From a virus: 30,782 nucleotides of DNA. The stretch lies in IMG/VR virus record IMGVR_UViG_3300044731_001931, positions 1 to 30,782 of that record; one strand, 5' to 3'. Made by a program: the position numbers and the translations under genes. A model generated the notes under the pieces. That model made no database searches. It saw nothing but the letters and a program-made list of their open reading frames with translations, and had not been told where the DNA came from. This document shows, piece by piece, positions 1-30,782 of the stretch; position 1 is the first letter of the stretch; every line of letters starts with the position of its first letter.

Positions 1-146
1 TTACCAAGCTGGAAACCAAGCCGGTACGGCTGAATATCTCAATGCCACAAAGCCTGGTTAGTGAGATTGACACCTATGCTAAAGCGCATGGGGCTACGCG
101 ATCAGGCTTTCTTGCGCAAGCAGCCCGGCAAGCCATGAGGCAATAA
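1..146 (+). CDS. HicB-family antitoxin, C-terminal fragment (cut by window edge)
   Basis: The frame is open from base 3 and ends at TAA 144-146. It encodes about 47 residues ending in RLNISMPQSLVSEIDTYAKA, then HGATRSGFLAQAARQAM. This is the ribbon-helix-helix DNA-binding end typical of HicB antitoxins (a beta strand, then two helices with TRSGFLAQAAR). HicB neutralises the HicA mRNA interferase and represses its own operon. The N-terminal HicB domain and the expected upstream hicA lie outside the window, so completeness cannot be judged. It is the first of several toxin-antitoxin genes in this 3-kb block. Confidence 0.8.
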   Translation, partial: TKLETKPVRLNISMPQSLVSEIDTYAKAHGATRSGFLAQAARQAMRQ

Positions 147-148
147 AA

Positions 149-167
149 AACCCGATCAAGGCGGGTT
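149..167 (-). terminator. Intrinsic terminator of the 299-aa gene
   Basis: AACCCG (149-154) pairs with CGGGTT (162-167) around a 7-nt loop. Read on the - strand the stem is followed by a run of T, so it fits termination of the leftward gene ending at 189. On the + strand no T tract follows. Confidence 0.5.
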
Positions 168-188
168 AGTCGTGGGGTTTAGCGGGGA

Positions 189-1088
189 TTAATTTAATAA
201 TGAAGACTGCGAAGGCGGTCTTTTATGGTCTAGGACATGGATGATAACGTATTCTGTTGTTAAGCTGCCCATGCTAATAAATTGCTTAACATTAACTTGA
301 GCTGTCAAGTAATCACCCTTGCCAAAAAGCTCTGATCCCGACTCTACTCGACTTAGAAAGTCAGCGTCCTCTATGGCGGCAAAAAATCCGGGGCCGCCTG
401 CATTAAACTTCCACTTATTGTCTTTTTTAAATACAGGTGATTCGATTACCAGAACCATTCTTACTGTATTGTCACTTATTTCCTCTTCATCACCGACAGC
501 CTGAAACCAGTGTCTTTCATCCTTTTCGATAACATTAAAAATAGGCTCAATGCCAACCCTAAATGCTACGGAATCAATACCATCTTTATCAAGCTGCTCG
601 GTTACCGCCTTGGCTAAGGCTTTACGCAATGCTATGTCACGATATAGCGCAATAACCAGGTCATCTACTTCAGTGGATTCATCGTTAACCTTAATGATGG
701 ATTTATGGCCGTCAACATGCTCTACATGCGTAATTTTCCTGCCTTTAAGCCACTTCATAAACCCAACAAGACCCAATGCTGGGCTACATGCAAAACCTAT
801 GTAGTCAACTATATCTTTAGCGTCAGCTATTCCTGACGCAGTAAATAGCGACTTTGTTTGCTCTAGTAAAGTCTGGGCAACATCAAACTCAATTCCAAAG
901 CACCCCGTCTTAAAACTAGCCCTTACTTTAAGTGTTATAACGGCTTTTTTGTCATTAATAACGCCGTTTGCTTGCTCAATCACATCGCCCAAGGCAAGCA
1001 GGGCTGGCGCTAAGTCGTGCACATCCATTGTGCTATCTTCCAGTGCTGGGCCATCATAAATAATTTGAAATGCTGTATGACTCATCAT
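189..1088 (-). CDS. Uncharacterised 299-aa protein
   Basis: A complete 299-aa frame opening with MMSH at 1088; a second ATG lies at 1085 and no clear Shine-Dalgarno sequence separates them. The N-terminus (FQIIYDGPALEDSTMDVHDL, then APALLALGDVIEQAN) resembles a family of conserved hypothetical bacterial proteins that I recognise by pattern but to which I can assign no function. Around residues 88-112 there is a moderately hydrophobic stretch (IVDYIGFACSPALGLVGFMKWL), followed by a charged middle and a beta-rich C-terminal half. No catalytic motif is evident. It is divergent from the toxin-antitoxin operon on its right and has its own terminator at 149-167. The accessory setting suggests a cargo or defence-related role, but that is inference. 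Confidence 0.6.
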   Translation of the reverse strand: MMSHTAFQIIYDGPALEDSTMDVHDLAPALLALGDVIEQANGVINDKKAVITLKVRASFKTGCFGIEFDVAQTLLEQTKSLFTASGIADAKDIVDYIGFACSPALGLVGFMKWLKGRKITHVEHVDGHKSIIKVNDESTEVDDLVIALYRDIALRKALAKAVTEQLDKDGIDSVAFRVGIEPIFNVIEKDERHWFQAVGDEEEISDNTVRMVLVIESPVFKKDNKWKFNAGGPGFFAAIEDADFLSRVESGSELFGKGDYLTAQVNVKQFISMGSLTTEYVIIHVLDHKRPPSQSSLLN

Positions 1089-1166
1089 AAATGTCAGGTA
1101 GTTAAGTATTATTGATAATGATAGCTCATTCAGTTTTTATTTACCAAAAACCCCGTCTTACTCGCT

Positions 1167-1216
1167 TTGCTCGGTGCTATCGTCACCGTATAATTGCCGC
1201 GCATGGCGCGTATAAT
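1167..1216 (+). promoter_or_regulatory. Promoter/operator of the DUF4258 toxin-antitoxin pair
   Basis: TTGCTC (1167-1172) and TATAAT (1189-1194) are 16 nt apart. A second TATAAT lies at 1211-1216, so CGTATAAT occurs twice with a 22-bp period (about two helical turns). Between the boxes is CGCGC-ATG-GCGCG (1198-1210), a dyad well placed to be the autoregulatory operator. Transcription from the second -10 box would start about 5 nt before the ATG at 1228, giving an almost leaderless mRNA, which fits the absence of a Shine-Dalgarno sequence there. Confidence 0.5.
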
Positions 1217-1227
1217 AACTTTTCATC

Positions 1228-1470
1228 ATGTCATCAAATGAGATACTCGATTTTCTTTCTAAAAAGCGAATGACAGAACGGAACATTACCCTTAAGCAGG
1301 TTTTAACCTGTATAGAGAAAGGCAGGATTAGCGAATCACCCTATAGAGACATAAAGGGAGATTGGCGGTGTACAATTGATCATTACACATCAGGCAGCGC
1401 AGTAACCGTAGCAACTGCCTTTAAATATAATAATAACGGAGAGTACATAGTTGTTGTGACTGTGTTTTGA
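1228..1470 (+). CDS. DUF4258-type (MqsR/RelE-like) toxin
   Basis: An 80-aa protein with the layout of the DUF4258 toxin-like family: a helical N-terminus (ITLKQVLTCIEKGRI), then a strand-rich half with GDWRCTIDHY and a terminal EYIVVVTVF. DUF4258 proteins resemble RelE/MqsR mRNA interferases and are usually paired with an HTH antitoxin. That is the case here: the stop at 1468-1470 is 14 nt before the start of the HTH gene. Toxin-first order with a shared promoter matches MqsRA-like and HigBA-like operons. Function is inferred from fold pattern and context; catalytic residues cannot be confirmed. Confidence 0.65.
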   Translation: MSSNEILDFLSKKRMTERNITLKQVLTCIEKGRISESPYRDIKGDWRCTIDHYTSGSAVTVATAFKYNNNGEYIVVVTVF

Positions 1471-1484
1471 ATGAGGCGGGTAAT

Positions 1485-1922
1485 ATGTATCACTATCAAG
1501 AAAGCGGATTAAATAACATTTGGCTTGTTAATGGCTACACTACGCTAGACGACCCTGAGTATGGGCAGTGCGTATCCATTACTGATGTCTTTGGATTAAA
1601 TAAGGCTATTGCTCATAACCTTATCTACAATAAGCCTACACTTAGCGGGGAGGAGTTTAGATTTTTGCGTAAAGAACTCGACTTATCGCAAAAAGCTTTA
1701 GCCGACTTGATCGGCAAAGATGAGCAGTCAGTTGCAAGATGGGAAAAAAGCGGTAAAGCCCCCAAGTGGGCAGATAGAATGCTAAGAGCCTGTTTAATTG
1801 AGTTTTATGGTGAAAAAACAGGCATATTAGAATTAATCGCTAGAATTAAAGATATTGATGAAAAAGAACAGGAAAAAGAATTATTTAAGGATTATGATTC
1901 AGGCTGGAAGCGAGCTGCTTAA
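1485..1922 (+). CDS. HTH (XRE-type) antitoxin/regulator partnered with the DUF4258 toxin
   Basis: I chose ATG 1485 because GAGGCGG (1473-1479) is a good Shine-Dalgarno sequence 5 nt upstream; an in-frame TTG at 1467 would add six residues and overlap the toxin stop. The protein is 145 aa. Residues about 50-100 carry a classical helix-turn-helix (LSGEEFRFLRKELDLSQKAL, ADLIGKDEQSVARWEKSGKA), as in MqsA C-terminal domains and HigA. The N-terminal 45 residues have no MqsA-type zinc cysteine set, having only a single cysteine, so this is MqsA-like only in its DNA-binding half. It should neutralise the upstream toxin and repress the 1167-1216 promoter. A strong terminator follows at 1939. Confidence 0.7.
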   Translation: MYHYQESGLNNIWLVNGYTTLDDPEYGQCVSITDVFGLNKAIAHNLIYNKPTLSGEEFRFLRKELDLSQKALADLIGKDEQSVARWEKSGKAPKWADRMLRACLIEFYGEKTGILELIARIKDIDEKEQEKELFKDYDSGWKRAA

Positions 1923-1938
1923 ATAATATCACTCTATT

Positions 1939-1961
1939 AACCCGCCGCAAGCGGGTTTTTT
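1939..1961 (+). terminator. Intrinsic terminator of the DUF4258/HTH operon
   Basis: AACCCGC (1939-1945), loop CGCAA, GCGGGTT (1951-1957), then T through 1961. It separates two convergent operons. Confidence 0.8.
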
Positions 1962-1966
1962 ATTGC

Positions 1967-2326
1967 CTAAACTAAATCATCAAGATCAACATTTAACACT
2001 TCGGCTATCTTTTTAATCACAGCAATACTCCCTACCCGCTTCCCGCCTTCCATTTGGGCAACAGTAGCTTGGGCTATACATGCTTTATCCGCCAACACTG
2101 CCTGACTCATCCCACGGTATTCACGCCAGACCTTAATTTTATTTTCACCATCTATCAGACGATTAACGACCTCGCTAGGTATCAATTCATCGTCACTTGC
2201 CAGTGCTTCATCATAAGCCTTTATATCATCCAGCATTTCCGCTTTTTCAAGCAATAAGGCGTAAGTGTCAGCGGGTACAATAGCGTATTGCCGCAGGCCG
2301 TTTTGCTCAATAAATTGTACGTTCAT
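1967..2326 (-). CDS. XRE-family antitoxin, orphaned from its RelE toxin
   Basis: A 119-aa protein. The N-terminal part (FIEQNGLRQYAIVPADTYAL) resembles the front of antitoxins that pair with RelE-type toxins. The C-terminal half is an XRE helix-turn-helix (VWREYRGMSQAVLADKACIA, QATVAQMEGGKRVGSIAVIK). AGGAGAT lies 8 nt before the ATG. The ATG overlaps the stop of the preceding frame as ATGA (2323-2326), the usual toxin-antitoxin coupling, and that frame ends in a recognisable RelE C-terminus. The rest of the toxin is missing and a HigBA pair occupies its place. The antitoxin probably survives as a repressor or as an anti-addiction module. It is likely co-transcribed with HigBA. Confidence 0.75.
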   Translation of the reverse strand: MNVQFIEQNGLRQYAIVPADTYALLLEKAEMLDDIKAYDEALASDDELIPSEVVNRLIDGENKIKVWREYRGMSQAVLADKACIAQATVAQMEGGKRVGSIAVIKKIAEVLNVDLDDLV

Positions 2327-2391
2327 TTGTAAATATCTCCTCTTATACCAATGTTGATGACATCAATCACCAGTACGTCATTTAATCGCCT
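2323..2391 (-). pseudogene. RelE-type toxin remnant (C-terminal ~22 residues)
   Basis: The frame ending at TGA 2323-2325 reads RRLNDVLVIDVINIGIRGDI followed by YK. This is the terminal beta strands and tail of RelE/ParE toxins (pattern: D-V-L-V-I-x-V-x-x-I-G-x-R-x-x-I-Y-K). Homology starts immediately after the HigA stop (2390-2392). Upstream the same frame runs antisense-like through HigA coding sequence and loses all RelE character. The remnant keeps the ATGA coupling to the XRE gene. The simplest reading is that higBA replaced the 5' part of relE. Confidence 0.6.
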
Positions 2392-2677
2392 AAGCCGCCC
2401 AGTCCAATTCAATCTTAAACTGCAACCCTGCTTTAATGGCAAGCGCCAACAACATATCCAAACTGAATTTCTTCCACTGACCCCGCACCAAGTTAGATAC
2501 TCGTGATTGAGTAATTCCAAGCCTTTCAGCGGCTTCTTCCTGTGTTAATCCGTTATCTCTAATCCATAGCCTTAGTTTTGCCATTAAATCAGCCCGCATC
2601 TGCAATACCTCAGCCTCATGTGGTGGAAAGCCTAGTGCTATAAATAAATTTTCACCCGCTTCAATAATTTCTGTCAT
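2390..2677 (-). CDS. higA: HigA-type antitoxin (HTH)
   Basis: A 95-aa protein with an HTH at residues about 35-75 (LRLWIRDNGLTQEEAAERLG, ITQSRVSNLVRGQWKKFSLD), characteristic of the HigA/HTH_37 antitoxins that accompany Gp49-like HigB toxins. ATG 2677 overlaps the HigB stop as ATGA, so translation is coupled. It should bind HigB and repress the promoter at 3002-3029. The stop sits exactly where the RelE remnant begins. Confidence 0.85.
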   Translation of the reverse strand: MTEIIEAGENLFIALGFPPHEAEVLQMRADLMAKLRLWIRDNGLTQEEAAERLGITQSRVSNLVRGQWKKFSLDMLLALAIKAGLQFKIELDWAA

Positions 2678-2994
2678 GATTTTTCTCCAATTTGTTTAAA
2701 GCGTAACTTGGCTAATTCAAGGTCACGCGGTGCGGTTTTCTGGGTTTTCTTCTGAAAGCAATGCAGCACATAAACACCCTCAGGGCGTGACGCTAAATAA
2801 ATAACCCGATAGATCCCGCTTGCTCTTATCCGTATTTCACGCACACCAGAACCAATACAGGGCATAGGCTTCCAGTCTGAGGGATCAAGACCCAATTGAA
2901 CTTGATAAAGCTCAATACCGGCATCACGCCTCGCCTCTTCCGAAAAGCCCCGAAGATCGTCTTTGCTACTACCTAAAAATATAGTTTTTTTCAT
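2674..2994 (-). CDS. higB: HigB-type toxin (phage-derived Gp49-like, RelE superfamily)
   Basis: A 106-aa protein with the Gp49-like pattern: MKKTIFLGSSKDDLRGF at the start, the core VREIRIRASGIYRVIYLA, and the diagnostic end VYVLHCFQKKTQKTAPRDLE. These toxins cleave mRNA on the ribosome. Toxin-first order and the 4-nt overlap with the HTH gene are typical of higBA. A promoter with its -10 box only 7 nt upstream implies a leaderless transcript. Length and motifs are complete, so the toxin looks functional. Confidence 0.87.
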   Translation of the reverse strand: MKKTIFLGSSKDDLRGFSEEARRDAGIELYQVQLGLDPSDWKPMPCIGSGVREIRIRASGIYRVIYLASRPEGVYVLHCFQKKTQKTAPRDLELAKLRFKQIGEKS

Positions 2995-3001
2995 GTGGCT
3001 A

Positions 3002-3029
3002 AGTATAAGTCATGCAATAAATTATACAA
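3002..3029 (-). promoter_or_regulatory. Promoter of higBA
   Basis: On the - strand TTGTAT (3029-3024) and TATACT (3007-3002) are separated by 16 nt. The predicted start lies at or next to the higB ATG at 2994. Confidence 0.45.
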
Positions 3030-3065
3030 GTTTTTATATATTAATAAGAATAAAACCAAACTAAA

Positions 3066-3086
3066 CCCGCCCCAAGCGGGGTTTTT
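3066..3086 (+). terminator. Terminator-like hairpin
   Basis: CCCGC (3066-3070), loop CCCAA, GCGGG (3076-3080), then a T run to 3086. No + strand gene precedes it, so it may work with the next hairpin as a two-way barrier between the channel gene and higBA. Confidence 0.45.
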
Positions 3087-3094
3087 AATACCAC

Positions 3095-3118
3095 AAACCG
3101 CTTAACTGCGGTTTTTTT
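3095..3118. terminator. Terminator downstream of the channel gene
   Basis: AAACCGC (3095-3101), loop TTAACT, GCGGTTT (3108-3114), with T through 3118. The T tract is better on the + strand, but the site is also 28 nt past the stop of the leftward channel gene and probably ends its transcript. Confidence 0.5.
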
Positions 3119-3145
3119 GTGCCTGAAAATAGGGGCAAGAAATTA

Positions 3146-3976
3146 TTACCCCATAACCCGTTTGGCCAAAATAGCAATTAACAAGCCGCCCATTAGATAG
3201 CCAATGACAATTTCAAGGATAACGGCAATTTTAGCGACATCAGTTGCCGGCAAAATGTCGCCGTAACCGACCGTGGCAAACGTTACTACCGAAAAATAAA
3301 GGCAATCCAGAAAGGATTTATCAAAAAGCGCCCTATACAGCACAGCAAAGCCCACAACAAACACCAATACCCACGCCAAATAGCGAGTAAATGAGCGGCC
3401 ATAATCACACGTTATCCAAATTAACCAAGAGAATATAGGGTAATGCTGTTTAACTTGCTGGATGCGCTGCTGGGATAACGCTAAATCATAAAGTAACGTC
3501 GCCAGGGTAAAATTAACCCCGCGCAAATCAACGCCTAAAAAACAGGTGTGATGGTCAAATTTAGCATTATCCATTAGCGTATTGTCTAACTTAGCCCAAT
3601 CAAAGCGGGCTCCTCGTACATCGCATTCTGACAAATAGCTTTCAGATAAATTAGCCCTTCTTAAATCAGCGCCGGAAAGGTCGGCGGAAAAAAAATCAAC
3701 ATCGGACAAATCAAGTCCAGATAAATTCTCAGCATTTAACGGAATACCTCGCAAGTCATATTTATCAAAAATACGCCCCACCTGCGCGTCAAGGGTCGTT
3801 CTGGAATAACCGCCAACAGATAACGCCTGCAATAACCCTTTCCCGGCCGAGCTGCTCCACCGCCGTTTAATATCATCCCTAGATAAATGGGCATAATGCT
3901 TCCATTCCAGCGTATCTGGGGAGGTAATATTGATTGATGGCGGGATAAAAAGAGTCATAAAACCAGTATAAATCAT
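3146..3976 (-). CDS. Pentapeptide-repeat potassium channel protein
   Basis: I start it at ATG 3976, with AGAGGG just upstream. A second candidate is ATG 3958. The frame stays open to 4123, but that extension is low-complexity and overlaps promoter-like DNA. The 276-aa product has an N-terminal soluble part, pentapeptide repeats at about residues 82-155 (LSGADLRRANLSESYL and similar A(D/N)LXX units), a first membrane helix at about 199-217, a pore loop with the selectivity filter TVGYGD (235-240), and a second membrane helix at about 249-271. This is a two-TM (KcsA-like, Ion_trans_2) K+ channel in the inner membrane. The repeats probably form a right-handed beta helix in the cytoplasm that could gate or scaffold it. 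It is an unusual gene to find beside phage modules. Its role there is unknown. Confidence 0.85.
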   Translation of the reverse strand: MIYTGFMTLFIPPSINITSPDTLEWKHYAHLSRDDIKRRWSSSAGKGLLQALSVGGYSRTTLDAQVGRIFDKYDLRGIPLNAENLSGLDLSDVDFFSADLSGADLRRANLSESYLSECDVRGARFDWAKLDNTLMDNAKFDHHTCFLGVDLRGVNFTLATLLYDLALSQQRIQQVKQHYPIFSWLIWITCDYGRSFTRYLAWVLVFVVGFAVLYRALFDKSFLDCLYFSVVTFATVGYGDILPATDVAKIAVILEIVIGYLMGGLLIAILAKRVMG

Positions 3977-4134
3977 TTGCCCTCTTGGTTTAAGAGTGGG
4001 GCAAGGAATTATTTTATTGGAAATATACGAATTCGTTTGTTTTATTTTATACGTTAGCGTATTATTCACCACAACGGAGCAGGAAGCCCCCAAGAACACC
4101 CCCCAGCCGCAGACCCGCAGCACACGCTCTTTAC

Positions 4135-4169
4135 TTGACTAAACCCATTTTAAAAGTGGCTTTAGTCAA
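4135..4169. repeat. 35-bp near-perfect palindrome
   Basis: TTGACTAAA (4135-4143) pairs with TTTAGTCAA (4161-4169), and CCA pairs with TGG inside after a C-C mismatch. It lies between the divergent channel gene and the small-gene operon and could be a repressor operator. No clear -10 box was found at a suitable distance in either direction. Confidence 0.5.
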
Positions 4170-4189
4170 GGCTTTGAGATGCCCGATTT

Positions 4190-4214
4190 ACCCGCGTAAT
4201 AAGCGGGTTTTTTT
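4190..4214 (+). terminator. Intrinsic terminator before the small-gene operon
   Basis: ACCCGC (4190-4195), loop GTAATAA, GCGGGT (4203-4208), then T to 4214. It lies about 20 nt before the next start, so any transcript entering from the palindrome side would be attenuated. Confidence 0.65.
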
Positions 4215-4234
4215 AACTAAAAAAGAGAAAACAT

Positions 4235-4408
4235 ATGGAACACTACGAAAACAAAGACGTACAACGCGGCAAAAAAGCCGCTGTTATCATCTTAGCCTTG
4301 CTATGCACAGGCTTATTGGCTGATCAAGCATTACTGATCAGCCCTGATATGCAGTCTTATATAGACGCTTATCACCCCATCGTAATGGATGACTACGATG
4401 CAGAATAA
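4235..4408 (+). CDS. Small membrane protein (57 aa)
   Basis: ATG 4235 to TAA 4406-4408, 57 aa. A charged N-terminus (MEHYENKDVQRGKK) is followed by one hydrophobic segment (AAVIILALLCTGLLA, residues 15-29) and an acidic C-terminus (MDDYDAE). This predicts a single-pass or signal-anchored inner-membrane protein. AAAAGAG upstream is a weak ribosome site. Its end overlaps the next gene, which supports a real coding unit. I do not recognise a family. Confidence 0.5.
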   Translation: MEHYENKDVQRGKKAAVIILALLCTGLLADQALLISPDMQSYIDAYHPIVMDDYDAE

Positions 4409-4745
4409 TGGATTAATCAGCATCAAAGAAGCTGAAAAAAAATACGGCATTTTACGAGATACCTTCTGCAGCCGCGCCAAGGTTAAAGGAATAATAGGCG
4501 TATTTATTAACAACGAGCTTCATCTGCCTGAAGCTTTGGCCAAAAAGCCGGTTCGAAAAAACCAAGTAAGAGGCAAAGCGGTTTTAAAACAAGACCGCAC
4601 CACCACAACAAGTCTTTTGGCCTTAGCAATCATCACCAAAGGCTTAAAAAATGCAGACTTTAGCAACCATTACGGCTTTGGCAGTGCTGAAGCCGTAACC
4701 AAATTAACGCAATTATTGCCGTCAGGCAATGGAGCTTACAAATGA
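4389..4745 (+). CDS. Putative DNA-binding small protein
   Basis: 118 aa from ATG 4389; ATG 4398 is an equally possible start. The N-terminus (GLISIKEAEKKYGILRDTFC) looks like a MerR/excisionase-type winged helix (I-S-x-x-E-A-x-x-x-Y-G-I-x-R-x-T-x). A basic linker (KKPVRKNQVRGKAVLKQDR) follows, then a helical C-terminus. It overlaps the preceding small gene and its stop overlaps the next start as ATGA, so the three genes form a tight operon. A regulatory role is inference; I cannot name a family. Confidence 0.55.
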   Translation: MTTMQNNGLISIKEAEKKYGILRDTFCSRAKVKGIIGVFINNELHLPEALAKKPVRKNQVRGKAVLKQDRTTTTSLLALAIITKGLKNADFSNHYGFGSAEAVTKLTQLLPSGNGAYK

Positions 4746-4942
4746 GCAGCTATCTTTTACTCACAATCCCACAAAATCGCGTGTTAAAACGCGATTTTAG
4801 AAGGCACTTGGACCTGCAAGTCCAATTTAATCACTTGCAAGCAGAAAAGTGGGAAAGACAAAACACCAGCGGCTGGAGAATCTTCACTGCTGTCACAGTG
4901 CTGATGTTAAGCACCGTCTATTTATTAAATTTTGTTGGGTAA
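4742..4942 (+). CDS. Small protein with C-terminal membrane anchor
   Basis: 66 aa, translationally coupled to the previous gene by ATGA (4742-4745). The first 45 residues are polar and basic (RVLKRDFRRHLDLQVQFNHL). The last 20 form one membrane helix (IFTAVTVLMLSTVYLLNFVG). This tail-anchored topology recalls small phage membrane proteins, but there is no recognised motif and I assign no function. Confidence 0.5.
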   Translation: MSSYLLLTIPQNRVLKRDFRRHLDLQVQFNHLQAEKWERQNTSGWRIFTAVTVLMLSTVYLLNFVG

Positions 4943-5109
4943 CCGCAGGTGCGCGGCTCTTAAGAGATAAGCACACACGGTAAGCAGTGAGTGCGTGTAA
5001 AGAAACCACTGCCGCGCACGACCAACTCTCTACCTTAACTGGGGCGTGAGCCGTTGCTGTACGAGACACAGCACCTTTATTTTAACCTTAACCACACCGG
5101 AGCAAAACC
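4943..5109 (+). other. Candidate structured leader upstream of the recombination operon
   Basis: A 167-nt gap with several complementary segments: GTGCGCGGC (4949-4957) with GCCGCGCAC (5011-5019), a CTCTTAAGAG palindrome (4957-4966), GCAGTG (4984-4989) with CACTGC (5007-5012), which competes with the first pair, and TGCTGT (5055-5060) with ACAGCA (5068-5073). Overlapping mutually exclusive stems suggest a leader RNA or a repressor-binding array. GGAG at 5099-5102 is the ribosome site for the next gene. I see no coding frame in the gap. Confidence 0.4.
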
Positions 5110-5493
5110 ATGGAACTACCCGAACTGATCAACCTACTAACCGCAGCAAAAACCGCTGAATATGAAGCGAACGCCAATAGACTACGGCTTGAAGGAGCCA
5201 TCCTAAACCATCCAGACGTAATCGAAAAACTGAAACCCGAAGGCACTACCAGCTTTAAAGGCACCGGTCTTTCGATTGCGACCGGCTTTACCCGCTCTTG
5301 GGACTCTGAAAAGCTGTGGGAGTTAAGTACGGACATCAAAGAAGAGTTCTTTCCTTTCAAGCAGTCGCTGACTGAAGACCGGAAAGCCGCTAAGGAGATT
5401 GAGGCGGAATACCCTGACCTTTGGCAAAAACTTGCCAGTGCCTTGACGCTTAAAGCCAAAAAACCTGCCTTATCAGTAAAGGCATCGTCATGA
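5110..5493 (+). CDS. Phage protein of unknown function preceding Sak4
   Basis: A 127-aa, charged, mostly helical protein with a good Shine-Dalgarno sequence (GGAG). The first 30 residues form a helix (ELPELINLLTAAKTAEYEAN). The centre has a short strand-rich part (GTTSFKGTGLSIATGFTRSW), and the end is lysine-rich. Proteins of this size and composition often precede Sak4-type recombinase genes in phages. Its stop overlaps the Sak4 start by ATGA, so it probably acts with it, possibly as a DNA-binding accessory. That role is inference. Confidence 0.6.
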   Translation: MELPELINLLTAAKTAEYEANANRLRLEGAILNHPDVIEKLKPEGTTSFKGTGLSIATGFTRSWDSEKLWELSTDIKEEFFPFKQSLTEDRKAAKEIEAEYPDLWQKLASALTLKAKKPALSVKASS

Positions 5494-6263
5494 GCAAGAT
5501 GTCTTTGACCAATCTAATTATCGGTCGCCAACAAAAACCCCTACGTATGGTTGTTTACGGAGTGGAAGGTGTAGGAAAGTCAAGTTTTGCAGCCGCGTCC
5601 CCTGCACCTATCTTTCTTAACGCTGAAGACGGTACAGCGCATTTAGATGTAGCGCGGTTTCCTCAGCCGGACAACTTCGGCGAGATGTTAGAGGCTATCG
5701 GTACGCTTTACACCGATCAACACGCCTTTGAAACACTGGTGCTTGATTCTGCTGACTGGGCCGAACAGATTGTTCGTGCTCACGTCTGCGAGATCAACAA
5801 AGTGTCCAGTATTGAATCGATGGGCTACGGCAAGGGCTGGGTCATTGTTGGTGAGCAGTTTAGAAAACTGTTACAAGGCTTTGACGCACTGTATGCCAAG
5901 GGTATGAACATTATTATTATTGCCCATGCTCAAGTAAAGCCACACAACGACCCTATGCTGGAGTCCAGTTATGACCGTTATTTGATGAAACTCGAAAAAC
6001 GTAACGAAGCCATGTTGAAAGAATGGTGTGATGTTTTATTGTTCACCAACTTTGATACCAGCATTGTGCAAAAAGATGATTTAGGCGCAAAGACCAAAGG
6101 CAAAAGCTTTGGCAAGCGCTTGATCTACACCACCCGTAGCGCGGCTTATGATGCAAAAAACCGCTACAACCTGCCGGAACGTATGCCGCTTGATTGGCCG
6201 ACGTTCTGGAATGCTTACCAAACCTTTAATAACCCACAACTTACCGAAAAAACTGGAGCTTAA
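5490..6263 (+). CDS. Sak4-like single-strand annealing ATPase (RecA-core, AAA_24)
   Basis: A 257-aa RecA-fold ATPase. Walker A is GVEGVGKS (24-31), and the Walker B-like strand is TLVLDSADW (82-90), ending in Asp86. A third strand, IIIIAHAQVKP, carries the conserved sensor region. Length and motifs match the phage Sak4/AAA_24 group, which promotes strand annealing or exchange during phage DNA recombination and depends on a cognate SSB. A DUF669 SSB-like gene follows 2 nt later, and nuclease and helicase genes come next. Translation is coupled to the upstream gene. Annealing activity is inferred from the family. Confidence 0.8.
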   Translation: MSKMSLTNLIIGRQQKPLRMVVYGVEGVGKSSFAAASPAPIFLNAEDGTAHLDVARFPQPDNFGEMLEAIGTLYTDQHAFETLVLDSADWAEQIVRAHVCEINKVSSIESMGYGKGWVIVGEQFRKLLQGFDALYAKGMNIIIIAHAQVKPHNDPMLESSYDRYLMKLEKRNEAMLKEWCDVLLFTNFDTSIVQKDDLGAKTKGKSFGKRLIYTTRSAAYDAKNRYNLPERMPLDWPTFWNAYQTFNNPQLTEKTGA

Positions 6264-6265
6264 CT

Positions 6266-6823
6266 ATGTACGAAAATAATGATGATTTTGATTTTGGCGC
6301 TGATTTAGGCGATGTGAATGAACAAGAGTTTGATTTAATCCCTGCCGGAAAATACCCGACCCAATGCGTGCAGGTTGAGCATGTATCAAGCAAAGCAGGC
6401 AACATGATGATCAAAGCAGAATTTGAAGTCGTGGGCGGCGAGTTCAGCAACCGTAAGATTTTTGAAAACTACAACGTGCAACATGCTAAAGCGTCAGTAG
6501 TTAATATCTCACTGGGCCATATTAAAAAATGGCTGGTTGCCTGTGGCCTTGAGCCAAACCAACGCTTAACCTTAAACCTGGTACGCCAGCTAGAAGGTCG
6601 TGAGTTTTTGGCATCTATCATAATTGAAAAGGACAAAACAGGTGCTTATCGCGATCAAAACCGCATTAATAAATATGAAGCGATTATTAATTCAGCAGCG
6701 CCCGCCCCGACCTACCAAGCTCAAGCTAGACCTAACCCAACCCCTGCACCGGTAGCCGAACAGCGCCCGCCAGCCCAACAGCCCACCGTTGCAACCGCTG
6801 GCAAGATGCCTTGGCAAGTATAA
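6266..6823 (+). CDS. DUF669-family single-stranded DNA-binding-like protein
   Basis: A 185-aa protein. An acidic start (NNDDFDFGADLGDVN) leads into the DUF669 core: FDLIPAGKYPTQCVQVE, KAEFEVVGGEFSNRKIFENY, and ISLGHIKKWLVACGL. A proline/alanine-rich flexible tail begins at about residue 145 and ends MPWQV. The fold and the disordered tail resemble phage SSBs, and the gene sits between Sak4 and the nuclease. It probably coats ssDNA for Sak4. The C-terminus lacks the usual acidic SSB tip; a small protein downstream has one (see 9566). Confidence 0.75.
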   Translation: MYENNDDFDFGADLGDVNEQEFDLIPAGKYPTQCVQVEHVSSKAGNMMIKAEFEVVGGEFSNRKIFENYNVQHAKASVVNISLGHIKKWLVACGLEPNQRLTLNLVRQLEGREFLASIIIEKDKTGAYRDQNRINKYEAIINSAAPAPTYQAQARPNPTPAPVAEQRPPAQQPTVATAGKMPWQV

Positions 6824-6834
6824 AAACTTAAGCC

Positions 6835-7953
6835 ATGGCAACTTCAACCTGTTATTGGGCGCGTGAGGACGCGCTCACCTCTAACGAGGATGACCTTATA
6901 AAAAACACAACGCTACGAGCGATTGATGACGCTATGCCCATCGAGCAAGCCCGTGGCCACTTAGGCATGTCACAAATAGGCAAAACAGACGAGCGGTCCT
7001 TGTGGTTTAAATACCGTTGGTCCTTGCCTGACACGCCACTCGCAAGAGTCCTGCGTATTTTTAGAGTCGGGCATATTTTAGAAGCCGAAGTTATTGCCTT
7101 ATTGCGCAACATACCCGGCGTTACAGTACATGAGAAAAACCCGCAAACCGGCGCACAGTTTAATTTCTCTTATCTGGGCGGTCATTTTTCGGGATCAATG
7201 GACGGTTGTATTGTCGGCATTCCAGAAGCGCCGGCAACCTGGCATGTATTGGAAGTTAAAACAGTCTCATCAAAACGCTTTGCGGTCTTGCAAAAGCAAG
7301 GCGTACAGCAATGGAGCCCTGAATACTATGCCCAACTACAGTGCTACATGGGCGCATCCGGTATGGATAGGGCGCTGTTTGTTGCTTATAACAAAGACAA
7401 CAGCGAACTGCACATCGAGCGCGTTAGACTTGAGCCGATGTTCTTTGATGCCATGATAGCCAGAGCAGAGCGCCTGATTACCCATAATGAACCCCCCGCC
7501 TCCAGCTATCCCAAGCGTGAATGGTTTGAAGCCAAGTTTATGAGCGAAGAAGCCCAAGCCATTTATTGGGGTGACAAACTGCCAGCGCCTAATTGCCGTA
7601 ACTGCCGCTTTGCCGTGGCGCGTATGGATTTAAACAACGGTGCCTGGTGGTGCGCTTTTAAACAAAGTGATCTATCAATCGGTAGCCAGCGCGTTGGCTG
7701 CAACAACCATAACTACTTGCCGGCCTTGATGCCACATAGCACGCTTAAAGACTTGGGTAGCGTGGCCGCACGTTATGTCACTGAAGACAACACCGGCTTT
7801 GTCAATAGCTACACTACCGAACCTAATCCGCATGTGTTTAGCTCTAAAGAATTGTATGCCATCAGCCAGACATCCGGGCTTAATGCGCATGTTTTAAAAG
7901 ATGAAGTCGTTACCGAGTTACGGGTAACGATGGGTGCGAGGGTGGTTTTATGA
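6835..7953 (+). CDS. PD-(D/E)XK nuclease with C-terminal four-cysteine cluster (Cas4/RecB-like)
   Basis: A 372-aa protein. RecB-type nuclease motifs are visible: GHILEAEV (His80, Glu83), GSMDG (Asp123), LEVK (Glu140, Lys142) and YYAQLQCYM (Gln167, Tyr171). Past the nuclease core Cys254, Cys257, Cys273 and Cys289 could ligate an iron-sulphur cluster or zinc, as in Cas4/AddB-like nucleases, although those enclose the core differently. It probably acts as the 5'-3' exonuclease partner of the Sak4 annealer, like lambda Exo with Beta. The last 80 residues are unassigned. Its stop overlaps the helicase start as ATGA. Confidence 0.8.
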   Translation: MATSTCYWAREDALTSNEDDLIKNTTLRAIDDAMPIEQARGHLGMSQIGKTDERSLWFKYRWSLPDTPLARVLRIFRVGHILEAEVIALLRNIPGVTVHEKNPQTGAQFNFSYLGGHFSGSMDGCIVGIPEAPATWHVLEVKTVSSKRFAVLQKQGVQQWSPEYYAQLQCYMGASGMDRALFVAYNKDNSELHIERVRLEPMFFDAMIARAERLITHNEPPASSYPKREWFEAKFMSEEAQAIYWGDKLPAPNCRNCRFAVARMDLNNGAWWCAFKQSDLSIGSQRVGCNNHNYLPALMPHSTLKDLGSVAARYVTEDNTGFVNSYTTEPNPHVFSSKELYAISQTSGLNAHVLKDEVVTELRVTMGARVVL

Positions 7954-9572
7954 ACTACTCACTAAGATCCTACCAACGCGGCGGGCTTGACAGCCTGTAT
8001 AACTGGTTTAGAACCAACCCGACCGGCCACCCGATTGTTAACGCCTGCGTAGGCGCAGGTAAAAGCATCATGTTGGCGCAACTTTGCCAAGAAGCCGTTA
8101 ATGGCTTTGAAGGTAAGGCACGGTTATTGATGATTACACCCAGTAAAGAATTGTGTGAACAGAATATGCACAAGCTGCAATCCTTGGCTAAAAATATACG
8201 CTTTGGCGTGATCTCTGCCAGTCTTGGTCGAAAAGATTTTGTTCATGATAAAGATGTCGTAATCGGTACCATTGGCAGTTTGCATAAGCGAGGTGAAAAG
8301 CTGGGGTATTTTGATTTGGTTTTAATTGATGAATGCCACTTAGTTAATCGTGCTGCAACCGGTATGTACCGGCAATTAATCACCATGCTGCAACGCCATA
8401 ACAGCAATGTCCGCGTAGTGGGCTGGACAGGTACGCCATTTCGCGGTAACGGGATATGGTTAACGGAAGGCAAAGACCGTTTGTTTACTGACATAGCCGC
8501 ACACATCCCGATGACCAAACTGCTACAAGAAGGTTTTTTGTCGCCCTTGGTATTGGCTGCGGCTACAACTCAGGTGAGTGCTGAATCGATTAAAACCACC
8601 GCCGGTGATTATGTCATTGCAGAATTAGCGGCGCTCTTGGATAAAGCCGAACTCACTGAAACGATTGCTGATGAAATCATTAGCCATGGCGCAGAGCGTA
8701 AAAAGTGGCTGGTCTATTGTGTAACGGTTGAACACGCCACCCACATGAGCCAAGCACTAAGCAACAGAGGCGTGTCTTGCCAAGTTATCTCAGCAAAAAC
8801 ACCCAAGAAAGAACGTGAGCAGCTCATTGCCCGGTTTAAATCTGGTCTGATTCGCTGTATTTGCAATGTAGCTGTGTTGACCACCGGCTTTGACGTGCCT
8901 GAAGTCGATATGATTGCCCTGGTACGCAATACTAAAAGCCCAGTGCTTTATGTGCAAATTGCCGGTCGTGGTATGCGTATTGCACCCGGTAAAGATAACT
9001 GTTTATGGCTTGATTTTACCGATACCACCGCACGCTTGGGGCCAGTTAATCAGGTCTACGGACGCAATGAACCCACAAAGAAAAAAGAACCAACTGAAGC
9101 GATAGTAAAAATCTGCCCAGAATGTGGAGCCTCTTGTCCACCGGGCGTTGGTAGCTGTGCAATGTGTGGTTATGTGTTCCCACCACCAGCTATTAATATC
9201 AATCCCAGTCTGTCGGGTGCAGAAATATTACTGATGGGCAAAGTGTTATTACCTGTGGATGAGATTTATTGTCATAGCGCAATAGCGAAAAAAACAAACA
9301 AACCCTATTTAGTTATTAAAGTACGGTCAGGTTTGGTCTGTTATAGCAAGAATCTAATGCTGGGCTGGGAAGGTTATGCTCAGCATAAGGCAGTAAAAGA
9401 ATTGGAGAAGCTTATTAACATGACTAGCGATACTTATCCCATCGATGTCCATGCCGCTATGCGATTATTTGAAGCGGGAGATATAACCTTTAAACCCTTT
9501 ACTCACATAGAGGTAGATTTTAATACCCCTTATAAAGACATCACCAAATTTATAGGAGAAAAGCCATGTTAA
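7950..9572 (+). CDS. SF2 DEAD/DEAH-box helicase with zinc ribbon
   Basis: A 540-aa helicase. Motif I is ACVGAGKS (32-39), motif Ia is TPSKELCEQN, and motif II is DECH (127-130). Motif III is GWTGTPFR, and motif VI is QIAGRGMR (336-343) with arginine fingers at 340 and 343. A Cys4 zinc ribbon follows (C389-x2-C392 and C403-x2-C406). The last 130 residues match no family I know. This is the phage Ssl2/RecG-like replication or branch-migration helicase often encoded with Sak4 modules. Operon position suggests it unwinds or remodels recombination intermediates. Start is ATGA-coupled to the nuclease. Confidence 0.85.
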   Translation: MNYSLRSYQRGGLDSLYNWFRTNPTGHPIVNACVGAGKSIMLAQLCQEAVNGFEGKARLLMITPSKELCEQNMHKLQSLAKNIRFGVISASLGRKDFVHDKDVVIGTIGSLHKRGEKLGYFDLVLIDECHLVNRAATGMYRQLITMLQRHNSNVRVVGWTGTPFRGNGIWLTEGKDRLFTDIAAHIPMTKLLQEGFLSPLVLAAATTQVSAESIKTTAGDYVIAELAALLDKAELTETIADEIISHGAERKKWLVYCVTVEHATHMSQALSNRGVSCQVISAKTPKKEREQLIARFKSGLIRCICNVAVLTTGFDVPEVDMIALVRNTKSPVLYVQIAGRGMRIAPGKDNCLWLDFTDTTARLGPVNQVYGRNEPTKKKEPTEAIVKICPECGASCPPGVGSCAMCGYVFPPPAININPSLSGAEILLMGKVLLPVDEIYCHSAIAKKTNKPYLVIKVRSGLVCYSKNLMLGWEGYAQHKAVKELEKLINMTSDTYPIDVHAAMRLFEAGDITFKPFTHIEVDFNTPYKDITKFIGEKPC

Positions 9573-9766
9573 CCCCGGCATCTAAACAGCGCCTTATCAA
9601 TGCGACACAGCATTTTTTGGATGACGTGCTTAATCAACCCGCTGTGTGTGATTGTAACCAATGCTTTAATTTTCTTGAAGGCCATTGCACCGTATTTAAT
9701 AGTAACCCACCCACAACGTTTTATTTAAGCGATTGTGAAAGTTGGGCTGAGGATGTGCCGTTTTGA
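9566..9766 (+). CDS. Small Cys-rich protein with SSB-like C-terminal tip
   Basis: 66 aa, starting inside the helicase stop region (7-nt overlap) with TAGGAG as ribosome site. It has CDCNQC followed by further Cys (EGHC, SDC), a likely zinc-binding module. It ends precisely in WAEDVPF. Bacterial SSB proteins end in acidic residues followed by I/V/L-P-F, and this tip docks onto SSB-partner proteins such as RecQ, PriA and ExoI. The match is short but at the exact C-terminus and in a recombination operon. It could recruit host repair proteins or compete with host SSB; this is inference. Confidence 0.6.
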   Translation: MLTPASKQRLINATQHFLDDVLNQPAVCDCNQCFNFLEGHCTVFNSNPPTTFYLSDCESWAEDVPF

Positions 9767-9828
9767 CTAGACATAAAGTGATTGATTTTAACGCCGTGTT
9801 AAGCGGAAAGCCGCGCACGGGACTTTAA
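9763..9828 (+). CDS. Possible 21-aa leader or microprotein
   Basis: TTG 9763 overlaps the preceding stop as TTGA and the frame runs to TAA 9826-9828 (MTRHKVIDFNAVLSGKPRTG, then L). GAGG lies about 10 nt upstream. The 3' half forms one arm of the inverted repeat 9801-9861. It may be a tiny coupled gene or chance. Confidence 0.2.
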   Translation: MTRHKVIDFNAVLSGKPRTGL

Positions 9829-9861
9829 AAAACAAACGAGCTTCGGGCGGCTTTTCCGCTT
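9801..9861. repeat. Inverted repeat / large stem-loop
   Basis: AAGCGGAAAGCCGC (9801-9814) is complementary to 9847-9861 (GCGGCTTTTCCGCTT) with one extra T. The predicted 14-bp stem with a 32-nt loop separates the 66-aa gene from the next small gene. No T tract follows, so it is more likely an mRNA-stability or regulatory element than a simple terminator. The 10-mer GCCGCGCACG here recurs at 5011-5020. Confidence 0.5.
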
Positions 9862-9873
9862 GAACTAAGAGTT

Positions 9874-10068
9874 ATGCATTTTATGAAGTTGAAAGATAAA
9901 AACTTAAAAAAGATGGTTGATGTCTGCGACAAAAACTGCCCAACAAGAAAGTGCTACTGGCCTAGAGAAGACCCAGGAACATTCAACCAAGGTCAAGGCT
10001 ACAAGTTCCGCTCACATGATTGGCTATGTGGAACTAGGGAGATAAAAGGATGCCCTGATGATGTATAA
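9874..10068 (+). CDS. Small Cys-rich protein of unknown function
   Basis: 64 aa from ATG 9874, or 61 aa from ATG 9883. Cysteines at VCDKNCPTRKCYW and later in WLCG and GCPDD suggest a metal-binding fold. The N-terminus is lysine-rich. It is the last gene of the rightward recombination operon, separated from it by the 9801-9861 stem-loop. I recognise no family. A role in DNA binding or as a protein inhibitor is possible but unsupported. Confidence 0.45.
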   Translation: MHFMKLKDKNLKKMVDVCDKNCPTRKCYWPREDPGTFNQGQGYKFRSHDWLCGTREIKGCPDDV

Positions 10069-10073
10069 CGCTA

Positions 10074-10209
10074 ATTAGACAGCCTAATGGACGCAAAACA
10101 TTGCGTCATCGGGTTGTCTAATGATTTATAAAAATTAAAAATCATTTTGATTTCATTTACATGGTGGACGTTAGCGCGTCCTAAAATAAATGTAAGACCT
10201 ATCATTAGA
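10074..10209. repeat. Cluster of nested inverted repeats upstream of the excisionase-like gene
   Basis: Element A: an 11-bp outer stem (10074-10084 with 10112-10122, one G-U) and a perfect 7-bp inner stem GACGCAA/TTGCGTC (10090-10096 with 10101-10107). Element B: AATGATTT (10120-10127) with AAATCATT (10138-10145). Element C: CATTTA/TAAATG (10154-10159 with 10187-10192) enclosing GGACG/CGTCC (10166-10170 with 10177-10181). TCTAATGAT (10117-10125) also pairs with ATCATTAGA (10201-10209). No reading frame occupies the 190-nt gap. It may be an operator array, a structured RNA or a small mobile repeat. Confidence 0.6.
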
Positions 10210-10258
10210 ACTAATAAACCCGCCTTATGAAAATATTACTAACAACAAGAGAAAAATC

Positions 10259-10561
10259 ATGAGCAGTAAACCCATAATCAACAGCAAAGAAGCCGCACAA
10301 TTATTACAAATGTCACCGGCTTATGTTTGCACACTTGCTTTAGAAGGCGATATACCCGCATTTAAATTAGGCGATGATTGGCGTTTTGTCACTGACCAGC
10401 TTATCAGCTATATGGCTGATAAAGCCTCACAACAACAGCGTCAACGCGAATTAGAAAAACAGCAGAAACGCGAATCTGAAAAACAGAATAAAAATAAATC
10501 CACGCAAAACAAACGTGGAAGACCAAAAAACGAACCCATTGATTTTTCTAAATATGCTTAA
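10259..10561 (+). CDS. Excisionase-like HTH_17 protein
   Basis: A 100-aa protein. Residues 5-50 form a MerR/excisionase winged helix (NSKEAAQLLQMSPAYVCTLA, LEGDIPAFKLGDDWRFVTDQ). The rest is a Gln/Lys-rich basic tail (RQRELEKQQKRESEKQNKNK) ending in an AT-hook-like KRGRPKN. It is convergent with the integrase, 5 nt between stops. Position and fold point to the recombination directionality factor (Xis) that bends attP DNA for excision, though HTH_17 proteins can also be simple regulators. Confidence 0.7.
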   Translation: MSSKPIINSKEAAQLLQMSPAYVCTLALEGDIPAFKLGDDWRFVTDQLISYMADKASQQQRQRELEKQQKRESEKQNKNKSTQNKRGRPKNEPIDFSKYA

Positions 10562-10566
10562 TTACC

Positions 10567-11649
10567 TTACCACATCATTTCAGCTAAATCTGATCCGCGC
10601 AAATTACTGTAACGCTTTAACATGCGTAAATCTTTATGACCGCTTATTTTAGCAATCTGTAAATCCGTCATTTTTGTTTTTTCATACAATCTACACACCG
10701 CTTCGTGTCGTAAATCATGCCAGTGTAAATCATCACACCCTGCAAGCTTGGCAATCGTTGACCATTTGCGGCTTAATTTAAGCGTTGTGCGCCGTAATGA
10801 TTCTTTTCTACCGTCCCAAAACGGAAAGATTAAATCGCTTTTACCTTGCCAATCAGATAAGGCTTGAATGGCAATCGATGACAGCGGCACTTGACGCTTA
10901 TCACCATTTTTTGTTTTATCCAAAAAAATGGTCTTTTTACCAAGGTCAACCTGACCGATAGATAGCGTGTACGTTTCTCGAAGACGCATAGCCGTTTCAA
11001 CCGCTAAAACAAACATCAAACGCCAGGCTAAATTATCTTGCACGATCCCGCGCTGAAAGTTATCAGGAACACCGCCGTCAATAATACACAAAATGCGCTC
11101 ATATTCTCCTTCATTTAACCGTCTGTCACGCTCAATATCCTCTTTTGCCTCGCCGTCAGCGGGCGTATAACTGGCATATCGATTAGGCAATAAGCGCAAG
11201 GGATTACTGCCAAGATTGCCACGCCTAACGCACCAATCCAGCAATCTCGCCACTGCACCAACTTTATGCCGGATAGATGACGGTGCAAGTCTATCCACGC
11301 GCTTCATGCTAGTGACCCACTGTTGCGCCCAATCGATGTTAATCGCTGATGTTTTCCATTTTGACATCAAAACAAGCAGGGAATTGAGTAAAATACGATC
11401 AGACTCTGACACGGCTACAATTTGCAAATATTCACGCGCCCACACGTCAACGGTATGCACAACAGGCTCATCAGTGACAAGTAACTCAACTGGGACAATC
11501 CCTTGATCCAAAAGCTTTTCAAGAGTCGCTGCATATTTTTCAGCCTCTTCTCGTGTTTCAGCACTCGCATAATGCGGCTTAGGCAAAAGTCCCTTGCGCC
11601 GTATAATAATTTCAAAACTTCCAGCCGAACGCTGCCTGATTGTTGCCAT
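10567..11649 (-). CDS. int: Tyrosine recombinase (phage integrase)
   Basis: 360 aa, complete. Residues 1-60 are an arm-binding-type N-terminus (MATIRQRSAGSFEIIIRRKG). Residues about 65-150 form the SAM-like core-binding domain. The catalytic domain shows Arg222 (AMRLRE), Lys247 (DKTKNGDK), His311 and Arg314 (HWHDLRH), His338 (SGHKD) and Tyr347 (LKRYSNL). The full catalytic set implies an active enzyme. The gene starts about 150 nt from a tRNA-Cys 3' fragment, which marks the likely attachment core. It faces the excisionase-like gene, the usual lambda-type arrangement. Confidence 0.92.
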   Translation of the reverse strand: MATIRQRSAGSFEIIIRRKGLLPKPHYASAETREEAEKYAATLEKLLDQGIVPVELLVTDEPVVHTVDVWAREYLQIVAVSESDRILLNSLLVLMSKWKTSAINIDWAQQWVTSMKRVDRLAPSSIRHKVGAVARLLDWCVRRGNLGSNPLRLLPNRYASYTPADGEAKEDIERDRRLNEGEYERILCIIDGGVPDNFQRGIVQDNLAWRLMFVLAVETAMRLRETYTLSIGQVDLGKKTIFLDKTKNGDKRQVPLSSIAIQALSDWQGKSDLIFPFWDGRKESLRRTTLKLSRKWSTIAKLAGCDDLHWHDLRHEAVCRLYEKTKMTDLQIAKISGHKDLRMLKRYSNLRGSDLAEMMW

Positions 11650-11682
11650 AACTTAAATAGACCCCTTGCCAATAGAATGCCG

Positions 11683-11700
11683 AGTGGTTTTAACCACTTC
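11683..11700. promoter_or_regulatory. Dyad upstream of int; possible operator or integrase arm site
   Basis: AGTGGTT-TT-AACCACT (11683-11698) is a perfect dyad 34 nt before the int start. The 9-mer AACCACTTC (11692-11700) recurs in the same orientation at 11883-11891 on the other side of the tRNA-derived core. Matching short repeats on both arms are what arm-type integrase sites look like, but autorepression of int is equally possible. Confidence 0.4.
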
Positions 11701-11767
11701 TTTAGTCGTTTTTTGGCTATTTTTACACTTTTTTTGCTTATATATGCAAGCTAAATAAACCCCAGAC

Positions 11768-11792
11768 ATAAAAAAACCGCTCGTAAGCGGTT
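11768..11792 (-). terminator. Intrinsic terminator after the tRNA-Cys fragment
   Basis: On the - strand AACCGCT (11792-11786), loop TACG, AGCGGTT (11781-11775) and a T7 run to 11768. It lies 9 nt past the CCA end, the usual place for a tRNA-gene terminator, so it may have been captured with the tRNA end. Confidence 0.75.
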
Positions 11793-11800
11793 GTATTTAT

Positions 11801-11847
11801 TGGAGGTTGCGGCCGGAATCGAACCGGCGTAGATGGCTTTGCAGGCG
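11801..11847 (-). other. attP: Attachment-site core: 3' half of a tRNA-Cys gene
   Basis: Read on the - strand this is a tRNA from the anticodon loop to CCA: loop CTGCAAA (anticodon GCA), stem strand GCCAT, variable CTAC, T-arm GCCGG-TTCGATT-CCGGC, acceptor strand CGCAACC, discriminator T, CCA. The 5' half (acceptor, D arm, anticodon 5' strand) is absent on the 11848+ side, where AT-rich DNA begins. A promoterless tRNA 3' end next to an integrase is the classical attachment identity segment, with crossover in or near the anticodon loop. It is not a functional tRNA gene. Tail genes lie on one side and int on the other, as in an uninterrupted attP. Confidence 0.75.
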
Positions 11848-11938
11848 GTATGATTTTTTTATATATCAATATGTTATATAAAAACCACTTCAAGGCGCAG
11901 TATTGCATCTAAAGCTGTGATAGTGAAATTGCTCTAAT

Positions 11939-11968
11939 TTGACACTCCCAAAATGTTTCGAGTATGCT
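11939..11968 (+). promoter_or_regulatory. Sigma70-type promoter
   Basis: TTGACA (11939-11944), 18-nt spacer, TATGCT (11963-11968). The -35 box is a consensus match. Predicted start about 11975, at the foot of a hairpin. Confidence 0.55.
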
Positions 11969-11974
11969 ATGCCC

Positions 11975-12047
11975 TGTAGTTACATAACTACACGGGCTTG
12001 ACCTCTTGGAACAAAACAGCGCACTAGCCGCTTTATGCGGTTTTTTT
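11975..12047 (+). ncRNA. Candidate ~73-nt small RNA or attenuated leader
   Basis: From the predicted start the RNA would contain a strong hairpin (GCCC and TGTAGTTA at 11971-11982 with TAACTACAC and GGGC at 11985-11997, one bulge). About 30 nt of unpaired sequence follow, then an intrinsic terminator CCGC-TTTAT-GCGG (12028-12040) with T7 (12041-12047). It could be a self-contained sRNA between attP and the tail operon, or an attenuator controlling the 73-aa gene at 12061. No reading frame explains it. Evidence is by pattern only. Confidence 0.4.
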
Positions 12048-12060
12048 ATGAGAGCAGGAT

Positions 12061-12282
12061 ATGGTTATCATCGATTTTTCAGCAACACCAAAGCAAGCCT
12101 TAAGACATGGTTTTATCAAAGGGCTTTCTTCTCCTATAATGCTATTTGATCATTTTGACGCTCCTCCAGTACATGAAGTTAAACAAATTGCAATGCCAAT
12201 TATAAGCCCAGCACAAGCTCTAACTAACGACTGGCGAACAATCGGTAATGACCTAAATAAAGTAATCGCTAAATTTTACTGA
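12061..12282 (+). CDS. Small phage protein of unknown function (73 aa)
   Basis: ATG 12061 preceded by AGCAGGA. The protein is MVIIDFSATPKQALRHGFIK and continues with a hydrophobic-aromatic middle (SSPIMLFDHFDAPPVHEV) and a helical end (NDWRTIGNDLNKVIAKFY). There is no signal peptide or membrane helix. It is the only rightward gene between the attachment core and the tail operon, the place where temperate phages carry lysogenic-conversion or superinfection genes. It has its own promoter and an upstream terminator that may attenuate it. Family unknown. Confidence 0.55.
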   Translation: MVIIDFSATPKQALRHGFIKGLSSPIMLFDHFDAPPVHEVKQIAMPIISPAQALTNDWRTIGNDLNKVIAKFY

Positions 12283-12304
12283 GTCCAATTTTGGGCTCAG
12301 TAAA
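12275..12304. terminator. Hairpin between convergent genes
   Basis: A 12-bp stem (12275-12286 with 12293-12304, one G-T pair) with loop AATTTT, overlapping the stop codon of the 73-aa gene. There is no T tract on either strand, so it may block read-through or protect 3' ends rather than act as a standard intrinsic terminator. It sits 40 nt past the end of the tail operon. Confidence 0.55.
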
Positions 12305-12343
12305 TATATCGACGAATCTGGTAAATCAAACCCCTATTCTGCT

Positions 12344-14335
12344 TTAAATTGTTGGTTGTTTTAAGTCTTCAATTGCGGTGGTTAATTCTTTTATAGCTTG
12401 TATGATGACAGGAATTAAGGCCTCGTAGCTTACGCCCAGATAACTATTTCCTTCAGTATCTGTAAGTGTGTTGTTTACTACTACGGTTGGGAAGGCGTGG
12501 TTAAGTTCTTGCGCACTTAGCCCTAAATACCTGCGGTTATCGAGCTGTCCGGTTATGGCTTGATATAGCTGATTATACGTATAGTTAAAGCACGTTAAGC
12601 TGTTAAGTGCAGGCAGTACGTTATTAAGCGTAGCTAGTCTGGTTTTTAACCGATCATCTGAGGCTTTTGCCCAGGTTGTTGAGTACGTGCCGCCTACGAT
12701 AGTGGTTGAGCCGCCTACGGTTAGTGCGCCGCCTACATCTAATGTCCTGGAAGTAGTTATAGTGCCTATTGATATGCTTGCTTGCGCACCTCCTTGTATT
12801 TGCGCTCCGCCCGCTATGGTGAGTGTACCCGTTACATTGCCTGTTATCTCACTGTAATTATAGCTAGGCTTTGCGGTAGCTTTAGCCCATGCATATACAT
12901 CTGAAGCAGGTAAAGTTGTGGGGATAGTGGGCGTGCCTGTTATCTCGCTGTAAGCATAGCTAGGCTTTGCGGTAGCTTTAGCCCATGCATATACATCTGA
13001 AGCAGGTAAAGTTGTGGGCGTGCCTGTTATCTCACTGTAAGCATAGCTAGGCTTTGCGGTAGCTTTAGCCCATGCATATACATCTGAAGCAGGTAAAGTT
13101 GTGGGGATAGTGGGCGTGCCTGTTATCTCGCTGTAAGCATAGCTGGGCTTTGTGGTAGCTTTAGTGGGCGTGCCTGTTATGCTACTATAAGGCAGGCTTG
13201 CGGCGATAGCTCCATTGACATCCCTTGCCACAAGAGTGTTTGCCTCAGCGGATAAAGAGGGTGCATACAAGACGGAATTAAAACGTAGCGCGGTGTGGTG
13301 GTGGTTTCTTTTGCTATAGCCTTTTGCGTCATCATCACTATCTATAGTATCTGTTTTAAATGTAGTGATGGCCGTGGTGAGTTCCCCTAATGAAATAATT
13401 TTAGTCCCAAACAACCACATTGATTTACTCACAGCATCTGCGTCATCCTTGTATTCTATGAATAACGGTGCGTTACTTTTGCCTTGATACGTAACATCAC
13501 CCAATATGGCAGAAATTGAAAAGGCATTTTTATTGGCCTGTAAGAAATATTTATCTGTGTTGGTTGAGTTGGTGATGTCCCATAAGGTTATTTTTGGTAT
13601 TTCTGCTTTAAGCTCTAGCGATTTGGCTGTCATTACGCCAGCCGTGGTAGTGGTGACCCCTCCCCCTAATAAATTAGTTGCCGTTGCGGCATTGCCTGTA
13701 CACGATGCTGAGGAACCCGTAGTATCCTGATTAAATGTTGGGAAGGTACAGTTAATCAGATTGCCACTTTGCGGCGTGCCCAAAATAGGGGTAACTAAGC
13801 TAGGAGATGTGGCAAATACATTGGCACCAGAACCGGTTTTATCCGTTAACGCTGTGAAGAGTTGAGCAGAACTAAACGAACCTAGCACTGTTGCATTCCC
13901 TGTTGAGGTGATGTGCCCTGTTAGGTTGGCATTGGTGGTGACCGTTGCGGCATTGCCTGTACACGATGCTGAGGAACCCGTAGTATCCTGATTAAATGTT
14001 GGGATATTTGCTTTAGTTAACAGCTCACTGCCAAACAGGAAGCCTTTGCCTGCTGCTGGGTTTAATTTAAACGCTTCTACTGCACTGCTACTACCCGTGC
14101 CGGTGATATTCACCAATAAGCCAGCATAGCCTTTACTATCTAAGGTGGTGTTATACCCGCCGCCGGTTAAGGTAAGCACATCGGATAAGGTTGCGGTTTG
14201 GGCCGACACCGTCCCCGTAAACGTAGGGCTTGCTTTGGGGGCAAAATATTCGCTACTGTAGCCGTCTAAGGTGTCTGCGTTTAGGTTGGTGACGGTTGTT
14301 GTGTCAGTGGTTTGCAGCTTGCCTAATATTTTCAT
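12344..14335 (-). CDS. Tail fibre with C-terminal peptidase S74 chaperone domain
   Basis: 663 aa. The N-terminus (TVTNLNADTLDGYSSEYFAP, then SPTFTGTV) is the common fibre-shaft pattern. The middle holds two copies of NQDTTGSSASCTGNAAT and, at about residues 380-500, four tandem units built on SYAYSEITGTPT...LPASDVYAWAKATAKP. The last 105 residues are an intramolecular chaperone of the S74 type: SDDRLK with Ser559 and Lys564 spaced as in the catalytic dyad, GLSAQELNHAFP, and SYEALIPVIIQAIKEL. This domain trimerises the fibre and then cuts itself off. The gene is last in the tail operon, so this is probably the side or tip fibre determining host range. Confidence 0.85.
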   Translation of the reverse strand: MKILGKLQTTDTTTVTNLNADTLDGYSSEYFAPKASPTFTGTVSAQTATLSDVLTLTGGGYNTTLDSKGYAGLLVNITGTGSSSAVEAFKLNPAAGKGFLFGSELLTKANIPTFNQDTTGSSASCTGNAATVTTNANLTGHITSTGNATVLGSFSSAQLFTALTDKTGSGANVFATSPSLVTPILGTPQSGNLINCTFPTFNQDTTGSSASCTGNAATATNLLGGGVTTTTAGVMTAKSLELKAEIPKITLWDITNSTNTDKYFLQANKNAFSISAILGDVTYQGKSNAPLFIEYKDDADAVSKSMWLFGTKIISLGELTTAITTFKTDTIDSDDDAKGYSKRNHHHTALRFNSVLYAPSLSAEANTLVARDVNGAIAASLPYSSITGTPTKATTKPSYAYSEITGTPTIPTTLPASDVYAWAKATAKPSYAYSEITGTPTTLPASDVYAWAKATAKPSYAYSEITGTPTIPTTLPASDVYAWAKATAKPSYNYSEITGNVTGTLTIAGGAQIQGGAQASISIGTITTSRTLDVGGALTVGGSTTIVGGTYSTTWAKASDDRLKTRLATLNNVLPALNSLTCFNYTYNQLYQAITGQLDNRRYLGLSAQELNHAFPTVVVNNTLTDTEGNSYLGVSYEALIPVIIQAIKELTTAIEDLKQPTI
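12842..13200 (-). repeat. Tandem in-frame repeats in the fibre gene
   Basis: Near-identical units begin at 12842, 12938, 13025 and 13121. Spacing is 96, 87 and 96 bp, i.e. 32, 29 and 32 codons; the short unit lacks IPT. The last unit is partial and a further degenerate copy follows. High nucleotide identity indicates recent expansion. Confidence 0.9.
13681..14004 (-). repeat. 63-bp exact direct repeat in the fibre gene
   Basis: 13681-13743 is identical to 13942-14004. The offset is 261 bp (87 codons), so recombination between copies would delete 87 residues in frame. Confidence 0.9.
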
Positions 14336-14376
14336 TTTTTTACTGCCTTGGGTCTGGGGTGTGCATTACGCTAAAG

Positions 14377-15087
14377 TTAACAATTGTAGGCCACTAAAAA
14401 CTCAACAGCACCCGGTGCCGAGGCAAAGCTTAGTGTGATGTTATAAAGATAAGGTAATGCCACAGTACCTGAGCCCGATCGCGTAATGGAGATGTCTGGA
14501 TACACGACTTCCCTTGTCTGCGTGGTTGCGGTTGTATCGGTTATTTGATAGACGGTCACAACAATGCCTGGCCTAGGCAGGTTTAACGGTGAGGATTTTG
14601 TGTACGTTAACGCCGATGTTGTGCCTGTAAACGTATAACTACCAAAAAAGGAGCTTTTAGAATCAACATAAGCCTTACTTGTAGCCTCCGACTGAAATCG
14701 TGGGCTTAGGTTTAAATTTATTAATCTGCCACCGAAAACATTGGTGCGTCGTATTGCTCCAGTTGCTGCTGCAATCGTACTACCATTTATGCCTTTATAT
14801 TCTGTCTCGCCGGGAAAATCGTATGATGACAGTACGTCACGCCAGTCTGCTGTGCTTGCTTCAGTGCCTGGGTTAAGGTTAAATTTTAACGATTGCTTTT
14901 GCACCACACTTTGTACTACTGAGCCATCATAATCTGTCGCTGAGTCATTGGTTGCATTGACGTCAATATATAGCGCTCCGCGTGCTGCGTTCATTTCTGT
15001 GGTGGCGTTGCCAACTGGAGTCAGTTGTATAAATGGCGCCTTTAACTTAGCGACACCTTGTAAAACGATGTCTGTAAAAAATTTCAT
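14377..15087 (-). CDS. Tail fibre/appendage protein
   Basis: 236 aa. It contains the fibre motif SEATSKAYVDSK at about residues 133-144, a short N-terminal part (KFFTDIVLQGVAKLKAPFIQ) typical of fibre adaptor proteins, and a beta-rich C-terminus ending AVEFLVAYNC. ATG 15087 overlaps the previous stop as ATGA. The C-terminal half resembles the head of short fibres seen in other siphoviruses, but receptor specificity cannot be read. It is encoded between an adaptor-like gene and the S74 fibre, consistent with a multi-protein fibre. Confidence 0.65.
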   Translation of the reverse strand: MKFFTDIVLQGVAKLKAPFIQLTPVGNATTEMNAARGALYIDVNATNDSATDYDGSVVQSVVQKQSLKFNLNPGTEASTADWRDVLSSYDFPGETEYKGINGSTIAAATGAIRRTNVFGGRLINLNLSPRFQSEATSKAYVDSKSSFFGSYTFTGTTSALTYTKSSPLNLPRPGIVVTVYQITDTTATTQTREVVYPDISITRSGSGTVALPYLYNITLSFASAPGAVEFLVAYNC

Positions 15088-15443
15088 GATAAATGTACCT
15101 CGCAGTTGATAGCTTGTGTAAAGGTAATGCTTAATTCAGATTTACTTTTATAAAGCACGTCCCCAATAATTGGTTCTTTGTCGCCAGAGTTTAAAGTCAT
15201 TAAAATTAACACCTGTGGATAGCCATTTAAGCCATGCGTTAGCACATGGGTAAGTGTGTCATCCGTTAACTCAAAGACTTCGGTGTGCTGTGTGCTTTTA
15301 CACAGTACGCACGTGTTAACCAAGTTAGCATCCTTGGCAGAGGGCGGTTGTGTCGCCTCAGGCGCCATTGCTGGGTTGTTACTTTGCCAGTATACGTGGC
15401 GGTGTGCTTGCGTGTCATAGGCACGCAGAGAGTAGATTTGCAT
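15084..15443 (-). CDS. Tail-associated protein, possible fibre adaptor
   Basis: 119 aa beginning MQIYSLRAYDTQAHRHVYWQ. Pairs of cysteine/histidine (NTCVLCKSTQHTEVFEL) sit in the middle, and the C-terminal half is strand-rich (GYPQVLILMTLNSGDKEPII). No known family. Tight coupling (ATGA) with the fibre gene downstream and position after the tail-tip genes suggest an attachment or assembly role. No clear Shine-Dalgarno sequence lies before ATG 15443. Confidence 0.5.
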   Translation of the reverse strand: MQIYSLRAYDTQAHRHVYWQSNNPAMAPEATQPPSAKDANLVNTCVLCKSTQHTEVFELTDDTLTHVLTHGLNGYPQVLILMTLNSGDKEPIIGDVLYKSKSELSITFTQAINCEVHLS

Positions 15444-15475
15444 AAGCTATCGTCGGTTAATTACGGCGTGATGGG

Positions 15476-15679
15476 TTAACTACGTCGCGATTTGTTAATT
15501 TCTTTTATAATTTGTTTGATGCGTAAGTAATAAGGCTTAACTTGCTCGTAGTCTTTTTTTAGTCGAATATAGGGTAAGCGGTCTATGTTTATGGTCAGTA
15601 TGCCGTTGTGTATGGCGTAGTGATAACCTTGTTCAATGAGCCAGGCGGCAAAATAAAAATCTCTGATAATCATAATCAT
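15476..15679 (-). CDS. Small tail-operon protein (67 aa)
   Basis: ATG 15679 overlaps the stop of the tail-tip C-terminal gene as ATGA; ATG 15673 is an alternative. The sequence MIMIIRDFYFAAWLIEQGYH is followed by a short strand (ILTINIDRLPYIRL) and a basic helical end (KQIIKEINKSRRS). Similar small DUF-like proteins occur at this position in other tail operons, but I cannot name the family. Confidence 0.5.
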   Translation of the reverse strand: MIMIIRDFYFAAWLIEQGYHYAIHNGILTINIDRLPYIRLKKDYEQVKPYYLRIKQIIKEINKSRRS

Positions 15680-17160
15680 CCATAAATTAAATACGACACA
15701 CTGCCCATTCCGGTAATGGCGTCTGCCTCGTTTAAGCGGGCATACGCTATGCCCTCGACAAGGTGTAAGCTGATGTCGTTGTACTCTTCTGTTTCGCCAC
15801 TGTCTTTTAAGATGCTCATGCGCCCAAGTAGTAGATCTGAGCTGGGTATGCTTGGCAAGCGTAGCTGATTATTTAGTACAGGTGCTAAGGCGGTGTTAAT
15901 TAACTGTAAACTGCTTAACGGTAAAAATTGTTGGTCAGTGTTAAGGGTAATGTCGCTGTTGGTGTTAAGTATGGTGCTGCTTGAGGCTGGGGTTAAGCTG
16001 CTTTGTGCATCAAAAATCAAGGTACTTAAGCGTGCGTTTTCGCCCCAGATGATGATGTCAATATCGGTGCTTTGGCTCAGGCTGAGTAAGGTGTTGGCAG
16101 TTTGCCAATGGTAGCCTAAGGCACTGCTGGTTAAGGTGCTTAGGGTGCTGTCTTGGGTGCGCAGCGCTATGGTTATGCTGCCCAGTGCTGCGCTAGTGCC
16201 AAGGTAACCTAAGACCTGGTAAATGCCCGCGCTCAGTTGTAAATTGCTGATTAAAGTTGGGTAGGTGTCGGCCTCAGCATTAAGGGCGTATTGCTGTACG
16301 CTGGCAGCGCTTAGGGCGGAGGTTACGGCAAGGTTTAACCATTCTCGTGCGCGATGATCCCAAAAATAATTTTGTACGCCGTTGCCGCTGTTAACCTGAG
16401 CATAATCACCAGGCTTAGCGGTGGGCAGTGTCGCGGTTAACGTGCTAAGGCTGGTAAAGGTGCCACGGTAAGGCAGGTCGGCTAACAGCGCGTTTATGCC
16501 ACCGTTATCGGTGACTAGAAAGGAGTAAGCGTAGAGATCGGCTAAGTCTTGTAAGCCTTTGCCAACTAAGTTAAAACACTGAAATTTAAAATATAAGGTG
16601 GTGCCTACTTTGTGTGCAGGGAAGCTTTTTTTAAAGATCGCGTTGTCAAGTAAGCAAAAATCGGCATTTAAGTCGGCACCAGTGGGGCGCTTGTATAAGC
16701 CTCGCGTTAAGGTGCTTAGGGTGTAGGAGCTGGGCGCGGTTAAGGTGGCAGTTTTGTACACTAAAAATTCGCCCCCCACGTAGCACAGTGAGTCTTTATT
16801 AGTAAAGGTTTGCTGGCTTACCGATTCTAAGTCGTCTGTTGGGTTGTTGAGTTTAAGCGTTAAGCTGTCTTGCACGGCAAAGGGTGGTGATACGCTGCTT
16901 AAGGCACTGGTTAACACGCCTTGTTTGGCGTTGCCGTCTAGTTTGCCGATTTTTTTATAGCTGGTGTTGTCATTGCTGGCGTAAACATAACAGCCACCAT
17001 AGTTGGGATCGGAGTTGGAGACGGCTATCCATATCTCTCCACCCGCTACAGTTAACTCTGCGGGGGCAACAAAAATAAGGGGTTTATTGATCAGTGCAGG
17101 GACAGTGGTGTGGTTGGGTGCGTAACCTTGTGTCGCTTGCGTGTTGGTTTTATTAGCCAT
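15676..17160 (-). CDS. Tail-tip protein, C-terminal half of a split hub/tip protein
   Basis: 494 aa, starting inside the end of the previous tip gene (8-nt overlap). The first 230 residues follow the late part of tip-attachment proteins: short Ig-like strands, CYVGGEFLVYKTATL, LTRGLYKRPTGADLNADFCL, and FKKSFPAHKVGTTLYFKFQC. The remainder is beta-rich with repeated LSTLT-type strands and an RMSILKDSGETEEYND end. In gene-transfer-agent-like tails and many siphoviruses these regions are fused into one very large protein (gp15/J/megatron). Here two adjacent genes seem to encode them. Functions as part of the baseplate or tip at the distal tail. Confidence 0.65.
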   Translation of the reverse strand: MANKTNTQATQGYAPNHTTVPALINKPLIFVAPAELTVAGGEIWIAVSNSDPNYGGCYVYASNDNTSYKKIGKLDGNAKQGVLTSALSSVSPPFAVQDSLTLKLNNPTDDLESVSQQTFTNKDSLCYVGGEFLVYKTATLTAPSSYTLSTLTRGLYKRPTGADLNADFCLLDNAIFKKSFPAHKVGTTLYFKFQCFNLVGKGLQDLADLYAYSFLVTDNGGINALLADLPYRGTFTSLSTLTATLPTAKPGDYAQVNSGNGVQNYFWDHRAREWLNLAVTSALSAASVQQYALNAEADTYPTLISNLQLSAGIYQVLGYLGTSAALGSITIALRTQDSTLSTLTSSALGYHWQTANTLLSLSQSTDIDIIIWGENARLSTLIFDAQSSLTPASSSTILNTNSDITLNTDQQFLPLSSLQLINTALAPVLNNQLRLPSIPSSDLLLGRMSILKDSGETEEYNDISLHLVEGIAYARLNEADAITGMGSVSYLIYG

Positions 17161-18409
17161 GGTATACGCCTTCTGGTGCCTCTTCTACGGTGATGATAAG
17201 GTTGCCGTCTTGTTCGTCTTCAAGCGCGATAATACGGCAGCGGGTGGTGTGTAGCCCTAAGCTTGCATCGGTGACGGTCACAAAGTCTAGCGGCTCAAGG
17301 AAGTCGGCGTCGCAACAGGTGTGAAGCTGGTATTCATTGCGGATATACAGTCCGCGTGACAGTAAATTGTAAGCAATTTTTTGCGCTACGTCGGGCAAGC
17401 AGACGCTTTCAAGGCTAAGTGTTTGCGCTTGGCGTAAGCCGTACTGTTCAATTTCTGCCTGGTCTTTGGCTTCCACAGTGTGTTTATTGTAGGCATTGGC
17501 ACGGTTTAAGCATTCTATGCTTAGCTTGTTGTAGCAATCGATGTGTTTTTTGCGCGTGGGTTTTAAGGGCGTGCTTAAGTTGTCATCGTTAAAGTGGTAA
17601 CGTATCTCGGTGTCGGCCTGATAGTTTGTGCCGTTGCCGCTTAGGTTTTCGTCATCGTAGGGGATGAATTTAAGCGTGCCTTCACTCCAGACAATGCCGC
17701 AATTAGCCACGGTTGCCCATTCGCTTAGGTACTCGTGTGCGGGTTTTTGGCTGCTGAGCAGCGGACTGATCAGCAGTCCTGCGGCCTGTGTGTAAGTGTG
17801 TAGGAGGCTTAAGTCTAAAGGTAAGGTGGCGGTGCTAGCTGAAATTGCGCCATAATGTGGATTGGTTAAAAAATCATTAATAATATCCCTTATATACGCA
17901 TCGGTGTAGTTAACATCTGTGGAGATGCTGCTTAATGCATGGCCGCGTACTTCGATGGAGTGATTACCTAAACTCGCGCCTTGCCCTAAGTCGTAGTCTT
18001 TGGCACTGAGGTAAGCGGTGCCAGCGTAGGTTAAGGCTTGGTCTTGATGTTTAGGGAGTAAGTCGCCCCAGAGTGCTTGGGTGGTGGTGCCGGTGGTGGT
18101 ATGGCTAAACCCTGCTTTGGTGGTGGTGTCGTAAATATCTTTATCTTTCCAGACTTTGCCATACCCGCCTAAGGTGCCTTCACCAATAAATAATATGATC
18201 GTGGCGGTGTAGGTGTAGCTACCACTGCTGCCGCCTTTGCCGCTTTCTTTGTAGGTGGCAGTAAAGTCGGTGCTATAGCCAAGCGTTGGGCTGACGCGGT
18301 TGCTGCCATAGCACAGTTGTATGGGCGCACCATAGCCCATAGTTTGGATCTGTATGGCAGATAATTTTTGTGCTTGAGCGCTGCTGTTGCTGCCCATTAA
18401 AAATCCCAT
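17153..18409 (-). CDS. Tail-tip/hub protein, N-terminal half (GTA gp15 / lambda J-like)
   Basis: 418 aa. ATG 18409 has AAGGA 6 nt upstream. The N-terminus (SAIQIQTMGYGAPIQLCYGS) and LFIGEGTLGGYGKVWKDKDI, then the hub-type region (LSEWATVANCGIVWSEGTLK) and LPDVAQKIAYNLLSRGLYIR, match the Phage-tail_3/tip-attachment family. The C-terminal part (FVTVTDASLGL...RCRIIALEDEQDGNLIITVE) is the usual hub beta domain. It should form the tail tip under the DUF2163 hub. Its short leader contains a CRISPR-repeat-like sequence (18430-18461), the main oddity of this locus. Confidence 0.75.
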   Translation of the reverse strand: MGFLMGSNSSAQAQKLSAIQIQTMGYGAPIQLCYGSNRVSPTLGYSTDFTATYKESGKGGSSGSYTYTATIILFIGEGTLGGYGKVWKDKDIYDTTTKAGFSHTTTGTTTQALWGDLLPKHQDQALTYAGTAYLSAKDYDLGQGASLGNHSIEVRGHALSSISTDVNYTDAYIRDIINDFLTNPHYGAISASTATLPLDLSLLHTYTQAAGLLISPLLSSQKPAHEYLSEWATVANCGIVWSEGTLKFIPYDDENLSGNGTNYQADTEIRYHFNDDNLSTPLKPTRKKHIDCYNKLSIECLNRANAYNKHTVEAKDQAEIEQYGLRQAQTLSLESVCLPDVAQKIAYNLLSRGLYIRNEYQLHTCCDADFLEPLDFVTVTDASLGLHTTRCRIIALEDEQDGNLIITVEEAPEGVYHG

Positions 18410-18429
18410 GCGGTGTCCTTATTTTGTTT

Positions 18430-18461
18430 GTTTCAATCCACGCGCCTTCGGGTGGCTCGAC
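18430..18461 (-). repeat. Solitary type I-C-like CRISPR repeat (candidate RNA anti-CRISPR)
   Basis: Exactly 32 nt, the usual type I-C repeat length. On the + strand it starts GTTTCAATCCACGC and ends CTCGAC. Read on the - strand (late-transcript sense) it begins GTCG and ends in the invariant GTGGATTGAAAC. C3-G21, G4-C20, G6-C18, C7-G17 and C8-G16 pair with one A-G mismatch, leaving the last 11 nt (TGGATTGAAAC) unpaired, the same size as the 5' handle that Cas5c leaves on I-C crRNAs. No second copy lies within a spacer's distance and no cas genes are present. It sits between a small gene's stop (18474) and the tip gene's ribosome site (18416-18420). Confidence 0.75.
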
Positions 18462-18473
18462 AAAACCAATAGT

Positions 18474-18629
18474 TTATTTGTCTAGGTGCTCTGGTGCGGC
18501 GCTGGCCTGTTCAATAGGGCTTAATTTCTGTATGGCTGCCACCAATTCATGCACTTCTGCAAAGGGTTTAGTAACCAGGTAATTTAATAAGCTGGTTAAT
18601 AGGTTTACGTTGATTGTGTAGTCTTGCAT
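18474..18629 (-). CDS. Small tail-operon protein (51 aa)
   Basis: ATG 18629 with a strong AGGAGA ribosome site, stop TAA 18476-18474. Product MQDYTINVNLLTSLLNYLVT continues KPFAEVHELVAAIQKLSPIE and ends QASAAPEHLDK. Mostly helical, acidic, without membrane segment. Similar short helical proteins occur beside fibre genes, but the family is not known to me. It lies between the REP-like hairpin and the CRISPR-like repeat. Its proximity to the repeat makes it a candidate for a protein anti-CRISPR or for a neutral passenger; nothing in the sequence decides this. Confidence 0.6.
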   Translation of the reverse strand: MQDYTINVNLLTSLLNYLVTKPFAEVHELVAAIQKLSPIEQASAAPEHLDK

Positions 18630-18655
18630 AAGTTATCTCCTAATAAAATAATAAC

Positions 18656-18683
18656 GTAGAGACGCGCTGTAGCGCGTCTCTAC
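18656..18683. repeat. REP-like palindrome, copy 1
   Basis: GTAGAGACGCGC (18656-18667), loop TGTA, GCGCGTCTCTAC (18672-18683): a perfect 12-bp stem 8 nt past the stop of the 103-aa gene. The same palindrome, preceded by AATAAAATAAT, occurs at 28436-28465. No T tract follows. Confidence 0.85.
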
Positions 18684-18690
18684 CTAGATA

Positions 18691-19002
18691 TTAAACCGCA
18701 ACACCACCTAAATCAGTCATCAAAGAAGTGTATAAAGATACATAACCTCTTTCTGTAGCTACATAAGGTGCAGAATGATTAAATTCTTTGATTAAGTTTT
18801 TAGCCATAGTTTCAGGTTGAGCGGGAACGTAACCTTCCTCACCTTCAAGACCTACAGCTGGAATTGCAGGTACAGCAACTTCCATGTATACGCCGACAAG
18901 AGAGTTCCAACCTTCTCGTGAAGAACCCCATAAACGGTCAATGCGAACATAAGCATTAGGAATAGTTAAGCCGTTAAAATCATAGTTTGTTTGAATTGCC
19001 AT
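18691..19002 (-). CDS. Phage protein in fibre cluster (103 aa)
   Basis: ATG 19002 with AGGAAA upstream. Starts MAIQTNYDFNGLTIPNAYVR and has a proline-rich loop in the middle (PAIPAVGLEGEEGYVPAQPE). This pattern is seen in small proteins next to tail fibres in several phages. Function unknown; possibly a fibre cap or assembly factor. It is followed closely by the REP-like hairpin, so its mRNA may be protected or downstream expression reduced. Confidence 0.6.
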   Translation of the reverse strand: MAIQTNYDFNGLTIPNAYVRIDRLWGSSREGWNSLVGVYMEVAVPAIPAVGLEGEEGYVPAQPETMAKNLIKEFNHSAPYVATERGYVSLYTSLMTDLGGVAV

Positions 19003-19022
19003 GTTTAGTTTCCTATTTTAAA

Positions 19023-20303
19023 TTAAGCCGAAGTTATTGTTTGCCAACCTGCACCTGTGTTGACACATAGTTTGCCCAGTGTAGTATCAAAAACAACATT
19101 CCCAGCAGCATTAGGTGTTATAGCATTTTTCTGTGCTGTGGTCATGTTAGGAAATCTAACACCCTGCGTTGTAGATTGTATGTCAACCTTGCTAGACTGA
19201 TGAGGTTCAAAAGTGCCAATACCGACCTGACCTGAACGGAAGGTTAATAAATGCAGTTCGGAAGTGTTTCCCCACTTTTGTACAAGGTGGTACTGAATAG
19301 CAGAACCTGTATGGTGCTGTTTAAACTGAATTCCCCAATTCACTCCCGCATCGAAAGATACAATATTTTTTGTTTGAAGAGATGTTGTATCAACACTAAA
19401 CACAGTACTACCACTCACCTGCAACTTATTTACGCCATCGTCTGTTGTTGTGCCTATAAGTACATTGCCTGCAAAATAGTTACAGTCATTTACACCTTTT
19501 TGGAAGATACCGTACTTATTAGTAACACTGCTTCCAGCATAATTACCAGCCTCTACAAATATACCGTAGGCGTTTACTAAGTTTGCTCCCGCTGTTAAGT
19601 TACAGGCAGCGTAAAAATTGATTAAATCCGAAGTGACATCGTTTGGGTATGTTGGTTTAAACAAGATACCAAACTGAGTTGCTCCAGACGTAGACACACC
19701 TTCAAACATTGCGCGCATCAAACTGTTAGAACTAGCCCCTTGCGAACCAAATCCAACTCGACCTGCATCATCAACAACAACCAAGCTATTCTGTACTTCC
19801 CCTGTAGTACCGTTAAATCTAACTAAGGCATTATCTGTTGATGCTACTTTGGCTATTGCCGTTGCTTGCACGGCTGCCTGAATTTTTCCATAGGCATAGG
19901 ACACCCATAAGGTTTCGCCGTTATAGTCGGCTGAGCCTATGCTGACACTTTTACCTGTTACCTGTGGATTGCTTAGTTTTACCAGCATGTTTCCCGCTGC
20001 ATCGGTCACAAAACTATCCCACACTAAGGCACTTTGTGGGCTGTTGGTTAAGGTGACTAGGCCGTTGCTGATGGGTAGGTTTTCTGTTACAAACACCAAA
20101 TCATCTTTGTTGTGTTTCCACACCAGTTTCCATACTTGTGCACCAGTGTCCCACTGGTAGCCTGCGCGGCCTCCGCCGACCATGACATCAGCAATCGCAT
20201 CTTTTACAGTGACTTCCATGCCATCAAATTTTTTTATAATCGCATCTCTTTCTGCGATCGTATTGACGATTTTATCGCCGTCATTCGCAATTAATATAGC
20301 CAT
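19023..20303 (-). CDS. Tail fibre protein
   Basis: 426 aa with AAGGA upstream. The N-terminal 100 residues (MAILIANDGDKIVNTIAERD, then GYQWDTGAQVWKLVWK) look like a fibre attachment domain. The central portion has shaft-type strands (NALVRFNGTTGEVQNSLVVV, GRVGFGSQGASSNSL) and the C-terminal section has short repeats (VLIGTTTDDGVNKLQVSG, VGIGTFEPHQSSKVDI). This is a trimeric fibre architecture similar to phage and adhesin shafts. It lacks an S74 domain. A C9/G9 hairpin lies 27 nt before its start, which may make expression variable. Confidence 0.75.
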   Translation of the reverse strand: MAILIANDGDKIVNTIAERDAIIKKFDGMEVTVKDAIADVMVGGGRAGYQWDTGAQVWKLVWKHNKDDLVFVTENLPISNGLVTLTNSPQSALVWDSFVTDAAGNMLVKLSNPQVTGKSVSIGSADYNGETLWVSYAYGKIQAAVQATAIAKVASTDNALVRFNGTTGEVQNSLVVVDDAGRVGFGSQGASSNSLMRAMFEGVSTSGATQFGILFKPTYPNDVTSDLINFYAACNLTAGANLVNAYGIFVEAGNYAGSSVTNKYGIFQKGVNDCNYFAGNVLIGTTTDDGVNKLQVSGSTVFSVDTTSLQTKNIVSFDAGVNWGIQFKQHHTGSAIQYHLVQKWGNTSELHLLTFRSGQVGIGTFEPHQSSKVDIQSTTQGVRFPNMTTAQKNAITPNAAGNVVFDTTLGKLCVNTGAGWQTITSA

Positions 20304-20329
20304 TTGCAGTCCTTAAAAGTAAAAATTAA

Positions 20330-20361
20330 CCCCCCCCCACTTTAAAAAAAGTGGGGGGGGG
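20330..20361. repeat. C9/G9 homopolymer hairpin between fibre genes
   Basis: C9 at 20330-20338 and G9 at 20353-20361 form, with ACTTT/AAAGT, a perfect 14-bp stem around an AAAA loop. It separates the two fibre genes on the - strand transcript. Long G/C tracts slip during replication, so the stem may vary in strength. No T tract follows. Confidence 0.85.
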
Positions 20362-20404
20362 ATTTATCAATAGCCATGCCCACCAAAGCGTGGACACTAG
20401 GCTT

Positions 20405-21541
20405 TTATACGTTTACATACATATATTGCACAGCAACGCTAAACGTGTCCCATTGACCAGACGTATCAACCGAAACAGTAAATGTTTTGCCGCTTACGTC
20501 GGTACCGTCTGCCAGCACAGGGGCATCATAAGCAATGCCGTTGCTGTCTATATAACGCACTGTACCAAAGTTCATAATGCCGTTGATTCCAGCTTTTGGC
20601 GCTTTAGTTAAGACAATTTTATTTGCCGTAACAATTAACTGCTCAAGCTTGGGTAACGATCCACCTTGCGTAGCAGAGTTGTCTGCATACGCTTTTAACG
20701 TGGTGTCTAAACTTGTCAGTGCAGCTTGGGTTAAGGTAGAAATAGGTTTAGCTGCATCAGTAGTATTATCAACGTTGCCTAACCCCACCATTGCTTTAGT
20801 GATACCCGACACTGTACCCGTAAAGGTAGGTGAGGCTAAATTAGCTTTTAAGGCTAACGCACTAATGCCTGCTGTAGATAACGGTTTATTCGCATCACTT
20901 GTATTATCAACGTTAGCTAAGCCTACATCGGCTTTAACTAAGCTAACAATGCCCGTTTTGCCGGCCACACTGTCAACTGCACCAGAAGTAATGTACACAT
21001 AAACAGAACCTGACCAACGGTAGGTTTTGTTGGTATCGATCGCAACGTAAATTTTTCCTGTTTCACCCGTTGCAGGGAAGGCTGCCAAATTGGCGGCTTC
21101 CACAACATCATCAACGTATGAAGGCAAGTACGTCGCTAAGATTTTTGATGTAGCGTCTAAAGGCACGACACCGTTTGCAGCGCCGATTAAACTTGAAGCA
21201 ATACGTGCAGTGGAGTCAATTGCGTTAATGGTGATGTTAGCACTGCCGTTAAAGCTAATGCCATTGATTGTACGCGCAGTTTGCAAAACTGTTGCTGAGG
21301 CTACGTTACCGGCAATTGTTGAAGTAATTGCCGCCGCTCTAGCACTAACTTCAGTCGATAAGTTAGTGGTTAGCGTAGTTTCAGCAGCACGTGCTGTCGT
21401 CGCTTCTGCTGTAATATTAGTTTGTAAAGCTGTAATCGCAGCCGCACGTGTAGTCGCCTCTAACGCATCTGCCGCTTGTAAAGCAGCTAAATCAGCAGTT
21501 AAGCCATAGACCTGGGTTTTTGCACTTTTAATTAACGCCAT
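20405..21541 (-). CDS. Tail fibre shaft protein
   Basis: 378 aa with AGAGGAA upstream. Residues about 10-90 are a long alanine/threonine-rich coiled-coil region (ALQAADALEATTRAAAITAL). Two copies of the shaft motif V-G-L-x-N-V-D-N-T-x-D follow (ADVGLANVDNTSDANKP and KAMVGLGNVDNTTDAAKP), with SPTFTGTVSG between. The C-terminus (KTFTVSVDTSGQWDTFSVAV) is a compact beta domain. Coiled coil plus shaft motifs indicate a homotrimeric fibre. It is encoded right after the NlpC gene, interrupting the normal GTA-like order. Confidence 0.8.
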   Translation of the reverse strand: MALIKSAKTQVYGLTADLAALQAADALEATTRAAAITALQTNITAEATTARAAETTLTTNLSTEVSARAAAITSTIAGNVASATVLQTARTINGISFNGSANITINAIDSTARIASSLIGAANGVVPLDATSKILATYLPSYVDDVVEAANLAAFPATGETGKIYVAIDTNKTYRWSGSVYVYITSGAVDSVAGKTGIVSLVKADVGLANVDNTSDANKPLSTAGISALALKANLASPTFTGTVSGITKAMVGLGNVDNTTDAAKPISTLTQAALTSLDTTLKAYADNSATQGGSLPKLEQLIVTANKIVLTKAPKAGINGIMNFGTVRYIDSNGIAYDAPVLADGTDVSGKTFTVSVDTSGQWDTFSVAVQYMYVNV

Positions 21542-21556
21542 GATATTCCTCTTTTA

Positions 21557-21649
21557 TTATCCGACAGTGTGTCTTAGTCTGCCAACTGAGAGTTTTCTTG
21601 GAGTGAGTGTAGGCTTTTTAAGCTGATATGGGCAGATGAACGGCTTCAT
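21557..21649 (-). CDS. Possible 30-aa coupled microprotein
   Basis: ATG 21649 overlaps the NlpC/P60 stop as ATGA and the frame closes at TAA 21557: MKPFICPYQLKKPTLTPRKL, then SVGRLRHTVG. It is basic and proline-containing. The ATGA coupling used throughout this operon supports it, but size and lack of a family make it uncertain. Confidence 0.3.
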   Translation of the reverse strand: MKPFICPYQLKKPTLTPRKLSVGRLRHTVG

Positions 21650-22083
21650 ATTGTGGCCGCCTCGCCTCTCACGCGGTAAAATTTTACCTTGCGGTCGGCT
21701 AAATAGCCGGTGCTGGCGTTGGCATGCACGACACCAGCTTTGATGTCCGCGTGCAGGATTGTTGGCCAGTTGATAACACTCGCGCCATGGCTGTAGGTGC
21801 GGCCAATTTTCCATACCGCTATGTCGCTGGGTTGTGGGGTATCGGTGGGGTGGGCGTAGCGTTCCACCACGGCCAAGAATTTTTCTTCGTGTTGATGCAG
21901 CGCCCATTGCCGTGAGTAGGCATCTATGCGTGGGCGTTCGATGATGCCGACGGTGCTGTACACGGCGACCAAGAGCTGTGCGCAGTCGCAGGCATAATAG
22001 GGCACGCAGGCTTCGTGATGCCAGCGTGCGCCCAGCCAACGTTGGGCTTCGGCGATGACGGCTTGGCACTGGTCGTCTGTCAT
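21646..22083 (-). CDS. NlpC/P60 tail cell-wall hydrolase (GTA gp14-like)
   Basis: 145 aa, coupled to the DUF2163 gene by ATGA. Catalytic Cys34 lies in YYACDCAQLL (the DC-x-x-L motif), the second residue is His99 in YSHGASVI, and a third polar candidate is His111. These proteins cut peptidoglycan peptides at the tail tip during DNA entry. Order DUF2460-DUF2163-NlpC is the conserved baseplate cassette of gene transfer agents and related siphoviruses. Length is typical. Its product is probably assembled into the baseplate. Confidence 0.87.
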   Translation of the reverse strand: MTDDQCQAVIAEAQRWLGARWHHEACVPYYACDCAQLLVAVYSTVGIIERPRIDAYSRQWALHQHEEKFLAVVERYAHPTDTPQPSDIAVWKIGRTYSHGASVINWPTILHADIKAGVVHANASTGYLADRKVKFYRVRGEAATI

Positions 22084-22919
22084 ACACTGGCCTCGGGGAC
22101 GGGCATATAGGGGAAGCCGCGATACTGTGCTGAATTATTAAATTTTTCTGAGCAGGTGGCAAAGAGTTTATTGCAGCCAGGGTACAGCTCAAAGCTGTCG
22201 CCAACGGCGGGGACGTTTGGCAGTGGCATGGAAAGGGTGATCTGTCCCTGTGTTAGCGTATGGGCTTTTATGGTGCGGGTGAGTCCTTTGTTAAGGCCGC
22301 TAGTAAAACTTAATGTGCCTAATTCGTAATAGTTATCGGGGTCGGTTAAGGCGGTGTTGATAAGGCGCTGTGTTGAGCCATCTGCTACGCTGCTGCTTTT
22401 TTTGTAGCTGGCTTTGCTTAGCCCACAGCCTTGATCAAATAAGCTATGCAGGCAGCCTGCGGTATAGACGTTGCGCGGCATGTCGAGGTTTAACAGCACG
22501 GTGGCCGTGCTGGCGGTAAGCTCGATAACGGTGCGGTCGGCTTTGGCGTCGGTGATCAGCCCTTCAAAGAGGTGCACGGCATAGTCGGCATGGGATCTGA
22601 TTAGCGTTAACCATGCATTGTCAAAGCCGCCTTGGTTGGTAAATTCTGGCAAGAGCAGTCCGTTTAGGCGTTGTTCTGCGGTGGGGTAGAGGCTTAAGGT
22701 GACTTCATCTACCTCAATGCCCACGCGGGTGCTGCAACGGCTGCGCTCGCTATTAAAGGCGGTGGCGGGGTAACTGTTGCCTTGATGGGTTAAGTTTAAG
22801 TCGGCAGTGGTCCAGCGCACGGTATTGCCGTTGTGTAGGCGCAGGGTAACCAGTTCGGCGATGGTGCCGTCGCTTAAGCGTTGATTGTTGGCAAGAGCGG
22901 GTAAAAGTTTTGTTTTCAT
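22080..22919 (-). CDS. DUF2163 baseplate hub protein (GTA gp13-like)
   Basis: I start at ATG 22919 (279 aa), which has AGGT upstream and begins MKTKLLPALANNQRLSDGTI. The open frame continues to 22976 but that extension lacks family character. The N-terminal domain (TIAELVTLRLHNGNTVRWTT) is DUF2163, and the C-terminal part carries AGCLHSLFDQGCGL and YPGCNKLFATCSEKFNNSAQ, then YRGFPYMP. Four cysteines in these two segments match those that bind an iron-sulphur cluster in gene-transfer-agent hub proteins. It forms the hub through which the tape measure exits. Confidence 0.83.
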   Translation of the reverse strand: MKTKLLPALANNQRLSDGTIAELVTLRLHNGNTVRWTTADLNLTHQGNSYPATAFNSERSRCSTRVGIEVDEVTLSLYPTAEQRLNGLLLPEFTNQGGFDNAWLTLIRSHADYAVHLFEGLITDAKADRTVIELTASTATVLLNLDMPRNVYTAGCLHSLFDQGCGLSKASYKKSSSVADGSTQRLINTALTDPDNYYELGTLSFTSGLNKGLTRTIKAHTLTQGQITLSMPLPNVPAVGDSFELYPGCNKLFATCSEKFNNSAQYRGFPYMPVPEASV

Positions 22920-22985
22920 TACTGACCTAGGTGAATAATTATTCATTAATAATAGCGTGACCAAACAGCCCAGCACGAGTCTACG

Positions 22986-23594
22986 TTATACTTTGTTGCT
23001 TAAGGCCCCGATAAATTCTATCTCTCGGCACTCGTGCAAGTCTTTCATTAACTGAGTGAAATCGTAGCCATCTTGTAAAAATCTACACCTGTAGTAATAG
23101 CGTCCGGTCCAGCTTATGGCCTTGCCTTCGGTCGGATTAGTAAAGGTGATCAGTCCGGTATTGGTAATGCTATAGACTGTTGTCTCTTGCACGTTGCCGT
23201 TTACATAAATCGTTGGCTCACCGTTTAAGTTTTCTACGGCTTCGGTTAACTCGCCTTGTGTGCGCGTTAGCTGAAATGGATTAGGTGCGCCACTGCCCGC
23301 ACTTACCCCACAATAATGATTACTCACGCTGCAATCGTTTTCATCTTCATATAAAAACGCGCCATAACTGCCGCAGCGGTTATACATAAAGCTTAAGAGC
23401 TGGGTCATCTGCTGCTCGGCGTTATCTTCAATTAAAAATTCATAGGAAAGTTTAAACGTGGTTTTGGGTGTTTGACGCAGTTTGAAGCGGCTTTCTTTGC
23501 CGGAGAGGGCTTCAAAAATGCTGGTTTTAAAGTCACTGCGGCGGTTTATGTTCCACTCTAACCCATCTAAGCGGGGGAATACGGCTAAGCTCAT
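22986..23594 (-). CDS. DUF2460 distal tail protein (GTA gp12-like)
   Basis: 202 aa, start coupled to the tape-measure stop by ATGA. The family start MSLAVFPRLDGLEWNINRRS (F-P-x-L-x-G-x-x-W-x-x-x-K/R pattern) and core YEFLIEDNAEQQMTQLLSFM, FYNRCGSYGAFLYED-type region, and VYSITNTGLITFTNPTEGKA are characteristic. It is the Dit-like ring between the tail tube and the hub. The C-terminus (LMKDLHECREIEFIGAL) is as expected, so the protein appears complete. Confidence 0.87.
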   Translation of the reverse strand: MSLAVFPRLDGLEWNINRRSDFKTSIFEALSGKESRFKLRQTPKTTFKLSYEFLIEDNAEQQMTQLLSFMYNRCGSYGAFLYEDENDCSVSNHYCGVSAGSGAPNPFQLTRTQGELTEAVENLNGEPTIYVNGNVQETTVYSITNTGLITFTNPTEGKAISWTGRYYYRCRFLQDGYDFTQLMKDLHECREIEFIGALSNKV

Positions 23595-26500
23595 GATTTT
23601 TTGCCTGTGTTAAAGTTGCGTGCTTGTTTTTGGGCGACTTTAACAATGGTTTTGCCGTGTTTTTCTAGGAAGTCTTCAGGCGAGAGCATGATGCCGTGCA
23701 TATTGATGGTGGTGGCTTCTTGCTTGTTATTGACGATGCTTTGCCGCTCTTTATCGGCGTTGCTTCTATCTTTTGCCAAGTGATTAGCGGCTTGTTGGGA
23801 GTTGTTAGCAAAGTTTATCGCATGACTGGGCAAGCCGAGTTGTTTGGGTATCTGTCCGCTGTCAAAAAGCCGGTTAATGGTTACTGAGGGCGGCTCAATA
23901 GGGATATTGCCCTGCACCTTATTAACGACTTTGCGGAAGTTATCGGCAACGCTTGTTTTATCAGTTGAATCCTCAGTATTAACCGAGGATTTAACAATAT
24001 TAACGACTTTGCGGAAGTTGTCGGCAACGCCAGCGGGTAACACGGATTCTTTTTCATGCAGAATATACGGGCTGCCGTCTTGGCCTACTTGCCATTCACC
24101 GCCTTTGGCTGATGACAAAGCCGCAAAACCCATTGCCGCGCTATAATCCAGCACCCCCGCTGATGGAGCTAATGCCCAACCGACGAGAGGGATAGCTGCC
24201 GCGCTCGCTACACCAGCCGCACCAGCAACACCGGCATAACTAGCGGCTAAAGCTACATTTTGAACGACTTGTGTAGCATTTGCAGCCGTTGCTACCACTG
24301 TCTTTTCGGCTTCTTTTGTGGTAAACCCTAATGTTTCAGCAATCCATAGCCCTATTTTTGCTAATACGCCTAATTCTTCTTTTGACGTTCTGGCTAAAGT
24401 CCCTGCTGTAGCTACTCCTGTTTTAGTCGCCTCTTTGGCGCTAAACCCCAGCGTTTCAAACAGCCATTGTCCCGCTAGTAATGCCTTGCGTTTAACCCAC
24501 ATCAAGCCACGCCAGATCTCAGAGCCATTTTCTATCGCTTTCTTTTTGGCTTCTTTCCCCGCGAACCCAGACACTTCCCAAAGCCATTGGGCAGTATTCA
24601 TAATGCGGGCTTTAACAAAACTCGCTGCATAACTGGTCACGATAGACGCGGCTGCGTTTTTAACCGCCTTGCCGATAGTTTGCTGTCCGGTTAATACCCC
24701 CTGCACCATGCCATCCATGGCGGTTTCAAAGGGTTGAAACATTGATTTAAACGCGGCTTTTTTGTCTTGCGCTTCTTTGTTGTCTAAGCCTTTTTGGGTG
24801 GCGTTATAGCCGCGAACCAAGGCTTCTTTAGCATGGAGGTTTTGCGCTAAGGCCAGTTTATCTTCGCCTAATAAGGCACGCTTGGCATCGAGTAGATCAA
24901 GTTCAATTTGCAGCCGTTCGGTGGCAAATTGGCGCAGGTTAGCCAGGTGTTCTTGTTGGGTGATATTACCTAAGGCTAGTTCTTGTTCTGAGGCGGTAGC
25001 TTTAGCGTCTATTTCAGACAGTGCAGCATCGTGCGCGGCATTAGCGGCTTCTTCGTCTAATTGTTTTTGCTGATCTAGCGCGGCTTTTTTAATCGCTAAT
25101 TCGGCGGCAGATTGCTCTAACGCATTGGCTTGTTCTTCTTGCCCTAAACTTTTTGAAGCGGCTAGGGCTTCGGCTTGTATCGCTTCGCGTTCAGCGTATA
25201 AAGCTTTTAATTTGACGTTATCGGCTGATGATGCGCTACCCGTTGGCGCTTGCATTTCGGCTTTAACTAGACCGGGATATTGCTGAGTTTCTTTAGCGAG
25301 CTTGCTATAGTCGCCATTAACTCGCTTAACGCCTGTTTCTCCTGCGTTATACGCCATTAGTGCGGCGTTCATGTCGCCTTTAAATGCGGTCAACATTTGT
25401 TTCAAGTAACGCGCACCGGCTTCAATGTTTTGCGCTGGGTCAAAGCTATCGGTTACACCTAAATCTTTTGCAGTGCCCGGCATTAACCCCATTAACCCTT
25501 GTGCGCCTGCATCGGATACGGCATTTGGATTGCCGCTACTTTCACGCTGCATCACCGCACGAACTAAGCCATCAGGCAAGCCATGCTTTTGTGTCGCTGC
25601 ACTAATCAAACCGTCATAATTACCGCCACCGCTGGCTTGCGCAGCCTGTATCTTGGCGTTAATCGCATCAAGCTCGAGCTGAGTGGTTTGCGCGGTCAGT
25701 TTGCGCTTGATGTCCAGTTCTTCGGCGGCTTTTGATCGCTCCAGATCAAGCAGTTGGCTATCAAGTTGTTGCTTAGTGATTAGCTCGCTATTGTATTGCT
25801 GTTTTAGCTCTAATTCCTTAGCGGCGTAAGTGTTGGCGACTTGTTTTAAATCGTATTCATTTGTTGTTTTTAACGCGTCTTGCTGGGTTTTAATCGCCGC
25901 AAGATGAGCCTCTAGCGTTTCTTTAGTGAGCGCTTTAGCCTCTTCAGCGACTTCCTTTTGACCATCCTTAGTTTTTTCCCATAAAGCCATCAGCGCATCG
26001 GTTTCTTCGGCGGTGTTGGTCTTTAAGTATTCGCGTCGCTGGGTTTCGGCTGGCGTATGGCTTTGGGCGAAAGCCTTGTCTTCGAGCTTATCCCGTTCCT
26101 TTTCAAAGGGGGTTTTGTTTTTTTCAAGATCAGCTTGCATTGCTGCATGTAAAGACAGCAAGGTGTTTTTATAAGTTTCTAACCCTAATGCGCTTTCTTT
26201 AGCGGCTTTACCTTGTTTGTTAAATTCTTCAGTTAAGGCTTTGGCTTTTTCCTTAAAAGTTTCCTCTGGTGTTTTTAGGTTTTCCAGTGATTTAGCATTA
26301 ACATCCAAAGCATCAGCAACGGCTTGATTGGCGTCCGCTTCATTTAATAAACTTTCCAGCGTGTCGGCTCTAACTTGCTTGCCAGCAGCGTACTGAGCAT
26401 CTAGTTCAGCAACGGCTTGCTGTAATTTTTTCCAGCCTTCAGCGCCTGATTTTGGCTTGAAATCTAGGTAAATCGCGGCTTTTTGTGCGGCATGTGCCAG

Positions 26501-27904
26501 CCATTCATACGCCGAAACAATGCCATCAATCGCGATTAATGCGCCCTTTCTTACTTCTTTAAAACTATTGAGCCACTCGCCCACCATGTAGCCTGATACT
26601 GCAGCCATTGCCAAATTTAAAGCCGCGAACGGCAACGCTTTTAATGCGCTGGCTAATGTCCATGATGATGCAGTTAATGCGGCGTTAGCTTCGGCTTGGG
26701 CTATTGTTGCCGCTGTTAAGGCTTGGGTTTGCAGGTTAAGCGTATTCATTACCGCCATCCGCGCACCCATTGACAGCGTTCCGGCTAAGGTGGCTTGCGT
26801 GGCGGCTATATCGGTTTGAATCTGAACAACTCTAGCCGTGGTTAATGCGACAGTGCGCTGCAAATCCATCATTAACGCTTGCGCATGTGCTGACGTTATC
26901 GCCATTAATGCACGGGTTGCTTGATTAACGCGCCATTGCGCAGCCAGATAAGCACTAATGCCGCTTATAGCCGCACCGGTAAAGATAACGGCGACTATTT
27001 TCCCCGCTGTAACCAAGGTCGCCATGACGGCGGTCATGTTTTGCGCTAACAGCTCCATGCTGGAAGCAATGCCGTGAGTCGCCCCAGCGCCTTTGTCGGC
27101 ATCAGCGACATATTGCCCGAATGCGGTTTTTATTTTCTCAAATGCCATGCCGATAGACACCGGCATTTTCTTATATTCTTCGTCAAGCGTTTTAGCTTGT
27201 GATGCTAAGGCAATGGCTACTTTGGCGGCAGTCAACTCACCGGCTTCTGCCATTGTTCTTAAAACACCGATATTGACGTGCAACGCATCAGATAACGCCT
27301 TAGCAATTCTAGGGCTATTCTCCATGATGCTATTGAATTCATCGCCGCGCAATAAACCGGAAGCCATCGCCTGCGACCATTGGCGTATCGTTGATGCGGA
27401 TTCTGCTGCGCCTGCACCGGAAATAACCAAGCCTTTTGCTAATAGATCGACTTGCTGCAAGGTGTCTTTTGACGTGCCACCCATTGCCAATATGCCCGCA
27501 TTGATTCGCGCGAACATTTGCGCATTTTCAGCAAACGATGTGCCGGAGCGCATGGATATAGCAATAAGACCAGCATAGTTGGCTTTAAAATTAGCAATGC
27601 CTGAACTGGCATTTTTTACCCTGCCTTCAATCAATCGAAGACTATCAGCAAACTGGATTAATTCTTTAACGCCAAACGCTAAAGCGAGCAATGAAACCCC
27701 TGACGCCATGCTTCGCAACGTGCCAGCAAAATCAAGCACTGATCGACTCATACCATTTATGCGGTTATGAAAGCCACCTAGGGTTGTATTTGATTGATTA
27801 GCGCCGTTGGATAAATCGGCTAATGAAGCGCGTGCGCCATTGATCGCCGCTGTAAACTGATCGGTAACTGCTCTGATAATAACGCGTAGACTTAAATCGC
27901 TCAT
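23591..27904 (-). CDS. Tape measure protein with lytic transglycosylase (SLT) domain
   Basis: 1437 aa, start coupled to the chaperone stop by ATGA. Residues about 85-280 are the tape-measure domain (GTSFAENAQMFARINAGILA, GLLRGDEFNSIMENSPRIAK). Hydrophobic helices lie at about 300-330 and 420-450, followed by long coiled coils rich in Ala, Lys and Glu. At about 758-880 an SLT domain is embedded, with catalytic Glu788 in MQRESSGNPNAV and GLMGLMPGTAKDLGV. About 1100-1200 are three degenerate repeats of a W-x-x-E-T-x-G-F-x-x-K-E-A unit, and near 1291-1326 SVADNFRKVVN is duplicated. It sets tail length and opens the cell wall during DNA injection. Its size implies a long tail. Confidence 0.92.
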   Translation of the reverse strand: MSDLSLRVIIRAVTDQFTAAINGARASLADLSNGANQSNTTLGGFHNRINGMSRSVLDFAGTLRSMASGVSLLALAFGVKELIQFADSLRLIEGRVKNASSGIANFKANYAGLIAISMRSGTSFAENAQMFARINAGILAMGGTSKDTLQQVDLLAKGLVISGAGAAESASTIRQWSQAMASGLLRGDEFNSIMENSPRIAKALSDALHVNIGVLRTMAEAGELTAAKVAIALASQAKTLDEEYKKMPVSIGMAFEKIKTAFGQYVADADKGAGATHGIASSMELLAQNMTAVMATLVTAGKIVAVIFTGAAISGISAYLAAQWRVNQATRALMAITSAHAQALMMDLQRTVALTTARVVQIQTDIAATQATLAGTLSMGARMAVMNTLNLQTQALTAATIAQAEANAALTASSWTLASALKALPFAALNLAMAAVSGYMVGEWLNSFKEVRKGALIAIDGIVSAYEWLAHAAQKAAIYLDFKPKSGAEGWKKLQQAVAELDAQYAAGKQVRADTLESLLNEADANQAVADALDVNAKSLENLKTPEETFKEKAKALTEEFNKQGKAAKESALGLETYKNTLLSLHAAMQADLEKNKTPFEKERDKLEDKAFAQSHTPAETQRREYLKTNTAEETDALMALWEKTKDGQKEVAEEAKALTKETLEAHLAAIKTQQDALKTTNEYDLKQVANTYAAKELELKQQYNSELITKQQLDSQLLDLERSKAAEELDIKRKLTAQTTQLELDAINAKIQAAQASGGGNYDGLISAATQKHGLPDGLVRAVMQRESSGNPNAVSDAGAQGLMGLMPGTAKDLGVTDSFDPAQNIEAGARYLKQMLTAFKGDMNAALMAYNAGETGVKRVNGDYSKLAKETQQYPGLVKAEMQAPTGSASSADNVKLKALYAEREAIQAEALAASKSLGQEEQANALEQSAAELAIKKAALDQQKQLDEEAANAAHDAALSEIDAKATASEQELALGNITQQEHLANLRQFATERLQIELDLLDAKRALLGEDKLALAQNLHAKEALVRGYNATQKGLDNKEAQDKKAAFKSMFQPFETAMDGMVQGVLTGQQTIGKAVKNAAASIVTSYAASFVKARIMNTAQWLWEVSGFAGKEAKKKAIENGSEIWRGLMWVKRKALLAGQWLFETLGFSAKEATKTGVATAGTLARTSKEELGVLAKIGLWIAETLGFTTKEAEKTVVATAANATQVVQNVALAASYAGVAGAAGVASAAAIPLVGWALAPSAGVLDYSAAMGFAALSSAKGGEWQVGQDGSPYILHEKESVLPAGVADNFRKVVNIVKSSVNTEDSTDKTSVADNFRKVVNKVQGNIPIEPPSVTINRLFDSGQIPKQLGLPSHAINFANNSQQAANHLAKDRSNADKERQSIVNNKQEATTINMHGIMLSPEDFLEKHGKTIVKVAQKQARNFNTGKKS

Positions 27905-28410
27905 TGCTTAGTTGCTCCTTTAACCTGTGCGGCAATCGTTGCTAAGAACGCATTACCGGCTTTTTGATCGTGGTATTCATAGCCCAAATACGCTTTGACA
28001 AGTAAGTGGGTGGGCGGATTTTCGCGCTGGTAAGCCTCGTATTCGTGTAAACGGCTTAGGGTCATGTGGTTGTCAATGTTGTCATACGTCCAGCCGTAGC
28101 AGCTTGATAAGTGTGCGTAAATGTCGCCCCAATTAAACGGTTTGCCGGTTTTTGTATCGTCTACCTGGCTGAGTTGACACAGTTCAGGCAGTGCCTTCAG
28201 TAACTGTTCGAGTTCGCCTGTTTTAAGCTTTGTTACGCTTATTTTTTCGGCTGTTACCGCCTTCAGTAAGGCAGTGATGGTGCTGAGGTGGTCGCTTTGG
28301 TCGGTGCTGTTAGCCAGTTGGTTATAGGCGCTGATGATGATTTTTAGTTGCTTAAAGACGGGTTCGTTAAGCTGCCGTGGCTTACCTGCTAAGAAGAGTG
28401 TTAGGGTCAT
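27901..28410 (-). CDS. Tail assembly chaperone (fused G/T type)
   Basis: 169 aa immediately before the tape measure, the fixed position of tail assembly chaperones. The N-terminal half (KPRQLNEPVFKQLKIIISAY) corresponds to gpG. The C-terminal half (NWGDIYAHLSSCYGWTYDNI, DNHMTLSRLHEYEAYQREN) has the T-type pattern of helices with conserved Trp/Tyr/Leu. Because both lie in one frame, the lambda-style programmed frameshift is not needed here. No good Shine-Dalgarno sequence precedes ATG 28410. The REP-like hairpin just upstream may set its level against the abundant major tail protein. Confidence 0.7.
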   Translation of the reverse strand: MTLTLFLAGKPRQLNEPVFKQLKIIISAYNQLANSTDQSDHLSTITALLKAVTAEKISVTKLKTGELEQLLKALPELCQLSQVDDTKTGKPFNWGDIYAHLSSCYGWTYDNIDNHMTLSRLHEYEAYQRENPPTHLLVKAYLGYEYHDQKAGNAFLATIAAQVKGATKQ

Positions 28411-28435
28411 TGGCGGATAATCAATAAAATAATGG

Positions 28436-28465
28436 CGTAGAGACGCGAGGTAGCGCGTCTCTACG
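28436..28465. repeat. REP-like palindrome, copy 2
   Basis: CGTAGAGACGCG (28436-28447), loop AGGTAG, CGCGTCTCTACG (28454-28465). It lies 19 nt past the major tail protein stop and shares its stem and flanking AATAAAATAAT with copy 1 at 18656-18683. Confidence 0.85.
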
Positions 28466-28483
28466 TATAGATAGTGATAGCTA

Positions 28484-29953
28484 TTACGCGGTCATGTAAA
28501 CCGTGCCGACTTCGCCCGATACTCTATCGGCGATCACTTCATAGGTGATTTTATAACTGCCAAAATCATCCAGTTTTGTTGCAAAACCAAACGCTTTAGG
28601 CACGGCTTTGGGATAGCTTATTAACCACTCTTGCCCTTCGGCTTTGCCTGAGATGTCAATGGCTACCAAGGGCGTTGAACCCATGTCGTTATTTTGTATC
28701 ACTAACGTTGCCCCGTCAGTGCTTTTGTATTCATAATCAAGGTAATATTTTTCCCCAAACGCGGTGTCGTCAAAGTAATACGAGCCCGTTACGGTTACTG
28801 CATATTGGTTGGGCAGTAACGCGTCGCCAGAGATAACCCGCGTTAACGGCAAGCCTTGGCTGTTACGCACGCCTTTATCTCGTACAAAGCTGCCATTGTT
28901 AGGAGGCGTTACACTGTAAAACATAACGGTAGTGGTGTAACTGATTGTTATTTTTTTGCCGTTATCAGCGGCATTAAAGGTGTAGCGTCCAGTCGCATCA
29001 ACGCTATATTGACCTGTTAACGGTGTAGTGGTGACTTTAGTCATGGCGATGCCTGCTAAGCTTACGCCATGGTCGGCTTTAAATTTTGCACTGGCTGGCG
29101 GGTCAATTAAAATGCTGGCGTCATCGGCAGGTAAGCTGTCAAGCGTTAGCTTTACAGGTAAATCCTTACCGCTTTCCCTAACATTGTTAAGTGTTACAGT
29201 GAGGCTGGCGGAGCCTGTTAAACTGGTTTTAATCATTAGCAAGCCATCTGGTGATAGCATATAGTGATTATCGGCAAGTGCTGCACTGCTGTTGTACGGA
29301 TCCTTACCTAAAGTAGTGTCGCCTATTTTTAAGCTGCTGATGCTAACTAAATCAGTCACATCTACGCTAAGAATGGCGGGCACGGATAAGCTTGCGGTGA
29401 CAGTGGTAACGCCGCTTGTGGTCGTGTTTTTTACACTGTACGTTAAGCTTATTTTGGTGTTGTATAGACTTTTATCAAAGGTATACACGCCATTGGTTAC
29501 GGAGTATTTATCGGTGTTAAGTGCTGTGCCTGTTGCATCGGCGGCGGCACTGATGTGCGCGTTAAACGCAGATAAATTAAGGGCTTTTTTGCTGTAAATT
29601 AGGTGGTTCTTGCTGTAGCTTTCGGGTAAGACAGTGCCCTGAGCGTCGCGGTATATGGCATGTGAGCCGCCAATTACGGTTTGCCCAAAATATAAACTGT
29701 TAAGCATCTGCACATAGAGTTCACCGCATTCAAATGATATTTCGGTGGATTTTTTACCTTGTGCGGCATGGATCGCAAATTCGCGCTGCCCTGTCATGGT
29801 TTTAACATCGGCTTTACCAAAGTCGGCGGAGACGTTGGTTACAGCAGGCGCGGCAATCACTTGCGGGGGCGTTAACAGGTTGCCTTGTGCGTCTTTAATT
29901 TGGGTAATGTGGATGTGTCCTGAGCCAAAGACTACTTGTGGAGAGGCTATCAT
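28484..29953 (-). CDS. Major tail (tube) protein with three repeated domains
   Basis: 489 aa, AAGGA 7 nt before ATG 29953. The N-terminal portion (SADFGKADVKTMTGQREFAI) and KSTEISFECGELYVQMLNSL suit tail-tube subunits. Three related segments follow, around residues 130-175, 290-340 and 355-410, each ending in a pattern Y-x-V-x-x-x-G-x-Y-x-F and a strand with K-I-x-x-x-Y (NGVYTFDKSLYNTKISLTYS, TGRYTFNAADNGKKITISYT, TGSYYFDDTAFGEKYYLDYE). These are probably surface-exposed repeat domains decorating the tube. It is large for a tail tube protein (usually about 200 aa); the extra length is in these repeats. Confidence 0.75.
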   Translation of the reverse strand: MIASPQVVFGSGHIHITQIKDAQGNLLTPPQVIAAPAVTNVSADFGKADVKTMTGQREFAIHAAQGKKSTEISFECGELYVQMLNSLYFGQTVIGGSHAIYRDAQGTVLPESYSKNHLIYSKKALNLSAFNAHISAAADATGTALNTDKYSVTNGVYTFDKSLYNTKISLTYSVKNTTTSGVTTVTASLSVPAILSVDVTDLVSISSLKIGDTTLGKDPYNSSAALADNHYMLSPDGLLMIKTSLTGSASLTVTLNNVRESGKDLPVKLTLDSLPADDASILIDPPASAKFKADHGVSLAGIAMTKVTTTPLTGQYSVDATGRYTFNAADNGKKITISYTTTVMFYSVTPPNNGSFVRDKGVRNSQGLPLTRVISGDALLPNQYAVTVTGSYYFDDTAFGEKYYLDYEYKSTDGATLVIQNNDMGSTPLVAIDISGKAEGQEWLISYPKAVPKAFGFATKLDDFGSYKITYEVIADRVSGEVGTVYMTA

Positions 29954-29965
29954 AGTGTGTTCCTT

Positions 29966-30217
29966 TTATTTGCTTTTAGTGGTGTTAGGGTTTTCTGCGG
30001 GTGCAGGGCTAGGGCTTAGCACGGGTTCTGGCGGCGCTACGCTTTGTGCTTCGGTGACGGCGGCACGGTGGTCTAGGTTGTGGGCACTGATAAAGCCTTG
30101 CGTCCATACGCTAGAGTTGAGCTGGTCATCGGGTACAGTAATAATGCCGTTTTCGTCTGCGGTATAGGTGATGCCATTTAGGTTAAGGCTGGTTTTACAT
30201 GGATTGTAGAGTTTCAT
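29966..30217 (-). CDS. Small tail-operon protein (83 aa)
   Basis: 83 aa: a strand-rich N-terminus (MKLYNPCKTSLNLNGITYTA, then DENGIITVPDDQ) and a Pro/Ala/Ser-rich disordered tail (PPEPVLSPSPAPAENPNTTK) ending in KSK. It lies 12 nt before the major tail gene. Similar small proteins between tail terminator and tail tube occur in other phages, without known function. Confidence 0.6.
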   Translation of the reverse strand: MKLYNPCKTSLNLNGITYTADENGIITVPDDQLNSSVWTQGFISAHNLDHRAAVTEAQSVAPPEPVLSPSPAPAENPNTTKSK

Positions 30218-30225
30218 AATGCGTC

Positions 30226-30717
30226 CTAAAGTTTAACGGGCTGTCTAAAGCTGGTGTGGGTCGTGTATACGTCGATATAGCGCAACAATTGATTGTCATA
30301 GCTGGCGATACGACCTTGAATAAAATGCACAGGGTGAGTCATCGTGCTCTCTTGCCAGCCACACAGGGCGGCTTTTATCTCGTTTCTAACCGGTTCTAGC
30401 TGTTGGTGTGCGCCTTGTCCTCGGCTGTCTTGGACATTTCTAACGGTCGTGACAATGGCTATTGTTAGCAGGGTGTTTTCTGTGTAAAACTCGCCAATAA
30501 TACGGCTTTTGGCTTGCTCGCTTATCGGGATAACGTACAAACTGGGCGTTTGTCCGGTAAGGGTTTTGTCCAGTGCTGCCAATTCTGCGGCACCAAACAC
30601 GCGCTTATTTACACTTGGGCATTGCCCTTGCAGGCGGGCGATCCACTCATTAATCATCCGATCATTTTCACTAACGCTGCGTCTGAATACACTCGCGTCG
30701 TGGTAGCGACTGAGCAA
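30226..30717 (-). CDS. Tail terminator-like protein
   Basis: 163 aa from TTG 30717. The body (MINEWIARLQGQCPSVNKRV, ITIAIVTTV-type strands, LEPVRNEIKAALCGW) matches tail-terminator/Gp37-like proteins that cap the tube and join tail to head. The frame is open only from 30762, where an in-frame TGA (30765-30763) stands upstream, and it lacks an ATG near the N-terminus. ATG 30770, which has an AAGG ribosome site and overlaps an apparent upstream stop (TAATG), lies in another frame. Either TTG is the start or a one-base frameshift has separated the real start from the body. Confidence 0.65.
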   Translation of the reverse strand: MLSRYHDASVFRRSVSENDRMINEWIARLQGQCPSVNKRVFGAAELAALDKTLTGQTPSLYVIPISEQAKSRIIGEFYTENTLLTIAIVTTVRNVQDSRGQGAHQQLEPVRNEIKAALCGWQESTMTHPVHFIQGRIASYDNQLLRYIDVYTTHTSFRQPVKL

Positions 30718-30782
30718 CTGGTTAAGGGGTTGCTGTGTGGTGTGGTCGTTAGGTATTGGCTGTCAATCATTACTTTGCCTTG

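Follow-up and report, generated by a model that had tools for sequence, protein, structure and literature searches.

We identified, in a 30,782-bp virus record (the window, i.e. the whole stretch of DNA that was analysed), one 32-nt element at 18461..18430, GTCGAGCCACCCGAAGGCGCGTGGATTGAAAC in the sense of the tail operon, whose sequence marks it as a genuine type I-C CRISPR repeat. It is a new, degenerate member of a kind already known in phages, the solitary repeat units (SRUs), of which the tested members act as RNA anti-CRISPRs, or Racrs (Camara-Wilpert 2023, PMC10651486). The reading that we prefer, held at about even confidence, is that a type I-C SRU was acquired as a repeat mimic and is now probably weak. 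The repeat, its parts and the neighbouring genes, all on the - strand, are the following:

17153..18409, - strand: tail-tip (gpJ-like) gene, 418 aa (phrog_1101, 5.9e-51; Methylococcales homologues 49–59% identical)
18416..18420, - strand: tail-tip Shine-Dalgarno AAGGA, identified from the sequence, 9 nt after the repeat
18430..18461, - strand: the solitary type I-C-like CRISPR repeat (SRU), which agrees with natural array repeats at 29/32 positions (33.9 bits, E 1.3e-7)
18430..18440, - strand: 11-nt 3′ part of the repeat, UGGAUUGAAAC, the same as the type I-C crRNA 5′ handle
18441..18459, - strand: stem-loop part, repeat positions 3–21, with A5·G19 and A9·A15 mismatches (stem-pair comparison, folding, covariance model)
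18474..18629, - strand: 51-aa ORF with a good ribosome site, AGGAG, and no known family (ORF and profile searches)
18656..18683, - strand: perfect 12-bp hairpin (palindrome GTAGAGACGCGCTACAGCGCGTCTCTAC) and then T-rich GTTATTATTT, terminator-like, upstream of the 51-aa ORF
18691..19002, - strand: 103-aa ORF, part of a cassette, with relatives in two IMG/VR contigs (L127, 81%; L128, 98%)
19023..20303, - strand: probable fibre protein of 426 aa, in the cassette (weak match; partly common to L127 and L128)
20405..21541, - strand: tail fibre or minor tail protein of 378 aa, in the cassette (protein match)
21646..22083, - strand: minor tail protein, NlpC/P60-like by position, whose counterpart in relatives directly precedes the tail tip

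The record encodes an integrase, a Sak4-like annealing protein, a Cas4-domain exonuclease, a helicase and a - strand siphovirus tail operon, with which the repeat is co-directional. The repeat is intergenic: 12 nt separate it from the stop of the 51-aa ORF, 9 nt lie between its end and AAGGA (18420-18416), and the tail-tip gene begins with the ATG at 18409. The preliminary description was thus right in placing a solitary repeat, in tail-operon sense, 9 nt upstream of the tail-tip ribosome site. Only one copy is present in the entire record. No second degenerate copy or spacer remnant was found within 400 nt around it, and in a search for a mini-array (at least 2 repeats with a spacer) the best other non-overlapping match in the flanks had 15 mismatches. 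No cas operon was detected among the window proteins scanned, the sole Cas-like one being a Cas4-domain exonuclease that belongs to the phage's recombination module. The element therefore combines a strong repeat match with solitary occurrence, absence of cas genes and an intergenic position in a mobile element, as SRUs do, the repeat match being judged here by 29/32 identity and the covariance E-value, not by the published SRUFinder bit-score cut-off. Elsewhere in the window, a pentapeptide-repeat protein fused to an ion-channel domain is encoded at 3146-4123, with HTH and toxin-like genes adjoining (1967-2994); this could be a lysogenic-conversion or defence module.

The nearest natural array repeats, GTCGCGCCTCCCGCAGGCGCGTGGATTGAAAC from Pseudoalteromonas, Vibrio and Lampropedia, match the element at 29/32 positions, with C5A, T9A and C14A as the sole differences, and all 17 nt of its 3′ part, including the handle and the 3′ stem arm, are intact. 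Array repeats from Methylococcales, such as GTCGCGCCCCCCGCGGGCGCGTGGATTGAAAC, differ from it at 4 positions (28/32 identity). The suggested search of the 32-mer against arrays gave these natural repeats but no exact host array: the exact 32-mer was absent from 84,980 species genomes and, at up to 3 mismatches, from 201 Methylococcales genomes. In addition, blastn of the 32-mer against phage and plasmid records gave no match above chance, Rfam gave no match, and the spacers of 822 array units showed only chance-length matches to the window. The site has 3 mismatches to natural type I-C repeats, against 12 for the next-nearest place in the window, while the best matches in 200 dinucleotide shuffles had 9–14 mismatches (0/200 within 8). 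The score and E-value given above come from a covariance model of sequence and structure that rests on 14 repeats, 13 of them taken from sequences in this analysis and 1 from Bacillus halodurans (PMC3890593), with a short calibration which makes its E-values rough.

In type I-C systems Cas5d (Cas5c) recognises both the hairpin and the 3′ single strand; its cut at the base of the stem produces an 11-nt 5′ handle and a 21-nt 3′ handle (PMC3890593, PMC5965380). From the sequence and this cleavage rule the predicted cut lies between 18441 and 18440, and the original reading of the element as a 32-nt type I-C repeat with an 11-nt 3′ handle is confirmed. The stem is another matter. In the 14 array repeats with at least 3 copies, positions 5 and 9 are each C or T and pair with 19 and 15, respectively; the window repeat has A at both, so that two stem pairs are lost. 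The 5-pair stem that the preliminary description drew does close at C3-G21, but it counts 5 pairs only when the internal A5·G19 mismatch is tolerated. The predicted minimum-energy fold (-9.4 kcal/mol, against -5.4 for the canonical one) pairs the 3′ handle, and the predicted probability of the canonical hairpin is therefore low, about 0 when the 32-mer is folded alone and 0–0.05 with flanks, versus 0.73–1.0 in three natural repeats. The repeat-like structure recognised by Cas5c, which characterises a Racr, is hence lacking in this prediction, and the protein itself might still induce it.

All seven stem pairs were present in 37 distinct lone-repeat sequences among the matches listed. The window repeat, at 34 bits, had the lowest covariance score of the plausible lone SRUs compared among those matches, a comparison which leaves out two coding coincidences (L103 and L003, 18–23 bits) and the secondary site in L029 (29 bits). 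Since two stem mismatches should weaken recognition by Cas5c, what the phage now carries is probably a racr that is attenuated or decaying, not a strong one. Weaker function is also indicated by work on other RNAs, as Cas5d recognises the hairpin and stem-loop mutants of RacrIF1 fail; in that case, which belongs to subtype I-F and not I-C, changes that disrupted Cas6f binding abolished inhibition (PMC10651486).

SRUs have been reported 2,103 times on viral sequences (PMC10651486), and the window element shares with them in general its match to a known repeat and its isolated, intergenic position in a virus. The closest precedent is RacrIC1, a proven type I-C anti-CRISPR from a Bifidobacterium pseudocatenulatum prophage (Camara-Wilpert et al. 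2023, PMC10651486), which bears out the earlier remark that solitary repeats of phages can be Racr-type mimics. RacrIC1 lies 11 nt downstream of acrIC5, is carried on one mRNA with it and inhibits type I-C (PMC10651486). Both are single type I-C repeats, intergenic in a phage, on the strand of their neighbours and without cas genes. RacrIC1, on the other hand, follows an acr gene and shares one transcript with it, and both its start site and its inhibition have been demonstrated, whereas the window repeat, known here from sequence alone, has no known acr beside it, lies inside a tail operon and has a broken stem. RacrIF1, from a Thiocystis violascens prophage, mimics a repeat and in this way titrates the crRNA endonuclease as well as Cas7, a mechanism like the one proposed below; it differs in being type I-F, with an intact stem-loop bound by Cas6f, and a mutation at the stem base kills its activity.

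The phage is a temperate siphovirus, probably of a methane-oxidising gammaproteobacterium of the order Methylococcales, a host assignment that rests on tail-tip homology. Homologues of 50–60% identity were detected in 3/201 Methylococcales genomes, with a fourth at 36%, and in none of 369 gammaproteobacteria sampled across the class; identity to named phages is about 35%. Type I-C systems, which the host lineage had been supposed to carry, are common in this order, with Csd1 (Cas8c, the type I-C marker) above the cut-off in 45/201 genomes and I-C repeats found by a strict pattern in 30/201. As G035, G052 and G068, the genomes whose tail-tip homologues are the best, show no Csd1, the host link holds at the level of the order only.

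In the Methylococcales relatives, the peptidase-like tail gene directly adjoins the tail-tip gene, while in the window about 3.2 kb lie between them, with the fibre-like genes, the 103-aa gene, the hairpin, the 51-aa ORF and the repeat. Because of this insert, the repeat probably arrived with the cassette. No repeat precedes the tail-tip gene in the examined Methylococcales relatives or in 20 further viral tail-tip relatives from a protein-guided search (one of which, L183, is apparently the same element as L165), and conservation in related phages, which the preliminary description had looked for, is thus not seen at this junction. No viral relatives were found by the tail-tip protein alone, nor any DNA relatives of window 15000-20400 in phage records. 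As for the two contigs with relatives of the 103-aa gene, L128 ends within that gene, and L127, over the ~390 nt past it, shows neither a tail-tip gene nor the repeat. The 51-aa gene had been proposed to form one unit with the repeat; no family or relative of it was found, viral relatives included, and we see no evidence for a conserved Racr unit. The palindrome at 18656-18683 is terminator-like, or a mobile palindromic repeat. It was considered as a host marker and rejected, being absent at up to 2 mismatches from 151 Methylococcales genomes.

We propose that the SRU came with, or beside, the tail-fibre cassette, whose insertion separates the peptidase-like tail gene from that for the tail tip. 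No promoter of its own was found for the repeat, which has the terminator-like hairpin upstream, and the tail mRNA would carry it in sense. The repeat RNA would offer the host's Cas5c, and through Cas5c also Cas7, a false crRNA precursor, and such repeat mimicry is most likely the function that it has kept or for which it was acquired. Were Cas5c to bind the RNA and cut it at 18441/18440, it would stay on the 3′ end of the upstream fragment, on which a useless Cas7 filament could then start, as with RacrIF1 (PMC10651486), while the downstream fragment would retain the ribosome site of the tip gene. Each of these steps is less likely than for a canonical SRU because the stem is defective. Transcription of the repeat, including its supposed production late in infection, binding or cleavage by Cas5c and inhibition of immunity are all inferred, and a working RNA anti-CRISPR is plausible, though made less likely by the stem and by the lack of conservation.

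A serious, somewhat less probable explanation is that the repeat is a functionless relic, either a former SRU or what a collapsed viral mini-array left as its last repeat, drifting without selection and harmlessly between genes. The two broken stem pairs, the lowest score of the plausible SRUs compared among the matches listed and the lack of conservation in relatives all agree with decay, and similar lone repeats occur on chromosomes: solitary repeats can exist outside phages, as Methylobacter chromosomes carry some beside housekeeping genes such as that for the Lon protease (L142 2901-2932 and L155 6415-6446), which are probably remnants of lost arrays. Drift fits less well with the pattern of change, as none of the 17 nt in the 3′ part has changed and the departures from the nearest natural repeat are confined to positions 5, 9 and 14; nor was any remnant of an array left nearby.

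In keeping with the preferred reading, lone I-C repeats also occur on at least ~40 other IMG/VR contigs. An anchor scan together with a pattern scan of IMG/VR gave at least 44 lone sites after deduplication, the window included and a few of them coding coincidences. Their gene context was taken from a crude, greedy ORF caller, and some of the "inside ORF" labels are wrong-strand artefacts. Among the matches listed, 9 sites in sense and 4 in antisense lie within 45 nt before a Shine-Dalgarno and ORF (p = 0.27); within 0–14 nt, a cut set post hoc after the data were seen, there are 8/44 in sense and none in antisense, the nearest of the latter being at 15 nt.

Several of these sites have peculiarities of their own. 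IMGVR_UViG_3300031673_000079 carries three lone I-C repeats about 0.6–2 kb apart (L012 6125-6156; L020 358-389 and 955-986), two of them with near-identical upstream flanks, and L068, L042 and L011 have two or more covariance-model matches each. In L089 (1775-1822), the last 8 nt of a lone I-C repeat (ATTGAAAC, from the crRNA-handle part) recur behind it as two extra copies in tandem. The sequence AAAC directly follows the terminal GAAAC of the window repeat (18426-18433), and likewise in L012, L020, L033 and L123; by a count made by eye, this applies to 5/44 lone repeats among the matches listed, which seems above the expectation from base composition.

The placement before a ribosome site bears on two further readings, both improbable. 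In the first, the stem-altered repeat would bind Cas5c through its intact 3′ part and 3′ arm and resist cleavage, and so serve as a competitive trap on the abundant tail mRNA, its placement before ribosome sites recurring in other phages; this would be a mechanistic variant of Racr. In the second, the repeat is a Cas5c-dependent processing site, at which the tail mRNA would be cut between the cassette and the tip gene, altering tip-gene expression as a sensor or at a cost. The distance of 9 nt to the Shine-Dalgarno would suit such a site, since a cut there would spare the ribosome site on the downstream piece, and a subset of other SRUs is placed in the same way. Against it, the weakened hairpin makes cutting doubtful, the placement is not a rule for SRUs, with a weak orientation bias among the matches listed, and no regulatory benefit is evident. 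Finally, a chance resemblance, or a coding sequence that merely looks repeat-like, is ruled out statistically by the shuffles and the covariance model and has hardly any probability left: exact 15-mer anchors do match coding genes by chance, as in L003 and L103, but the window match covers 29/32 nt in an intergenic gap and scores well above those coincidences.

The repeat matters in either state. If active, it would be an RNA anti-CRISPR within a tail operon, in a phage whose hosts are probably methane-oxidising bacteria, and it would test how much of the hairpin a type I-C repeat mimic requires. If inactive, it would show how repeat mimics decay, and that repeat searches based on sequence only collect broken copies.
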